From the NCBI RefSeq assembly GCF_000426625.1, contig NZ_KE384547.1, forward strand, positions 62,001 to 126,000: DNA of 64,000 bases. The letters are read 5' to 3'. Positions 1 through 64,000 of this stretch are shown piece by piece. Position 1 is the stretch's first letter, and each line of letters opens with the position of its first letter. Origin of the DNA: Psychrilyobacter atlanticus DSM 19335. Its GTDB lineage: Bacteria > Fusobacteriota > Fusobacteriia > Fusobacteriales > Fusobacteriaceae. A model generated the notes under the pieces. That model made no database searches, had not been told where the DNA came from, and saw only the letters and a list, made by a program, of their open reading frames with translations. Position numbers and translations under genes: made by a program.

Positions 1-858
1 TATCTTCTCTACGATGATAGATCCACCAAATAATGCCGGAATCCAGAATCCAATAATTGTAATTACAGGAATTAATGCATTTTTAAATGCATGTCTATAT
101 ATAACTACTTTCTCTGATAACCCCTTTGCTCTAGATGTTCTGATATAATCAGCTTTTAAAACTTCTATCATGGCGTTTCTAATATATCTGATCAAACCTG
201 CAAGAGATGATAATACGATTACTGAAACTGGTAGGATATAATATACATACTCAGGCCTTACTCCTCTAGGATCTATCATCCCTGAGAATGGTAAGATTCT
301 TAGTACTGCAGAAAATAATAATACTAATAATAGTGCCATAAAGAATGAAGGAAGTGAAATTCCAACCATAGACATTACTGTTACTACCTTATCGTATCTT
401 GTATTTTTCTTTACTGCTGATTTAATTCCAATAGGTATAGCGATTAAGAATGCTATAACAAATCCTACAATATTAACTTTGAATGAATTCATAATATAAC
501 TTCCTATAAATTCATTGATAGGCTTATTAAGTGCTACTGAGTAACCAAAGTTAGCAGTCAATACATCTTTCCACCATAAAAAATATCTTACTATAACGGG
601 TTTATCATATCCCAATACTTTTCTCATGGTTTCTATATACGCTACCCTTTGTTCCTCTGTCATATTAGCAGTTGTTTCTGGGTTTATCATGGCAAGGATA
701 GGATCTCCCGGCATTAATTGTATCAAAGTGAATATTACTATTGAAATTATAATTACAACTGGTAACAGGTGAAATAATCTGTTTCCTATGTATTTCACAT
801 AGGGAAATACGTTATCAAATAGAGTGCTCAATTTTCCTTGCTGTTTTTCATTTTCCAT
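1..858 (-). CDS. Peptide/dipeptide ABC transporter permease, DppB/OppB-like (3' part outside window)
   Basis: Reverse reading from the ATG at 858 gives 286 codons without a stop, running off the window edge. The product starts MENEKQQG, then has a first membrane segment followed by IQLMPGDP, the usual N-terminal signature of DppB/OppB permeases, and further hydrophobic segments, ending near the family's conserved region around ARAKGL-like residues (here SRAKGLSEK). A GGAGGT ribosome site lies 5 bases before the start. It follows a family-5 binding protein by 55 bases and would form the inner-membrane channel for peptides or a similar solute. About 20 extra N-terminal residues precede the first membrane segment. 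The C-terminus and the second permease and ATPases are not in view. Confidence 0.9.
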   Translation of the reverse strand, partial: MENEKQQGKLSTLFDNVFPYVKYIGNRLFHLLPVVIIISIVIFTLIQLMPGDPILAMINPETTANMTEEQRVAYIETMRKVLGYDKPVIVRYFLWWKDVLTANFGYSVALNKPINEFIGSYIMNSFKVNIVGFVIAFLIAIPIGIKSAVKKNTRYDKVVTVMSMVGISLPSFFMALLLVLLFSAVLRILPFSGMIDPRGVRPEYVYYILPVSVIVLSSLAGLIRYIRNAMIEVLKADYIRTSRAKGLSEKVVIYRHAFKNALIPVITIIGFWIPALFGGSIIVEKI

Positions 859-872
859 AACTTACCTCCAAT

Positions 873-900
873 AAATAAGCAGAGAGTTCTCTGCTTATTT
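873..900 (-). other. Intergenic stem-loop between binding protein and permease genes
   Basis: Two 13-base arms (873-885 and 888-900) are perfectly complementary with a 2-base centre. On the minus strand it follows the binding-protein stop codon and sits just before the permease ribosome site. No T-run follows, so it is probably not a full terminator; such hairpins commonly stabilise the upstream binding-protein mRNA or lower expression of downstream genes. Confidence 0.7.
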
Positions 901-913
901 AATATTTATTTGA

Positions 914-2704
914 TTATTTAAATCTAGCTTCTACAATTGCATAAGGCCATTGCCATAATGCATTTGTTTCAAAGCTCTCCACTCTATTTGTATAAGCATC
1001 ATAGTAGTTATTTGAGTAAAGCGGTAATAAAGGCAGGTCTTTATTAACTTCTACAATCCATTTTCTCCAGTTAGCTTTGTAACTTGCTGTTCCTTCTTCA
1101 CTTGAAGGGTTTGAGAATCTGATCACATCAAGTAATTTTTCATCTCCTACATATCTTGCACTGTTAGTAGATGACCCCTTCCCATAAGGTAAGATCTTTG
1201 TACTAGACCAGTTAGCATATGGATCATATTTTATCGAATATGAAGTTCCTCCTGTAAACATATGATATTTTCTTTCACTTAAAGCCGCATTTCCGTATAA
1301 ATGATTAGCCATAATAGACCAGTCCATAGAATCTATATTTACTTTAATTCCAAATTCTTCTTGAACTCCCTTTGTTAAAGTAAGGTTGATTGCATCCGTC
1401 CACCCAGCTGTGATAGCTAAGTTAAGAGTAAGTTCCTTACCTTTCCATAGATAAGTTCCATCTACATCCTTAGTTAATTTTGCATATACTCCATCTGTTT
1501 TAGCTGCAGCCTCATCCAGTAATTTATGTGCTTCTTTTAAATTCGCTGCTTCATCCCAGTTACCATCTGCATCTAAAATATCATAACTTGTTAATGATTT
1601 TTCAAATTTCCCCTCTGTTCCTAACTGTTCACCATCTTCATACATCATCCACATATTTCTAGAATATGGTGCATTTGAAGCTATTCCATATTTCCCTAAG
1701 AAAATTTCTCTGAATTTAATTCTATCAAATTCATAGGCAAAAGCTTTTCTTACTTCTGGCAGTTGTACTGGTCCAAAATCTGAATGGAATGTGATCTGTC
1801 CCCCGCCATGTCTGAAATAATCATTAGTAGCAATACCTTGATCATCTTTTACTGCATCTATATTTTCCTCTTTAATTAACCCTGTTATACCGTCAATTTC
1901 CCCTGTTACTAATTGAGTTATCTTAGTTTCATCAGGTACATTTTGAACGATTAATCTGTTTATATTCGGCTTTTCTCCTTCAAAGTTCCCCTGATAGTTT
2001 TCATTGATAGATAATTTTACATATTGTGACTCCATATATTCATCTATCTTGTATGGTCCATACCCTACTGGAGCCGACATATTTGCTTTAACCCACTGCT
2101 GAGGAGTTATTCCGTCTTTTTCTGCCCCTGTGCTTATATATGTTGAATCCAAAATAAATGTCTCAAAAGCTGAAGCGTCTACAGTATATATAAGTTGCTT
2201 TAAATAAAATGTAATTGTATTATTTTCTTCATCAAGATCAATTTTCCCAATATATTGATCTAAACTGCTTGTTCCACCTGTATTCCCCAAAGCTTCTTTA
2301 TCCATGTAAAAATCATATGTAAATTTTACATCCTTAGCTGTCAATGAATCTCCATTTGAAAACTTCATCCCATCTTTAATCTTAAATGTCCAAACATCCT
2401 CACTCTTCATTGAAGGGTCAGATTTTGTTAAAGTTCTACTCTCTACAAAAGAAGCTAAAGCCAATTCTCCCTTATCAGTTGGTGACAAAAGTCCTCCACC
2501 CCATACCAATCTTCTAATGTTTGCATCATACGATGAGTTTGTCCATCCATCGTAGAAATCCCCATTAAAGTTAGATGATCCCATTACAAAGGTTGTAGGT
2601 TTACTTTTCCCATCAGCTGTTCCTGCTGTTTCTTTGTCCGATCCTCCGCAACCTGTGAACAATAAAGTTGCCAATACTCCAAGTATTAATAATTTTTTCT
2701 TCAT
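914..2704 (-). CDS. Family 5 (SBP_bac_5) solute-binding lipoprotein, peptide-type, copy 1
   Basis: This 596-residue protein starts with a lipoprotein signal peptide whose lipobox LFTGC places the lipidated cysteine at residue 19. The body has the features of extracellular binding-protein family 5, including a segment near residue 108 (WTFKIKDGMKFSNGDSLTAKD) that matches the family's conserved 'FKLRDGVKFHDG'-type motif. It should bind oligopeptides or a related solute and deliver it to the adjoining permease. It is closely similar along its whole length to the gene directly upstream (3143-4945), indicating a tandem duplication. Start chosen at 2704, which has GGGAGGA 8 bases upstream. Substrate is not determinable from sequence alone. 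Confidence 0.92.
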   Translation of the reverse strand: MKKKLLILGVLATLLFTGCGGSDKETAGTADGKSKPTTFVMGSSNFNGDFYDGWTNSSYDANIRRLVWGGGLLSPTDKGELALASFVESRTLTKSDPSMKSEDVWTFKIKDGMKFSNGDSLTAKDVKFTYDFYMDKEALGNTGGTSSLDQYIGKIDLDEENNTITFYLKQLIYTVDASAFETFILDSTYISTGAEKDGITPQQWVKANMSAPVGYGPYKIDEYMESQYVKLSINENYQGNFEGEKPNINRLIVQNVPDETKITQLVTGEIDGITGLIKEENIDAVKDDQGIATNDYFRHGGGQITFHSDFGPVQLPEVRKAFAYEFDRIKFREIFLGKYGIASNAPYSRNMWMMYEDGEQLGTEGKFEKSLTSYDILDADGNWDEAANLKEAHKLLDEAAAKTDGVYAKLTKDVDGTYLWKGKELTLNLAITAGWTDAINLTLTKGVQEEFGIKVNIDSMDWSIMANHLYGNAALSERKYHMFTGGTSYSIKYDPYANWSSTKILPYGKGSSTNSARYVGDEKLLDVIRFSNPSSEEGTASYKANWRKWIVEVNKDLPLLPLYSNNYYDAYTNRVESFETNALWQWPYAIVEARFK

Positions 2705-2741
2705 TCTTTCCTCCCTAGTTTTTTTTAGACCATAATTACTG

Positions 2742-2764
2742 TATATACTAATGTAATACTATAA
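2742..2764 (-). promoter_or_regulatory. Duplicated upstream control block of binding-protein copy 1
   Basis: A 23-base block here is identical to 4985-5007, at nearly the same distance from the paralogous start codon. On the minus strand it contains TATAGT and TATATA hexamers that could be a -10 element. Conservation in otherwise diverged AT-rich DNA argues for promoter or leader function; the exact promoter is not resolved. Confidence 0.5.
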
Positions 2765-2850
2765 TTTTCTTAATTTTAAAAACTTTAATTTTTATTTTCG
2801 TTTTTTTTAATTAAAACATAATCATTTTTTAATCACAAGCATAAATAAAA

Positions 2851-2864
2851 GGTATCATGATACC
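2851..2864. promoter_or_regulatory. Perfect palindrome GGTATCATGATACC, candidate operator
   Basis: A 14-base perfect palindrome lies about 147 bases upstream of the copy 1 start codon. The flank plus left half (2841-2858) recurs with one difference at 5074-5091, about 139 bases upstream of copy 2, where the right half is degenerate. The position suits an upstream regulator site; the regulator is unknown. The rest of 2765-3061 is very AT-rich with no coding signal. Confidence 0.45.
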
Positions 2865-3061
2865 AAAAAATAATCAATTTAAAATTAGAATTTTCTTAAA
2901 AAAATATGAACTTTTCTAATGTATAGTTCTATATTTTGGTATTATATATATTTTATTTATCCATAATGGTATGAATCATTTACAATATTAAAAAATCTTA
3001 ATTTTTTATAATTTTTTTCTTAATTTATTCTTTGCATGTTGTCAAAAACTATTGCTTTTAA

Positions 3062-3093
3062 ATATAAAAATGGGAGGATCCGAAGACCCTCTC
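3062..3093 (-). terminator. Rho-independent terminator after binding-protein copy 2
   Basis: On the minus strand a GAGGGTC-TTCG-GATCCTC hairpin with a UUCG tetraloop and one G-U pair is followed by ATTTTTATATT. It lies just after the stop codon of the 3143-4945 gene, so the two binding-protein genes are probably largely separate transcripts. Confidence 0.75.
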
Positions 3094-3142
3094 AAGTTCT
3101 ATAAAATCATTTGAATCATTTGAATCATTTCAATTCCTAACA

Positions 3143-4945
3143 TTATTTTTTAAAATCTGCTTTTATTATTGCATAAGGCCATTGCCATAGTGCATTTGTC
3201 TCAAAATTTTCCACTTTATTTGTATAAGCATCGTAGTAGTTATTTGAATATAACGGTAATGACGGTAGGTCTTTATTAACTTCTACGATCCATTTTCTCC
3301 AGTTTTTCTTGTAGTTAGCAGTTCCTTCATCAGTTGACGGATTAGCATCTCTTATAGTGATAAGTAATTCTTCATCACCGACATATCTTGGTGTATTACT
3401 TGAAGTTCCTTTTCCATATGGTAAGATCTTTGTCTTAGACCAATCGGTATACGGATTAGATTTTAATACATATGAAGTTCCACCTGTAAACATATGATAT
3501 TTTCTCTCACTTAATGCTGAATTTCCATATAAATTATTAGCCATGATTGACCAATCCATAGAATCTACATTGATCTTCATTCCAAATTTATCTTGAATTT
3601 TCTCTGTCAAAGTAAGGTTTATTGCATCTGTCCATGCTGATGTGATAGCCAGGTTAAGAGTCAATTCCTTCCCTTCCCATAGATAAATCCCTTTAGCATC
3701 CTTAGTTAATTTTGCATATAATCCATCTGTTTTAGCTGCAGCCTGATCCAATAACTTATGTGCTTCCTTTAAGTTAGCTGCTTCATCCCAATTACCGTCT
3801 TTATCTAAAATATCATAACTTGTCAATGATTTTTCAAATTTCCCCTCTGTTCCAAATTGCTCACCTTCATCATACATCATCCACATATTTCTAGAGTATG
3901 GCGCATTAGATGAGATCCCGTATTTCCCTAAGAAAATATTTCTAAATTTAATTCTATCAAATTCATAAGCAAAAGCCTTTCTTACTTCCGGCAATTGTAC
4001 CGGTCCAAAATCATTATGGAATGTGATTTGTCCTCCACCATGACGGAAATAGTTGTTAGTTGATAGTGTTGATGTATCCGCTAAAACTGCATCTACATTT
4101 TCCTCTTTACCAATGTTTACAATCCCATCGATCTCTCCACTAACTAACTGAGTTATCTTAGTTTCCTCTGGTACATTTTGAACGATTAAATGATCTATAC
4201 TGGGCTTATCCCCTTCAAAGTTTCCCTGGTAGTTTTCATTTATCGATAACTTTACATATTGTGACTCTATATACTCATCGATCTTATATGGTCCGTACCC
4301 TATAGGAGTATTCATATTTGCCTTTACCCATTGCTGAGGAGTTACTCCGGCTTTTTCTGTTTCTGCAAGAACATTTGTAGAATCCAGTATATACATAGTT
4401 TCTCCGAATACAGTGTTGTCTATAGTATATAAAATCTTTTTCAAATAAAAAGTCACACTGTTATTAGCTTCATCTAATTCAACTCTATCAATATACTCTG
4501 GAAGACTTGTTGTCGCTCCTGTATCTGATAAAGCTTCTTTATCCATATAAAAATCATATGTAAACTTTACATCCTTTGCAGTCAATGGATCTCCATTTGA
4601 AAACTTCATTCCATCCTTTATCTTAAATGTCCAAATATCGTCATTTTCTTTAGACGGATCAGATTTTGATAGTGTTTTACTTTCCACAAAAGAAGATAAA
4701 GTTAATTCCCCTTTATCTGTTGGTGATAAAAGACCTCCACCCCATACCAATCTTCTGATATTTGCATCATATGCTGAATTTGTCCACCCTTCATAGAAAT
4801 CTCCATTAAAGTTAGATGATCCCATTACAAAGGTTGTTTCCTTACCTTTTTCCCCAGTAGTTCCTGCTGTTTCCTTATCCGATCCTCCGCATCCTGTTAA
4901 TAATAAGGTTGCTAACACTCCAAGTATTAATAATTTTTTCTTCAT
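3143..4945 (-). CDS. Family 5 (SBP_bac_5) solute-binding lipoprotein, peptide-type, copy 2
   Basis: A 600-residue paralogue of the 914-2704 product. The signal peptide differs by one residue from copy 1 (LLTGC lipobox, cysteine 19), and long blocks of the mature protein are identical, such as the NAPYSRNMWMMY region. Differences cluster around residues 140-200 and 275-295, which could alter ligand choice. It has its own upstream control block and its own terminator. Expected to be a periplasm-facing lipid-anchored peptide receptor sharing the permease encoded downstream. Start at 4945 has GGGAGGTAAGG directly upstream. Confidence 0.92.
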   Translation of the reverse strand: MKKKLLILGVLATLLLTGCGGSDKETAGTTGEKGKETTFVMGSSNFNGDFYEGWTNSAYDANIRRLVWGGGLLSPTDKGELTLSSFVESKTLSKSDPSKENDDIWTFKIKDGMKFSNGDPLTAKDVKFTYDFYMDKEALSDTGATTSLPEYIDRVELDEANNSVTFYLKKILYTIDNTVFGETMYILDSTNVLAETEKAGVTPQQWVKANMNTPIGYGPYKIDEYIESQYVKLSINENYQGNFEGDKPSIDHLIVQNVPEETKITQLVSGEIDGIVNIGKEENVDAVLADTSTLSTNNYFRHGGGQITFHNDFGPVQLPEVRKAFAYEFDRIKFRNIFLGKYGISSNAPYSRNMWMMYDEGEQFGTEGKFEKSLTSYDILDKDGNWDEAANLKEAHKLLDQAAAKTDGLYAKLTKDAKGIYLWEGKELTLNLAITSAWTDAINLTLTEKIQDKFGMKINVDSMDWSIMANNLYGNSALSERKYHMFTGGTSYVLKSNPYTDWSKTKILPYGKGTSSNTPRYVGDEELLITIRDANPSTDEGTANYKKNWRKWIVEVNKDLPSLPLYSNNYYDAYTNKVENFETNALWQWPYAIIKADFKK

Positions 4946-4984
4946 CCTTACCTCCCTAGTTTTATTTTTAGAACAAAATCATTC

Positions 4985-5007
4985 TATATACTAATGTAAT
5001 ACTATAA
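4985..5007 (-). promoter_or_regulatory. Duplicated upstream control block of binding-protein copy 2
   Basis: Identical over 23 bases to 2742-2764 and similarly placed before the start codon. It shows that the duplication included the control region, not only the coding sequence. Confidence 0.5.
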
Positions 5008-5083
5008 AATCTTTCATAAAAAAAAGTTTTAATAACTAATTCGCTTTATTTTAATTTAATTTTAATCAAAAGTATAAATTAAA

Positions 5084-5097
5084 GGTATCATAGTACT
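5084..5097. promoter_or_regulatory. Degenerate copy of the GGTATCATGATACC candidate operator
   Basis: Reads GGTATCATAGTACT: the left half is retained and the right half has drifted. Its flank ATAAATTAAA matches the flank of the intact palindrome at 2841-2850 in all but one base. The remainder of 5098-5282 is AT-rich and shows no gene. Confidence 0.35.
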
Positions 5098-5282
5098 GAA
5101 AAAAAGTCAATTTTAGAAATTAAAATAACGAACTTTTTATTAAAAAGTATCATAATTAAGTACAATCTCCCTCATGTTTCTTTTATTAAAGAGTATAAAT
5201 TATATATTGATAAAATATCTTTATTTTTTATAAAAATTTTCTTAATTTTAATATAACCATAATCATAAAATGAAATTTTTAC

Positions 5283-5315
5283 ATATAAAAATAGGAGGAC
5301 CCAAAAGTCCTCCTA
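5283..5315 (-). terminator. Terminator of ridA
   Basis: Perfect 9-bp stem (arms 5292-5300 and 5307-5315) with a 6-base loop. On the minus strand it is followed by TTTTTATATG and lies 22 bases after the RidA stop codon. Confidence 0.8.
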
Positions 5316-5336
5316 AATTCCATAATACTATTTGAA

Positions 5337-5717
5337 TTATTTTACTGCGATTACTTCGATCTCAACTTTAACATCTTTTGGTAATCTAGCTACTTCTACA
5401 CAAGCTCTAGCAGGCTTTGTATCTGTAAAGTATTGTGCATAGATCTCATTGATCTTTCCAAAGTCATTCATATCTTTGATGAAAACTCCAGCCTTTACAA
5501 CATCAGCTAAAGAGTATCCAGCTTCAGTAAGGATAGCTTTTACATTTTCTAATGATTGCTTAGCTTGCTCTTGTACATCTTCAGATACTAATTCCATTGT
5601 AGCTGGTACGAACGGGATTTGTCCTGAAACGTATAACGTTCCGTTTACCTCTACCGCTTGTGAATATGGTCCTAATGCAGCTGGTGCATTGTCTGTATGA
5701 ATATATCTTTTTGACAT
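5337..5717 (-). CDS. ridA: RidA family enamine/imine deaminase (YjgF/YER057c/UK114)
   Basis: A 126-residue protein beginning [22 protein letters not shown], the typical N-terminus of RidA, with the [17 protein letters not shown] region and the conserved arginine and cysteine of [15 protein letters not shown] near residue 105. RidA hydrolyses reactive enamine and imine intermediates made by PLP enzymes such as threonine dehydratase and protects them from 2-aminoacrylate damage. The ATG at 5717 is chosen because GGAGGT lies 6 bases before it; a longer reading would need a TTG and lacks a ribosome site. The gene is divergent from the ferredoxin oxidoreductase cluster. Confidence 0.95.
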
Positions 5718-5929
5718 GATTTTACCTCCATTTTTTATTATGATATTACTATATAAATTATACAATTTTTAAATTTTATGTCAACGAAAAAATAAAAAAA
5801 TTTAAATTTTATTTTTCTCAAAAGATAAAAAAATGATAGATTTATAAGATTTCTTTGCAAATACAAGGCTAAGCCCATAATAACCGTATGTTATTAAAAC
5901 ATTATATCCTATTTCGATTCTAATCAGAT

Positions 5930-5979
5930 CAAAAAAAAGCTTTTTTTTGTTGACTTTTTCATCATTTTTAAAGTATAAT
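5930..5979 (+). promoter_or_regulatory. Promoter of the ATPase/oxidoreductase cluster with an A8-GC-T8 palindrome
   Basis: TTGACT at 5950-5955 and a consensus TATAAT at 5974-5979 are separated by 18 bases and point at the ATG at 6021. Immediately before the -35 box, 5930-5949 is a perfect 20-base palindrome of eight A, GC, eight T flanked by C and G. This may act as an UP-type A/T element or a hairpin ending the divergent transcript. Confidence 0.7.
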
Positions 5980-6020
5980 CAATTATGTGTACTAAAAATA
6001 TAGTAACTTAGGAGTTCAAA

Positions 6021-6695
6021 ATGCTAAAAGATAATAGAATTAGAATTATTTGTGGTCACTACGGAAGTGGAAAAACCGAATTTGCAATCAACTATTCTTT
6101 GGCTCTTAAGAAGTCACAAGACAAAGTTGCCATTGCTGATATGGATGTAGTTAATCCCTATTTTAGAAGCAGGGAAAAAGCTGAGATTTTAAGAGAACAA
6201 GGAATCAAAGTTATATACAGTTCTCTAGATGGAACAGCTCTGGATCTTCCCGCTATCAGTGGAGAAATAGGAACATTGATCGTAGGTAATGAATGGAACT
6301 TAATTTTAGATGTTGGGGGAGATAATGTAGGAGCTCGAGCTTTAGCATCTCAAACTCAAGGTATTAGATCTGATGATTATGACATGTTCTTCGTTATCAA
6401 CGCTTATAGACCTGAAACACAGAATGCTGAAGATGTTATATCTCACCTAAAAGCTATAGAAAAAACTACTGGAATCAAGGTTACCGGCCTTGTAAACAAT
6501 ACTCATATGATGAGAAAAACTACATTGGAAGATGTTTTATTTGGTCAAAAAGTTTCTGAGGAAGTTTCAAAAGAATTGAATCTTCCAATTAAATATATAT
6601 CATGTATCGAGGAAGTAGAAAAACAGCTGCCTCAAGAATTAAAAGATATCTGTATCACTACCTCTCTAATAATGAGAGAAAATTGGATGAGCTAA
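6021..6695 (+). CDS. P-loop ATP-binding protein (MinD/CobQ-like) at head of 2-oxoacid oxidoreductase cluster
   Basis: A 224-residue protein with a Walker A motif GHYGSGKTE at about residues 12-20 and ADMDVVNPYFRSREKA near 39-54, a switch region as in MinD/CobQ/BioD-like ATPases. LILDVGGDNVGARAL near 95-108 looks like Walker B. No partner-specific domain is recognised, so the client is unknown. It precedes the ferredoxin oxidoreductase subunits by 69 bases in the same direction, suggesting a role in that system, possibly maturation or cofactor handling; that is inference. The start has AGGAG 6 bases upstream. Confidence 0.8.
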   Translation: MLKDNRIRIICGHYGSGKTEFAINYSLALKKSQDKVAIADMDVVNPYFRSREKAEILREQGIKVIYSSLDGTALDLPAISGEIGTLIVGNEWNLILDVGGDNVGARALASQTQGIRSDDYDMFFVINAYRPETQNAEDVISHLKAIEKTTGIKVTGLVNNTHMMRKTTLEDVLFGQKVSEEVSKELNLPIKYISCIEEVEKQLPQELKDICITTSLIMRENWMS

Positions 6696-6764
6696 AAAGG
6701 TAAGTTAAACGAAAAGGTAGTGTCTTATGCCTACCCCGTGTAAATATAAATTAGGAGGTTTAGA

Positions 6765-6986
6765 ATGGCTAAAGGAATGGTTAGTTTTAATCAAGATCGT
6801 TGCAAAGGTTGTCAACTATGCGTGTCTGTCTGTCCAGTTAAGATAATTGAATTAGATAGAACTACTACAAACTCAAAAGGGTATAACCCAGCTTACGTAA
6901 GTGAAGCAAACAAGGATAAATGTATCGGTTGTGCTCAATGTGGTCTTATGTGTCCAGATTCTGTTATCACAGTTGAAAGAAATTAA
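6765..6986 (+). CDS. 2-oxoacid:ferredoxin oxidoreductase delta subunit, 2[4Fe-4S] ferredoxin
   Basis: A 73-residue protein with two CxxCxxCxxxCP-type clusters, CKGCQLCVSVCP at about 18-29 and CIGCAQCGLMCP at about 53-64, as in the delta subunits of Por/Kor/Vor enzymes. It carries electrons from the TPP-bound intermediate to external ferredoxin. AGGAGG lies 6 bases before the ATG and the alpha subunit starts 18 bases after its stop. Confidence 0.95.
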   Translation: MAKGMVSFNQDRCKGCQLCVSVCPVKIIELDRTTTNSKGYNPAYVSEANKDKCIGCAQCGLMCPDSVITVERN

Positions 6987-7004
6987 TAAAGGGGGACTAA
7001 AATA

Positions 7005-8066
7005 ATGTCTAAAGTACTTATGAAAGGTAACGAAGCAGTCGGTGCAGCAGCTATTAAAGCTGGATGTAAATATTTCTTCGGTTATCCTATCACACCACAA
7101 AATGAAATTCCAGAATATATGTCTAAAAAACTTCCTGAAGTTGGAGGAGAATTCGTTCAAGCTGAATCTGAAGTAGCTGCTATAAACATGGTTTACGGTG
7201 CTGCTGGATGTGGAGCAAGAGTAATGACTTCATCTTCTTCACCCGGTATGGCACTTAAGCAAGAGGGAATCTCTTACTTAGCTGGAGCAGAATTACCTGC
7301 TGTTATAGTAAACATGATGAGAGGAGGTCCTGGTTTAGGAGGGATTCAACCTGCTCAATCTGACTACTTTATGTCAGTTAAAGGTGGAGGTAATGGAGAC
7401 TACTTCATGCCAGTATATGCACCTGCATCTATTCAAGAAACTGTTGACTTAATTCAAGAAGCTTTTGACGTAGCTGACCAATACAGAACTCCAGTTATGG
7501 TTATAGCTGATGGAATGATCGGTCAAATGATGGAACCAGTTGAATTTAAAGAGACGCCTCATAGAAAGTTAGAAGAAAAAACATGGGCAACTGATGGAAC
7601 TAAAGAAGAGAGAAAACCTAATGTTATCAACTCTTTATTCTTAGATGCTCAAGATTTAGAAGATCATATTATTAAATTAGAAGAAAAATATAACTTAATG
7701 GAAGAAAACGAATGCAGATGGGAAGAGTATAAGTTAGAAGGTGCTGAAATAGTAATCGCTGCTTATGGAACTACTGCTAGAATCGTAAAAAATGCTATAG
7801 ATACTTTAGAAAAAGATGGAATCAAGGTAGGTTTAATCAGACCGATTACATTATGGCCATTCCCTAAGAAAGCATTCGATCATATTGATTCTACTACAAC
7901 TAATGTATTAACAGTTGAGATGAGTAGAGGACAAATGATAGAAGATGTTAGATTAGCTTTAAATGGTAAATTACCTACTGCATTCTTCGGAAGAACTGGT
8001 GGAGTTATTCCAACTCCTGATGGCGTTGTAGAAGCAGTTAAGAAACTTGTTGGAGGTGCTAAATAA
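7005..8066 (+). CDS. vorB: 2-oxoacid:ferredoxin oxidoreductase alpha subunit, VorB-like
   Basis: A 353-residue alpha subunit beginning MSKVLMKGNEAVGAAAIKAG, with FGYPITPQNEIPEYM, FVQAESEVAAINMVYGAAG and RVMTSSSSPG, all hallmarks of the pyrimidine-domain subunit of KorA/VorB enzymes. Length and motifs match the VorB (2-ketoisovalerate ferredoxin reductase) group better than KorA, but substrate choice between branched-chain and other 2-oxoacids is not certain. It catalyses, with the other subunits, CoA-dependent oxidative decarboxylation with ferredoxin reduction. The beta subunit start overlaps its stop by one base. Confidence 0.92.
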   Translation: MSKVLMKGNEAVGAAAIKAGCKYFFGYPITPQNEIPEYMSKKLPEVGGEFVQAESEVAAINMVYGAAGCGARVMTSSSSPGMALKQEGISYLAGAELPAVIVNMMRGGPGLGGIQPAQSDYFMSVKGGGNGDYFMPVYAPASIQETVDLIQEAFDVADQYRTPVMVIADGMIGQMMEPVEFKETPHRKLEEKTWATDGTKEERKPNVINSLFLDAQDLEDHIIKLEEKYNLMEENECRWEEYKLEGAEIVIAAYGTTARIVKNAIDTLEKDGIKVGLIRPITLWPFPKKAFDHIDSTTTNVLTVEMSRGQMIEDVRLALNGKLPTAFFGRTGGVIPTPDGVVEAVKKLVGGAK

Positions 8067-8815
8067 TGGCAGTTGTTTTTAAAGGAACAAAAGGACTTAC
8101 AGATGTAAAATCTCATTACTGTCCTGGATGTACCCACGGAATTGTTCATAGATTGGTTGGAGAAGTTTTAGAAGAATTAGGAGTATTAGGAGAAACTATC
8201 GGTGTTGCACCGGTTGGATGTTCTGTACTTGCATATAAATATTTTAATTGTGATGTTCATCAAGCTGCTCATGGAAGAGCTCCTGCTGTAGCTACTGGTA
8301 TCAGAAGAGTTCACCCTGATAAAGTAGTATTTACTTATCAAGGTGACGGAGATTTAGCTTCTATCGGTGCTGCTGAGATCGTTCATGCTGCTGCTAGAGG
8401 AGAAAAATTCACAACTGTATTCATCAACAACGCTATCTATGGAATGACTGGTGGACAAATGGCTCCTACTACTTTAGTAGGTCAAAAAGCTACTACATCT
8501 CCATTAGGTAGAGATCCTAAAAAAGTTGGAATGCCTATGAAAGTTTCTGAAATGTTAGCTACTTTAGACGGAGCTAATTTTGTGGAAAGATGTACTGTTC
8601 ATAACCCAGCTGGTGTTAGAAAAACTAAGATTGCTCTAAAGAAAGCTTTTGAAATGCAAATAAATGGAGAAGGTTTTGGAATCGTAGAAATATTATCTAC
8701 TTGTCCTACAAACTGGGGAATGACTCCTGTTGACTCATTAAAGTGGTTAGAAGAAAACATGATTCCATATTACCCATTAGGTAATATCAGAACTCCTGAA
8801 GGAGGGGATAAATAA
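8066..8815 (+). CDS. 2-oxoacid:ferredoxin oxidoreductase beta subunit (TPP-binding)
   Basis: A 249-residue subunit with CPGCTHGIVHRL near the N-terminus and the thiamine diphosphate motif GDGDLASIGAAEIVHAAARG with FINNAIYGMTGGQMAPTT downstream, the classic beta-subunit pattern of Kor/Vor enzymes. Binds TPP through Mg and the GDGD..N segment. It overlaps both neighbours by a single base, so the subunits are translationally coupled. Confidence 0.95.
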   Translation: MAVVFKGTKGLTDVKSHYCPGCTHGIVHRLVGEVLEELGVLGETIGVAPVGCSVLAYKYFNCDVHQAAHGRAPAVATGIRRVHPDKVVFTYQGDGDLASIGAAEIVHAAARGEKFTTVFINNAIYGMTGGQMAPTTLVGQKATTSPLGRDPKKVGMPMKVSEMLATLDGANFVERCTVHNPAGVRKTKIALKKAFEMQINGEGFGIVEILSTCPTNWGMTPVDSLKWLEENMIPYYPLGNIRTPEGGDK

Positions 8816-9354
8816 TGAATGAGAAAGTAATCGCTGCTGGATTTGGTGGACAAGGTGTAATGTCTTTAGGTCAATTATTAGCATATGCTGGAATGATAGA
8901 AGAGAAACAAGTTTCATGGTTACCATCTTATGGTCCTGAAATGAGAGGAGGAACTGCTAACTGTGGTGTTATCGTCTCTGATGGTCTTATTGGGTCACCT
9001 GTAGTTGTAGGAGATGCAACATGTTTAATAGCAATGAATAAACCTTCTTTAGATAAATTTGAAGTAGATGTAATTTCTGGGGGGAAAATACTTATCAACT
9101 CATCTTTAATCAAAGAAAAAACAACTAGAAATGATGTAGATGCATTTTATATCGATGCAAATGCAATCGCTGAATCTTGTGGAACTGTTAAAGCAGCTAA
9201 CATGGTTATGTTAGGAGCTTTCTTAGAACTTACTAAAACTGTAGAGCAAGATAGTGTTTTACAAGCTTTCGTAAAAGTATTCGGAGAAAATAAGGCTAAA
9301 TTTGTTCCTATGAACAGAGAAGCTTTAAATAAAGGTGCAGAAGCAGTAAAATAA
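8815..9354 (+). CDS. 2-oxoacid:ferredoxin oxidoreductase gamma subunit
   Basis: A 179-residue protein beginning MNEKVIAAGFGGQGVMSLGQLLAYAG, the GxGGQGV nucleotide-binding-like signature of the gamma/CoA-binding subunit, followed by SWLPSYGPEMRGGTANCGVIVSD. It completes the delta-alpha-beta-gamma order 6765-9354. A terminator follows at 9379. Confidence 0.95.
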   Translation: MNEKVIAAGFGGQGVMSLGQLLAYAGMIEEKQVSWLPSYGPEMRGGTANCGVIVSDGLIGSPVVVGDATCLIAMNKPSLDKFEVDVISGGKILINSSLIKEKTTRNDVDAFYIDANAIAESCGTVKAANMVMLGAFLELTKTVEQDSVLQAFVKVFGENKAKFVPMNREALNKGAEAVK

Positions 9355-9378
9355 GCTTTTTTCTATATAATTCAATTT

Positions 9379-9417
9379 AAAAGGAGTCGAGAACATAGTT
9401 CTCAACTCCTTTTTTTA
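9379..9417 (+). terminator. Terminator of the oxidoreductase cluster, possibly bidirectional
   Basis: AAAGGAGT-c-GAGAAC, a 3-base loop, then the complementary arm and a run of seven T. It sits between convergent genes; the other direction has a weaker T-run and may also serve the LtaS-like gene ending at 9425. Confidence 0.85.
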
Positions 9418-9424
9418 TAACCTG

Positions 9425-11449
9425 CTATTTTTTCTTTTCCGATTCAGTCTTAACAACTTTTAAATCTTTTAACGAGATATCATCATCTACATCTGCAAAA
9501 CTTCTCTTTCTTACCATAGTTTCTGATAACTGAAGATGCAATTTTATGAAGTCTTCCATCTTTTCTATATCTTTTTCTTTCCCTTTAGAATCTATATTTT
9601 TTAATGTTTTCCTATCTCTAAGGGTAAAACTTCTTCCATTTTTTTCATAGTAGTAATCTTTATACATGATTACCGCTTTTTCAAATTCCTTAGGAGATTT
9701 TGTATAAGCCATTCTCTCCCCATCTTTTGCATTTAGCAGGTCTTTTCCCCATGATGCATTCTTATATGTTCCGCCTAAATAACCCATGATAGTAGGTAGT
9801 ATATCTACCTGTGAACCCACACTATCTATTCTTTGTGGCTTCAATGACCCATCTGGTGTATAAAGGAATAATGGAATGTTATTATGGATCCCCCCTATTT
9901 TATGATCCGATACAATCACAAAAAGTGTATCCATATACCACGGCTCATTCTTGATACTTTCAAAAAATTCTTCAAAAGCTGTATCCATATATCTATAAGC
10001 GTTATACCTCATCATAAGAGAATCATCGGTTCCTGCTTTTGTATCCCTTGAACTGTATTTTTTTGTATATTCCTCTAACTTATCATATTCCTTTGGTATT
10101 TCAAATGGACTATGATTGGATATAGTAAGTATCTCAGCAAAGAATGGTTCCTTTAATTTTTTTATCTCTTTAGCACTTCTATCAAATAAGACTGTATCCG
10201 GTGCACCCCAGTGATATTTAGAAGTTATTTCATTGGGAAAATCTTTTTTCCCTGTAAAATTATCCATCCCATTAGTTAAAAGAACTCCCTGCATATTATC
10301 AAAGTTTAACCTGGATCCATGGTAAAAATTAGTGTTATAACCCCTATCTTTTAATATTCTAGGAAGACCATAAAATGGTTTTTGTACAGCCGGGTCACGC
10401 ATCAGATCTCTTCCTACCTGTACTGGGAAAGACACATTAGTAGATAACACACCATTTCTAGTTCTAGTTCCATTTCCATAGAAGCTGGTAAATAAAACTC
10501 CTTTTTTAGACAACTCACTAAAATATGGTGCCAGATCAGGGTCGTTGTGCCCAAGTGCTCCTACGTATTGTCCTGAAAAACTTTCAGCTATAATCAGAAC
10601 TACATTTTTATCTTTCAATGACTTTTTCGTATCTGTAATTCTAAGTAGTGGGTTTTGATCACTTAAAAATTGATTATTTTCAGTTCCCACCAATTCCCTG
10701 CTTCTTTTAACCAATTCATCGTTATCAAAAAATTCTAATTTTTTCATGTCGATATTTTTAAACTCTCTCTGCCTGTCTACAGAATGGATTAGAGATAGCA
10801 TACCATTTTGTGTCATTTGGTTGGCTAAAATTTTCTTAGAAAAGAATCCATGTTCTACATTTCTAGGTCTATTCTGTAATCCTCTTATTCCAATAAATAC
10901 AACTAAAATTAAAACTATAAAAGTCAAAATATTCTTTTTTGCCTTTCCCAGCCTATCAGTTAAATAGATTTCTTTTAAATTTTTATAAGACAGACATACG
11001 TTTATTATTGTTAGTATACATATTAATCCGTATATTACTGGCAAATTAAAGATGGCTCCCATATTTCCATATACCTCGGTATCTCCTGCATATTCAAAAA
11101 TAGATGCATCTAACTGGGTCTCAAATTCCCTGTAATAATAAACATTTCCTGCTGAAAAAAATATGGTTATAAACATTAGAACCCCATAGATTCCCATGGA
11201 AATTTTAAACCATATTTTTTTTAATGGTATTATCCTAGATAATAAAAACAATAAAAGTAAAGCAGCCATTATAATTCCGCCGATAGAGGCATCAAACTTG
11301 ACTCCTATATAAAATCCTTTAAAAATTTCATCCCATGTTAAAGTGCCATTATTATTTACATTTAAAAACCAAACTCTTGTAAAACATAAAGTAATCAATA
11401 TTAAAATATATTGCATTATAAAACTCTTCAGTATTCCTTTTTTTACCAT
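9425..11449 (-). CDS. LtaS/OpgB-type sulfatase-fold membrane protein (phosphoglycerol or phosphoethanolamine transferase family)
   Basis: A 674-residue protein with about five N-terminal membrane segments (to about residue 200) and a large extracytoplasmic alkaline-phosphatase/sulfatase domain. The metal-site region VVLIIAESFSGQYVGALGHND has the usual glutamate, the nucleophile-bearing loop reads GNGTRTRNGVLSTNVSFP with the expected Thr, and later TLFVIVSDHKIGG and NIPLFLYTPDG match the family. LtaS-like enzymes move glycerol-phosphate or similar groups to envelope glycans or lipids. The ATG at 11449 is preferred because AAGGGGAG lies before it; a longer TTG start overlaps this site. A decayed relative lies at 48337-48836. 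The exact donor and acceptor are unknown. Confidence 0.85.
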   Translation of the reverse strand: MVKKGILKSFIMQYILILITLCFTRVWFLNVNNNGTLTWDEIFKGFYIGVKFDASIGGIIMAALLLLFLLSRIIPLKKIWFKISMGIYGVLMFITIFFSAGNVYYYREFETQLDASIFEYAGDTEVYGNMGAIFNLPVIYGLICILTIINVCLSYKNLKEIYLTDRLGKAKKNILTFIVLILVVFIGIRGLQNRPRNVEHGFFSKKILANQMTQNGMLSLIHSVDRQREFKNIDMKKLEFFDNDELVKRSRELVGTENNQFLSDQNPLLRITDTKKSLKDKNVVLIIAESFSGQYVGALGHNDPDLAPYFSELSKKGVLFTSFYGNGTRTRNGVLSTNVSFPVQVGRDLMRDPAVQKPFYGLPRILKDRGYNTNFYHGSRLNFDNMQGVLLTNGMDNFTGKKDFPNEITSKYHWGAPDTVLFDRSAKEIKKLKEPFFAEILTISNHSPFEIPKEYDKLEEYTKKYSSRDTKAGTDDSLMMRYNAYRYMDTAFEEFFESIKNEPWYMDTLFVIVSDHKIGGIHNNIPLFLYTPDGSLKPQRIDSVGSQVDILPTIMGYLGGTYKNASWGKDLLNAKDGERMAYTKSPKEFEKAVIMYKDYYYEKNGRSFTLRDRKTLKNIDSKGKEKDIEKMEDFIKLHLQLSETMVRKRSFADVDDDISLKDLKVVKTESEKKK

Positions 11450-11471
11450 TCCAACTCCCCTTTTCAATATT

Positions 11472-11981
11472 TTATAATCTATCTTCTATATACCTTACCC
11501 ACTCATCATTTCTTAAAGCTTTTTTTAACCTCTTATGGAGTTCTTCTTTTGTTTTCAACGTTATTACTCCTACCATATAATCTTCTAAATCGATAGCAAA
11601 AATTTCTCCATCTTTTATTAAAAAATTTCTCGGAGCAAAATCACTGTGATATATTTTATTTTTTAAAATTTTAATTATGAGATTTAAAAATTTTTCTATA
11701 ACAACACTATCTTTGTTTTCGTCTAAATATTCAGATAAAAGAACTCCTTTAAGCTCCTCCATAACTACCTTATATTTAGAGTACTCAATTATTTTAGGAG
11801 TTTTTATTCCTATTTTATTAAGGGTTTTAGCTACAAGATCAAAATTTTCTCCAGGATATTTTCTTAACCTAAAAAAATACTTTAATTTTTCTTCAAATTT
11901 TGGATAAAACTCTTTTACATACATTTCTTTATTTCTATCATAATAAACTCTTCTAGTTTTATGATCTACTATTATCTTTAT
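11472..11981 (-). CDS. RfaY/WaaY-like LPS core kinase, probable AUA start
   Basis: A small protein-kinase-fold protein with the catalytic loop HSDFAPRNFL and the metal-binding AIDLEDY, as in LPS heptose kinases of the RfaY/WaaY group. The first ATG is at 11924 (150 residues) but has no ribosome site. The frame is open upstream, and an ATA codon at 11981-11979 lies exactly 7 bases after an AGGAGG. Initiation there would add IKIIVDHKTRRVYYDRNKE and give 169 residues with a normal N-terminal strand. No ATG, GTG or TTG occurs in frame between the preceding gene's stop and 11924. Short for the family. Would phosphorylate an inner-core sugar in the cytoplasm. Confidence 0.75.
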   Translation of the reverse strand: MKIIVDHKTRRVYYDRNKEMYVKEFYPKFEEKLKYFFRLRKYPGENFDLVAKTLNKIGIKTPKIIEYSKYKVVMEELKGVLLSEYLDENKDSVVIEKFLNLIIKILKNKIYHSDFAPRNFLIKDGEIFAIDLEDYMVGVITLKTKEELHKRLKKALRNDEWVRYIEDRL

Positions 11982-12005
11982 TTTTCTGCCTCCTAATTTT
12001 AATCT

Positions 12006-12686
12006 TTATTTTTTGCCCTTTATTTTTTTTCTTACTCTTCCCCACCAATGAAGTAATTCATTTAAACCTTTAGCTCCCCTATAATAAATATCATTTTTTT
12101 CATACTCTATCTCTCTGGGGCAACTCTCTTCCAAGTAGATATATTCATACCTTACTCCAAACTTTCCATATTTATTTTTTGAAAACTTTGAATCTATAAT
12201 ATAAACATGTTTGTTATCAATAATAAAATTAACCAGCTGGGAATCGCCGTGCAAATACCCCGACTGATGAATTTTATCTAGTTCATTTTTTATAGCCTCT
12301 AAATGTTTTATCGATCCTGTTTCCCCCGAAAGATATTCACATATAAAATAGGAATCCACTACAAATCCATATTTTCTTTTCTCAAAAGCTAAGATAGGTT
12401 TATACGTCTGCATTCCTGCCTTATATATCTTTTCTGCTTGTATATACTCACGATAAGATTCCGATCCCCTAAAAATAGACAGAACCCTTTGCCATTTCCG
12501 GCTATTTTTTTCCCTGGGAACTTTAAAGACTAATTTCTCTCCTTCAAAAGTAAATAAACTAACCTTACTCCTACTATCATCTTTAAACACCTTTTCTACC
12601 TTTAAGTTTTCTAAAATATCTAATATTTTTAAATACTTTTCCTCTCTATAATAAACAGTCACATCATTGCTTTTTTTTGTTTTCAT
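12006..12686 (-). CDS. RfaY/WaaY-like LPS core heptose kinase
   Basis: A 226-residue kinase-like protein with an N-terminal lobe (SLFTFEGEKLVFKVPRE, a Lys-containing strand), the catalytic loop HGDSQLVNFI near residue 150 and the metal-binding YIIDSKF near 165. These match the lipopolysaccharide core heptose(II) kinase RfaY family, which phosphorylates inner-core heptose and adds negative charge to the outer membrane. Starts at the ATG at 12686 behind GAGGGT. It lies between a WaaF-like transferase and a second kinase gene in one unit. Confidence 0.85.
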   Translation of the reverse strand: MKTKKSNDVTVYYREEKYLKILDILENLKVEKVFKDDSRSKVSLFTFEGEKLVFKVPREKNSRKWQRVLSIFRGSESYREYIQAEKIYKAGMQTYKPILAFEKRKYGFVVDSYFICEYLSGETGSIKHLEAIKNELDKIHQSGYLHGDSQLVNFIIDNKHVYIIDSKFSKNKYGKFGVRYEYIYLEESCPREIEYEKNDIYYRGAKGLNELLHWWGRVRKKIKGKK

Positions 12687-12746
12687 CTGACCCTCTCTTG
12701 CCCTTTAGGCACTATCCCTTATCAAAAAACTTAGTAGTTCATCCTT

Positions 12747-13772
12747 CTAGATTTCTGTATTCTCTTGAAGAACTTCAACTACCCTTTCATATACGGTTTC
12801 CGGCTTAATTTCCAACATACACTTAAAATGTCCTTTAGGACATTTATCCCCTCCATGTAATCCGCAAGGTCGGCAGTCTAAATCATCATTTTCTAATACC
12901 TCTGAATTTATCGACCATGGAAAGAACCCTAATTCCTTAGTTGTTGCTCCAAAAATAGCTATTATATGTAACTTTTCAAAAGCTGAAGCTATATGGATAG
13001 GAGAGCTATCATTGGTAACTATTACATCACTTCTTCTACAAAGCTCCGCTACATCCAAAAGACTTGTTTTACCCATTAAGTTTATTATATTTTTGTCTGT
13101 ATACATATTAAGCATAGACTCTTCATGCCCTCCAGTAAGGATAACTCTATACTCACTTTTTCTTGCTAATTTTTTTAGAAGTTCATTAAAGTATTCTAGT
13201 GGCCACCTCTTGGTAAACCATTTACTTCCAGGGGCAATTAAAATTATTTTTTTGGTGTCTAAATTATTCTTTTTCCAAATCTCATCTATCTTTTGTTTCT
13301 CTACCTGACTTGGATAGAGAGACAGTTTATCATCTGTGAAATCATCTAGTTCTACAAATGATAGTAATTTTTCTACCTCATGCTTAGATTTATCGTAGGG
13401 AATTTTTTTAGTCAATAAAAAACCACCACTGGCATTGTCATATCCAATCCTTGTAGGAGCACCAGTCAACCTGGCTAGGATAGAACTTCTCAAATATCTA
13501 TGAGGGATTATTACCTCATCAAACCCCTTATAGTTAAGTCTTTTTCCCAATAGATAAAGCCCTTTAAATCCTCTATGAGCCCCTCTTTTGTCATAGGCTA
13601 TTATCTCGTCTAAATCCGGATTATTTTTTAGTACACTGGCTCCTGCCGGGGTAGTTACAAAGGTTATACTGCATCCTTCATCTATATACTTAGCCTTTAA
13701 TTTTTTTATTAGAGGAGTTGATAAAATTATATCTCCAATAAATGCCGTATGTATTATTAATATCTTTTTCAA
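12747..13772 (-). CDS. waaF: ADP-heptose--LPS heptosyltransferase, WaaF-like (GT9)
   Basis: A 341-residue family-9 glycosyltransferase with HTAFIGDIILSTPLIKKL at the start, LIAPGSKWFTKRWP mid-protein, and VTNDSSPIHIASAF then AIFGAT in the C-terminal nucleotide-binding half. A C-terminal cysteine cluster CRPCGLHGGDKCPKGHFKC also appears in the GT9 protein at 59496-60476. It would add a heptose to the LPS inner core. The start codon is TTG at 13772, supported by GAGGAGG 8 bases upstream; no ATG is suitably placed. Confidence 0.88.
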   Translation of the reverse strand: MKKILIIHTAFIGDIILSTPLIKKLKAKYIDEGCSITFVTTPAGASVLKNNPDLDEIIAYDKRGAHRGFKGLYLLGKRLNYKGFDEVIIPHRYLRSSILARLTGAPTRIGYDNASGGFLLTKKIPYDKSKHEVEKLLSFVELDDFTDDKLSLYPSQVEKQKIDEIWKKNNLDTKKIILIAPGSKWFTKRWPLEYFNELLKKLARKSEYRVILTGGHEESMLNMYTDKNIINLMGKTSLLDVAELCRRSDVIVTNDSSPIHIASAFEKLHIIAIFGATTKELGFFPWSINSEVLENDDLDCRPCGLHGGDKCPKGHFKCMLEIKPETVYERVVEVLQENTEI

Positions 13773-13836
13773 ATTAAAGCCTCCTCTATTGTTTTATTTT
13801 TGTTCGTATACATTATTGCTCTATATAATAACACAT

Positions 13837-13842
13837 ATTATA
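13837..13842 (-). promoter_or_regulatory. Candidate -10 element of the waaF unit
   Basis: TATAAT on the minus strand about 65 bases before the waaF start, just after the rfbA terminator. No good -35 box is visible at 16-18 bases, so this is tentative. Confidence 0.35.
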
Positions 13843-13886
13843 CATAATAAAAAGAGTACATTGGACAAATACCGCTGTACTCTTTT
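13843..13886 (-). terminator. Terminator of the long LPS operon, after rfbA
   Basis: Perfect 11-bp stem (13850-13860 with 13876-13886, AAAAGAGTACA arms) and a 15-base loop, followed on the minus strand by TTATTATG. It lies about 60 bases after the RfbA stop. Confidence 0.7.
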
Positions 13887-13943
13887 CAAAAACTATCTTC
13901 TGTTAATCTTACCACTAATATTTAACGAGTTTTTAGCTCTTTT

Positions 13944-14807
13944 CTATTTCACCAAATCCATCAAATACTCACCATAATGTGTTTTAAGTAATGGCTGAGC
14001 TAACCTAATCAAATCATCTCTAGTAATCCATTTATTATTGTATGCAATTTCCTCAAGACAAGCTACAAATAAACCTTGATTATGTTGTACCGTCTTCACA
14101 AAGTTACTTGCTTCTAATAATGAATCATGAGTTCCTGTATCAAGCCATGCCATCCCACGACCAAGATTGATTACATTTAAAGTCCCCTCATCTAAATACA
14201 TCTCATTTAGAGTGGTTATCTCTAATTCTCCCCTATGAGATGGTTTTACTGCCTTGGCTTTTTCAACCACTGTATTATCATAAAAATATAACCCTGGTAT
14301 AGCAAATTTAGATCTAGGATTTGCAGGCTTTTCCTCCAATGAAATTGCTTCACCATTTTCATTAAATTCAACTACTCCAAATCTTTCAGGATCCTTTACC
14401 GGATAACCAAATATATAAGCTCCTTTTTTTACTTCTGCCGCTTCTTGTACCGCTGTAGAAAGTCCCATTCCGTAAAAAATATTATCTCCTAAAACTAATG
14501 CACAAGAATCATCTTCTATAAATTCTTCCCCAATTATAAAAGCTTCAGCAAGACCATTGGGATCTTTTTGCACTGCATATTCTAACTTCATTCCAAGATC
14601 TGATCCATCCCCTAATAACTCTTTAAATAAAGGGAGATCTCTAGGAGTCGATATAATCAAAACTTCCTTTATTCCTGCTAACATCAATACAGATAATGGG
14701 TAATATATCATAGGTTTATCATATATCGGATTTATTTGTTTACTTATTGCCTTTGTTATTGGATATAATCTTGTTCCTGATCCCCCTGCTAAAATAATTC
14801 CTTTCAT
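13944..14807 (-). CDS. rfbA: Glucose-1-phosphate thymidylyltransferase
   Basis: A 287-residue protein starting [21 protein letters not shown], the nucleotidyltransferase signature GGxGTRL, followed by [28 protein letters not shown] and [18 protein letters not shown], all diagnostic for RmlA/RfbA. It makes dTDP-glucose, the entry to dTDP-deoxysugars. ATG at 14807 is chosen because the conserved protein begins there and GGGGG precedes it. With the FdtA-like and FdtB-like genes in the same operon it points to a dTDP-3-amino-3,6-dideoxyhexose. RfbB (4,6-dehydratase) is not in the window. Confidence 0.96.
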
Positions 14808-14815
14808 TTTTCCCC

Positions 14816-15547
14816 CTATATTTTCCAACCCTTGTCTCTTTTCTTTTTTTTCCATTTTTTTATATTGGATACAAAGCCTAACCTCTTATATTTTTTTGTA
14901 AATACAGCTAAATAATACCAAAAATCTTTTTTATGCTCTGCATAGCTCTCAAAATCATCTATATTGTCGTGATCTAAAGTTATAAAGTCATATCTTTGTT
15001 TAAATGGTGTCCACGCTTTTTTTCCCTGAGTATCTATAATTTTCATCCCATCTTTTGTCCAGATAAAATTAGAAGGGTTAAAATCCCCATGATATACTCC
15101 TAACTCATGCATCTTTAATCCTAATTTTATCATTTCAGGAATGTTCTCTGTCCCATCTTTCCCTTCAGCGTATTCAAATACAATATATGATTCCTTTATC
15201 ATGCCTTTGGTTCTTCGTACTACAACTAAAAGAGGTGCAACTAACTCTGTAAGTCCTCTATTTCTTAATTTCGTTATATTTTTTAATGTAGCCAAAGCTT
15301 CTCCCTCTTTAAACAGGGTCCCTGCTCTTCTTTGAGGTATTCTATATTCATTTCTAGGTGACTTCAAAACATAATATTTATTATTAAATTTTATTTTAGA
15401 AACATAATTTCTCTGACTTTCTTTAAAAACCTGTACTTCTTCTATTTTTTCTTCATCAGCTAGTTTTTTCCCCAAATCCAAAAGATTTTTCTGCTCATCT
15501 AAATAATAAATTTTCCATTCTTTGTAATTTTTTTTTAAAATTTCCAT
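14816..15547 (-). CDS. RfaY-like LPS kinase
   Basis: A 243-residue protein-kinase-fold protein: [17 protein letters not shown] in the small lobe carries the nucleotide-contacting lysine, [11 protein letters not shown] near residue 160 is the catalytic loop and [12 protein letters not shown] the metal-binding aspartate. These match RfaY-type heptose kinases. ATG at 15547 has AGGTGG 5 bases upstream, and the preceding glycosyltransferase stops 9 bases before it. Third of four kinase-like genes in the region; acceptor sugar unknown. Confidence 0.85.
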
Positions 15548-15556
15548 TTTTACCAC

Positions 15557-16600
15557 CTATTTTCTTACATATTTACTTATCATCTCATCTATTATAGGTA
15601 AGACCCTTTCAGGAGTTATCAATTCATATTCCTCTTTAGAAGTCTTTGGAGTCTCAATGTTTGTCTCCCTAATAATATCATCTGGTTCTATCCCACGATG
15701 CCTGTCATTAGCATTGGACAGCCACTCTTTTTTTTCTGCCCTAGGTGAAAATATAGCAAAACTAGGAATATCAAGCCCTTGAGCTATATGTCTGGGTCCA
15801 CCTTCATTCCCTAAAAACATATCGCAATTAGAAAGCAGCATAGCTAACTCTCTTATAGATTTGGTCTCTATATTGGAAAAGATATCTTCTCTGTTTTCTA
15901 ATTCTCTGTGCATATTTTTTGCAAATTCCCTCTCTGCCGGCGAATAATAAAATATTCCCTGGGCATTATATTTATCCAATAGAGTCATTATTATTTCTTT
16001 CATATATTCAGGATTCCATATTTTTTCAGGTCTTCTGCTGTTTATAGCAAAAGCAAATACAGGTCTATCAAAATTTAAGCCAGCCTTTATCATTCTGTCT
16101 TTTAACTTGTTTTTTTCCTCATCCGTAACCACCACTCTATAAGTTGTATCATATTTTATATCTATTCCTGCCTCTTCCAATGGCTTTAGCATATGTAAAA
16201 ATTTGTCTACCTTGTCACGAGATACCTTAGGCTCCCTTGTAGAATGTGTATAGGTATAACCTCTTTTAGGTTTCCATCTGCCTATACGGTATTCTGCTGA
16301 TCTGCCAAAAAGAGTAAATAACTCCGATTTAGGAGTGGACATAATATCTATTATGATGTCATATTTTGCCCTGGTTACCTTCCATACTTTAGCTGCATAT
16401 TTAAAAGGATTTTTTTGCTCTGCCTTAGTGATAGATATTACATTATCTATTGCAGGATGATTTAGAAACAATGGAGCTATATGCTCATAGACCACATAGT
16501 CTATCCTTGCATCTGGATATGTTTTTCGGAGTGACTCACAAATAGGAGTTGCCAATACCGAATCTCCTATTTGTTTAAATCTTACTATTAATATTTTCAT
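15557..16600 (-). CDS. Glycosyltransferase family 9 (heptosyltransferase-like)
   Basis: A 347-residue protein starting MKILIVRFKQIGDSVLATPI, the GT9 N-terminal signature, with FAFAINSRRPEKIWNPEYM and LGNEGGPRHIAQGLDIPSFAIFSP in the second domain. Likely adds heptose or another core sugar from an ADP- or similar donor. It lacks the C-terminal cysteine cluster of the WaaF-like genes. GAGAGGA precedes the ATG. Member of the 27202-13944 operon. Confidence 0.88.
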   Translation of the reverse strand: MKILIVRFKQIGDSVLATPICESLRKTYPDARIDYVVYEHIAPLFLNHPAIDNVISITKAEQKNPFKYAAKVWKVTRAKYDIIIDIMSTPKSELFTLFGRSAEYRIGRWKPKRGYTYTHSTREPKVSRDKVDKFLHMLKPLEEAGIDIKYDTTYRVVVTDEEKNKLKDRMIKAGLNFDRPVFAFAINSRRPEKIWNPEYMKEIIMTLLDKYNAQGIFYYSPAEREFAKNMHRELENREDIFSNIETKSIRELAMLLSNCDMFLGNEGGPRHIAQGLDIPSFAIFSPRAEKKEWLSNANDRHRGIEPDDIIRETNIETPKTSKEEYELITPERVLPIIDEMISKYVRK

Positions 16601-16645
16601 CTGGTTTCCTCTCTTATAAAATAAATTTAATTAAAACAGAGTTTA

Positions 16646-17065
16646 TTAATTATTATTTCCTTTATCTTTTATTTCTTTCAAATACTCATCATAATTTCTT
16701 ATATATTCTCCACCATCATAATGTTCGCTGGATAATACTATTAATACAGCATCCTCTGAAAAATCATACATCTCTTTCCAAATCATTTTATCCATATACA
16801 AAGCTTTATGAGGTTGGTCTAAAGTTATTACCTCTTGGGTAATACCATCATCTATCTTCACTTTACAGCTTCCATTTACATTTATAAAAAAGAATTTAGA
16901 ATTTCTATTTGCATGCTGACCCCTTATCGTTCCCTCTGTAGTTTTGTATATATAAAAAACTCTTTTTATATCAAAAGGTATCGTTTTATTCCCACCTTCA
17001 GCTACTACTAATTCTCCTCTGTCGTCTCCTAAATTTGGTAACTCCAAAACTTCTACGCCTTTCAT
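16646..17065 (-). CDS. FdtA/QdtA-like dTDP-4-keto-6-deoxyglucose 3,4-ketoisomerase (WxcM-like cupin)
   Basis: A 139-residue cupin of the FdtA/WxcM group: LGDDRGELVVAEG near the N-terminus, VFYIYKTTEGTIRGQHANRNSKFF (histidine of the active-site RGxHAxx motif near residue 51), and LYMDKMIWKEMYDFSEDAVLIVLSS. Such enzymes convert dTDP-4-keto-6-deoxyglucose to the 3-keto isomer before transamination. The transaminase gene is 9 bases upstream. Whether the product is the galacto (FdtA) or gluco (QdtA) epimer cannot be told by eye. Confidence 0.88.
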   Translation of the reverse strand: MKGVEVLELPNLGDDRGELVVAEGGNKTIPFDIKRVFYIYKTTEGTIRGQHANRNSKFFFINVNGSCKVKIDDGITQEVITLDQPHKALYMDKMIWKEMYDFSEDAVLIVLSSEHYDGGEYIRNYDEYLKEIKDKGNNN

Positions 17066-17074
17066 TTTTGCCTC

Positions 17075-18163
17075 CTAATAGCTGTTAACAGCTTTTATTA
17101 CATACTCAATTTCTTCATCTGTCATCCCAATATAAAGGGGTAAACTAATTATAGTTTCAGCATACTTTTCTGTGATTGGAAAATCACCTTTCTTGTACCC
17201 TAAATATTTATAAGCTTCTGATAAATGAGGTGGAATTGGATAGTGGATAACCGTCCCTATTTCCATTTCATTCATATATTTTTGAAAGTTCTCACGGTCT
17301 TCTACTTCTACCACAAATAAGTGCCATACATTGGTAGCTTTTTCTAGTAGCTTTGGAAGTTTTATCTTAGGATTATCTATAGAATCCAAATATTTATTAG
17401 CTATATCTTCCCTCTCATTTGTAAGTTCATCCAAATGAGAAAGTTTTACCCTTAAAAGTCCTGCCTGGATCTCATCTAATCTGGAATTGTAGCCGACAAC
17501 TTCATTGTGATATCTTTTTTCACTCCCATAGTTTCTCAACGTCTTTAGTCTTTGAGCTATTTTTTCGTCACTAGTTGTTATTGCTCCTCCATCTCCAAAG
17601 CAGCCCAAATTTTTACTTGGATAAAAACTAAAACAACCAATCCCAAAACTTCCTGTTCTTTTACTATTAAAATTAGCCCCATGTGACTGGGCACAATCTT
17701 CAACTAAATACAGATCATATTTTTTACAAAGATCAACAATCTTATCCATATTTGATGCCTGACCATAAAGATGCGTCACTAAGATTGCCTTTGTTTTTGA
17801 ATTTATTTTTTCTTCAATTCTATCTATATCCATATTATAATGCTGATCCGGTTCTATAAATACAGGGGTAGCACCATTCATGCTTATTCCCATTACAGAT
17901 GCTATATAGGTATTTCCCTGAACCAATACCTCATCACCATCTCCTATCTCTAAAGCTCTAAATGTAAGCACTAAAGCGTTTAATCCATTGTCTACTCCTA
18001 TGGCGTATTTACTTTCTGTATATTCTGCAAATTCTTTTTCAAACTCTGAAACTTCCTTTCCTAAAACATACCATCCACTCCTAAGAACTTCTATGGCTTT
18101 TTTTTCATATTCATCTTGATATTTAAAAAATTGTCTATCCAATACATTAAATGGTATTTTCAT
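17075..18163 (-). CDS. DegT/DnrJ/EryC1 aminotransferase, FdtB/QdtB-like
   Basis: A 362-residue PLP sugar aminotransferase. It has GVDNGLNALVLTFRALEIG, VEDCAQSHGANF (cofactor aspartate) and FSFYPSKNLGCFGDGGAI, where the lysine of YPSKNLG is the PLP Schiff-base residue. Paired with the adjacent 3,4-ketoisomerase it should form a dTDP-3-amino-3,6-dideoxyhexose (Fuc3N or Qui3N). A dedicated N-acetyltransferase and RfbB are not visible in the window. Confidence 0.9.
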   Translation of the reverse strand: MKIPFNVLDRQFFKYQDEYEKKAIEVLRSGWYVLGKEVSEFEKEFAEYTESKYAIGVDNGLNALVLTFRALEIGDGDEVLVQGNTYIASVMGISMNGATPVFIEPDQHYNMDIDRIEEKINSKTKAILVTHLYGQASNMDKIVDLCKKYDLYLVEDCAQSHGANFNSKRTGSFGIGCFSFYPSKNLGCFGDGGAITTSDEKIAQRLKTLRNYGSEKRYHNEVVGYNSRLDEIQAGLLRVKLSHLDELTNEREDIANKYLDSIDNPKIKLPKLLEKATNVWHLFVVEVEDRENFQKYMNEMEIGTVIHYPIPPHLSEAYKYLGYKKGDFPITEKYAETIISLPLYIGMTDEEIEYVIKAVNSY

Positions 18164-18177
18164 TTTATTCCTCCAAA

Positions 18178-19155
18178 CTATAGATTTCCCCTTTTTTCAT
18201 GTTTTTTTATCCAAAAAGGCAGCCAAACATTCATAACCAATGATTCCAGAGGTATATCCAAAATATCTTTTATTTTATATTCATTTTTTTTATTTTTTTC
18301 ATCTTTATAACTCAAATCTCTATTAAATCCCGTATATTCATCTACAAATTTATTCCAATCTTTCCGGAAATAATAGAGTGTTGGATTTCTCCTGATATAC
18401 CCTAATTTTAAACTATGCCAAGGTTTCATCCCACTAGTATAATGTATAAATTTTATATCTGAATTAATATATTTATAGGCATCATATTCATGAACCATAA
18501 AATTATAAGATCTATCCAATTGATAAAAGGATAAATTATACACTTTTATTAATAACCCCAATAATCCTTGATCTGCAAATACATTTTCAATGGAGTTTTT
18601 TTCTTCTAAATTATTAAATAAATTACAGTGTTTTTCAAAAATTTTATTTTCGTGACAATATCTATTATTGTAAATCATAAAACCTGTATTAGGAGATTCC
18701 ATATTATAATCAGAGGTTTTTAATCCATATTCCTCATTTAAAAACTCTTTATCATTTAACATCTGACCTAACTCTAACTCATCTTTTATAGCTCCTACAA
18801 ACTCTATATTTTTAGTTAAATTTTTTAAACCCATATTTTTTTTACATAGGATATCTGCATCAATAGTAATACTATAATTATATCCTTTTTCATATAAAAT
18901 CTCAGGAATTCCTAAAACCCAAAAGACTTCTTCCGGCCATTTTTGACTTTTTTTGAATCTCCCTCTAAATTTAGGATCTAATATTTCAATATTTTCATCT
19001 AATAAAGTTTTTTTAACTCTTTCTCCTATCTTATCTATAGCATCTGATACTATAAATAGATCCACCTCTGGATTAGTAACTTTAAATGATTTTAATGCTA
19101 CTATTGAAGGCTTTATATAATTTTCATCCGAAACACAATATACTGCTATTTTCAT
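18178..19155 (-). CDS. Glycosyltransferase, GT8-like (DxD retaining type)
   Basis: A 325-residue protein from MKIAVYCVSDENYIKPSIVALKSF, with YSITIDADILCKKN (DxD-type metal motif near residue 95), FADQGLLG and IKFIHYTSGMKPWHS (a C-terminal HxxGxxKPW motif). These are typical of family-8 transferases that add Glc or Gal to LPS core. ATG at 19155 has GAGGTG 6 bases upstream. A longer reading to 19188 lacks support. The donor is unknown. Confidence 0.8.
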   Translation of the reverse strand: MKIAVYCVSDENYIKPSIVALKSFKVTNPEVDLFIVSDAIDKIGERVKKTLLDENIEILDPKFRGRFKKSQKWPEEVFWVLGIPEILYEKGYNYSITIDADILCKKNMGLKNLTKNIEFVGAIKDELELGQMLNDKEFLNEEYGLKTSDYNMESPNTGFMIYNNRYCHENKIFEKHCNLFNNLEEKNSIENVFADQGLLGLLIKVYNLSFYQLDRSYNFMVHEYDAYKYINSDIKFIHYTSGMKPWHSLKLGYIRRNPTLYYFRKDWNKFVDEYTGFNRDLSYKDEKNKKNEYKIKDILDIPLESLVMNVWLPFWIKKHEKRGNL

Positions 19156-19208
19156 CTTAGCACCTCTTTTCTCCGGTATCTTTTCCATTTTAGAAAAGAA
19201 CTCAACCT

Positions 19209-19862
19209 TTATAAACTAAGTTCTCTTTTAACAACTTCTAAGTTCTCGTCTATTATTTTTTTATATTCAACATATTCTTTTCTAATTTCATCACTAAACT
19301 CTTTATAAAAATTTTTTTTTAATTTTATAAAAACATACTCCTTAAACTTTTTTGTTAAAAATATTTTTTGTCTATATGCATCAAAGTCTATAAGAACTAA
19401 CTGCCCATTTGAATCAACTAAAGCACCATCAGTATTGTAGTCAGTTGGATATATTCTATTTTTCAATATTAGTAGAAAATAATCAAAAAAAGTTTGAATT
19501 AACCCATCGTTATACCCATATTCTTCTAAGTGAACACCTGCTTTTTTAGTTACATACAGTGATTCTCTTTCAAAAAAAGAGGTCCTATTTACCAAAACTA
19601 CTAATGGCTCTGCATGAGGAATCCCTATTTTTTTTAATTTTTCCGATATATCTTTATAATAAAGGGCTGGATCTCTTTTGAGACCAAAAGCCATATTTCT
19701 TTTTCTTCTTCCATAAGCCTTATATTTTTTTATATAATATATTTCTCCGTCTATTTCTTCCATATAAACATTCTTTTTGTCCCTATCATTTCTAATGCAC
19801 TTCTTACCTTTTAATTTTTCTGAATTAAAGTAATCTATAAAATAACTTTCCTCAAACATCAT
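19209..19862 (-). CDS. RfaY-like kinase-fold protein with altered catalytic loop
   Basis: A 217-residue kinase-like protein. The small lobe IDGEIYYIKKYKAYG and the metal-binding strand LVLIDFDAYR are kept, but the catalytic loop reads YPTDYNTDGALVDS rather than HxDxxxxN; the usual His is Pro and the Asn is not obvious. It may be a weak or inactive kinase or have a different acceptor. Both M1 and M2 are possible starts behind GAAGG. Lies between GT8 and GT9 genes. Confidence 0.7.
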   Translation of the reverse strand: MMFEESYFIDYFNSEKLKGKKCIRNDRDKKNVYMEEIDGEIYYIKKYKAYGRRKRNMAFGLKRDPALYYKDISEKLKKIGIPHAEPLVVLVNRTSFFERESLYVTKKAGVHLEEYGYNDGLIQTFFDYFLLILKNRIYPTDYNTDGALVDSNGQLVLIDFDAYRQKIFLTKKFKEYVFIKLKKNFYKEFSDEIRKEYVEYKKIIDENLEVVKRELSL

Positions 19863-19879
19863 AACCTTCTTTCTTTTAT

Positions 19880-20956
19880 TTATCTAAACCTATTTTTTAA
19901 TTTCGCCAAAACTTCTTCCACTTGACTTTTTTTAATACTATTTAATATTTCATTTCCATAAAAGCCATCTTTTATGGGATTTTCCCCATCCCCCATAATT
20001 ATATGAACATTCTTTTCCCTATGTTCAAATCCAGATTCTATCCCAAAAAATACCATTATATCCTTACGAAAAGAATATGCAGCATGAAATAACCCAGAAT
20101 CAAAACCGATGTATAATTTAGATTGAGCTATCTTTTCCATTCCTTCAACTAAAGAGATTTCATCGACTAAATTAATTATATTTTCTATTTTTAATTCCTT
20201 CACTATTTTTTCAGTATAATTTCTTTGTTTATTTCCAGTCCCTAAAAGATAAATTTTCTCTTTAGGATAACTGTTCTTTACTAGATTTAAAATCTCTATC
20301 ATCTTTTCCGGTGGGAATACCTTGCTTTCATGGGAGGCTCCTACTCCTACGACAATCCCACTTTCACCTAAATTATAATATGTTTTAAAATCTGGTTTTA
20401 TTTCTTCTAAGTCCACTTGAACTTCTATTGTATCATTTATCATCCTATATATAGGGTTTAAAATATATTTTTCATCTACTTTTACATAATCTTCTAACTT
20501 AATTAAATTTTTATAAGATAACTTCGACGTAAAAGTCTTGTCACTGATAAAATTTAAATCTATTACAGTTTTAAATCCTATTTCATCTATTTTTTTTATG
20601 GTTTTAATCCTGTCTTTAAACCCACGTCTATACCCTTTAGTTTTGGATATAACATTAAAATCCATTCTTTTTAAAATATCTTCCCATTTATCATTGGCAA
20701 AAATATAAACTTTGTCATTTCCATATTTTTTTCTAACAATTTCCATAGCTCCACTCTTTACAATCGTATCTCCCATGGCTTCAGTTGCAATTATCAAAAC
20801 ATTTTCACTGTTATCATAATTTTTATTTCTATATGATTTATACCAGATTTCAAATATAAAATTATTTAACTTACCTTTTATAAAACTACTTTTAAGCCAC
20901 TTGGGTTTTAACTGCTTTAACTGTTTTAACTTTTCTTTCAATATTAAAAACGACAT
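19880..20956 (-). CDS. Divergent glycosyltransferase family 9 protein
   Basis: A 358-residue protein with a basic N-terminal tail of about 50 residues, then NVLIIATEAMGDTIVKSGAMEIV in place of the usual GT9 start, GIVVGVGASHESKVFPPEKM and KLYIGFDSGLFHAAYSFRKDIMVFFG in the C-terminal domain. The pattern fits a heptosyltransferase-like fold but with drifted motifs. Likely a core or repeat-sugar transferase; substrate unknown. AAGGAG precedes the ATG. Confidence 0.75.
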   Translation of the reverse strand: MSFLILKEKLKQLKQLKPKWLKSSFIKGKLNNFIFEIWYKSYRNKNYDNSENVLIIATEAMGDTIVKSGAMEIVRKKYGNDKVYIFANDKWEDILKRMDFNVISKTKGYRRGFKDRIKTIKKIDEIGFKTVIDLNFISDKTFTSKLSYKNLIKLEDYVKVDEKYILNPIYRMINDTIEVQVDLEEIKPDFKTYYNLGESGIVVGVGASHESKVFPPEKMIEILNLVKNSYPKEKIYLLGTGNKQRNYTEKIVKELKIENIINLVDEISLVEGMEKIAQSKLYIGFDSGLFHAAYSFRKDIMVFFGIESGFEHREKNVHIIMGDGENPIKDGFYGNEILNSIKKSQVEEVLAKLKNRFR

Positions 20957-20974
20957 CCTAACTCCTTTTATAAT

Positions 20975-21838
20975 CTAATTTAATTTTTCATATAAAATTT
21001 CCTCTTCACCTAAAGGAGTTTCCACTCCATATTCACATCTATAATTTTTTCTAGATATTTCTTTCTTTCTTTTTCTATAATACTCTTCATTAGCACTTAC
21101 TTTTTTAGTTGGATCAAATGGGTGATACATATGTATCATATCTTCGCTAAATTTTATAGGTTGGGATTCTATGCCTGCTTTGAATAGCCTGTTTCCCAAG
21201 TCATCGTCTTCTTTTCCCCATCCTTCGTATTTTTCATCAAATCCATTTATTTTTAGAAAATCTTTTTTAGAAACTACAGAAAATAATCCTACTATTTTTG
21301 CACCTCTAGTTTTAAACTTTATTTTATGAAGAAAACTTCTAAACTTATCTTTTTTAAAAACTTTTTCTATATTTTCTAATTTTTCAACATCCGTTAACGC
21401 TGCAATAATAGAAGGATATTCATCATTTTTTTCTATTTTCTTTTGGATTTTAATCCTTTCTTCCTCATTCGACATGTATGCTTTAGCCATTAAAAATTTA
21501 TTTTCTTCCAAATTATTTATTATTTCTTTTACAAAATTTTTACCAAAAATAATATCTTGATCTAAAAAAACTAACCAATCACCTTCAGAAACTCTAACAC
21601 CGTTATTTCTACTTTTCGCCAATCTAAATCCTCTATCTTCTTGATAAACATGCTTTATTTTAAACTTACACTTAGGTATTAAATCTTCAATATAATCCTT
21701 CAATACTTCACTAGAACCATCATCTGCAAAGATTAGTTCCTTCACACCTATATTTTGTTTTAAAAGACAAAGAATTATATTTCTAGCATATTCTAACCTA
21801 TTATATATAGTAACTATTAAACTTATTTCTTTTTTCAT
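20975..21838 (-). CDS. Glycosyltransferase family 2
   Basis: A 287-residue GT-A protein: MKKEISLIVTIYNRLEYARN, FADDGSSEVLKDYI, WLVFLDQDIIFGKNF (DxD) and GWGKEDDDLGNRLFKAG, the C-terminal ED-type motif of GT2/GT7-like galactosyl- or N-acetylhexosaminyltransferases. ATG at 21838 has AAGGAG 6 bases upstream; the longer reading has none. Inverting sugar transfer in LPS or surface glycan assembly is expected. Confidence 0.85.
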   Translation of the reverse strand: MKKEISLIVTIYNRLEYARNIILCLLKQNIGVKELIFADDGSSEVLKDYIEDLIPKCKFKIKHVYQEDRGFRLAKSRNNGVRVSEGDWLVFLDQDIIFGKNFVKEIINNLEENKFLMAKAYMSNEEERIKIQKKIEKNDEYPSIIAALTDVEKLENIEKVFKKDKFRSFLHKIKFKTRGAKIVGLFSVVSKKDFLKINGFDEKYEGWGKEDDDLGNRLFKAGIESQPIKFSEDMIHMYHPFDPTKKVSANEEYYRKRKKEISRKNYRCEYGVETPLGEEEILYEKLN

Positions 21839-21887
21839 ATTTCTCCTTATCATATCCTATTTTACGATATAGTTCTCTTATTTTCTG

Positions 21888-23021
21888 TCACATCACATTT
21901 GGTTTATACTCCCATTTTTTATATCCCAAAACTCCTAAACCAGCATACAAGAGCTGCTGAACTTGTGGATAATGAATTGGCGATTCAAAAAAACCATATA
22001 TAATCATAGATAAAAAACTCATAAAAACAATTATATTATATTTATTTTCAACTTTAAGGTTATTTTTTAATATCAATCCCATTAATATTAAAAATCCGAA
22101 TAAACCTAAAAATCCATTTTCACTTAGTATCTCAACATAGTCATTATGTGCATGATAAAAAATTTTACCTTTTTTATCTGTATATTTATATTGCTTTAGC
22201 CCTATTCCAAATTTATTTTCTTCCCAAATTTCAAAACCATATTTATACATATCAATTCTAGTGGCGTTACTGTAACTTTTTAAACTAGCAATACTTTTTA
22301 CCCTCGACAAATATTTTTCATTCCCTTTTAAATTTAAAATTCCTATAGTTAAAATTCCTGATAAAACCAATAAAATAATTCCATTCTTTGATTTTTTTAT
22401 TAAAATCAAAGCTACTATTATTCCTATTATTGCTAACCAACTAGACCGGCTCATTGTTATCATGAGTACGTATATTGATAAGCCCCCTATAGAAAATAGG
22501 TAGAATAATTCTATTTTTTTCTTCTTAAAAAATAATAGTGTAAACACTCCTGATATATATATACAAATCCACATTGTATATACCCAAAGTTTATACCCTC
22601 CTGAAATTCTAGGGAGATATCTTCCCTGTATATAACCTAGTTTTTCAGCTATTCCAAGGCCTAATAATCTAAGTAACCCAACGGATATTAAAATCAAAAA
22701 AAAGTTCTTTTCTTTTTCATCAAAACTATATTGGCCTAAAATAACTACTAACATCCACGCTCTCAAGGCTCTTTCAAATAATTTGATGACACCTAAAATA
22801 TCAGCTGAAAAAAAAGCTCCTAATGTTATTCCCATAAAGAATAAAATTAAACCTGTTTCGTATCCAGTTTTTTTATATCCAGTTTTTTTCACTTTAACGA
22901 TAAATAATATCAACAACAAATAATATATTATATTCAATATTTTAGCTTCACTCATCAAAAATGGCGCTAAAATATAAACTAATATTAAAGTATATTTTTT
23001 TAATTGCTTTTCTTCGTTCAT
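21888..23021 (-). CDS. O-antigen ligase family membrane protein (WaaL/Wzy_C-like)
   Basis: A 377-residue polytopic membrane protein with about ten hydrophobic segments. The large periplasmic loop ends in FYHAHNDYVEILSENGFLGLFGF, the HNxxxE signature of the Wzy_C domain shared by O-antigen ligases and polymerases. It would join a lipid-linked glycan to lipid A core in the inner membrane's outer face. Its ATG overlaps the stop of the TagF-like gene by 4 bases. Ligase and polymerase cannot be told apart by motif alone. Confidence 0.85.
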   Translation of the reverse strand: MNEEKQLKKYTLILVYILAPFLMSEAKILNIIYYLLLILFIVKVKKTGYKKTGYETGLILFFMGITLGAFFSADILGVIKLFERALRAWMLVVILGQYSFDEKEKNFFLILISVGLLRLLGLGIAEKLGYIQGRYLPRISGGYKLWVYTMWICIYISGVFTLLFFKKKKIELFYLFSIGGLSIYVLMITMSRSSWLAIIGIIVALILIKKSKNGIILLVLSGILTIGILNLKGNEKYLSRVKSIASLKSYSNATRIDMYKYGFEIWEENKFGIGLKQYKYTDKKGKIFYHAHNDYVEILSENGFLGLFGFLILMGLILKNNLKVENKYNIIVFMSFLSMIIYGFFESPIHYPQVQQLLYAGLGVLGYKKWEYKPNVM

Positions 23022-24217
23022 TCATCCTCCGTTTTTAAAAAAATAATTAATTTTTTATATAATCTCTCACAATTATTTTGGCCTCTAAATTTAAAATACC
23101 TATTTAATCTCTGCTTATAGATTTTCTCGACTATAAAATCCGCTTCGATATAATTTTCTATTTTTTTTACAACCTCTTCCTCTTTTTCAGTTCTGAATCC
23201 AAATAAATCTTTTTTTATATCAATATATCCAGCTTTTTCCCTTGTTTTTAAAAAATTTTCACAATCAAATTGATAAAAGATTACAGGTTTATTTAAATAA
23301 GAAAAATCAAAAGCTACACTTGAGTAATCCGTTATCATTAATTTATTATTTTTTAATATGTCTTGAAAATTTGATTTCTTTTGCTCTAACACCTTTATAT
23401 TCTCATTTTCAAATTTTTTAAATAAATTATTATATTGTTGAAAATTTTGGTGTAAATATAAATTTAATTCTACCTTATATAAACTTAATAACTCATTTAA
23501 ACTCTTATTTTTCAACAAATTGCTTATTTGATAAAAAAAATCAGAATTTTTAAATTTTTTTTCATTGCAGTCTATCCCTTTTCTAAAAGTTGGCATTAAT
23601 AATATCCCTTTATTCTTAAACTTATTATTTTTAACTAAGTTATCCATTCTTGGTAATCCTGTTAAAAATATCTCCTCTTCAGTATATTTAAGTTTATTAA
23701 TGACTATTTCCTTTTCGAACTCTGAACTTACAACAAAACCATCTTTCAATTCAAATTTTAATTTATTATATTCTTTTTCAACATTTTTTATTGCTATTAT
23801 TCCATGTTGCAACATTATTTTTTTAGCCCTAATAATTTTTTTAGTATGTTTTTTTAAAATTCCAAATTCTCTAGGGACCATCCATAAACCATGAGTAGAT
23901 AAAATTAATTCTGCTTGAAACATATAGATTATGTGTTTTATACTCATATATTTTATTACATTTCCTAAGTTGTCTACTTTAAAATAATCTGGTGATGATT
24001 CCTTGATTAAAAAAAACACTTTTTTTTGAGGGTAATTTTCTCTTATATACTTAAAAAAATGATACCCATTATCTTGAGCTTGGTTTTCTGTCTCGCATAT
24101 TAACCATATATCATCTTTTTTCTTTAAAAACAGGATATATATTATTTTTAGGAATTCAACATAGATTGTTACAGGTATAACTTTTAGTTTATTTTTTAGT
24201 TTATTTTTTATATCCAT
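23018..24217 (-). CDS. CDP-glycerol:glycerophosphotransferase family protein (TagF/TagB-like)
   Basis: A 399-residue protein with a membrane-associating N-terminus and a C-terminal GT-B-like TagF domain. Visible motifs are LSTHGLW, MLQHGIIAIKN (the conserved HG near residue 138), GLPRMDNLV, YLHQNF and ITDYSSVAFDFSYLNKPVIFYQFD. These enzymes add glycerol-phosphate (or ribitol-phosphate) from a CDP donor. In a Gram-negative LPS cluster this suggests phosphoglycerol decoration of a surface glycan. Overlaps the ligase gene by 4 bases. Confidence 0.85.
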   Translation of the reverse strand: MDIKNKLKNKLKVIPVTIYVEFLKIIYILFLKKKDDIWLICETENQAQDNGYHFFKYIRENYPQKKVFFLIKESSPDYFKVDNLGNVIKYMSIKHIIYMFQAELILSTHGLWMVPREFGILKKHTKKIIRAKKIMLQHGIIAIKNVEKEYNKLKFELKDGFVVSSEFEKEIVINKLKYTEEEIFLTGLPRMDNLVKNNKFKNKGILLMPTFRKGIDCNEKKFKNSDFFYQISNLLKNKSLNELLSLYKVELNLYLHQNFQQYNNLFKKFENENIKVLEQKKSNFQDILKNNKLMITDYSSVAFDFSYLNKPVIFYQFDCENFLKTREKAGYIDIKKDLFGFRTEKEEEVVKKIENYIEADFIVEKIYKQRLNRYFKFRGQNNCERLYKKLIIFLKTEDE

Positions 24218-24233
24218 AAGCCCCTCTCTTTAG

Positions 24234-25358
24234 TTATTTTTTCAATTTTATTTCCTCAACATCAAATTCATTTACATCCGCTTCCTCGTTTTCTCCTAAA
24301 CTTGGTTTAGCATATATCTGCTTTACTTTAGTCGAATTAGCTCCCCACACAAGACTATTTAACTCCCCAGATCCTTCATCTGACCTATAGATGGCTAATA
24401 TCTTTTTATCTAAAGCAACTCCTAGATGTACTATAGAAGTATCTGGTGTAATTATTAAATCAGATACCTTGATAATTGATGCTGTATCCAATATAGAACT
24501 TATATTTTCATTTAAATAAACTTTCTTTGTATCCACCTCTTTAACTATTTTTTTCAACTCTACTAATTTATCTGGAGAATATACAAAAGTTACTGCAGTA
24601 CCTTCTTCTTTTAATATTACTCCTACTATTTCCTTAATTTTATTTTCATTTAAAGTCCTGTATTTACTTGCACCATATGGGTTTATACATATGATTTTTT
24701 TTTCTTTTATTCTCTCTCTGAATTCTATTCCAATTTTTAAATTTTCTTCTGAAAGATGGATATCATAGGATAAATCCGGTTTTAAAATGCCTAAAATTTC
24801 TAAGTATTTTTTGTACCTGTCAGTTATATGTTTATCTGTCACTCTATACTCCACAGAAACGTCAAATAAGGTCCAGTCAGACTTGTTTAACCCCATGTTG
24901 ATCCTTGCTCTACACAAATTAATGAACTTCATCTGCTTCACTCTCAGCATCTCTGAAAAATCAATTAAAAGATCATATTTTTCAGAAGATATCTCATTGG
25001 CTAAGTTTTTTAGTTCCCTGTCAGATTTACTGTAATCATAGATCTTGTCTACATGAGGATTATTGGCTATAACCTGCCTGTTCGCTCCTCTGGTGACCAC
25101 ACCGATCTTTATCTGTGGATAGACCTTCTTTATTTCACGAAACATCAAGGTATTTATTATCATATCCCCAATCTTTCCGTCATTTCTAATAAATAAAATA
25201 GATTTTATATCCAGATTTTTTATAAGATTATTGTCGTTTTTCATCTCTTCTTTACTATTTTTTTCTGTTTTTTTACGATCCCACAAAAATCTTCCTAAAG
25301 CTAATCTTTTAGGTCTCAAAAAATCCTGTAACTTTCTATTTAATTCTCTAATTCCCAT
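24234..25358 (-). CDS. Glycosyltransferase family 9 (heptosyltransferase-like) with N-terminal extension
   Basis: A 374-residue protein. After about 50 charged residues comes SILFIRNDGKIGDMIINTLMFREI, then IICINPYGASKYRTLNENK and LIITPDTSIVHLGVALDKKILAIYR, the expected GT9 blocks. Likely a core glycosyltransferase. It ends with an acidic tail (residues about 355-370). Next to another GT9 gene at 25377. Confidence 0.85.
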   Translation of the reverse strand: MGIRELNRKLQDFLRPKRLALGRFLWDRKKTEKNSKEEMKNDNNLIKNLDIKSILFIRNDGKIGDMIINTLMFREIKKVYPQIKIGVVTRGANRQVIANNPHVDKIYDYSKSDRELKNLANEISSEKYDLLIDFSEMLRVKQMKFINLCRARINMGLNKSDWTLFDVSVEYRVTDKHITDRYKKYLEILGILKPDLSYDIHLSEENLKIGIEFRERIKEKKIICINPYGASKYRTLNENKIKEIVGVILKEEGTAVTFVYSPDKLVELKKIVKEVDTKKVYLNENISSILDTASIIKVSDLIITPDTSIVHLGVALDKKILAIYRSDEGSGELNSLVWGANSTKVKQIYAKPSLGENEEADVNEFDVEEIKLKK

Positions 25359-25376
25359 GATTTCACCTTTCCTTTT

Positions 25377-26411
25377 TTAATTTTTATCTGTTCTTTCTAC
25401 TTTAGAGGCTATTGCTCCTACTATCTCTTCCCTCGTTTCATCTGTATAGCTGTCAAAAAATTTATGTTTATAATCTTCCTTTTTATCCCTGTCAGGAACT
25501 ATATAAGTTACATCTTTATGTCCAAATACTCCCCACCTTAAAGGTGATTGAGTTTTTTTATTGGGATAGATAGCCACAATGCTCTTTTTCAACGATCCTG
25601 CTATATGAGTCGGCCCTGTTGAACCGCCGAAATATACATCTGCTTTATCTATCATAGCTGCCAAGTTTAGAAGGTCTCCTCCGTTGGCATACAAATACAC
25701 CCTTTCTCTTCCTATACCATCTAATATCTTCTGTCCTCTTTCCTCTTCCGATATATGACATGTCAATACCACATTTAGATCTGTGACCTTATCTAATACA
25801 GCCTTTATTAGTTCTATATACTCTTCATCACTAATATTTTTAGCACTTCCACCCATAAATGGATTTATTACTAATATTGGAGATTTCATTTCTTTTTCTG
25901 CTATGAATACCTCTACTGCTTTTTTGTGTTTTTCCTCATAATAGATCTCAGTATTTAACTCAAATAGATTATCAAATTTTTTACAATCTAATTTTTTTAT
26001 CAAATCCAGATTATACTCAGCTTCATTTTTAATCGATTTAGATCTTTTTTGCAGGACCCCTTTGTTGTATACAAAAAATGACTTTATTTTTGATAGTGGA
26101 CCTATTTTAACCTTAGCACCACTAGCTTTAGCCAGCTGCATCACAAATTCATCGTTATATAGAGCTATAAATACATCTGCTTTAAAATATTTTATTTTTT
26201 CTATCAATTCAACCTTTCTATAATCATCTATTTTAACTACTCTATCTATATAGGGTAAGTTTTTCACAATTTCATAGTTATATTTTCTTACCAAAACTAT
26301 TATCTCGACATCTGGATACATTTTTTTTACCATAAAAAAACTGGGGATTGATAATACCAAATCCCCTATCTTATCCGTTCTAGATATTATGATCCTTTTT
26401 ATATCTTTCAT
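25377..26411 (-). CDS. Glycosyltransferase family 9 (heptosyltransferase-like)
   Basis: A 344-residue protein with RIIISRTDKIGDLVLSIPSFFMV, LVINPFMGGSAKNISDEEY and DVYFGGSTGPTHIAGSLKKSIVAIYP, matching GT9. The histidine of GPTHIAG is the usual ADP-heptose contact position. The second gene of the 27202-13944 operon. Confidence 0.88.
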   Translation of the reverse strand: MKDIKRIIISRTDKIGDLVLSIPSFFMVKKMYPDVEIIVLVRKYNYEIVKNLPYIDRVVKIDDYRKVELIEKIKYFKADVFIALYNDEFVMQLAKASGAKVKIGPLSKIKSFFVYNKGVLQKRSKSIKNEAEYNLDLIKKLDCKKFDNLFELNTEIYYEEKHKKAVEVFIAEKEMKSPILVINPFMGGSAKNISDEEYIELIKAVLDKVTDLNVVLTCHISEEERGQKILDGIGRERVYLYANGGDLLNLAAMIDKADVYFGGSTGPTHIAGSLKKSIVAIYPNKKTQSPLRWGVFGHKDVTYIVPDRDKKEDYKHKFFDSYTDETREEIVGAIASKVERTDKN

Positions 26412-26446
26412 AACTTAGCTCCTCAAAACTATAATTAATTTCATTC

Positions 26447-27202
26447 TTATTTTAAACTTGTTTTTTCCATCTCTCTCAACTTAAAATATTTAGTCATAGT
26501 ATACATTCCACTAAACAACGCTATTATCAAGCCCTCTATACCATCTAAAAACCCCAATCTAAATATATACATCCTTATAAATTTAAAAAATGGGTTTATT
26601 ACTACATTAAAAAAACTGGATTTTTTACCTCTCTTGACATACTCCTCTGCTCCTAATGTCGTATATCTGTCAAATCTAGTTATATAATCACTCAAAGTTA
26701 GGTATGTATAGTGGTATATTTTCTCTTTTATCTTACCTTTAGTTGACATTGTTTCAAATTCTTCATGGACTAAGTTATCACTTACCTTTACGCTTCCATT
26801 CTTCCATAATCTGGTAGCATATTGATTTGACCACCCGCCATATTTCAATTCCTTACCAAAACATACTGAACATCTATTTATGTCATAGACTTCATATTTA
26901 TTTTTTCCATCTATTATAGTTTTGATCGTTTCTTTTAATTCTTTACTTATTACCTCATCTGCATCAATTAGGAGGATCCATTCCCCTTTACATTTGTCTA
27001 TTACAGAGTTTTTTTGAGGACCAAATCCCTTCCAATTTTCAGTATAGACCGCAGCTCCTTTAGACCTAGCAATCTCTACAGTAGCATCTGAACTGTTACT
27101 ATCTACAATTATTATCTCATCAGCCAGTTCCCTTACAGCTTCTAAGGTTTTTCCTAAAATTCGCTCTTCATTATATGTTATTATACCTACCGATAACTTC
27201 AT
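26447..27202 (-). CDS. Glycosyltransferase family 2, WaaE/KdtX-like
   Basis: A 251-residue GT-A enzyme: MKLSVGIITYNEERILGKTL, IIIVDSNSSDATVEIARSKGA, NWKGFGPQKNSVIDKCKGEWILLIDADEVIS (DxD) and YGGWSNQYATRLWKNG. This pattern is that of WaaE/KdtX beta-1,4-glucosyltransferases that decorate inner-core heptose. A C-terminal hydrophobic stretch near residue 215 may bind the membrane. First gene of the long LPS operon. Confidence 0.88.
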   Translation of the reverse strand: MKLSVGIITYNEERILGKTLEAVRELADEIIIVDSNSSDATVEIARSKGAAVYTENWKGFGPQKNSVIDKCKGEWILLIDADEVISKELKETIKTIIDGKNKYEVYDINRCSVCFGKELKYGGWSNQYATRLWKNGSVKVSDNLVHEEFETMSTKGKIKEKIYHYTYLTLSDYITRFDRYTTLGAEEYVKRGKKSSFFNVVINPFFKFIRMYIFRLGFLDGIEGLIIALFSGMYTMTKYFKLREMEKTSLK

Positions 27203-27237
27203 ATTTATTCACTCCAATTTTTTTCATCATTCTCTAG

Positions 27238-27246
27238 ATTATACCA
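27238..27246 (-). promoter_or_regulatory. Extended -10 promoter of the LPS operon
   Basis: Minus strand reads TGGTATAAT, an extended -10 element, about 37 bases before the first LPS gene and just past the tRNA-array terminator. The -35 region is poor, as allowed for extended -10 promoters. Confidence 0.55.
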
Positions 27247-27269
27247 TATATATATCTAAATTTATATAT

Positions 27270-27294
27270 ACAAAAAAACACCCCGAAGGGTGTT
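27270..27294 (-). terminator. Terminator of the tRNA array
   Basis: Perfect 7-bp stem AACACCC-TTCG-GGGTGTT on the minus strand with a UUCG loop and six further T. It lies 13 bases after the 3' end of tRNA-Gln. Confidence 0.88.
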
Positions 27295-27306
27295 AAAGTT
27301 TATAGT

Positions 27307-27381
27307 TGGCTGGGCTGGCAGGATTCGAACCTGCGCATGACGCAGTCAAAGTGCGTTGCCTTACCGCTTGGCGACAGCCCA
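27307..27381 (-). tRNA. tRNA-Gln (anticodon TTG)
   Basis: Seven-pair acceptor TGGGCTG/CAGCCCA, anticodon loop CTTTGAC, T-loop GTTCGAATC and an encoded CCA end. Last gene of the tRNA array. Confidence 0.95.
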
Positions 27382-27404
27382 ACATGTTTACTATATTATA
27401 TATA

Positions 27405-27480
<76 letters not shown>

Positions 27481-27501
27481 ATACATATGTTTATAATTTA
27501 A

Positions 27502-27578
<77 letters not shown>

Positions 27579-27598
27579 ATAAATTATAAAGTTTTAAA

Positions 27599-27674
27599 TG
27601 GTGCTCACAACTGGACTTGAACCAGTGACCCCCTGCTTGTAAGGCAGGTGCTCTCCCAACTGAGCTATGCGAGC
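27599..27674 (-). tRNA. tRNA-Val (anticodon TAC)
   Basis: Acceptor GCTCGCA/TGTGAGC with one G-U pair; anticodon loop CTTACAA; encoded CCA. Confidence 0.95.
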
Positions 27675-27685
27675 TTATTACAATT

Positions 27686-27760
27686 TGGTAGTCCGTAGGG
27701 GAGTTGAACCCCTCCCGCTTGAGTGAAAACCAAGAATCCTAACCGATAGACGAACGGACC
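27686..27760 (-). tRNA. tRNA-Glu (anticodon TTC), copy A
   Basis: Acceptor GGTCCGT/ACGGACT, anticodon loop TTTTCAC, encoded CCA. Identical to the copy at 28266-28340. Confidence 0.95.
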
Positions 27761-27780
27761 ACAGTATTGTAATGTTATAA

Positions 27781-27857
27781 TGGTGCCTTGAAATGGATTC
27801 GAACCATCGACCGCTCGGGTATGAACCGAGTGCTCTAGCCAACTGAGCTATCAAGGC
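27781..27857 (-). tRNA. tRNA-Met, elongator (anticodon CAT)
   Basis: Acceptor GCCTTGA/TCAAGGC fully paired, anticodon loop TTCATAC within a CGGTTCATACCCG arm typical of elongator Met. No initiator features; encoded CCA. Confidence 0.85.
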
Positions 27858-27861
27858 ATTT

Positions 27862-27937
27862 TGGTGGAGATAAGCGGGGTCGAACCGCTGACCTCCGCAG
27901 TGCAAGTGCGGCGCTCTCCCAACTGAGCTATATCCCC
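27862..27937 (-). tRNA. tRNA-Ala (anticodon TGC)
   Basis: Acceptor GGGGATA/TATCTCC with one G-U, anticodon loop CTTGCAC, encoded CCA. Here it sits in the tRNA array rather than in the 16S-23S spacer, which has no tRNA. Confidence 0.95.
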
Positions 27938-27941
27938 AAAA

Positions 27942-28018
<77 letters not shown>

Positions 28019-28023
28019 AGATA

Positions 28024-28108
28024 TGGTGGTTGGAGAAGGATTTGAACCTTCGAAGGCTGAGCCGGCAGATTTACAGTCTGCTCCCTTTGACCACTCGGGA
28101 ATCCAACC
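28024..28108 (-). tRNA. tRNA-Tyr (anticodon GTA)
   Basis: Acceptor GGTTGGA/TCCAACC, anticodon loop CTGTAAA, and a long variable arm as expected for bacterial tRNA-Tyr; encoded CCA. Confidence 0.95.
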
Positions 28109-28135
28109 ACACAATGTGTGTATAAATGTTTTAAA

Positions 28136-28223
28136 TGGTGCCTAGGGCGGGACTTGAACCCGCACGTCCACAGAGGACACGGGATTTTAAGTCCCGTGCG
28201 TCTACCGATTCCGCCACCCAGGC
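28136..28223 (-). tRNA. tRNA-Leu (anticodon TAA), copy A
   Basis: Class II tRNA of 88 bases with long variable arm, anticodon loop CTTAAAA, encoded CCA. Identical to 28802-28889 and sharing short flanks with it. Confidence 0.95.
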
Positions 28224-28265
28224 ATAATCATTTAGAACAATTATTTGTTTGTTTTTTATTTCATT

Positions 28266-28340
28266 TGGTAGTCCGTAGGGGAGTTGAACCCCTCCCGCTT
28301 GAGTGAAAACCAAGAATCCTAACCGATAGACGAACGGACC
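28266..28340 (-). tRNA. tRNA-Glu (anticodon TTC), copy B
   Basis: Identical in sequence to the tRNA at 27686-27760. Confidence 0.95.
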
Positions 28341-28356
28341 ACACTTTTGAAATAAA

Positions 28357-28433
28357 TGGTGGATCTAGCTGGAGTTGAACCAGCGACCACTCGGTTATGA
28401 GCCGAGTGCTCTAACCAACTGAGCTATAGATCC
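28357..28433 (-). tRNA. tRNA with CAT anticodon, probably tRNA-Ile2 (lysidine type)
   Basis: Acceptor GGATCTA/TAGATCC. The anticodon arm CGGCTCATAACCG is the form seen in Bacillus-type tRNA-Ile2, whose C34 is changed to lysidine by TilS to read AUA. The array already has an elongator and an initiator Met, which supports this. By anticodon alone it would be called Met. Confidence 0.8.
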
Positions 28434-28439
28434 ATATAA

Positions 28440-28516
<77 letters not shown>

Positions 28517-28521
28517 ATATA

Positions 28522-28597
28522 TGGTGCGCCACACAGGGTTTGAACCTGTGACAACTCGATTAAAAGTCGAGTGCTCTACCAGCTGAGCTAGTGGCGC
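28522..28597 (-). tRNA. tRNA-Lys (anticodon TTT), copy A
   Basis: Acceptor GCGCCAC/GTGGCGC, anticodon loop CTTTTAA, encoded CCA. Identical to the tRNA-Lys after 5S at 42744-42819. Confidence 0.95.
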
Positions 28598-28600
28598 ATA

Positions 28601-28676
<76 letters not shown>

Positions 28677-28702
28677 ATACATATATGGTTATTCAATTGT
28701 TT

Positions 28703-28779
<77 letters not shown>

Positions 28780-28801
28780 ACATGGATTTTTTTGTTTTAA
28801 A

Positions 28802-28889
28802 TGGTGCCTAGGGCGGGACTTGAACCCGCACGTCCACAGAGGACACGGGATTTTAAGTCCCGTGCGTCTACCGATTCCGCCACCCAGGC
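28802..28889 (-). tRNA. tRNA-Leu (anticodon TAA), copy B
   Basis: Identical to 28136-28223. First tRNA after the array promoter. Confidence 0.95.
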
Positions 28890-28964
28890 ATAATCATTTA
28901 AAACGTTTATTCTTTTCGTCTGTGAGTTCGTTGCGTTTTTCGCTTTCCCTCGCGGACAAGAAGA

Positions 28965-28993
28965 AGTATACCGTGTTTACAAGTTTTCGTCAA
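28965..28993 (-). promoter_or_regulatory. Strong stable-RNA promoter of the tRNA array
   Basis: Minus strand: TTGACG (28993-28988), 17-base spacer, TATACT (28970-28965), then a leader with a GC-rich discriminator (TTGTCCGCGAGGG). The spacer, -10, discriminator and leader match the rRNA operon promoter at 48082-48110 almost base for base. A/T-rich DNA before the -35 could be an UP element. GC-rich discriminators are usual in stringently controlled stable-RNA promoters. Confidence 0.88.
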
Positions 28994-29024
28994 CACTTTT
29001 TTTTGTTTTTTATGAAGTTTTTTT

Positions 29025-29708
29025 TTAATTCTTCTTACAAAAACTCTCAAACCCACATTTTTCACAGGTTTCATTGTTTTTTATAAAAAAATTTTTTTTA
29101 TTTTTTTTTATTTCACCTATTAATTCTTTTAATATTTTTTTATTTTTTTCATGTTTTTTTTCATTATATTCTATAAAAATTTTATTTCCAGGGTAATTTA
29201 ATTGAAAATATTCCATACTAATATCATTTATTTTCTTCTTTGGAAATATTTTTTTAAAATTTTCTCCTAAAAGAAACATATAAACTTTAGTCTGAATACT
29301 CTCCTCCATAACTCCTACGTTATATGGGTTTTTATTTGTTTTAAAATCTACTATCTTTATTTTATCATCTTCTATAATAAGCAGGTCATATTTCGCCATA
29401 AGCCTGATCTCATCCTTATCCTGCCTTATCTCAACTTCACTCTTGCAGTCTACTTTTTCAGGATATCTTTTCTCTAGTACATCCATCCACTCCAAAAGCT
29501 GTTCATCTCTTATATAGAAATAATCTTTCATCCCATTAAAATATCTTTCAGCTAAAATATGAAAATCAGTTCCCCTCTCTATACTCTTTTTTAATTCAGG
29601 ATCTACTCCCCTTCCCGATATACCATCTATATAAATATATTCAAACATCTTTGGACACCTCTGAAAGGTTCCCAATGAATTTTGACTATAATAAAAAGAT
29701 TTTTCCAT
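29025..29708 (-). CDS. PD-(D/E)XK nuclease family protein (RecB/AddB-like nuclease domain)
   Basis: A 227-residue protein starting MEKSFYYSQNSLGTFQRCPKMFEY. MAKYDLLIIEDDKIKIVDFKTNK carries the PD-(D/E)XK residues (D, later DxK), and the C-terminal CEKCGFESFC plus the N-terminal QRCPKMF cysteine make the four-cysteine iron-sulfur pattern of AddB/Cas4-type nucleases. ATG at 29708 has AAGGAG 9 bases upstream. It follows a UvrD-type helicase, so the pair could process DNA ends together. Not a Cas4 by context, since no CRISPR is near. Confidence 0.85.
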   Translation of the reverse strand: MEKSFYYSQNSLGTFQRCPKMFEYIYIDGISGRGVDPELKKSIERGTDFHILAERYFNGMKDYFYIRDEQLLEWMDVLEKRYPEKVDCKSEVEIRQDKDEIRLMAKYDLLIIEDDKIKIVDFKTNKNPYNVGVMEESIQTKVYMFLLGENFKKIFPKKKINDISMEYFQLNYPGNKIFIEYNEKKHEKNKKILKELIGEIKKNKKNFFIKNNETCEKCGFESFCKKN

Positions 29709-29739
29709 ATATTTCAACTCCTTTTTGTTCAAAGATTCC

Positions 29740-29773
29740 TAGAGTAGGCTAATTCATGAATTAGCCTACTCTA
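29740..29773 (-). other. 34-bp perfect palindrome between helicase and nuclease genes
   Basis: Two 17-base arms (29740-29756 and 29757-29773) are exact reverse complements. It begins 3 bases after the helicase stop codon. No T-run follows on the minus strand, so it is not a standard terminator; it may be an RNA-stabilising or processing hairpin, or a protein-binding site. Confidence 0.75.
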
Positions 29774-29775
29774 TA

Positions 29776-31908
29776 TTAATTAACTCTGCTTTTTATAAAC
29801 TTTTCTATTTCTCCTAAATAATAAACTCCATTTTCTACATTTCCACTAATCATGAGATATTCTTTGGCTCTGGTTATCCCTACATAGAGCAGTCTTGTAT
29901 TTTCCGCTAGTTTTTCTAACTTATTCTTTACTATCCCTATCTCTGTCTCTCTATCTATAAACTCCCTTTCAAACTCTTTTTCTGTAAAAATTTGAGGATA
30001 TTCATATTCCTTCTTTAGATAATAACATTGGCCATAGTTAGTTTCATTGAGGTGTACAGGAAAAGTCCTATTGTCCACTCCAACTAAGTAAACAAAATCC
30101 CACTCCATCCCCTTACTCCTATGATAGCTAGATAAGGTTACCTTGAATTTCTCTTTATTTTCTAAAATTCCTTCCTCTTCAACAGCCTTAGCCATATAAC
30201 TAAATTCACTGTTCTTTGCTTTTTTCAAATTAGAAGCTAGATCCAGTAAACTCCATTTAGGATTATATTTTAATATTTTCTTCAGATCATAGGATATTTT
30301 TTCTATCAACAATTTTTTCTCACCATGAATTTCAAATATCTCTCCTATAAATACAATCACTTTTTCCAACGAACTTTGATTCAGATCCAACACAGCTCGA
30401 ATTTTTTTCAGAATAGCTTTATATTTTTTTAATGAAGGTTTATCCAGTTTTGGATACTCTTCACTATAAAGAACATCTTCTAAAAGGTTGTTTCTTATAA
30501 ATTGGGAGAATATTTCCCTGACTTCTTTTTCATCATCTGCAAAAAAATTATCTTCCAAAAGTTTAATCAATCTTTTATTTTCAAATGGCCTAGCCAGATA
30601 TTCCAAAAAATCTCCTAAGAAATTCATGAGCTCCAACAAACTTTCTGGAATATCACTGAGAATCTGAAAATCTATTTTTTTCCTCCTAAATATCCTGGCC
30701 ACTTCATCTATCCTGTAATTGGTAGGCAGAAGGATCCCTATACTTTTCTCGGGGTATTTTTTTATAAATCCCTCTATCCCCCTTATCAACCTATCTCTTT
30801 CCTCTTCCCATCCTAAAACTTTTACAGTTTTAACCCCATATCCATCTACCTTTGGATTAGAAGGTGTCTCACCCTCCAATACAGGCTTTATAATCTGTGG
30901 TTGCAAGGCTGTCCTTACCTTTTCAAGAGGATGTCTTACAGTCACAGTTTGTACTAGATGGTTAGCTACCTCTATTATATTCCTAGTGCTTCTGCCTGCC
31001 GTAAACATCTCCACCTTTGGATTAGACTTTATAAAACTTTTAAATATCTCAGGTGAACTGGAAGTAAATGTCCCTAAGATACTCTGATTGGGATCTCCTA
31101 CTTTGACTAAATTCCCATTTGTTATCAAATTTATTATCTTATTTTGGAGGTTGTTACTGTCCTGAGCTTCATCTTCAAAAATATATCTATATCTTAATTT
31201 TAGTTCCTCTACCAAAGCAGGAGTTTGTTTCAACAATTTATAGGTATAAAATAAGATGTCGTCATAGTCCAAAACACCTTCTTTTTTGCATTTCATATCA
31301 TATCTATAAAACAACTCTCCTACAACCCTCAACAAACTGTCTTTCCTGTATTTTTTACTATAACTATATAGCCTTTTAGCAGTCATCCCCTTATTTTTCA
31401 TCACACTGATCATCTTTAGTGTTAAATTAACTAGTTCCTTGTCCCACCTGACCTGCATTCCATTTCCACTATATTTGGAATCTAAGAATGAATCTAAATC
31501 TTTAGGTTTTTCCCTCCTATACTCCATCACAACTAAACTCATCAAATAATATCTATTAGCATCTGTCATAGTTTGAAATCCCTCTGTGATCCCCACACTG
31601 TCCCCATGCTCCCTTAAAAGATCCGATCCCACCTTATGGATAGTTTTTATTTGAAATTTTCTATAGAGCTCATATTCGCCTCTTTTTTGAAGTAGTTCCA
31701 TTATTCTATGTTTAAAATTGTTTACAGATGAATTCATATAGGTTAAGATCAAAATTTCTTCTTCCCCTTCTAACTGTTTCACTAATTTAGCAGCTAACCT
31801 ACTGAGTATAAAAGTCTTCCCTCCTCCAGGAACTGCCGGGATGGCCATCTTTCCAGAGGTATAGTTCATAATCAATTCTTGCTCCCGTCTATATCTAATC
31901 CCTTCCAT
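29776..31908 (-). CDS. UvrD/Rep-family DNA helicase
   Basis: A 710-residue SF1A helicase. Motif I is PAVPGGGKTF near residue 25, motif II FEDEAQDSNNLQ near 247, motif III KVGDPNQSILGTF, motif V SSYHRSKGMEWDFVYLVGVDNRTFP near 600 and motif VI LLYVGITRAKEYLMIS near 675. It unwinds DNA 3' to 5' using ATP. No nuclease domain is fused; the PD-(D/E)XK protein encoded next may supply it, as in a split AddA-like arrangement. GGAGGAG precedes the ATG. Confidence 0.9.
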   Translation of the reverse strand: MEGIRYRREQELIMNYTSGKMAIPAVPGGGKTFILSRLAAKLVKQLEGEEEILILTYMNSSVNNFKHRIMELLQKRGEYELYRKFQIKTIHKVGSDLLREHGDSVGITEGFQTMTDANRYYLMSLVVMEYRREKPKDLDSFLDSKYSGNGMQVRWDKELVNLTLKMISVMKNKGMTAKRLYSYSKKYRKDSLLRVVGELFYRYDMKCKKEGVLDYDDILFYTYKLLKQTPALVEELKLRYRYIFEDEAQDSNNLQNKIINLITNGNLVKVGDPNQSILGTFTSSSPEIFKSFIKSNPKVEMFTAGRSTRNIIEVANHLVQTVTVRHPLEKVRTALQPQIIKPVLEGETPSNPKVDGYGVKTVKVLGWEEERDRLIRGIEGFIKKYPEKSIGILLPTNYRIDEVARIFRRKKIDFQILSDIPESLLELMNFLGDFLEYLARPFENKRLIKLLEDNFFADDEKEVREIFSQFIRNNLLEDVLYSEEYPKLDKPSLKKYKAILKKIRAVLDLNQSSLEKVIVFIGEIFEIHGEKKLLIEKISYDLKKILKYNPKWSLLDLASNLKKAKNSEFSYMAKAVEEEGILENKEKFKVTLSSYHRSKGMEWDFVYLVGVDNRTFPVHLNETNYGQCYYLKKEYEYPQIFTEKEFEREFIDRETEIGIVKNKLEKLAENTRLLYVGITRAKEYLMISGNVENGVYYLGEIEKFIKSRVN

Positions 31909-32028
31909 AAACTCCTCCCGCTTTCTCTTTTTTTTAAATTATATATTTTTTTTATTCCAACTCCTAATTTTAATTTCCACCCTTCAAAAACGAACCACTT
32001 TTAACCACCAAAAACTTAAAATTTACGC

Positions 32029-32057
32029 TTGAATTTTAATCGTTAAAATTATATACT
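32029..32057 (+). promoter_or_regulatory. Promoter of the small 50-residue gene, with overlapping inverted repeat
   Basis: TTGAAT (32029-32034), 17-base spacer and TATACT (32052-32057). GTTAAA at 32042-32047 and TTTAAC at 32061-32066 form an inverted repeat across the -10 box that could bind a repressor. Confidence 0.6.
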
Positions 32058-32112
32058 ATCTTTAACAATTAAGAGAAAAAAATCACATAGAGTGGTTGAG
32101 GGGGAAAACAAC

Positions 32113-32265
32113 ATGAGATATAGAGTAGTTTTAGAAGAGAAAAAAAAGAACAAAGTTGAGATAAAGACAGTAACTTGCCACGTAGGAGTAAAGGGAAATA
32201 TTGAGGAATATGCTAACTATTATTCATATGACAACAAATCGACAATCTTAAGTGTCTATAAATAG
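32113..32265 (+). CDS. Small protein of 50 residues, unknown function
   Basis: Reads MRYRVVLEEKKKNKVEIKTV, then a segment with TCHVGVKGNIEEYANYYSYD, ending LSVYK. A GAGGGGG ribosome site lies 8 bases before the ATG, a sigma-70-type promoter is 55 bases upstream and a terminator starts 9 bases after the stop, so this is a complete single-gene unit. Charged beta-type N-terminus, one cysteine, no membrane segment. No family recognised. Confidence 0.75.
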   Translation: MRYRVVLEEKKKNKVEIKTVTCHVGVKGNIEEYANYYSYDNKSTILSVYK

Positions 32266-32273
32266 ATTATTCT

Positions 32274-32296
32274 AAGGGGCTTTGCCTCTTTTTTTA
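32274..32296 (+). terminator. Terminator of the small gene
   Basis: AGGGGC-TTT-GCCTCT stem followed by a run of T. The stretch 32297-32390 holds nothing else recognisable. Confidence 0.75.
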
Positions 32297-32395
32297 TTAA
32301 AAAAAACTACCAACCCCTAAGAATTACAAATGAAACAAAATAATTCCTTCCATTTAAAGAGGAAATTTAAATTTTTATTTAATAAGTTTATAGTA

Positions 32396-32415
32396 TATAA
32401 TAGTACCGAACTATT
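32396..32415 (+). promoter_or_regulatory. Candidate -10 and inverted repeat before the amino-acid ABC operon
   Basis: TATAAT at 32396-32401 overlaps an inverted repeat AATAGT-accga-ACTATT (32399-32415), about 40 bases before the binding-protein start. The -35 box is weak, so this is tentative. Confidence 0.4.
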
Positions 32416-32451
32416 GTTTACAAATTAACTCAAAAATCCAAGGAGGAATTT

Positions 32452-33225
32452 ATGAAAAAAATTATATTTTTATTTTTAACCATCTTTAGCGTTATTACCT
32501 TTGGACAGAAACCTTTAGTGGTAGGAATGGAACTGGCTTATCCTCCATTCGAAACTACCGATAAATATGGAAACCCCAGTGGTTTTAGTGTAGACATGGC
32601 CACAGACCTAGGAAAATATCTAGGCAGAGAAGTTGTCATCGAAAATATGGCATATGGAGGTCTTATCCCTGCACTCAGGACTGAAAAGGTCGATATTATC
32701 TTATCATCTATGAGTATCACAGACAGAAGAAAGAGATCTATCAATTTTTCTACTCCCTATGCAAAATCAAATCTTGCAATTTTAGCCAACCAAAATAGCG
32801 GGATAAAAGATCCTATGGACCTGAATAAAAAAGGTAAAAAGGTAGCAGTAAAACAAGGAACTACAGGCCATGTAGTAGCTATGAAAACCTTTCCAAAAGC
32901 TGACATCTTAGTCTTTGAAAAGGAAAGCGCATGCATCTTAGAAGTTACCCAGGGAAAAGTGGATGCTTTTATATATGACCCACTAACAATTTTAAAAAAT
33001 TGGAAAAAAAATAAAAGTACAACTGAACCTATCCTAAAACCCTTTGAGGAAACTCCTCAATATTGGGCTATTGCATACAATAAAAATAACAACAAATTAG
33101 GAGAAAAAATAAATAAATTTATAGAGAGTTATAAAAAAGACGGAAGTTTAGATAGATTAGCTGACAAATATCTTGCTGAACCTAAAGAGGAATTTGAAAA
33201 AAGAGATATACCTTTTTTCCTATAA
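32452..33225 (+). CDS. Amino-acid ABC transporter periplasmic binding protein (SBP family 3)
   Basis: A 257-residue protein with a signal peptide of about 18 residues (no lipobox cysteine, so a soluble periplasmic protein). Mature part: LVVGMELAYPPFETTDKYGNPSGFSVDMA, the PROSITE-type family 3 signature, and ILSSMSITDRRKRSINFSTPYA, where the arginine contacts the amino-acid carboxylate. First gene of a three-gene operon with permease and ATPase. Substrate is a polar amino acid; which one is unclear. Confidence 0.93.
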   Translation: MKKIIFLFLTIFSVITFGQKPLVVGMELAYPPFETTDKYGNPSGFSVDMATDLGKYLGREVVIENMAYGGLIPALRTEKVDIILSSMSITDRRKRSINFSTPYAKSNLAILANQNSGIKDPMDLNKKGKKVAVKQGTTGHVVAMKTFPKADILVFEKESACILEVTQGKVDAFIYDPLTILKNWKKNKSTTEPILKPFEETPQYWAIAYNKNNNKLGEKINKFIESYKKDGSLDRLADKYLAEPKEEFEKRDIPFFL

Positions 33226-33228
33226 CAT

Positions 33229-34020
33229 ATGAAAATTAAAGACTTATTCTATGCTAAAGATGATAAATTCGATATAACTTTGTCAGCAAAAATAGTTAAT
33301 ACTACACTCATCTTAATCATAGGAATTATATTTTGGAACTACGCTTTCAGCAGATTAAACTATGAATCTCAAGGACTTTCAGTTTTTTTAGAATTTAAAT
33401 ATAAATTTATCTTTGGTTTTTTTATAACCATTATGATCTCTATATTTTCTTTAATTTGTAGTCTAATCATCGGAAGCCTTTTAGCTATGGGTCAAAAAAG
33501 TAGATTTTTGCCCCTTCATTATTTTACTAAGATCTTCATCGAGATAATTAGAGGAACCCCTCTTATTGTCCAAGTTTACCTATTTTTCTATGTAGTAGGA
33601 ACGGCCTTGAACATAAATAACCGTTATATTATGGGTATCCTTATCATGGCTACTTTTTCTGGTGCATATGTTGCAGAAATTATCAGAGGCGGGATAGACA
33701 GCATCGATAAAACACAGATTGAATCAGCCAAAGCTTTGGGGTTTACCAATTTTCAAAAATATAGATATATCATCCTGCCCCAGGTTATAAAAAGGGTAAT
33801 GCCTCCCCTTGCAGGACAATTTGCATCCCTTATCAAGGATTCATCACTTCTATCTATAATTGCAGTAAATGAATTTACAAAAAATGTTCAGGAAGTAGAT
33901 TCCATTACATTTACTCCCATTGAAAATTATGCCGTATTAGCTCTAGGATATATCTTATTGACCTATCCTATCTCCCACCTATCAAAAAAATTAGAAAAGA
34001 GGTTTTCATATGGAGATTAA
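33229..34020 (+). CDS. Amino-acid ABC transporter permease (HisM/GlnP-type)
   Basis: A 263-residue inner-membrane protein with five or six segments. EIIRGTPLIVQVYLFFY and the cytoplasmic EAA loop ESAKALGFTNFQKYRYIILPQ identify the polar amino-acid permease family. It has an N-terminal extension of about 60 residues with one extra membrane segment. Starts 3 bases after the binding-protein stop and overlaps the ATPase by 11 bases. Confidence 0.93.
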   Translation: MKIKDLFYAKDDKFDITLSAKIVNTTLILIIGIIFWNYAFSRLNYESQGLSVFLEFKYKFIFGFFITIMISIFSLICSLIIGSLLAMGQKSRFLPLHYFTKIFIEIIRGTPLIVQVYLFFYVVGTALNINNRYIMGILIMATFSGAYVAEIIRGGIDSIDKTQIESAKALGFTNFQKYRYIILPQVIKRVMPPLAGQFASLIKDSSLLSIIAVNEFTKNVQEVDSITFTPIENYAVLALGYILLTYPISHLSKKLEKRFSYGD

Positions 34021-34741
34021 TATATCAAATTTAAATAAAAAGTACGGAGACCAGATTGTTCTAAATAATTTAGAGCTGAATATAAAAGGAGTTCATTCCT
34101 TGGTCATTATCGGCCCTTCTGGAGGAGGGAAATCTACTCTATTGCGAATATTAGCAGGCTTAGAGATCCCAGAAGAAGGAGATATCACCATAAACAATAA
34201 AAATATCTTGTTTAAGGAAACTGAGCTCTACAACTATAGAAAAACCATAGGAATGGTCTTTCAAGCATTTAACCTTTTTCCTCATTTGTCAGCGATAAAC
34301 AACATCACACTGCCCTTGGAAAAAGTTCATAAGATCAAAAAAAATGAAGCAAATCTAAGGGCTAGAACTCTCTTGGATAAGTTTCAATTGGGAGAGCACG
34401 GTCATAAATATCCATCCCAATTATCAGGAGGACAGCAACAACGTGTAGCAATAGCCCGGGCTGTTGCTCTTGATTCTCAGTTTTTACTCTTAGATGAACC
34501 TACTTCGGCATTGGATCCAGCTCTGACTTCTGAAGTATTAGACAGTATTTTAGAGTTAAAAAAAGAGAAAAAAGATTTAATATTAGTTACCCACGAGATG
34601 GGATTTGCCAAAAATGTAGCGGATTATATCCTCTTTATAGATGGTGGTAAAGTTGTAGAAGCCGGAGAAGCTGGTTCTATATTTAGTAATCCTCAGACAC
34701 CTGAATTAAAAGAATTTTTAGGAAAAACCTTAAAATATTAA
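34010..34741 (+). CDS. Amino-acid ABC transporter ATP-binding protein (GlnQ-type)
   Basis: A 243-residue ATPase with Walker A GPSGGGKST near residue 37, Q-loop VFQAFNLFPH, signature LSGGQQQRVAIARA, Walker B FLLLDEPTSALDP and H-loop VTHEM. It powers the transporter formed with the two preceding products. Confidence 0.95.
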   Translation: MEINISNLNKKYGDQIVLNNLELNIKGVHSLVIIGPSGGGKSTLLRILAGLEIPEEGDITINNKNILFKETELYNYRKTIGMVFQAFNLFPHLSAINNITLPLEKVHKIKKNEANLRARTLLDKFQLGEHGHKYPSQLSGGQQQRVAIARAVALDSQFLLLDEPTSALDPALTSEVLDSILELKKEKKDLILVTHEMGFAKNVADYILFIDGGKVVEAGEAGSIFSNPQTPELKEFLGKTLKY

Positions 34742-34839
34742 AAGACAAGGTGACCTTGCATCTAAACAAGCATAATTTAGGTTTTCATGATCTCTAAAAA
34801 ATATTGTTGATGTCACTCGCTGATGTAATTTCTTATACT

Positions 34840-34887
34840 AAAAAAAGATATTTCTGCATTACTTCTAATGCAGAAATATCTTTTTTT
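34840..34887. terminator. Bidirectional terminator between convergent genes
   Basis: Perfect 22-bp stem (34840-34861 with 34866-34887) around a CTTC loop, with A-run on one side and T-run on the other. It serves the ABC operon on the plus strand and the GIY-YIG gene on the minus strand. Confidence 0.92.
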
Positions 34888-34923
34888 AATTCCCTGTTAT
34901 CAATTAAAATAATTACAAGTTTT

Positions 34924-35238
34924 TTATTTCAAATCCCATTCTAATATTTTTTTTATCTCTATCTGCTTCTCTTCGTATATCAAATTAACCAAATACTCTC
35001 CATCTGTATAGAATAGGATTTTTTTCTTTTTCGTATGCTTTTTTATAAAATACTCCACCCTGCAGGCTTGGGATTTCGTTTTTGTCTCCCAAAGGGATAA
35101 AAGTTCGAATGGTCCCCTTCCCCTGGTATACTTAGCTCCCTCTCCACTCTTGTGAGCCTCTATTCTTTTCTCAACATCATTGGTTATACCCGTATAGACA
35201 CTTCCATCTCCACATCCTAACATATATATATAATACAT
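34924..35238 (-). CDS. GIY-YIG endonuclease-domain protein (UPF0213/YhbQ-like)
   Basis: A 104-residue protein beginning MYYIYMLGCGDGSVYTGITNDVEKRI, the GIY-YIG signature with the second YTGIT strand and the catalytic arginine in RIEAHKSGEGAKYTRGRGP. Such small proteins are often called UPF0213; cellular role uncertain, possibly DNA repair. ATG at 35238 is chosen since GAGGTG lies 6 bases upstream; an ATG at 35283 lacks a ribosome site. Confidence 0.88.
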   Translation of the reverse strand: MYYIYMLGCGDGSVYTGITNDVEKRIEAHKSGEGAKYTRGRGPFELLSLWETKTKSQACRVEYFIKKHTKKKKILFYTDGEYLVNLIYEEKQIEIKKILEWDLK

Positions 35239-35324
35239 CCCATCCACCTCTATTTTTAGCTCTATTTTTACAAAAACATTCATTACTTAAGTTTATTTCA
35301 CTTTTTTTTTACCTATAAATAAAG

Positions 35325-35330
35325 TATAAT
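35325..35330 (+). promoter_or_regulatory. Candidate -10 box of the DUF1576-like gene
   Basis: TATAAT 59 bases before the start; the expected -35 position is a T-run, so support is limited. Confidence 0.35.
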
Positions 35331-35388
35331 ATAAGTCTATACCAATTGTAAAGATTGGGGTTTATTGTATTTTATTAGGAGGATTTTT

Positions 35389-36708
35389 ATGGATGAATTT
35401 AGCTGTGGAAGGCTGCAGAAAGCTAAAAAATTAACCTTTGCATTGGCTCTTGCCATTCTTACGGTTTTCACTTATTTTGTTTTTATTGATAAAACAAATA
35501 TAATTATTGGATTAAAGAATATAGTCACATCTCCCTCTACCCTGATAACAGATTTCTTGGTTATTGGAGGATTAGGAGCTACATTTTTAAATGCATTTAG
35601 TTTATTTATTTTTAACTTTATCTTGGTTAAAAGTTTTAGGCTCAAGATTAGCGGTTTGGTTTTGGCTGCTTTTTTCACTGTCTTTGGGTTCTCATTTTTT
35701 GGAAAAAATATATTTAATGTACTGCCAATCTATCTCGGCGGAATAATGTATGCAAAATTTGAGCACTTAGACTTCAAAACAGTTTTACCTACAATTATGT
35801 TTACTAGTGCATTGGCACCTTTTATCAGTGCTATGGCATTTAGTTCTGGTACATTTGAGGAAGCCTATCTATTAGCTATGATCTTAGGTATAGTTATAGG
35901 GTTTATAGCTACTCCTCTAGCTAAAAAAATGATCTCATTCCATGAGGGGTTCAACCTTTATAATTTGGGATTTACTGGGGGACTTTTAGGAGCCGTTATT
36001 ACCTCTATCCTAAAGGCTTATGATTTTGATATAGAGCCCCAAAAATTAATTTCAACTAAATATCATCTGGTGCTATTGATTACTTGTTCCATGGTATTCT
36101 TACTTATGATCTTAGTAGGATTCTATATTAATAAAAATAGCTTTAAAGGCTACAAAGAACTATTAAAATGTGATGGTTTAAAATCTGATTTCACAGAAAA
36201 ATATGGATATGGACTTTCATTTATCAATATGGGAATCAATGGGTTTATCTCCATTGCATTTATCCTCCTTGTAGGAGAAACTCTAAGTGGACCTCTCTTG
36301 GCAGGGATCTTAACGATCGTTGGTTTTTCTGCCTTTGGAAAACATCCCCTAAATATTACACCTATCCTTTTCGGAGTTTGGTTAGCTGGTGTAACCACTG
36401 AAGTGGATAAATTTGTTTTAGTTCTTTCAGCCCTATTTGGTACTGCTATGGCTCCAATTTCAGGGGTCTATGGTCCTCTTTGGGGTATAGCTGCTGGATG
36501 GCTTCATATGTCAGTGGTTAGAAATATAGGTGTTGTTCACGGTGGATTAAATCTATATAACAATGGTTTTTCTGCCGGTATAGTTGCAGGTGTTTTATTA
36601 CCTATCATCCGTACTTTTACAGACAGAAGAAATAAATTTAAAGATAAATATTTCTTAAAACGTCAAGAACTTTACAAAAATTTATATTCAGAAGAAGATT
36701 TAGATTGA
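35389..36708 (+). CDS. DUF1576-like polytopic membrane protein
   Basis: A 439-residue protein with about ten to twelve membrane segments. Two similar halves are visible: SFHEGFNLYNLGFTGGLLGAVIT near residue 190 and VVHGGLNLYNNGFSAGIVAGVLLP near 385, suggesting internal duplication around an HxGxNLYNxGF motif. This fits DUF1576, whose function is unknown; the repeated polar motif within membrane segments suggests transport. ATG at 35389 has AGGAGG upstream. Next to the TM1266-like gene. Confidence 0.75.
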   Translation: MDEFSCGRLQKAKKLTFALALAILTVFTYFVFIDKTNIIIGLKNIVTSPSTLITDFLVIGGLGATFLNAFSLFIFNFILVKSFRLKISGLVLAAFFTVFGFSFFGKNIFNVLPIYLGGIMYAKFEHLDFKTVLPTIMFTSALAPFISAMAFSSGTFEEAYLLAMILGIVIGFIATPLAKKMISFHEGFNLYNLGFTGGLLGAVITSILKAYDFDIEPQKLISTKYHLVLLITCSMVFLLMILVGFYINKNSFKGYKELLKCDGLKSDFTEKYGYGLSFINMGINGFISIAFILLVGETLSGPLLAGILTIVGFSAFGKHPLNITPILFGVWLAGVTTEVDKFVLVLSALFGTAMAPISGVYGPLWGIAAGWLHMSVVRNIGVVHGGLNLYNNGFSAGIVAGVLLPIIRTFTDRRNKFKDKYFLKRQELYKNLYSEEDLD

Positions 36709-36751
36709 TCTCTTGTTTTTTTCATTTATTTAACCTATACTCATACTAATA

Positions 36752-36792
36752 ACTAAGTTTTTATGTTATAAAAACTCAGTCAATAATTTTTT
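36752..36792 (+). terminator. Possible terminator after the DUF1576-like gene
   Basis: ACTaAGTTTTTAT and ATAAAAACTcAGT pair with one mismatch, then CAATAA and a T-run. Could also reduce read-through into the small gene at 36808. Confidence 0.5.
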
Positions 36793-36807
36793 TTAGAGGG
36801 GGAAGTT

Positions 36808-37056
36808 ATGGAATTTAAAATTGTAGGTATTAAGTTAGAAAATCGAAATGAAACAGCTCTTCATGTACAAAATACCCTTACCGAGTATGGGTGTTATATC
36901 AAGGTAAGATTAGGCCTTCATAATCTCAATGATCAAGTATGCTCGCAGGATGGTTTAATTCTATTAGAATTAGTTGCTGAAAATAATATCGTCGATGAAT
37001 TTTTAGAAAAATTAAACTCTATTCCCGGAACAACAGCAAAAAAAATGTTCATATAA
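36808..37056 (+). CDS. ACT-like protein, TM1266 family (putative [FeFe]-hydrogenase system regulator)
   Basis: An 82-residue protein: MEFKIVGIKLENRNETALHVQ, then IKVRLGLHNLND, GLILLELVAEN and IPGTTAKKMFI. The beta-alpha-beta-beta-alpha-beta pattern with RLGLH and a closing GxxxKxMxF matches the ACT-type TM1266 family described as iron-only hydrogenase system putative regulators. It lies convergent to and 55 bases from the [FeFe] hydrogenase gene, which agrees with that name. The ligand is unknown. Confidence 0.75.
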   Translation: MEFKIVGIKLENRNETALHVQNTLTEYGCYIKVRLGLHNLNDQVCSQDGLILLELVAENNIVDEFLEKLNSIPGTTAKKMFI

Positions 37057-37066
37057 AAATTTAAAT

Positions 37067-37112
37067 AAAAAAAGATAGCAGTCAAATAAAAAATTGACTG
37101 CTATCTTTTTTT
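37067..37112. terminator. Bidirectional terminator between TM1266-like gene and hydrogenase
   Basis: Perfect 19-bp stem (37067-37085 with 37094-37112), 8-base loop, A-run and T-run on the two sides. It overlaps the hydrogenase stop codon. Confidence 0.92.
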
Positions 37113-39015
37113 AAGTTAATTTCTTTCCTCTTGCAATATAATCAGTATGTAAAAGTTTATGAGCACCATGTCCTCCAGGACCATCTTTTAGAAAATTTTC
37201 ATATAATTCTATAACTGCTGGGTTTTTATAGGATTTTTTTATGGTAGATTTTTTGTCTTCCCCATAAATCGCCTGTGCTCTAGCCTTTCTTATCTCCTTA
37301 TTTGTAGGAATCGGCTGACCTCCCCCTCCCAAACATCCTCCAGGACAAGCCATAAATTCTATAAAATGACACCCGCTGAACTCTCCACCAGCCTCAATAT
37401 TTTCCAAGACCATCTTAGCGTTAGCAGTCCCATGACATACAGCTACCTTCAGTGTAACACCCTTTAAAAAATCAAAACTATCAAAATATGGTTTTAAAAG
37501 TTCTGGAACTTTCCCTACCTCATCTATGGTCAATTCAGCATATTTTATTTTTTCAAATCCTCTTACTACCTTTATCTCTCCTGCTGCAAACACCGACTCT
37601 ATCTCCTTTCCTGTAACTAACTCATAGATTGTCCGGATAGCCGACTCCATCACTCCTCCTGTAGCTCCAAAAATGACTCCAGAACCACTAATTCCACCAA
37701 AGGGGTCATCAAATTTAGATTTTTCTAAGTTAGGCAGATCTAGTCCTACCTCCTTAAACATCTTTCCAAGTTCCCTAGTGGTCAAACCATAATCTATGTC
37801 TCTATAACCTGAATCACACATCTCTTCTCTAGCTGCTTCAAACTTTTTAGCAGTACACGGCATTAGAGCTACTGTCACTACATCTTTTGGATCAATATTG
37901 TTTTTCTCACAATAATAAGTTTTTATAATACTCCCAAACATCTGCTGAGGACTCTTAGCAGTGGATAGGTTCTCTATATATTTGGGATTAAAATGTTCCA
38001 AATATTTCACCCATCCTGGAGAACACGAAGTAAACTGCGGTAAAGCTTCATTCCCATCCTCCATTAGATTTTTTTTCAGTCTCAAAAGAAGTTCTAATCC
38101 CTCCTCTATAATGGTCAAATCAGCACTGAAACAAGTATCAAATACCCTGTCAAAGCCACAGTATTTCAACCCTGTATTTATTTCTAAAGTCAGACTTTTA
38201 CCGGGAGCCAATCCAAATAACTCTCCTATTCCTGCTCTAGGAGCCGGTGCTGTCTGAATAACCACATGTTTATTTTTATCTTCCAACGCCTTCCACACTT
38301 CCTCTGTTTGATCTTTTTCATGGAGAGCACCAGTGGGACATCGATTTACACATTGTCCGCAGTTAATACAGATAACATCCTCCATATTTCTATCTCCAAA
38401 GGTAGAGATATAACACCGATCTCCTCGTTCTTTCACACCAAAAACTCCTACCTCCTGCAGATCCACACAACTTCTTACACATCTTCTGCAAAGAATACAT
38501 TTATCCATATCCCTCACTATAGACATACTGCTGCAGTCCACAGGCTTTACCGTTTTATTCGGATGCCCAAAGGGGTATTTTGTGATCCCATAGTCTTCTG
38601 CCAGATCCTGCAGCTCACAGTTTCCGTTTCTTATACAGGAATAACATTCCCCCACATGGTTAGCCAACATGAGATCCAATATATGTCTTCTGGCTTTTCT
38701 TATCTTATGGCTATGTGTTTTCACCTCTATCTCCCTTTCTATGGAGTAGGAGCAAGATGCTTGCAGAGTTTCCATCCCTACCACTTCTACCAGACAAATC
38801 CGGCAGATCCCTGCTATACAAAGATCCTCATGGTAACATAGAGTAGGTATCTTTATTCCTAAAGATCTAGCTACTTCCAAAATAGTTGTTCCTTTTTTTA
38901 CTGTCCGTTCCCTTCCATCTATAACTATATCTATTAATTTTGCCTCACAAGCCTTATCTTTATTTTCACAGGCCAGCCTTATTTTTTCTGCCTTGCTTGC
39001 CCTACACTCACTCAT
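37111..39015 (-). CDS. hydA: [FeFe] hydrogenase catalytic subunit, HydA of NAD(P)-linked/bifurcating type
   Basis: A 634-residue protein. Order: N-terminal [2Fe-2S] domain (cysteines about 60-88), His-Cys3 cluster (H120, C124, C127, C133), two [4Fe-4S] clusters (C173-C183 and C216-C226), then the H-cluster domain with L1 TSCSPGW at 329, L2 MPCTAKK at 385 and L3 FMACPGGCLGGGGQP at 554. It interconverts protons and H2. The L1 motif has Ser where many group A enzymes have the proton-relay Cys. A 26-residue N-terminal tail holds three extra cysteines. It overlaps the NuoE-NuoF fusion by 8 bases, so the two form one complex. Confidence 0.95.
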   Translation of the reverse strand: MSECRASKAEKIRLACENKDKACEAKLIDIVIDGRERTVKKGTTILEVARSLGIKIPTLCYHEDLCIAGICRICLVEVVGMETLQASCSYSIEREIEVKTHSHKIRKARRHILDLMLANHVGECYSCIRNGNCELQDLAEDYGITKYPFGHPNKTVKPVDCSSMSIVRDMDKCILCRRCVRSCVDLQEVGVFGVKERGDRCYISTFGDRNMEDVICINCGQCVNRCPTGALHEKDQTEEVWKALEDKNKHVVIQTAPAPRAGIGELFGLAPGKSLTLEINTGLKYCGFDRVFDTCFSADLTIIEEGLELLLRLKKNLMEDGNEALPQFTSCSPGWVKYLEHFNPKYIENLSTAKSPQQMFGSIIKTYYCEKNNIDPKDVVTVALMPCTAKKFEAAREEMCDSGYRDIDYGLTTRELGKMFKEVGLDLPNLEKSKFDDPFGGISGSGVIFGATGGVMESAIRTIYELVTGKEIESVFAAGEIKVVRGFEKIKYAELTIDEVGKVPELLKPYFDSFDFLKGVTLKVAVCHGTANAKMVLENIEAGGEFSGCHFIEFMACPGGCLGGGGQPIPTNKEIRKARAQAIYGEDKKSTIKKSYKNPAVIELYENFLKDGPGGHGAHKLLHTDYIARGKKLT

Positions 39016-40714
39016 CGTTTTCCCCCTTTGGTAACCTTCCTAAGATTTCATCTTTAAAATTCTCTATAATAGATATAAACGCATTGGGACTGGACTGTCC
39101 CAGCCCGCACTTAGAAGAAATTTTTATAGTTTCAGCCAGATCCATCAACTCCTCCAAATATGTTATAGAACAACGTCCCTCCTCTAAAAGCCTCAACCCA
39201 TTGGATAATTTTCTATTTCCCTCCCGGCAGGGAGTACACTGTCCACAACTTTCATCCACAAAAAAATCCATAAAATTTTGAGCAACTTCCAGCATATCCC
39301 TGTCTTCGTTAAATAAGATAATAGAACCTCCTGTAGGTACTGCTTCAAAAGCTATCCTATTTTTAAAATCTCCTACTTTAAGACAACGGCCTGCCGCTCC
39401 TCCTACCTGTACCGCCTTTATATTTTTAGCTCCTACTCTTTCTATTAATTTTTCTATAGTTATCCCAAAGGGAAGCTCGTATATCCCTTCATCTTCGCAG
39501 TCCCCGGAAACACTAAAAAATTTAGTTCCTGTCGATTTAGAAGTTCCGTATTTTTTAAAAAATTCTACACCATTTTTAAAGATTAAATTTATATCTAAAA
39601 AAGTTTCCACATTATTGACTATGGTAGGTTTGTCATAAAAACCTGTATCTACTGGATAAGGCGGTCTATTTCTAGGCTCACCTCTCATTCCTTCCAATGA
39701 TTCAATTAAAGCTGTTTCCTCACCGCATATATAGGCACCTGCTCCCATCCTTATTTCAATCTCAAAATCAAATCCTTCTATTCCCAGAATATTCTTTCCT
39801 AACAATCCATTTTTTCGCCTGTCTTCTATAGTTTTTTCTATGATCTCTTTCAAATAAAAATATTCTCCCCTGAGATATATAAATCCCCTTTCGGCTTTTA
39901 TTATATGGGCACCTATAGTCATTCCCTCTATTACCTTACTGCAATGTTTGTGCAGGATATACCTATCTTTAAATGTTCCAGGCTCCCCTTCATCTGCATT
40001 ACAAACTATATATTTAGGTTTTTTCTCCTGTTTATAGGCCAACTTCCATTTAAAAAAGGTCGGAAATCCTGCTCCACCCCTTCCCCTTAGATTAGCCGAT
40101 TCTATCTCTTCTAATAAGTTATCAGATGATTTTTTTACAACTTTTTTAAGCACTTCTCCATCCTCAAATCTTCCTTTAAGCAGGGGTCCCTCTATCTGAA
40201 CATTCGAAATTATTGTATTTTCATATTTTTCATCTAAATTATTATTTTTACATGCATTTATTATTGAAGGGATGTCCGACGGTTTTACCTTTGAGATCAA
40301 TTTTTTATCTACCATCAAAACCGGTCCCCTGTCACACATTCCTAAACAATTGCAGTATTCCAGTGAAAATAAACCATCCTGGGTAGTCTCACCAAAACCT
40401 ATTCCCAGTTCATTTATAAGTTGTTTTTCCAACCTTTTTTTCCCCTTTAAATCACATGAAATTGTTTGGCATAACCGAATTGTATGCTTGCCATTTTTTT
40501 TATTTAAAAAACTATAAAAGGAATAAACACCCTCTACTTCTGTAGGATGGATTCCTAAACTATGAGCTAACTCCTCCATGATACCTTCTCCTACCTCTCC
40601 ATATTCATCCTGTAATTCATTTAGTATTGGAAGTATTGACGATTTTTCCAAAGAATATTTATCTATCAATTTTTTCAATGATCTCTTCATCGCTTCTTTT
40701 TTTAATTTTTCCAT
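39008..40714 (-). CDS. Fused NuoE-NuoF-like flavoprotein of the hydrogenase complex (HydC-HydB fusion)
   Basis: A 568-residue fusion. Residues 1-160 are a NuoE-like thioredoxin-fold [2Fe-2S] domain (C82, C87, C123, C127). Residues 170-560 are NuoF-like: NLRGRGGAGFP near 208 binds FMN, NADEGEPGTFKDR and GAGAYICGEETALIESLEG the NADH region, and SCGQCTPC with SSKCGLGQ (C490, C493, C496, C536) the [4Fe-4S] cluster. It links NADH to the hydrogenase subunit. In HydABC enzymes these are separate proteins, and HydB there has an extra C-terminal ferredoxin domain that is missing here. Confidence 0.93.
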   Translation of the reverse strand: MEKLKKEAMKRSLKKLIDKYSLEKSSILPILNELQDEYGEVGEGIMEELAHSLGIHPTEVEGVYSFYSFLNKKNGKHTIRLCQTISCDLKGKKRLEKQLINELGIGFGETTQDGLFSLEYCNCLGMCDRGPVLMVDKKLISKVKPSDIPSIINACKNNNLDEKYENTIISNVQIEGPLLKGRFEDGEVLKKVVKKSSDNLLEEIESANLRGRGGAGFPTFFKWKLAYKQEKKPKYIVCNADEGEPGTFKDRYILHKHCSKVIEGMTIGAHIIKAERGFIYLRGEYFYLKEIIEKTIEDRRKNGLLGKNILGIEGFDFEIEIRMGAGAYICGEETALIESLEGMRGEPRNRPPYPVDTGFYDKPTIVNNVETFLDINLIFKNGVEFFKKYGTSKSTGTKFFSVSGDCEDEGIYELPFGITIEKLIERVGAKNIKAVQVGGAAGRCLKVGDFKNRIAFEAVPTGGSIILFNEDRDMLEVAQNFMDFFVDESCGQCTPCREGNRKLSNGLRLLEEGRCSITYLEELMDLAETIKISSKCGLGQSSPNAFISIIENFKDEILGRLPKGENDE

Positions 40715-40765
40715 AGATCCCCCTTTTATATTTTTCCAATGTATTTTTTTAATTTATCTTTATTT

Positions 40766-40794
40766 ATTCTAAAAACTCTCCTTCATTCCTTCAA
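40766..40794 (-). promoter_or_regulatory. Promoter of the hydrogenase operon
   Basis: Minus strand TTGAAG (40794-40789), 17-base spacer, TAGAAT (40771-40766), about 52 bases before the start codon. Confidence 0.6.
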
Positions 40795-40814
40795 TAAATA
40801 GTACTTATTAATTT

Positions 40815-40848
40815 TATATAAAAAAAATGGAGGAAAACCCTCCATTTT
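40815..40848 (-). terminator. Terminator of the Nudix gene
   Basis: Perfect 10-bp AAAATGGAGG/CCTCCATTTT stem with a 5-base loop, extended by T on the minus strand, 11 bases after the stop codon. Confidence 0.85.
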
Positions 40849-40859
40849 AATCTATTATA

Positions 40860-41369
40860 TTACTGTTTATTTCTATTCATATACATATAGTAAGTCAACA
40901 AACTCTTCATATCTGTAGTGATTTTTTCCATCTCTTCTAAATTTATCCACTTAGTTATGAGATCCTCTGTTTCATCTAATTCTAACTCCAATGGTTTTAT
41001 CTCATTACTCTTTAATTTAACTATATAAATATACAATTTCTCGGTAGTGTACCCCGGTGATGAGGCCAAAGCTTCATTGGATTCATATATTATTTCTACA
41101 TCATCCATTGTATATCCTGTTTCTTCCCTGAGTTCTCTTTCCAAAGTTGATTTAGCTGTTTCTCCCTCTTCTATTATTCCTGCAGGTATTTCCAATAGAT
41201 GAGAATTTGTTCCAGGTCTATATTGATCTACCAAGAGAGTTTTTTTCTCTTTTTCATCTAATACCATTACACCTATGGCATTTGGTTTATTTATATACTC
41301 CATCTTCAATTCCCTCGTAGGATGATCTTTTAACTCTATCTTTAAAAACTTTAAGTCTGATAATTTCAT
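40860..41369 (-). CDS. Nudix hydrolase, ADP-ribose pyrophosphatase type
   Basis: A 169-residue protein with a full Nudix box GIIEEGETAKSTLERELREETGY (pattern Gx5Ex7REUxEExGU) near residues 62-84, preceded by TLLVDQYRPGTNSHLLEIPAG as in ADP-ribose pyrophosphatases (NudF group). It cleaves nucleoside-diphosphate sugars. AAGGAG before the ATG. Follows the M29 aminopeptidase by 28 bases, so likely cotranscribed. Confidence 0.9.
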   Translation of the reverse strand: MKLSDLKFLKIELKDHPTRELKMEYINKPNAIGVMVLDEKEKKTLLVDQYRPGTNSHLLEIPAGIIEEGETAKSTLERELREETGYTMDDVEIIYESNEALASSPGYTTEKLYIYIVKLKSNEIKPLELELDETEDLITKWINLEEMEKITTDMKSLLTYYMYMNRNKQ

Positions 41370-41397
41370 AAAATTTCTCCTTATATTATTTTAACCT

Positions 41398-42618
41398 CTA
41401 TATTGCCCAGTTCCCATCTCTAAATATAGATGTTATAGTTCCATCCTCTTCAATTCCATCGATAGACAGATCTTCTGATCCTACCATGAAATCTACATGT
41501 ACCAAACTGTCATTTACCCCTTCAGTTTCTAATTCTTCCTTGGTCATATTTTCTGCACCTTCTATACAACTCTTGTAAGCTGCCCCAAATGCAAAATGAC
41601 AAGATGCATTTTCATCAAATAAAGTGTTATAGAATAAAGTATTTGTATTAGAAATAGGAGAATCCACTTGTACTAAAGCAATTTCGCCCAAGTATCTAGC
41701 TCCCTCATCTGTGTTTAATAAACCTTCTAATACTTCATATCCTTTTTCAGCTGTAAATTCTACTACTTTTCCTTTTTCAAAAGTTAACGTAAAGTTGTCG
41801 ATTATGTTTCCATTGTAGTTTAATGGTAGCTTACTTGCTAAAGTTCCATCTACTTTATTTTTATTTGGTAATGAGAACACTTCTTCTGTCGGTAAATTAG
41901 GATTAAATACTACTCCACCTGTCGTTGTTGATGCTCCTGCTTTCCATAACTGCTTTTTTGACATCCCTACCATTAAGTCAGTCCCTTCTGATTTGTAGTG
42001 AAATGCGGTAAATTTCTTTTCATTTAAAATATTTACTTTTTCTGTTAAGTTCTTATTATGTTGATCCCAGTTAGAGATAGCTTCTCCGTCTACTCTACAC
42101 ATATCTAGTATCATTTCCATTAATTTATCCATCGCCTTTTCTGTAGAAACTCCAGAGAATACCTTAGTTGCCCAAGCTTCACAAGGTACTGCAACTATAC
42201 TCCAAGCGTTTTTATCAGATAATACTTTTTCATAGTACCCTTTTATAGCTTGTGATCTCACTTTTGACCAGTTCGCTACTCTTTTAGCATCTACATCTTT
42301 TAACAATTCTGGGTCTGGAGAGATTACATTTAAAAAACAAGCTCCTTTATCAGCTAAATCATTTAACCTATCTGCATCCCATTTAGGAAACTCTTCAAAA
42401 GCTTTATCGTTTGCTTTTTCAAATCTCATCAGAGTTAATTGATCATCAGACCAGTTGTATACTACTTCTCTCGCTCCTCTTTCATAAGCTATTTTACTTA
42501 ATTCTCTTACAAATTCTAACGAATGCATTGGCGCATTTATACTTACTATTTGATCTTTCTGTACATTTACTCCTGTTTTTATTGCTAATTCTGCATATTC
42601 TACTAATTTCTTTCTCAT
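41398..42618 (-). CDS. M29 family aminopeptidase (AmpS/PepS-like)
   Basis: A 406-residue protein beginning MRKKLVEYAELAIKTGVNVQKDQ, with SEGTDLMVGM, EEVFSLPNKNKVDGT, ENASCHFAFGAAY and DSLVHVDFMVGSEDL carrying the metal-binding Glu, His and Asp of the thermophilic-type aminopeptidase family M29. It releases N-terminal residues from peptides in the cytoplasm, which suits a peptide-fermenting organism. GGGGGAG precedes the ATG. Confidence 0.93.
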   Translation of the reverse strand: MRKKLVEYAELAIKTGVNVQKDQIVSINAPMHSLEFVRELSKIAYERGAREVVYNWSDDQLTLMRFEKANDKAFEEFPKWDADRLNDLADKGACFLNVISPDPELLKDVDAKRVANWSKVRSQAIKGYYEKVLSDKNAWSIVAVPCEAWATKVFSGVSTEKAMDKLMEMILDMCRVDGEAISNWDQHNKNLTEKVNILNEKKFTAFHYKSEGTDLMVGMSKKQLWKAGASTTTGGVVFNPNLPTEEVFSLPNKNKVDGTLASKLPLNYNGNIIDNFTLTFEKGKVVEFTAEKGYEVLEGLLNTDEGARYLGEIALVQVDSPISNTNTLFYNTLFDENASCHFAFGAAYKSCIEGAENMTKEELETEGVNDSLVHVDFMVGSEDLSIDGIEEDGTITSIFRDGNWAI

Positions 42619-42693
42619 AATTATCTCCCCCTCTTTTTATTAAATACATTATATAGTAATTTTATATTTTTGTATCTATTTTTTTTATATACA

Positions 42694-42724
42694 TAAAAAA
42701 AGCCATCAAAATTAATTGATGGCT
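42694..42724 (-). terminator. Terminator of the rRNA operon
   Basis: Perfect 9-bp AGCCATCAA/TTGATGGCT stem with a 6-base loop and a T-run on the minus strand, 20 bases after tRNA-Lys. The stretch 42619-42693 shows nothing else. Confidence 0.9.
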
Positions 42725-42743
42725 CCGATATTTATATAAATTA

Positions 42744-42819
42744 TGGTGCGCCACACAGGGTTTGAACCTGTGACAACTCGATTAAAAGTCGAGTGCTCTA
42801 CCAGCTGAGCTAGTGGCGC
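42744..42819 (-). tRNA. tRNA-Lys (anticodon TTT), copy B, in the rRNA operon
   Basis: Identical to 28522-28597. It follows 5S rRNA by 25 bases and ends the operon. Confidence 0.95.
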
Positions 42820-42844
42820 ATATTTTTACAAAAAATAAAAAAGA

Positions 42845-42960
42845 CTTGGCAAGTTCCTATCCTCCCAAGGGGCTGCCCCCTAAGTACTTTCGGCGTTTAC
42901 GGACTTAACTTCTGGGTTCGGAATGTGACCAGGTGTACCCCCGTAGCTTTTCTTACCAAG
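42845..42960 (-). rRNA. rrf: 5S ribosomal RNA
   Basis: Minus strand has the closing stem CTTGG...CCAAG and the conserved loop region CGAACCCAGAAGTTAAG. About 116 bases; ends set by the stem and uncertain by a few bases. Confidence 0.93.
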
Positions 42961-43046
42961 CTTACTTTCTTATTGAATATTGTTATCGCAAAACCCTTGA
43001 TTTATTAAATAAATCTTAGTGTTTTGGTGATGACCTTTACGGTTAA

Positions 43047-43068
43047 ACATTCAAAACTATATAATAAT
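43047..43068 (-). other. 3' half of the 23S processing stem
   Basis: This spacer element after 23S is complementary to the one before 23S (about 46209-46230) over 22 bases with one mismatch and one G-U pair. Together they would enclose 23S in a long RNase III-type processing stem. Confidence 0.7.
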
Positions 43069-43112
43069 GTTTTTTCTAAATTAACTCTTTTCTTCTAAAT
43101 CAATTTTACTTT

Positions 43113-46055
<2,943 letters not shown>

Positions 46056-46340
46056 TATTATTAAAATAGAATTTTAATATTTTTTGCTTAATTTGTTTTT
46101 AGAATTTTTGAAATCTAATTTACGTTCAGTTATTTCTAACTCTTCGTTAATTATCGTTATGCTCTCACATAACTTGAAGATCTAATAAAATTGTTAATTT
46201 ATTATTTCATTACTATATAGTTTTCAATGTCCAACTGGTATTTTCTCTCAAAAAAGAGAACATTACCAAATAAATAGAGAAAGAGACGCGTAAATATTCT
46301 TTATATAGATCAGTAAACTGATCTCATAAAGTGCTCCTTA
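46056..46340 (-). other. 16S-23S spacer without tRNA genes, carrying processing-stem elements
   Basis: The 285-base spacer holds no tRNA. It contains the 3' half of the 16S processing stem (46271-46295), a local hairpin (GATCAGTTTACTGATC, 46307-46322), an AT-rich hairpin near 46250 (TCTCTTTTTTGAGAGA) and the 5' half of the 23S processing stem (46209-46230). Confidence 0.75.
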
Positions 46341-47860
<1,520 letters not shown>

Positions 47861-48081
47861 AATTTATATCCTAACTTCATAAATGAAGTTTAGCTATCTA
47901 TTAAAAGATAATTATTTTTATAGTGGTTCATTCCACTGTACACCTTAATCGATTGTTTGAAAACAAAGTTTCAAACGACAATTGAGTTTTTAATTTACAC
48001 TTTCTTTCTCTATTTAATTGCTAATGTCCTATTAAATGTCTCGCTTCAAGTCGCTTTCGCTTTCCCTCGCGGACAAGAAGA
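47861..48081 (-). other. rRNA leader with 16S processing-stem half and hairpins
   Basis: The leader contains 47993-48015, complementary to 46271-46295 with a 14-base perfect core, forming the 16S processing stem. It also has a hairpin with GTTTGAAA/TTTCAAAC arms near 47955-47977 and ACTTCATaaATGAAGT near 47875-47890. The promoter-proximal part resembles that of the tRNA array. Confidence 0.7.
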
Positions 48082-48110
48082 AGTATACCGCGTTTACAAG
48101 TTTTCGTCAA
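48082..48110 (-). promoter_or_regulatory. rRNA operon promoter
   Basis: Minus strand TTGACG (48110-48105), 17-base spacer, TATACT (48087-48082), GC-rich discriminator. Nearly identical to 28965-28993. T/A-rich DNA beyond 48111 could be an UP element. The stretch 48111-48219 is otherwise featureless. Confidence 0.9.
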
Positions 48111-48219
48111 GGATTTTTTTGTTTTTTTCTCCACCACCCCCACTCCACCATTCTAGATCACTTATCAAACACCCCAATAAAATCAAGGCTAAACCCTCAT
48201 ATTACACTTAATATTTTTG

Positions 48220-48272
48220 TTCAAAAAAACCACTAGACTAATGTAAAATTATTTACATTAGTCTAGTGGTTT
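48220..48272 (-). terminator. Terminator after the LtaS-like pseudogene and housekeeping operon
   Basis: Perfect 21-bp stem (48227-48247 with 48252-48272), 4-base loop, T-run on the minus strand. It separates the mutS2-to-holB operon from the rRNA promoter. Confidence 0.9.
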
Positions 48273-48336
48273 CTATAATCTTCAGCATTAAATCATCCAA
48301 TCATTAGTTTTCTTTTCCAAAAGTCCCTTCTTTTTC

Positions 48337-48836
48337 CTACTCTATAGACAATTCTAAAAATGTTCTAGTTTTTTTTCTATAATTTTCTAAAGCTACCTCT
48401 TTTACTACTTTATTATCTTTTTTATTTAAAAGTTTATCCTTTTTTCCGATTATATCTTCTATATAGATATAATCTTTATCAATAATGCCCACGTACTGAG
48501 TATCAACTACATAGGAAAACCCTTTTTTATTATCTTTTAAAAGTAAATTTTGCCCCATGTAGAATGCTCATACTTTCCTCCTAATATCCCCATAAGAGTC
48601 GGTAATATATCTGCTTGTGACCCCAATGCATCTATTACTTGTGGTTTTACTAGTTTTTTATTAGGACTCCATATCAATAATGGATTAGTAAATTTTTTCC
48701 AATCTATTTCAACCGGTACACTCCTATTTGCTCCATGTTCTGCCATAAATACAAATATCGTATTTTTAGCCCACTCTTCATTCTTTATAGAATCTATAAA
48801 TCTACCAATGGCATAGTCTGCAAAAGCAACACCATC
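48337..48836 (-). pseudogene. Decayed LtaS/sulfatase-family gene (C-terminal remnant, frameshifted)
   Basis: Reading from 48836 gives DGVAFADYAIGRFIDSIKNE, FVFMAEHGANRSV, IDALGSQADILPTLMGILGGKYEHSTWG, matching the C-terminal sulfatase domain of the intact protein at 9425-11449 (compare VGSQVDILPTIMGYLGGTYKNASWG). The frame then shifts near 48550: the continuation NLLLKDNKKGFSYVVDTQYVGII lies in another frame, consistent with one lost base after TGGGG. No start codon or N-terminal half remains; a TAA precedes it. It begins 25 bases after holB. Confidence 0.85.
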
Positions 48837-48860
48837 TTAGTTTTTCTCCTGTTCTTTAAC

Positions 48861-49811
48861 CTAAAAACTCAAAAAAAATAAAGATAACGCTGCCTGGGTA
48901 TTAATATTATGTCTCAACCCTTGTTTCAACTCTATCAATTTTTCTGTGTATTTAGGAGCTTTTAACCTCACTATGAAGATATGCATCAATTCTTCGATAA
49001 TCTTTCTCTCATGAGATTTATTTTCCACTAATTTATCATCCTGTAAAATAGATAACAAGTCAAAAGCTATAGAAAGTTTTTCTGATTTTTTTATCCTGTC
49101 TATATTGTATATATAATCATCTATCCCCTTTAATAGATCTATCTTTGATTTTAAAGTTTTTTCTGTAAGATATAAATTGAGTTGTTCACCTAAAGCAGAA
49201 TAAGATTTAATCTCATTGAGATCAAACCTTTCCTCTTTCCACTCCAATATCTCTTCCATATTCCCCATAAAAAAATCATATACCTTTTCAGTTACCCCTA
49301 AAGTTTCAGCAGAAGGTTTATCGACCTTTACTACAATAGATCTAGATAAAATAGTCGGTAAAACATTTAAAGTATTAGATACAAGGATAAAAAATGTCCC
49401 CTTAGGAGGCTCCTCCATTATCTTTAAGAGAGCATTTGCAGAATATTTATTCATACTCTCAATATCTTTTATAATAAAAACTTTTTTTCTTCCCTCATAA
49501 CTAGAGCTAGAAGCTTTATATATAGTATTTTTTATCTTATCTATTCCTACTTTACTCTCTCCCTGTAGGAGACCAACAATCTCTAAGTCGGCATAGTTTC
49601 CATGTTTTATCTTCTTACATACTTCACAGACACCACAATAGTTATTCTCTATTTCCGGGCAATTCATAGCCATGGTAAAAGCTACAGCTAATCCTAATAG
49701 ATCTATTCCTTTATCTCCATAAAAAAGATAGGTACCCGCTTCCTTATTTTGTCTCAACTCATTTTTCAGAAATAACTTAACTTCATCTCCAAAAATCAAA
49801 CTATTAAACAT
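48861..49811 (-). CDS. holB: DNA polymerase III delta' subunit-like clamp-loader protein
   Basis: A 316-residue AAA+-fold protein: FNSLIFGDEVKLFLKNELRQ, YLFYGDKGIDLLGLAVAFTMAMNC, the zinc-binding CPEIENNYCGVCEVC, KVGIDKIKNTIYKAS and SANALLKIMEEPPKGTFFILVSN with LSRSIVVKV (the SRC-like motif). The P-loop is degenerate (GDKGIDLLG instead of GxxGxGKT), as usual for the non-ATPase delta' subunit. It helps load the sliding clamp. Overlaps mreB by one base. Confidence 0.85.
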   Translation of the reverse strand: MFNSLIFGDEVKLFLKNELRQNKEAGTYLFYGDKGIDLLGLAVAFTMAMNCPEIENNYCGVCEVCKKIKHGNYADLEIVGLLQGESKVGIDKIKNTIYKASSSSYEGRKKVFIIKDIESMNKYSANALLKIMEEPPKGTFFILVSNTLNVLPTILSRSIVVKVDKPSAETLGVTEKVYDFFMGNMEEILEWKEERFDLNEIKSYSALGEQLNLYLTEKTLKSKIDLLKGIDDYIYNIDRIKKSEKLSIAFDLLSILQDDKLVENKSHERKIIEELMHIFIVRLKAPKYTEKLIELKQGLRHNINTQAALSLFFLSF

Positions 49812-51040
49812 TATCTTTCAGCCTTCTCAATTTTTCTAAGAACAGCTAATTTATCCAAGGCTAATCCAGCACCTAGTACCACTGATTCCAAAGCATTATC
49901 AGCTAAAACTACATTTAAAAGGGTGTTTTTAGCAAGTAATTCCGGGAAGTTTCTAATCATCGATCCTCCACCTGCCATAACTATCCCCTTATCTACTATA
50001 TCAGCTGATAATTCCGGTGGTGTTTTTTCTAACACTTGCTTAACACTAGTTACTATAGCATCTAAAGAATCTTTTATAGCCTCTAATACTTCACTAGAGT
50101 TTATCTCTAATGGTTTTGGTAATCCTGTCATAAGGTCTCTTCCTTTAATTATCATAGTTTCATCTTCTTCTAAAGGAATCGCAGTACCTATCTTGATTTT
50201 GATCTCTTCAGCAGTTTTTTCCCCAATCAATAGATTATGTCTTCTCTTTATGTATTTTATGATGTCCTCATCGAAGTTATTCCCTGCAATTCTAATAGAT
50301 TTACTTACAATAGTTCCACCCAATGAAATTACAGCTATATCTGTAGATCCTCCACCAATATCTACTATCATATTTCCTTCAGGAGCTGAGATATCTATCC
50401 CCGCTCCTAAAGCTGCAGCTCTGGCTTCCTCTATTAAATATGCTCTCTTTGCTCCTGCTGAAATTGCAGCTTCCAATACAGCTCTTTTTTCTACCCCAGT
50501 TACTTCGATAGGAACACAGATCATTACTTCTGGTAATACCATATTTAACTTACCGAATACTTTTTTTATAAAATATTTTATCATCGCTTCTGTAATGTCG
50601 TAATCAGCTATAACTCCCTCTCTTAAGGGTCTTACCGCCATTATGTGATCAGGTGTCTTCCCTAACATATCCTTTGCTTCTTTTCCTACTGCTAAAACTT
50701 TCTTTGTTTCCCTGTCTACAGCCACTACAGATGGTTCATTCAAAACAATCTCTTCTTTTTGCTTGTTATATACCAATGTATTTGCAGTCCCAAGGTCTAT
50801 CCCTATACTCTTTTGAAATTTAAAGCCTGGAAAACTCATATTAAATTTAAACTTACTTTTTTTCTTCATCTTTTTTTTCTCATCTCCTTTTTTAATATCA
50901 TTTTCTTCTGCCTGTATAGGGAATTCATGAGTTTCCCCCTCTATTTCTATTCTTTCCTCTGCCTCGATTGCTGCGGAATTCACCCTATTTTTCTGCACCA
51001 TTATTTTTTTATTTCTCATCATTTTTCTTTTCAAATACAT
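49811..51040 (-). CDS. mreB: Rod shape-determining protein MreB, start uncertain
   Basis: Actin-fold blocks: SIGIDLGTANTLVY (phosphate 1) near residue 78, NMIVDIGGGSTDIAVISLGG (phosphate 2), GIVMAGGGSMIRNFPELLA (adenosine). As the longest reading it has 409 residues with a charged N-terminal tail of about 75, unlike the 330-350 residues common in MreB. No ribosome site is seen at 51040, and that start overlaps mrnC by 32 bases. ATG at 50869 would give 352 residues and overlaps the stop of a 20-codon out-of-frame ORF that has a strong ribosome site. MreB filaments guide lateral wall synthesis. Confidence 0.9.
   Translation of the reverse strand: MYLKRKMMRNKKIMVQKNRVNSAAIEAEERIEIEGETHEFPIQAEENDIKKGDEKKKMKKKSKFKFNMSFPGFKFQKSIGIDLGTANTLVYNKQKEEIVLNEPSVVAVDRETKKVLAVGKEAKDMLGKTPDHIMAVRPLREGVIADYDITEAMIKYFIKKVFGKLNMVLPEVMICVPIEVTGVEKRAVLEAAISAGAKRAYLIEEARAAALGAGIDISAPEGNMIVDIGGGSTDIAVISLGGTIVSKSIRIAGNNFDEDIIKYIKRRHNLLIGEKTAEEIKIKIGTAIPLEEDETMIIKGRDLMTGLPKPLEINSSEVLEAIKDSLDAIVTSVKQVLEKTPPELSADIVDKGIVMAGGGSMIRNFPELLAKNTLLNVVLADNALESVVLGAGLALDKLAVLRKIEKAER
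50866..50928 (-). CDS. Possible 20-residue coupling micro-ORF inside the mreB 5' region
   Basis: GAGGGGG lies 6 bases before an ATG at 50928; the frame reads MNSLYRQKKMILKKEMRKKR and stops at a TGA that overlaps an in-frame mreB ATG as ATGA (50869). It could be a translational coupling leader or chance. No homology is claimed. Confidence 0.25.
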   Translation of the reverse strand: MNSLYRQKKMILKKEMRKKR

Positions 51041-51401
51041 AATTATCTATAATTCCCTCTATTATATCTTCCCTTTTATTTATATAACACATGGCAATCA
51101 ACGCTTCAAATGCTGTTGCGTTTTTATATTCCTTCATAGTACATGATTTTGGAAAAGTTGAAATTTTTGAATTTCTAGCTCTTCTAGCACAAGCTCTATA
51201 TTCATCTTCTAACTCATCTATGACGCTTAAATATATCTTACTTTGTGCCACAGCACTCACATGAGCTTTCACTAATTTATTCAGATCTTTTACTTTGAGG
51301 TTTCTCGCTACAAATCTTTCCCTAAGTCTCAATTCCCAAACTGCATCTCCTAAATATGCCAATGATAACCCATTTAATTCTTTTATCCTTATATTGTCCA
51401 T
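51009..51401 (-). CDS. mrnC: Mini-ribonuclease 3
   Basis: A 130-residue RNase III catalytic domain without a dsRNA-binding domain: LSLAYLGDAVWELRLRERF carries the first acidic pair, and NATAFEALIAMCYI the second signature. Mini-III matures 23S rRNA ends in Firmicutes. It overlaps cysS by 13 bases and mreB by 32. Its co-location with cysS is common. Confidence 0.93.
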   Translation of the reverse strand: MDNIRIKELNGLSLAYLGDAVWELRLRERFVARNLKVKDLNKLVKAHVSAVAQSKIYLSVIDELEDEYRACARRARNSKISTFPKSCTMKEYKNATAFEALIAMCYINKREDIIEGIIDNYVFEKKNDEK

Positions 51402-52882
51402 GTAGTTTTTTCCCTTCCGTCCTTTATTTTTATACCAATTCCAGCCATCTTATCTCTAATTTCATCCGATAATGCAAAGTTTCTATCTTTTTTAGCTACC
51501 TTTCTCTGCTCTATTAAAAATTCAATTAATTTTACAGTTAAATTTTCTTCATTAAATTCAGAAGGCTTTTCTATATTGATTTCTTTTAGAAGCTCCAGTA
51601 ATTCTGTAGTCAGGTTTTTGATCTGCTTTTCAACTACAATCTCCACTCCTAATACATCTATTAAAGTTGTTTTTATAAATGTATACACATCTTTTAAAAC
51701 TTCTTTTCCAGCATTATTTAGTTGGTGCTCCATAGATTTATTAGCTTCTTTTATAAGTTCAAACAACACACCTATAGCTTGAGCGGTGTTGAAATCCTCA
51801 TCCATAGCTTCTACAAATCTTATTTTAGAACTCTCTAAAACAGCCCTTAACTCTGTTCCATCACTGCCTTCAGTTGAATTTTCAGTATCTAATTTTTCCA
51901 GCATAGCCAGCATACTGTTTTCAATTCTATTTATTGCACTCTTAGCCATATTTAATTCTGTTTCAGAAAAATCAATTGGTTTTCTATAATGAGATGAAAG
52001 CATGAAGAATCTAACAACTTTTCCTTCATAATCTTCTAAGATTTCACGAAGTAGGAAAAAATTTCCCTTAGACTTAGACATCTTTTCCCCTTTGATGTTG
52101 ATATACCCATTATGAATCCAATACCTAGCATAGTCTCCACCATAAGAACACTTTGATTGAGCTATCTCATTTTCATGATGTGGGAATATAAGGTCCTGTC
52201 CCCCTCCATGAATATCAAAAGATGCTCCTAAATATTTTTCACTCATTGCGCTACACTCAATGTGCCATCCTGGTCTACCTTTACCCCAAGGTGACCCCCA
52301 AGAAAGTTCCCCTTCTTTGGCAGTTTTCCAAAGAGCAAAATCTACAGATGATTTTTTTATGTCAGTAACCTCTATTCTGGCACCGGCTTTTAAATCTTCA
52401 ATTTTTTGCCCAGATAATTCACCATAATTGTCTTTATATTTCTCTACATCAAAATATACATCTCCATGAGATTCATATGCATAACCTTTACTCTCCAATA
52501 TCTTGATAGATTTTATCATTTCTTTGATGTGGTCGGTAGCCTTCGGTCTCATCATTCCCTCTTCTTTCAGGTTTACCTGTTTTGTATCTTGCAGATAAGC
52601 CGCAATATATTTGTCAGCTATATCCTTTACAGTTACCCCTTCAGCGTTAGCTTTTTCTATCATCTTGTCATCTACATCTGTAAAATTTTGTACATATTTA
52701 ACTTTATAATCTCTATATTCAAAGTATCTTCTCACTGTGTCAAAAAAGATAGCAGGTCTTGCATTCCCTATATGGATATAGTTGTATACTGTTGGTCCAC
52801 AAACATACATCTTCACCATACCAGGTTCTATAGGAACAAACTCTTCTAATTTTTTAGTAAGTGTATTGTGTATCTTAATCAT
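51389..52882 (-). CDS. cysS: Cysteinyl-tRNA synthetase
   Basis: A 497-residue class I synthetase starting MIKIHNTLTKKLEEF, with the zinc ligand CGPTVYNYIHIGNARP (HIGN, C28), FTDVDDKMIEKA, GWHIECSAMS, DIHGGGQDLIFPHHENEIAQS and KMSKSKGN. It charges tRNA-Cys. ATG at 52882 has GGAGGG 8 bases upstream and matches the conserved N-terminus; a longer reading does not. Overlaps the upstream gene by 8 bases. Confidence 0.97.
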   Translation of the reverse strand: MIKIHNTLTKKLEEFVPIEPGMVKMYVCGPTVYNYIHIGNARPAIFFDTVRRYFEYRDYKVKYVQNFTDVDDKMIEKANAEGVTVKDIADKYIAAYLQDTKQVNLKEEGMMRPKATDHIKEMIKSIKILESKGYAYESHGDVYFDVEKYKDNYGELSGQKIEDLKAGARIEVTDIKKSSVDFALWKTAKEGELSWGSPWGKGRPGWHIECSAMSEKYLGASFDIHGGGQDLIFPHHENEIAQSKCSYGGDYARYWIHNGYINIKGEKMSKSKGNFFLLREILEDYEGKVVRFFMLSSHYRKPIDFSETELNMAKSAINRIENSMLAMLEKLDTENSTEGSDGTELRAVLESSKIRFVEAMDEDFNTAQAIGVLFELIKEANKSMEHQLNNAGKEVLKDVYTFIKTTLIDVLGVEIVVEKQIKNLTTELLELLKEINIEKPSEFNEENLTVKLIEFLIEQRKVAKKDRNFALSDEIRDKMAGIGIKIKDGREKTTWTI

Positions 52883-54143
52883 TTTTTTCGCCCTCCATCC
52901 TATTATATATTTCAAGTAACTCCCCATCTGTTATGGTAGTTCTTATCTTTATCTTATTTGCTTCTACTTTTCCTCCCATATCCACATATATATCTTTTAA
53001 TACCGGATTGTATAACCCTAGATTTAAAGATATATTCATAAATTCATCCTCTTTGGGAGTTATTGACCCTTCCGACATGATTCCATTATAGTAGATAACA
53101 TTGTCTTTTATCTCTATCGTTTCACCATTTCCCAAGATATATTTATCTCCATCTTTTTTTGCAAAGATTTCTATGAGTTTCTTAAAATCTTTTACCTCTT
53201 TTACAGGAATAAGCAATTGATTTTTAACATAGTCATAGATCATCTCACCATCTACTTTGTCCATATAATCTTCAAAGTCTTTCCCTGTAAACATCTTCAC
53301 CAAAGATAACATTGAATTTATTTCTGAATTTACATTTTTTCTCATGAATACAGCCAAACCTTTAAAATCGGTATTAGTGATATAGATCTTATCCTTACCC
53401 ATATATTTAGTGAATTTTCTATCCTTTTTCTCTATCCCATTAAGATATTTTGAAAATTCCAAATCACCATATAGGTATCCATTCATAGATAATTTATTCT
53501 TTTCATAATCCACGTTTATCTTTATAGCATCTAATCCTTGAGTGAACTCTTCTAAATCTATTACTGCTTCTCCTAAAGTATCGCCTTTCATCTTAGAAGA
53601 TATATTTTTGTTGATCTCTTTTTTTACAAGTAGTTTCATGTAATCAGATAGCTTCATCACATCATCTGATACAAAATAATACCCCTTGTAGTTGGTCATA
53701 TAGATTTTTTTATCCACATCATAATCTTCTTCAAGTTGTTTTTGATACACCTCTTTTAAAGAAAAATAATTTTTTCCCAGATCATCAAAATATTCCCCTT
53801 GTTTAAATTTAGCAATCGGATATAGCCATCCTAGGTTTACAACCATTATCTCCTTGTCCTCACTTTGATTTTCATCGTTAGAGTCATTGTAATAGATAAG
53901 GTCCATTCCCTTTATATATTTTGTCCACTTTTTAGCCTCTTCAAGATCTGTTTGGGTAGCTTTTTCATATAACTCATAGTAAGCATTTACTTTCTTGCTG
54001 TTCAAATCTCCAACCGATATAACCGCTTTACTTTCCTTTATTACCAACCTCTCGTGGGACAGTTGAAAAGTTAGGAGATAAAAAACCAATAATATTACTA
54101 CTAAAACTGCAGCTCCTATTATATTTTTTAAAATTTTGTTCAT
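52875..54143 (-). CDS. Unknown protein with one N-terminal membrane anchor
   Basis: A 422-residue protein with a single hydrophobic segment at about 9-26 followed by a large, charged, beta-rich extracytoplasmic part. Repeated lysine- and aspartate-rich strands such as KIYMTNYKGYYFVSDD and DKIYITNTDFKGLAVFM are visible, but no known domain. Its place between nitrilase and cysS in a conserved-looking operon, 8-base overlap with cysS, suggests a stable gene, possibly envelope-linked. No function is claimed. Confidence 0.8.
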   Translation of the reverse strand: MNKILKNIIGAAVLVVILLVFYLLTFQLSHERLVIKESKAVISVGDLNSKKVNAYYELYEKATQTDLEEAKKWTKYIKGMDLIYYNDSNDENQSEDKEIMVVNLGWLYPIAKFKQGEYFDDLGKNYFSLKEVYQKQLEEDYDVDKKIYMTNYKGYYFVSDDVMKLSDYMKLLVKKEINKNISSKMKGDTLGEAVIDLEEFTQGLDAIKINVDYEKNKLSMNGYLYGDLEFSKYLNGIEKKDRKFTKYMGKDKIYITNTDFKGLAVFMRKNVNSEINSMLSLVKMFTGKDFEDYMDKVDGEMIYDYVKNQLLIPVKEVKDFKKLIEIFAKKDGDKYILGNGETIEIKDNVIYYNGIMSEGSITPKEDEFMNISLNLGLYNPVLKDIYVDMGGKVEANKIKIRTTITDGELLEIYNRMEGEKND

Positions 54144-54218
54144 AATATAACCTCCGTGCCTAACGGCAAACTTAAAATTAATAAAGGTAAATTCACAATT
54201 TTTTTATCATTTTAATAA

Positions 54219-55034
54219 TTATCCAATTATATTCTTTAAACTTCTCATAACTAATTCTGGTTTTTCATCTCTCATCACAGGGTTATTTATCCTAGCTCTT
54301 CTTAAATCTCTCTTATCTAAATTTGTTATTATCATTTCCTCCTCAAAAGTTTTAGCTTCGCCTAAAACATCCCCATTGGGAGAATACACTCTAGATCCAC
54401 CAAAGAAGTTTACCCCATCTTCATATCCTACCCTGTGGGCAAAGACATAAAAACTTGTGAGTAATTTAGAATAAGTCTTCATCATCTCATCCCAAGTTTG
54501 ATTAGGAGATAGTTTTGTTCCCTGAGCTCCCCTTGACGGGCTGTTTGCCAAGGTAAAAACATAGTCAGCTCCATCCATGCTCAATACATAAGGATTTGAA
54601 AGATGCCAAGCATCTTCACAGATCAAGACACCAAATCTACCAAATTTCGTATCAAATGCTTTCACTTCATTTCCAGATTTTAAGTATCTTCCCTCATCAA
54701 AAAGACCATAGGTAGGCAGATATATTTTTCTGTGGGTGTGTTGTAATTCTCCATCCTCTAAATAGAAAGCCGAATTATAGTAATAGTAATCCTTGCTTTC
54801 CTCTATACCACCAAATAAAATACTTATTTTTTTGCTCAGCTCATAAAATTCTTCCGGGATTCCTGCCACATCATATGTCAATTCCTCTAACAGGTATCCA
54901 GTCAAAGATAGTTCTGGAAAAACTACCAGTTCCACTCCATTTTTTATAGCATCTTCTATATATGATATCATCTTTATCTTATTTTTTTCTACATTCCCAA
55001 GTGTTGGATTTATTTGTGCTACTGCTAATTTCAT
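54219..55034 (-). CDS. Carbon-nitrogen hydrolase (nitrilase superfamily)
   Basis: A 271-residue protein starting MKLAVAQINPTLGNVEKN. The Glu-Lys-Cys triad is visible: E41 in VVFPELSLTGY, K103 in HRKIYLP and C139 in GVLICEDAWH. The pattern resembles the glutaminase-like amidase domain of NAD synthetases and related stand-alone amidases; no NAD synthetase domain is fused. Substrate unknown. Lies 23 bases after ispD. Confidence 0.88.
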   Translation of the reverse strand: MKLAVAQINPTLGNVEKNKIKMISYIEDAIKNGVELVVFPELSLTGYLLEELTYDVAGIPEEFYELSKKISILFGGIEESKDYYYYNSAFYLEDGELQHTHRKIYLPTYGLFDEGRYLKSGNEVKAFDTKFGRFGVLICEDAWHLSNPYVLSMDGADYVFTLANSPSRGAQGTKLSPNQTWDEMMKTYSKLLTSFYVFAHRVGYEDGVNFFGGSRVYSPNGDVLGEAKTFEEEMIITNLDKRDLRRARINNPVMRDEKPELVMRSLKNIIG

Positions 55035-55057
55035 GCTCTACTCCTTTTATTTTGCCG

Positions 55058-55762
55058 CTAATTTATTTTCTTAGAAAAAATCAATAGGTCTTCTGGTGTA
55101 GTTATCTTTATATTTTCATAACTTCCCAAGATAATCCCCACAGATCCCCCTGCTTTTTCCACCAAAGATGAATCATCTGTCCCTAAAAACCTTTGTTGCC
55201 TAGCCTGTTCATAACTTCTATGCAGGATTTCTCCTCTAAACACTTGAGGAGTCTGGGCTGCAAAGAGACAATCTCTTTTAGGAGTCTCCACTACCTTCCC
55301 TTCTGAATTAACTACCTTTATAGTGTCTTTTACAGGTACTCCTATAATTACACCATCCAAATTAGTTTCCGTCATCAGTTTGGTATAAGACTCTTCTATA
55401 TATCTATCCTGTATAAAAGGTCTTACTCCATCTTGAACTCCAATTATACTCTCTTTTGGGATCTGCTCCAATGCATTATAGATAGAATCCTGTCTTTCCT
55501 TTCCACCGCTAACTACATCTATTACCTTATCTATTTTAAAGGCTTCACATATCTTTTTCACTTCGGATATATACTCTTCGTTGGTTACAACTACAATTCC
55601 TCTTACTCTCTGATTTTTTTCAATCACTTCCAGAGTCTTTATAAATATAGGTTTCCCATCGACCTCTAAAAATTGTTTGGGGTAGTCAAGCCCCATCCTC
55701 TTACCAACCCCTGCTGCTGCTACTATATAATAATAATCTATTTCAGAGTTACTACTGTACAT
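55058..55762 (-). CDS. ispD: 2-C-methyl-D-erythritol 4-phosphate cytidylyltransferase
   Basis: A 234-residue protein with the nucleotide-binding AAAGVGKRMGLDYPKQFLEVDGKPI near residue 15, VVSGGKERQDSIYNAL, VQDGVRPFI and AAQTPQVFRGEIL, all IspD hallmarks, and TDDSSLVEKAG. It makes CDP-ME in the MEP isoprenoid pathway. The ATG at 55762 overlaps the end of mutS2 by 25 bases and has GGTGG 6 bases upstream. Confidence 0.96.
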   Translation of the reverse strand: MYSSNSEIDYYYIVAAAGVGKRMGLDYPKQFLEVDGKPIFIKTLEVIEKNQRVRGIVVVTNEEYISEVKKICEAFKIDKVIDVVSGGKERQDSIYNALEQIPKESIIGVQDGVRPFIQDRYIEESYTKLMTETNLDGVIIGVPVKDTIKVVNSEGKVVETPKRDCLFAAQTPQVFRGEILHRSYEQARQQRFLGTDDSSLVEKAGGSVGIILGSYENIKITTPEDLLIFSKKIN

Positions 55763-58080
55763 CCTAATCCACCTTCATTCATATTTGCATCTCTAAAACT
55801 AGCTACATATCTGCAACTTTTAAGGTACTCCTGGATCCCTTTTCTTAACTGTCCAGTTCCCTTTCCATGAACTACCTGAATATCGGTATAGCCGTTCAAT
55901 GTGGCTCTATCCATATAATTTTCTAATTCATTGATTGCTTCATCTACCATCTGACCTCTTAGGTCGATCTTATAGGTCGCACTGCTTCCTTTATGGCTGT
56001 GCATCTTAGTATATGTTTTTTTCTTCTCATCTTTCATTATTCCTATATCTTCTAATGAAACTACCATCTTTAAGATTCCTGCCTGTACTTGAGCCTGATC
56101 CTTATTCATAAATAGACGAAGGATCACTGCATGCTGTTTCAAACTCTTTACAAAGACCTTATCTCCTACCCCATAAGATATCTTTCTGACAACTTTTGGT
56201 TTCATCATTAATTTTCTCTTTTTTTCTTCCACCATAGAGTTTCTCAACATATTCAAACTTTTTTGAACATCCTTTACCTCATCTTTTTTATTGTCTTCCC
56301 TTTGAATCTTATCAACTAAAGCTTTTGCCTTAGCCTGCATATTTTTCATCATCTGCTCCGACTCTTTGTATGCTTTTTCCAGTATCTCCTCTTTTTCTTT
56401 TTCCAATGTTCTTACCTTTTCAGCATACTGGTCCTTTAGTTTTTCAGCTTCCGATTTTAACTGTTTTACCTCTTCGTTAGCTTTTTCCAACTCATCTGAT
56501 TGTTCCTTTATGTTAGTTATCATTCCCTCTACTTTTTTATCCTCATCACTGATATAACTTTTTGCTTTTTCAATTACTTCTGGAAGTATTCCCAATCTTT
56601 TGGCAATAGTAAGAGCGTTACTCTCCCCTGGAATTCCCATAAGTAATCTGTAAGTAGGTGACAGCGTCTCAGGATCAAATTCCATAGAGGCTGTTTCTAT
56701 CCCATCCTCGTTATATCCATGAGCTTTTACTTCACTGTAATGGGTAGATATCATTGATTTACACTTTTTTTCCTTGAGATAATCTATAACTGCCATGGCA
56801 AATGCCGATCCCTCTATAGGGTCTGTTCCTGAACCTAACTCATCTAACAGTACTAAACTAGCTTTAGTAACTCCTACCAGGATAGTTTGAATATTTTTTA
56901 GATGTGCCGAAAAAGATGACAGGTTCTGTTCAATACTTTGTTCATCACCTATATCAGCATAGACACCACTAAAGTATCCTATATCTGTTTTATCACTAGC
57001 TGTAATAGGTATTCCGGATAACGTCATCACAGTCAATAATCCTGCTGTTTTTAAAGCTACTGTTTTACCACCGGTATTTGGCCCGGTAATCAATAAACTG
57101 TTATAATTTTTTCCTAATTCAAAAGTTAAAGGTACAACTTCTCTAGGATTGATAAGTGGATGTCTACCTTCTACAATGGAAATATATTCCCTCTGATTTA
57201 ATTTAGGGATTATACATTTATTATCCAATCCATAACTACACTTAGCATTTAAATAATCTAAAACTAAAAGAGCTTCTCCTACTTCCATCAATCCATCTAA
57301 GTTCGCTCTCAGGTTGTCGGTAAGCCTCAACAGGATCTTTCTTATCTCCTCTCTTTCCCTTACCTCTAATTCTCTCATCTTGTTGTTCAACGAAACTACA
57401 CTTATAGGCTCTATAAATACCGTCTGACCACTAGATGACCTGTCGTGCTCTATTCCTTTAATCTGACCTTTAAAATCTGTTTTTACAGGTATTACACTTC
57501 TACCATCCCTGACTGTAACTATTTTTTCTTGGATAGCCTTAGCATATGTAGGATTTGAAATAAGATCATCAAATTTTCTTTTAATATTATTTTGAATTAG
57601 CTTTTTACTATACCTAATATCTTTTAGATCTAGAGAGGCTGTGTCTTTTATTTCTTTTTGATTATCTATAACCGCCTCTATCAACTCTTCTATTCCCTTA
57701 TATGTAGGTGTATCTTTAAACCTCATATGCAGTCCTCTGTATTTCACTTCTAATTCTTGAAATTTAGTTTTTATAACTCTAAATACTCTTAAATTCCTAG
57801 CAATATGATAGAGATCGTCTACATCTAAATAAGTTCCTATCAGACTGGTCTTCTTTAAATACATCACTATATTTTTTATCTCTGATAGTTCAATACCACC
57901 ATCATACTTCAACATGTCCATAAAATCTTGCACATTCTCTAATTCTTTCTTTATACTATTTATATCTTTCATGGGAACAACATCTAATATTTTCCCCTTA
58001 GTTTCATCTAAAATAGCATATCCACTTATGTTTTCCTTTACCTTATCAAACTCTAATACGCTTAAACTATGTTCATTCAT
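55738..58080 (-). CDS. mutS2: Endonuclease MutS2
   Basis: A 780-residue protein. The ATPase core has Walker A LLITGPNTGGKTVALKTAGL, YADIGDEQSIEQNLSSFSAHL and Walker B LVLLDELGSGTDPIEGSA; a long coiled coil follows (about 520-620), then a C-terminal Smr domain, IDLRGQMVDEAINELE and VVHGKGTGQLRKG. The MutS mismatch-recognition N-terminal domains are absent, as in MutS2. It acts in recombination control or ribosome collision rescue in studied species. First gene of the operon. Confidence 0.96.
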   Translation of the reverse strand: MNEHSLSVLEFDKVKENISGYAILDETKGKILDVVPMKDINSIKKELENVQDFMDMLKYDGGIELSEIKNIVMYLKKTSLIGTYLDVDDLYHIARNLRVFRVIKTKFQELEVKYRGLHMRFKDTPTYKGIEELIEAVIDNQKEIKDTASLDLKDIRYSKKLIQNNIKRKFDDLISNPTYAKAIQEKIVTVRDGRSVIPVKTDFKGQIKGIEHDRSSSGQTVFIEPISVVSLNNKMRELEVREREEIRKILLRLTDNLRANLDGLMEVGEALLVLDYLNAKCSYGLDNKCIIPKLNQREYISIVEGRHPLINPREVVPLTFELGKNYNSLLITGPNTGGKTVALKTAGLLTVMTLSGIPITASDKTDIGYFSGVYADIGDEQSIEQNLSSFSAHLKNIQTILVGVTKASLVLLDELGSGTDPIEGSAFAMAVIDYLKEKKCKSMISTHYSEVKAHGYNEDGIETASMEFDPETLSPTYRLLMGIPGESNALTIAKRLGILPEVIEKAKSYISDEDKKVEGMITNIKEQSDELEKANEEVKQLKSEAEKLKDQYAEKVRTLEKEKEEILEKAYKESEQMMKNMQAKAKALVDKIQREDNKKDEVKDVQKSLNMLRNSMVEEKKRKLMMKPKVVRKISYGVGDKVFVKSLKQHAVILRLFMNKDQAQVQAGILKMVVSLEDIGIMKDEKKKTYTKMHSHKGSSATYKIDLRGQMVDEAINELENYMDRATLNGYTDIQVVHGKGTGQLRKGIQEYLKSCRYVASFRDANMNEGGLGCTVVTLK

Positions 58081-58127
58081 TTTACTACCTCTTTAATATT
58101 CGACTTTTATCTATATTTATACATTCT

Positions 58128-58136
58128 ATTATATCA
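58128..58136 (-). promoter_or_regulatory. Extended -10 promoter of the mutS2 operon
   Basis: Minus strand TGATATAAT, about 48 bases before the mutS2 start. The -35 region is weak. Confidence 0.5.
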
Positions 58137-58186
58137 TAAGAGTTTTTTTTTTTACAGAAAACTATATCTTTATTGTAGAAAAAACC

Positions 58187-58215
58187 TTGCTTTTTTACTT
58201 GCTTTATGCTAAAAT
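58187..58215 (+). promoter_or_regulatory. Promoter of rpmB
   Basis: TTGCTT (58187-58192), 17-base spacer and TAAAAT (58210-58215), 38 bases before the start codon. Confidence 0.5.
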
Positions 58216-58252
58216 TTAAGCCGATGTTTTAATAAAGAGGAGGTGCAATATA

Positions 58253-58510
58253 ATGAAAAGATGTGAAATCACTGGTAAAGGAATTACTTTCGGACACAGT
58301 ATCTCTCATGCTCATAACATGAACAAGAGAATATGGAAGCCAAACTTACAAACAGTTAAAGTTGAAATCAACGGTCAATTAACTAAAGTAAAAGTTTGTG
58401 TTAAAATGTTAAGATCTTTAAAAGCTGCAGATTCAGTTGAAATTGCTAGAATTTTAAAGAAAAATGCCGCTACTTTAAGCCCAAGAATAAACAAGGTTTT
58501 AAGCAAGTAA
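58253..58510 (+). CDS. rpmB: 50S ribosomal protein L28
   Basis: An 85-residue protein: MKRCEITGKGITFGHSISHAHN, then RIWKPNLQTV and KVCVKMLRSLKAAD. This is the compact L28 form. GAGGAGGTG lies 9 bases before the ATG; own promoter and terminator. Single cysteine near the N-terminus, not the zinc-binding CxxC type. Confidence 0.96.
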   Translation: MKRCEITGKGITFGHSISHAHNMNKRIWKPNLQTVKVEINGQLTKVKVCVKMLRSLKAADSVEIARILKKNAATLSPRINKVLSK

Positions 58511-58516
58511 TAGCAT

Positions 58517-58551
58517 AAAAAAAGACAGCCATTAAGGATCTGTCTTTTTTT
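58517..58551 (+). terminator. Terminator of rpmB
   Basis: AAAAAAGACAG paired with CTGTCTTTTTT across an 11-base loop, T-run following. Confidence 0.85.
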
Positions 58552-58650
58552 ATTTTTTGTAAATAAATATTTTGTATATTCCCATCTATCTTGATAAAAT
58601 AAATTATCATTCAATAATAGATGAGTAATTTATAGTAAGGAGGACACTCT

Positions 58651-59040
58651 ATGAACTATGCCATTCCAGCGTTATTATTTTCAGGAATTTCTATGTTTTT
58701 CAATGGTTATACAATTAGATATTTAAATCTATCTAAGTTGATCAGAGATTTTCATAATCATCCAGATAAAGATTGTAATATCAAAGCCCAAATTTCAAAT
58801 TTTAGACTACGGGTAAAATATATTAAATGGATACAATTTTTTTCTGTATTTTCATTGTTTTTAGCGACCCTTTCTACATTTACTATTTTTTTTGAATATA
58901 TTCAGATAGGATGGGCTTTATTTATTTTTTCCATAATCAGTTTTTTAATATCTCTCATTATTTCTGCCTTAGAAATTAAAATTTCTACAATAGCTTTAAA
59001 CATTTCCTTAAAAGATGGAGGCGACCCAAGATGCAGTTAA
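58651..59040 (+). CDS. DUF2721-family membrane protein, copy 1
   Basis: A 129-residue protein with three hydrophobic segments (about 3-21, 60-78 and 85-108). NYAIPALLFSGISMFFNGYTIRYLNLSKLIRDFH matches the start of DUF2721 proteins (TPALIFSAISLLLLAYTNRFLALASLIR-type). Function unknown. AAGGAGG precedes the ATG. It overlaps the second copy by 10 bases. Confidence 0.78.
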   Translation: MNYAIPALLFSGISMFFNGYTIRYLNLSKLIRDFHNHPDKDCNIKAQISNFRLRVKYIKWIQFFSVFSLFLATLSTFTIFFEYIQIGWALFIFSIISFLISLIISALEIKISTIALNISLKDGGDPRCS

Positions 59041-59447
59041 CACTTACAACCCCAGCATTAATTTTTTCTACTATTTCACTTCTACTCTTAGCCTATACAA
59101 GTAGATTTCTGGCTCTAAGTAACCTTATTAGATCTCTTCATAACCAGGCGACCCAAGAGGTAAATAGAGTCGACATACTCCTGCCTCAAATAGAGAATTT
59201 AAAATTAAGGATAAAAATCATAAAAAATATGCAGCTAATAGGGATTATTTCTCTATTTTTCTGTGTTTTTTCCATGTTTTTAATATTTTTACAACAGATT
59301 GTCCTAGCAGAATTTGTCTTTGCAGGAAGCTTAATTTTACTAATGATCTCGCTATCTCTTTCCGCTATAGAGATAAATATCTCTGTAAAAGCACTGAATA
59401 TAGAGTTAAGCCAATGCATAGGAGACCAATGTAAAATAGTAAAATAA
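59031..59447 (+). CDS. DUF2721-family membrane protein, copy 2
   Basis: A 138-residue protein closer to the DUF2721 consensus: LTTPALIFSTISLLLLAYTSRFLALSNLIRSLHNQ, with IENLKLRIKIIKNMQ before the second segment and AIEINISVKALNIEL after the third. Tandem paralogue of the preceding gene, probably a heteromeric partner. Function unknown. Confidence 0.82.
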   Translation: MQLTLTTPALIFSTISLLLLAYTSRFLALSNLIRSLHNQATQEVNRVDILLPQIENLKLRIKIIKNMQLIGIISLFFCVFSMFLIFLQQIVLAEFVFAGSLILLMISLSLSAIEINISVKALNIELSQCIGDQCKIVK

Positions 59448-59470
59448 AAAAGTAATTTAATATCTATTAA

Positions 59471-59497
59471 AAAAATCGAGGGAATTCCTCGATTTTT
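59471..59497. terminator. Bidirectional terminator between convergent genes
   Basis: AAAAATCGAGG and CCTCGATTTTT arms (11 bp) around a 5-base loop. It overlaps the stop of the heptosyltransferase gene on the minus strand. Confidence 0.85.
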
Positions 59498-60476
59498 ATT
59501 TTTTTTCTATTCTTTTTATTATATCTTCAGCACTTATATTTTTCATACAATTAAAATGATCTTTAGGACATTTTTTATCTCCATGTAATGAACACGGAGA
59601 ACATGGTTCATTTCCATAGATCAAAACTCCTAACTCATCATACTCAAACATATTTGGATCTGTAGGGCCGAATATCACATAGGACTTGGTCTTAACTCCA
59701 CGTCCGATATGAAATGGTCCCGAATCATTGGTCACTAAAAATTTAGCTTTGGATAACAATGCTCCACTCTCTTTCAGGCTTAATTCACCAGCCAGATTTA
59801 TACAGATGTTCCCACTTATTTTATTAATTTCCTCACACTCTTCCTTCTCTTTAGGACTTCCGATCAGAATTATCTCTGTCTTATATCTCTCTTTTATCAA
59901 TTGAGCTAGTTTACCAAATCCTTCTACAGTCCATTTTTTAGTATTTTTAGAAGCTCCCGGTGCGAACACCACATAATTTTTATAGCTCTCTACTTTTTCT
60001 TCATCCTTTTCAGAAAAATTAAACTCCAAATCTTCTCCATTGTAATCTATCCCTAAAACTTTGAAGGCATCAAAGTAGTTTTTCACTATGGTATTATCAG
60101 CTCTATATTTAATCAATCCAGATTTTACAAGGATAGTTTTATATAATGATCTTTTTATATACCTGAAAGTTTTCTCTCCCAAAAAAAATGTGATCAATCT
60201 AGATCTTATCTTAGAATGCAGATCAAATACATAATCATATTTATTTTCTTTCAATATCTTTGAAAAATGCCTTATATTTTTTATTCCGTCATCTGTATCT
60301 TTTTTAAAGATAATCAGATTATCTATATTGGGATTCCCCTCTATAGCATCTTTAAATTTATCCAAAACTATAAAATCAATCTTTAAATTTTTATTTTTTT
60401 CCTTTAATTTTTTTAGGATTGGGGTGGTTAATATAACATCCCCTATAGAACTCAGCCTTATTATTAATATCCTCAT
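59496..60476 (-). CDS. Heptosyltransferase, GT9, WaaF/WaaC-like
   Basis: A 326-residue GT9 enzyme: MRILIIRLSSIGDVILTTPILKKL, VVFAPGASKNTKKWTVEGFGKLA and FLVTNDSGPFHIGRGVKTKSYVIFGPTDP. It shares the C-terminal CSPCSLHGDKKCPKDHFNC cysteine cluster with the WaaF-like protein at 12747-13772. Lies apart from the main LPS region. ATG at 60476 has GGGGG 5 bases upstream; a TTG 4 codons earlier is less likely. Confidence 0.88.
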   Translation of the reverse strand: MRILIIRLSSIGDVILTTPILKKLKEKNKNLKIDFIVLDKFKDAIEGNPNIDNLIIFKKDTDDGIKNIRHFSKILKENKYDYVFDLHSKIRSRLITFFLGEKTFRYIKRSLYKTILVKSGLIKYRADNTIVKNYFDAFKVLGIDYNGEDLEFNFSEKDEEKVESYKNYVVFAPGASKNTKKWTVEGFGKLAQLIKERYKTEIILIGSPKEKEECEEINKISGNICINLAGELSLKESGALLSKAKFLVTNDSGPFHIGRGVKTKSYVIFGPTDPNMFEYDELGVLIYGNEPCSPCSLHGDKKCPKDHFNCMKNISAEDIIKRIEKK

Positions 60477-60541
60477 TTTTTCCCCCAATCTATATTACAC
60501 TAGTTTTTTATCATTTTATTATACCATAATTATCATTCAAA

Positions 60542-60574
60542 ATAAAAAAAACCTAGTCGGAACTCCGACTAGGT
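60542..60574 (-). terminator. Terminator of the NhaC-family gene
   Basis: Perfect 10-bp ACCTAGTCGG/CCGACTAGGT stem with a 4-base loop, then eight T on the minus strand, 10 bases after the stop codon. Confidence 0.93.
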
Positions 60575-60584
60575 CTGCTAAATT

Positions 60585-62321
60585 TTATACTAATTCCACT
60601 TCTTCTCTTGTCTCCGACACTTCCTCTACAGATTTACCTAAAAATCTTACAGCAAGTATAGTAGCTATTATAGATACAGGTAAAACAGCGTAGATCGATA
60701 TTCCCATTCCAACTGGTAAATATCCAAATAATATTGTGATACTTCCCACTACAAGTGCATATACAATTTGAGTTTTTACATGCTCTATATGATCACATTC
60801 AGCTCCCATAGATGAAAGAATAGTCGTGTCAGATATTGGTGAACAATGATCCCCGAAGATAGCTCCTGTAAGAACCGCTCCTATACTCATGATTATATAT
60901 GATGATAGTGTTTCTCCCGATAACCCAGCAGCTCCACCGATAGCATTAGCTAATGGTATTGCCAGCGGCATCAATATTCCCATAGTTCCATATGATGTTC
61001 CTGTAGAAAAAGCAATTACCGATCCCAAGATAAATATGATAGATGGCAGAATTGCTTTTGGTATAGTTCCAGCCAATGCATTTACCAGGTATACAGATGT
61101 TCCTAATTCCTTTATCAGAGAAGTCAATGACCAAGCTAATAATAATATAACTCCTGTTATTACCAATGATTTCATTCCATGTACCCAAGTATCGATAGCC
61201 TCTGAAAACTTAAATATTTTTTTAGATATTCCCATAACGATAGCTACGATGGATGCGAATAATGCTGCCTGGAATATTACCAATGAAGCATCTGCATTTC
61301 CGAAAGTTTCTCTGATAGCATAGAACGATAGTGGAGAATTATTTACAGTCTCAAGTACCGCTCCCTCTAAGTAACCCTTTCCATTAAGATAGAAACCTAC
61401 AAATGAACCTATGATCAATACCATAATTGGTATGATAGCGTTCCATATGTTAAGTACTACTCCCTCTTTAGGAGCTATCATCTTAGCTTCCTCTGGACTA
61501 ACTTTAGCTGCCGAACCACTTGTCACCTGACCAGTTGTTCTGGCTCTCTTTTCAGCCTTAGCCATAGGACCAAATTCTCTCAAGAAATATGCTGTAGATG
61601 CCACAAATACCAGCATCAAAATATTATAAAATCTATATGGAATTGTCTGTACGAAGATGCTGTATGCATTTATATTTTCCATTCCTATAAGTGAATATCC
61701 GTCTTTTATTACTGATATCTCATATCCTACCCAGGTAGAGATAAGTGCTATCCCTGCAATAGGTGCTGCTGTTGAATCTATTATAAATGCTAATTTTTCT
61801 CTCGATATTCTCATCTTGTCTGTTATAGGTCTCATAATCGGCCCAACAATAAGTGCGTTAGCATAGTCATCAAAGAAGATAAATAACCCCATAACCCAAG
61901 TGATCAATTGAGCTGATCTAGGAGTTTTAGCTCTTTTAGCCAAAGATTCTGCTACAGCTCTTGCTCCACCCATCTTAGAGATCAATGCTACCAATCCACC
62001 GATAGTTAAACATTGTAAGATTATACCTGCATTCCATGAATCTGCCATAGATCCGATTATTCTATTGGTTATATCGGAAAAACCTCCTATTAAACTAAAT
62101 AGATAATTTTTCCCCTGAGTTATCCCCAATAAGAATGACCCTGAATAGATCCCTATAAATAATGACAAAATTACATTTTTAGTTATAAAAGCTAAAGTTA
62201 TAGCTATAATTGGTGGCAGAAGTGTCCACGCTCCTAAGTTTAACGCCGCCTCTGATGAATCTGCTCCAAATCCTAAACTACTCATAACTCCTAACAACAA
62301 TACAATTATTATACCTCTCAT
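60585..62321 (-). CDS. NhaC-family antiporter superfamily protein, probable lysine transporter (LysW type)
   Basis: A 578-residue protein with about twelve membrane segments: ADSWNAGIILQCLTIGGLVALISKMGG, FIFFDDYANALIVGP, STGTSYGTMGILMPLAIP and FGDHCSPISDTTILSSMGAECDH are the conserved NhaC-type blocks. Its mRNA leader carries a lysine riboswitch with a terminator, as known for LysW-type transporters of this family, so lysine uptake (possibly Na+-driven) is more likely than plain Na+/H+ exchange. AGGAGG precedes the ATG. A hydrophobic signal-like start precedes the first NhaC helix. Confidence 0.88.
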   Translation of the reverse strand: MRGIIIVLLLGVMSSLGFGADSSEAALNLGAWTLLPPIIAITLAFITKNVILSLFIGIYSGSFLLGITQGKNYLFSLIGGFSDITNRIIGSMADSWNAGIILQCLTIGGLVALISKMGGARAVAESLAKRAKTPRSAQLITWVMGLFIFFDDYANALIVGPIMRPITDKMRISREKLAFIIDSTAAPIAGIALISTWVGYEISVIKDGYSLIGMENINAYSIFVQTIPYRFYNILMLVFVASTAYFLREFGPMAKAEKRARTTGQVTSGSAAKVSPEEAKMIAPKEGVVLNIWNAIIPIMVLIIGSFVGFYLNGKGYLEGAVLETVNNSPLSFYAIRETFGNADASLVIFQAALFASIVAIVMGISKKIFKFSEAIDTWVHGMKSLVITGVILLLAWSLTSLIKELGTSVYLVNALAGTIPKAILPSIIFILGSVIAFSTGTSYGTMGILMPLAIPLANAIGGAAGLSGETLSSYIIMSIGAVLTGAIFGDHCSPISDTTILSSMGAECDHIEHVKTQIVYALVVGSITILFGYLPVGMGISIYAVLPVSIIATILAVRFLGKSVEEVSETREEVELV

Positions 62322-62364
62322 ATCTTTCCTCCTAAGTGTTTTGAAGAAAGGAGATCTTTTAACT

Positions 62365-62401
62365 CAAAAAAAAGAGTTATCGGATCTCTACCGATAACTC
62401 T
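62365..62401 (-). terminator. Expression-platform terminator of the lysine riboswitch
   Basis: Perfect 11-bp AGAGTTATCGG/CCGATAACTCT stem with a 7-base loop and eight T on the minus strand, between the aptamer and the transporter gene. Formed when lysine is bound, it would stop transcription. Confidence 0.88.
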
Positions 62402-62452
62402 AATTTATAAACCTACAATTATGTATAATAGGTCTTTATCTTAAAATCATTC

Positions 62453-62615
62453 GACAGCTCCCCATTATCATCTGATAATGACAGTACCACAGATATTATC
62501 CATAGTCCCAACTTAAGATTTCGACAAATCTTAAATTTCGGCAAAACTTCCTTTCTTTTGGTTTCAAAATCTATCCGACTCCTCCAAAATACTCCTAAGG
62601 TTTGCAACCTCTATC
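62453..62615 (-). promoter_or_regulatory. Lysine riboswitch (L-box) aptamer
   Basis: Minus strand from 62615 shows GATAGAGGTTGC, then TTAGGAGTA, GAAAGGAAGTTTTGCCGAA, TTAAGTTGGGACTA and TACTGTCATTATC, closing with GGGGAGCTGTC. These are the conserved blocks, in order, of the lysine aptamer, with the P1 stem GATAG/CTGTC. Upstream of an NhaC-type gene, it makes a lysine-repressed transcription attenuator. Confidence 0.93.
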
Positions 62616-62643
62616 TTCATTCATATATTTTTATGTTGAGACT

Positions 62644-62672
62644 AGTATATCTATTTCAGTTATATTTGTCAA
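62644..62672 (-). promoter_or_regulatory. Promoter of the lysine riboswitch transcript
   Basis: Consensus TTGACA (62672-62667), 17-base spacer and TATACT (62649-62644) on the minus strand, ending about 29 bases before the aptamer. Confidence 0.85.
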
Positions 62673-62709
62673 ACATATTTTTTATAGTTTATATTTTTTT
62701 TGCTATTTT

Positions 62710-62745
62710 TTAATCTTGCAATCCTGACTAGGGTCAAGATTTTAT
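62710..62745. other. Weak hairpin between riboswitch promoter and YedE-like gene
   Basis: AATCTTG and CAAGATT arms enclose an imperfect inner stem. T-run support is on the plus strand only, so a terminator call for the minus-strand YedE-like gene is not firm. Confidence 0.3.
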
Positions 62746-62781
62746 ATAGTCTTTACTCATTCACTATGAATGAATAAAATA

Positions 62782-63999
62782 CTATTTTATTTTTACTGCA
62801 ACTCTGTTTCCTAAGATTCCTCCACCTACTAAAGCAGCAAAGAAAACCCATCCAGATAGTGAGAAGTTTGCAATTGGAGTATATAATGCTCCTACATTAC
62901 AACCATTTGCAAGTCTAGTTCCAAATCCCATTAATATTCCACCCATAGCATATAGAGCCGCTTGTTTAAATGTGATTTTGATCTCGCTTGTTGCTGTACT
63001 CTTAAATGTTCCAGCTAAAAGTAAACAAATTATTGTTCCTACCATAATTCCAATATTTTGAACATTGATTGGATGATCGAAAAATGGCATTGTATAGAAT
63101 TTTACCGGGAAATTAGTAAAGTTAGATAATGATTCAGGTGATATTCCAAATACCATTAAGAATCTTCCGAACCACCATCCGTAAGGTGTAGAAGCTCCCC
63201 ATCCAGCTTTAGTTACACCCATTAATAATGTGAATATAACAGCTATTACCGCTGCTCCTACTTTCATAGACCACGGTGTAACAAATAATCTTGTGTATGT
63301 TTCTTCACTTAATAATTTGAACTCTTTATTACTATCTTTATCTTGTGTGGCGATCTTAACTTGCTCTAATTCACTAGGTACCCCTGTAAAAGTTCCAGAT
63401 ACTCTTCTAGAAGATTCATATTTTTTAGACATATATACTACTATTCCACAAAGTAGTGAAGTTAATAGAACCGCTCCTAAATACCCGTCTAATCCATCCC
63501 ATTTAAATAAATCCGGGAAATAAACTCCATTATACAACTTTGCACCTGTTTCAGACGTAAACCATGATTTTCTGATCCAATCTGTTGAAATTCCAGCCTC
63601 TTTTACCCAAGTTGCAGCTCTTTGGAAAGGGAATCCTAAGAAAACACCCATACCGAAGAAGATAAGAGTAATGAATCCTCTTGAAAATCCTGTAACAACG
63701 TCTGTTAAAACTCCTGATGCACAACAAACTGAGAATGTCATACCAAATCCAAACATGATTCCACCAAGGATTAACCCAGAGTTAACTTGGTTTACCCAAA
63801 GATCGTATGAACTGGCATCTGCATTATAAAGAAATGCTGCCGATAAAATAGATGTACCTAAGAACATATAAGCTAATATTCTCATTAATTTTGTTGAACC
63901 TGTATTGTAAGCTCTGTTTACAGATCCTGCAAACCCCATAAATCCTCTAGTTAATGCATATCCAAATCCAGCTCCCGCCAATAATCTAAAAAATAACAT
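62782..63999 (-). CDS. YeeE/YedE-family membrane protein (sulfur or selenium compound transport), 5' end uncertain at window edge
   Basis: At least 405 residues with about ten membrane segments. Two half-repeats carry conserved cysteine motifs: GFGMTFSVCCASGVLTDVVTGFSRG near residue 85 and GFGTRLANGCNVGALYTPIANFSLSGW near 365, as in YeeE/YedE (thiosulfate permease TsuA and the selenium-linked YedE group). The first methionine in view lies at the very edge (63999) inside a hydrophobic segment, so the true start may be outside the window. Which anion it carries is unknown. Confidence 0.85.
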   Translation of the reverse strand: MLFFRLLAGAGFGYALTRGFMGFAGSVNRAYNTGSTKLMRILAYMFLGTSILSAAFLYNADASSYDLWVNQVNSGLILGGIMFGFGMTFSVCCASGVLTDVVTGFSRGFITLIFFGMGVFLGFPFQRAATWVKEAGISTDWIRKSWFTSETGAKLYNGVYFPDLFKWDGLDGYLGAVLLTSLLCGIVVYMSKKYESSRRVSGTFTGVPSELEQVKIATQDKDSNKEFKLLSEETYTRLFVTPWSMKVGAAVIAVIFTLLMGVTKAGWGASTPYGWWFGRFLMVFGISPESLSNFTNFPVKFYTMPFFDHPINVQNIGIMVGTIICLLLAGTFKSTATSEIKITFKQAALYAMGGILMGFGTRLANGCNVGALYTPIANFSLSGWVFFAALVGGGILGNRVAVKIK

Positions 64000-64000
64000 T

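Follow-up and report, generated by a model that had tools for sequence, protein, structure and literature searches.

A small kinase gene of a surface-polysaccharide operon, on the minus strand (11981-11472) of the window, i.e. the whole stretch of 64,000 nucleotides of Psychrilyobacter atlanticus DSM 19335 analysed here, is in all likelihood translated from an AUA codon (11981-11979), through weak initiation by fMet-tRNA at a site set by a Shine-Dalgarno sequence. The codon would have arisen by an ATG to ATA change in the stem of the genus and was probably kept for the low dose of enzyme that it provides. Comparison of the homologues shows the probable position of the gene start and the ATA that occupies it in three species.

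The start region

Read on the minus strand, the sequence consists of AGGAGG (11994-11989), a 7 nt spacer CAGAAAA (11988-11982) and ATA (11981-11979), the latter running on into AAG ATA ATA GTA GAT. The frame is open from the TAA of the upstream gene (12008-12006) to its own stop (11474-11472), comprises 169 codons counted from the ATA, and is translated after the upstream TAA as RLKLGGRK-IKIIVDHKTRRVYYDRNKE-M20. Between this TAA and the ATG at 11924 the frame contains no ATG, GTG or TTG; the ATG (11924-11922, residue 20) is its first canonical codon and is not preceded by a Shine-Dalgarno sequence. A sequence-only reading of the region had singled out the ATA as the only start signal in a suitable position, and our inspection leads to the same description. 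In addition, no ATG, GTG or TTG is found in any frame from the Shine-Dalgarno sequence to about codon 13 in any of the three species that carry the gene, so that an out-of-frame start followed by a shift would have no obvious entry point. Folding of the RNA at the start in the three species gave nothing stronger than was obtained with shuffled sequences.

Comparison with homologues

Homologues were searched for in 98 genomes of the phylum, eight of which belong to the same genus. Close homologues are present in three of these eight, namely in G000 (the genome of the window), in G006 (UBA2433, contig DDQV01000102.1) and in G007. Of the five genomes of the genus without the gene, four have a listed completeness of 62-81% and one of 99%, and only for the latter is the absence firm. 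The two congener proteins are 63-66% identical to that of the window. All three carriers follow the pattern GGAGG[C/T/G]AGAAAA-ATA-AA[A/G], with identical spacing between the Shine-Dalgarno sequence and the ATA, and the full AGGAGG hexamer is also the same in UBA2433 and G007.

Outside the genus but within the family, nine homologues, that of Ilyobacter polytropus pILYOP01 among them, have ATG as the aligned codon, at an identity of 51% or less; the alignment at the start reads K-M-EIIVDHK in Ilyobacter polytropus vs. RK-I-KIIVDHK in the window. In most of the remaining homologues outside the genus the Met lies one or a few codons off the ATA position. An alignment of this kind had been suggested as a check on the proposed start, and it agrees with it: the proteins of the sister genera begin at the ATA position or a few codons from it (MEIIVDH in Ilyobacter; MDIIVDH, MKIIS and MKIIVSH in others). 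It had also been considered that all homologues might begin at the ATG at 11924, which is not what we see, as two congeners lack a Met there. The first in-frame ATG, GTG or TTG is codon 20 in the window, codon 65 in G007 and codon 138 out of 167 in UBA2433, hence in the latter two species the kinase could not be produced from any canonical start.

A Shine-Dalgarno sequence followed by ATA is a common motif that proves nothing on its own, and it is the comparison between species that carries the case. The simplest history would be one ATG to ATA change in the stem of the genus that was kept afterwards; the case for conservation of the AUA draws on three carrier species only.

Coding constraint

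Purifying selection acts on the kinase gene, which is intact. The whole-gene dN/dS among the three species is 0.18-0.29, and in codons 2-64 a dN of 0.10-0.18 is found against a dS of 0.48-0.72; codons 2-19 taken alone have too few synonymous sites for a statement on dN/dS. As codons 2-64 are constrained and the first canonical codons of the congeners are found only at 138 and 65, the start must be near the ATA. The frame is free of stops in the three species over a dS of 0.7-0.9. When neutral drift was simulated with 0.35 substitutions per site, in a simple model without indels, about 11 stops appeared in the frame and none of the 2000 runs stayed stop-free.

There are two further points that need to be discussed. 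In 16 out of 27 conserved K/E/Q columns the three species all have A as the third base; since an A in this position is common anyway, the A of the ATA kept in three species is by itself weak evidence of selection. In addition, of the five neighbouring genes that were compared, four evolve more slowly than the kinase gene, with a dN/dS of 0.07-0.13, and the second WaaY-like gene has 0.15-0.26. Such a rate is compatible both with a minor enzyme expressed at a low level and with relaxed constraint, so that the ATA may not be selected but tolerated, the gene being only weakly needed.

Identity of the kinase and its neighbourhood

The best Pfam match of the protein is RIO1 (31.8 bits, gathering cut-off 22), and the nearest solved sequences are RIO2. 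The residues K23, D114, N119 and D131 are invariant across nine homologues; by analogy, K23 would be the catalytic Lys, D114-x4-N119 would correspond to the Asp-x4-Asn motif, and D131 to the metal-binding Asp. The protein stays below the cut-off of the WaaP/Kdo family (16.4 vs. 21.3 for Kdo) and gives no match to WaaY/RfaY. The label RfaY-like that the gene had been given is imprecise; the WaaY-family protein is the product of the gene just upstream (12686-12006, minus strand). The neighbours of the kinase gene are heptosyltransferase-type GT9 genes and two WaaY-family kinase genes, which suggests a role in the phosphorylation of the LPS core or the envelope. The term LPS kinase is drawn from the operon setting; the profile is that of a small RIO/Bud32-like kinase. 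An AlphaFold model built from two sequences has a mean pLDDT of 57, with values below 50 for most of residues 1-45; it shows strands at 3-6, 11-16 and 19-24, but the model as a whole is too weak to use.

The downstream gene (11449-9425, minus strand) encodes a sulfatase/LtaS-like transferase and is a conserved neighbour in G007, where it is 90% identical. The GT9 glycosyltransferase gene of the operon (13772-12747, minus strand) has a TTG start behind GGAGG that the two congeners share, so the operon holds a weak start besides that of the kinase gene. Between G000 and G007 the flanking genes are approximately 86-94% identical, the AUA kinase 65% and the second WaaY-like kinase (14816-15556, minus strand) 58%. 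For both kinases G006 and G007 form the more similar pair and G000 stands apart, which suggests that the two genes may have been replaced, or may be fast-changing, in the lineage of the window.

Starts in the rest of the genome

Our survey of starts covered 464 kb of G000, about 13% of the genome, and took in 378 ORFs chosen for their codon bias. The best start bearing a Shine-Dalgarno sequence was ATG in 319, TTG in 34 and GTG in 14 of them, and 11 had none. The kinase is the only candidate among the 378 in which a Shine-Dalgarno match of at least 6 nt stands before ATA, ATT, ATC or CTG and the first canonical codon, itself without any Shine-Dalgarno sequence, follows at least 15 codons later. 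Except for infC, which was recognised by homology, no second convincing gene with a near-cognate start was found among these ORFs. The motif AGGAGGN{5,8}ATA occurs 298 times genome-wide vs. 561 times for the reversed control, which is not a fair null. We rejected the idea that this genome uses AUA starts generally, given that the motif reaches about half the count of the control and that the 378 ORFs hold no second case. Outside the window, near 444938 of contig G000:C2 and at position 382938 of the concatenated stretch surveyed, lies an open frame of 108 codons whose codon usage resembles that of coding DNA and whose first 60% lacks a canonical start; it could be a damaged gene or a further case of an unusual start.

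The components of the initiation machinery were also inspected. An altered initiator tRNA was rejected, as the copies that were read are normal (CAU anticodon, GGG:CCC stem; none was seen in G006, where the query did not match), and IF3 is present in the genome. The infC gene of the genus has a Shine-Dalgarno sequence followed by ATT (TTGGAGGTGACTATTATTTCT). In genus g7 (G013 and G025) the corresponding codon is ATA, with no other in-frame start near the Shine-Dalgarno sequence, and nearly all genomes read from family f4 also have ATA (TAGGAGGTGTTYTTTATAARAGG), with ATT in G057. At the infC loci L088 to L093 and L114 to L141 the start is about 8 nt after the Shine-Dalgarno core. It appears that infC in Fusobacteriota starts at AUU in this genus and in most of the Fusobacteriaceae that were read, and at AUA in g7 and in nearly all of the f4 genomes read, an assignment based on homology and on the placement of the Shine-Dalgarno sequence, since a GTG overlaps the latter in several cases and an upstream in-frame ATG or TTG is found in g1.

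Alternative explanations

Translation from the ATG at 11924 would give a protein of 150 residues and leave the 19 upstream codons untranslated. No canonical start precedes this ATG in the window copy, and a standard ORF list reports it, but it is very unlikely to be the one that is used, given the missing Shine-Dalgarno sequence, the Val or Ile that replaces Met20 in the two congeners with their late canonical codons, and the sister-genus proteins that start at or near the ATA position. Moreover, the invariant Lys23 stands just three residues after Met20, so that a start here would remove everything before it and should break the N-lobe. Another explanation has the kinase fused to the C-terminus of the WaaY-family protein encoded upstream, by read-through or frameshifting; in the window the TAA of that gene is indeed in the kinase frame and only 24 nt from the ATA. 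However, in the congeners the upstream stop is 34 nt from the ATA and in frame +1, while the distance between the Shine-Dalgarno sequence and the ATA is fixed, and the homologues of other genera are free-standing genes with an ATG of their own. As the frame relation of the upstream stop differs between species and the ribosome site and the ATA are conserved, we rejected such a fusion as extremely improbable. A sequencing error that turned ATG into ATA in the window assembly is conceivable as a general possibility only, and its probability is close to nil: the same ATA is found in three independent genomes of different species, which excludes a single base-calling error.

The AUA might also be a tolerated defect, i.e. 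a good start was lost in the ancestor and a little-used or slowly decaying gene is translated only by leakage. This explanation differs from the one that we prefer in the purpose of the start and not in its site. The dN/dS of the kinase gene, higher than that of most neighbours, would agree with it, and so would the divergence of the kinase copies, those of the two congeners being closer to one another than to that of the window, though the flanking genes place G000 closer to G007. There is also a precedent in group A Streptococcus, where the ATA with which ralp3 begins was read as an indication that the gene is little translated (PMC11238559). Nevertheless, the frame has stayed intact and stop-free in the three species over the dS given above, the kinase residues are kept, dN/dS is well below 1 and the Shine-Dalgarno sequence is conserved exactly, and we consider a mere defect unlikely.

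Proposed mechanism and known systems

With the AUA as a functional start, the full AGGAGG, 7 nt upstream, would position the 30S subunit at the AUA, where the ordinary initiator fMet-tRNA (anticodon CAU) could pair at two of the three codon positions. IF3 would discriminate against this pairing, so that initiation would work, but weakly. The ATA was probably retained since a low dose of an envelope kinase suffices or is preferred, and the AUA start probably keeps the output of the enzyme low. We infer fMet as the first residue, a low expression, selection for the ATA and, from the chemistry of AUN starts and the AUU or AUA start read for infC in the phylum, control by IF3. The infC gene itself, which encodes IF3, is autoregulated via AUU, AUC or AUA starts. 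The kinase gene is similar to it in having a near-cognate AUN start whose weakness would be read by IF3; the infC start is apparently AUU in this genome and AUA in related families. The feedback of infC is homeostatic and acts on IF3 itself, whereas the kinase would be at most a passive follower of the IF3 level. We speculate, though with considerable doubt, that kinase output follows this level and, with infC itself on AUU, would rise as initiation fidelity drops. If this is true, a surface modification (probably by an LPS-core kinase) would be tied to the state of the translation machinery.

It is useful to compare this start with those described in other bacteria. AUA starts had been called very rare in bacteria, which is a fair statement, though conserved AUA starts were reported in 2026 in Staphylococcus, in the ccpN, infC and citZ genes of Staphylococcus aureus (PMC13009471). 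Like the kinase gene, these combine an AUA start with a strong Shine-Dalgarno sequence and conservation across species (that of ccpN being common to Bacillus subtilis), and those that were measured gave about 10% of the AUG output, with ccpN reaching up to 30% in rich medium (PMC13009471). They are regulator, initiation-factor and central-metabolism genes of Bacillota, whereas here we deal with an envelope kinase of Fusobacteriota; they were mapped by retapamulin ribosome profiling, and ccpN and citZ were tested with reporters (PMC13009471), whereas the kinase start comes from sequence comparison. In Streptomyces, the GTC start of sigR is repressed by IF3, so that IF3 can hold down a gene other than infC (PMC5472188). 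This system resembles ours as a conserved non-canonical start that keeps one non-infC protein scarce, and it differs in its codon and in being experimentally proven (PMC5472188). Finally, ralp3 of group A Streptococcus emm4 has ATA where a relative has ATG, but there the change is at the level of a lineage, in a gene thought to be little translated, and is not a genus-wide conserved start (PMC11238559).

In a limited search of the open-access literature we found no report of a conserved AUA start in Fusobacteriota. A conserved AUA start with a strong Shine-Dalgarno sequence is of a kind already known, and the kinase gene is an added member. Few AUA starts outside infC are conserved across species. 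Gene callers that accept only ATG, GTG and TTG will truncate the kinase gene in one species, and in another they will overlook all but a small part of it. With its ATG-bearing homologues in sister genera, the kinase gene is a clean test case for the question of whether selection keeps weak starts in order to keep a protein scarce.
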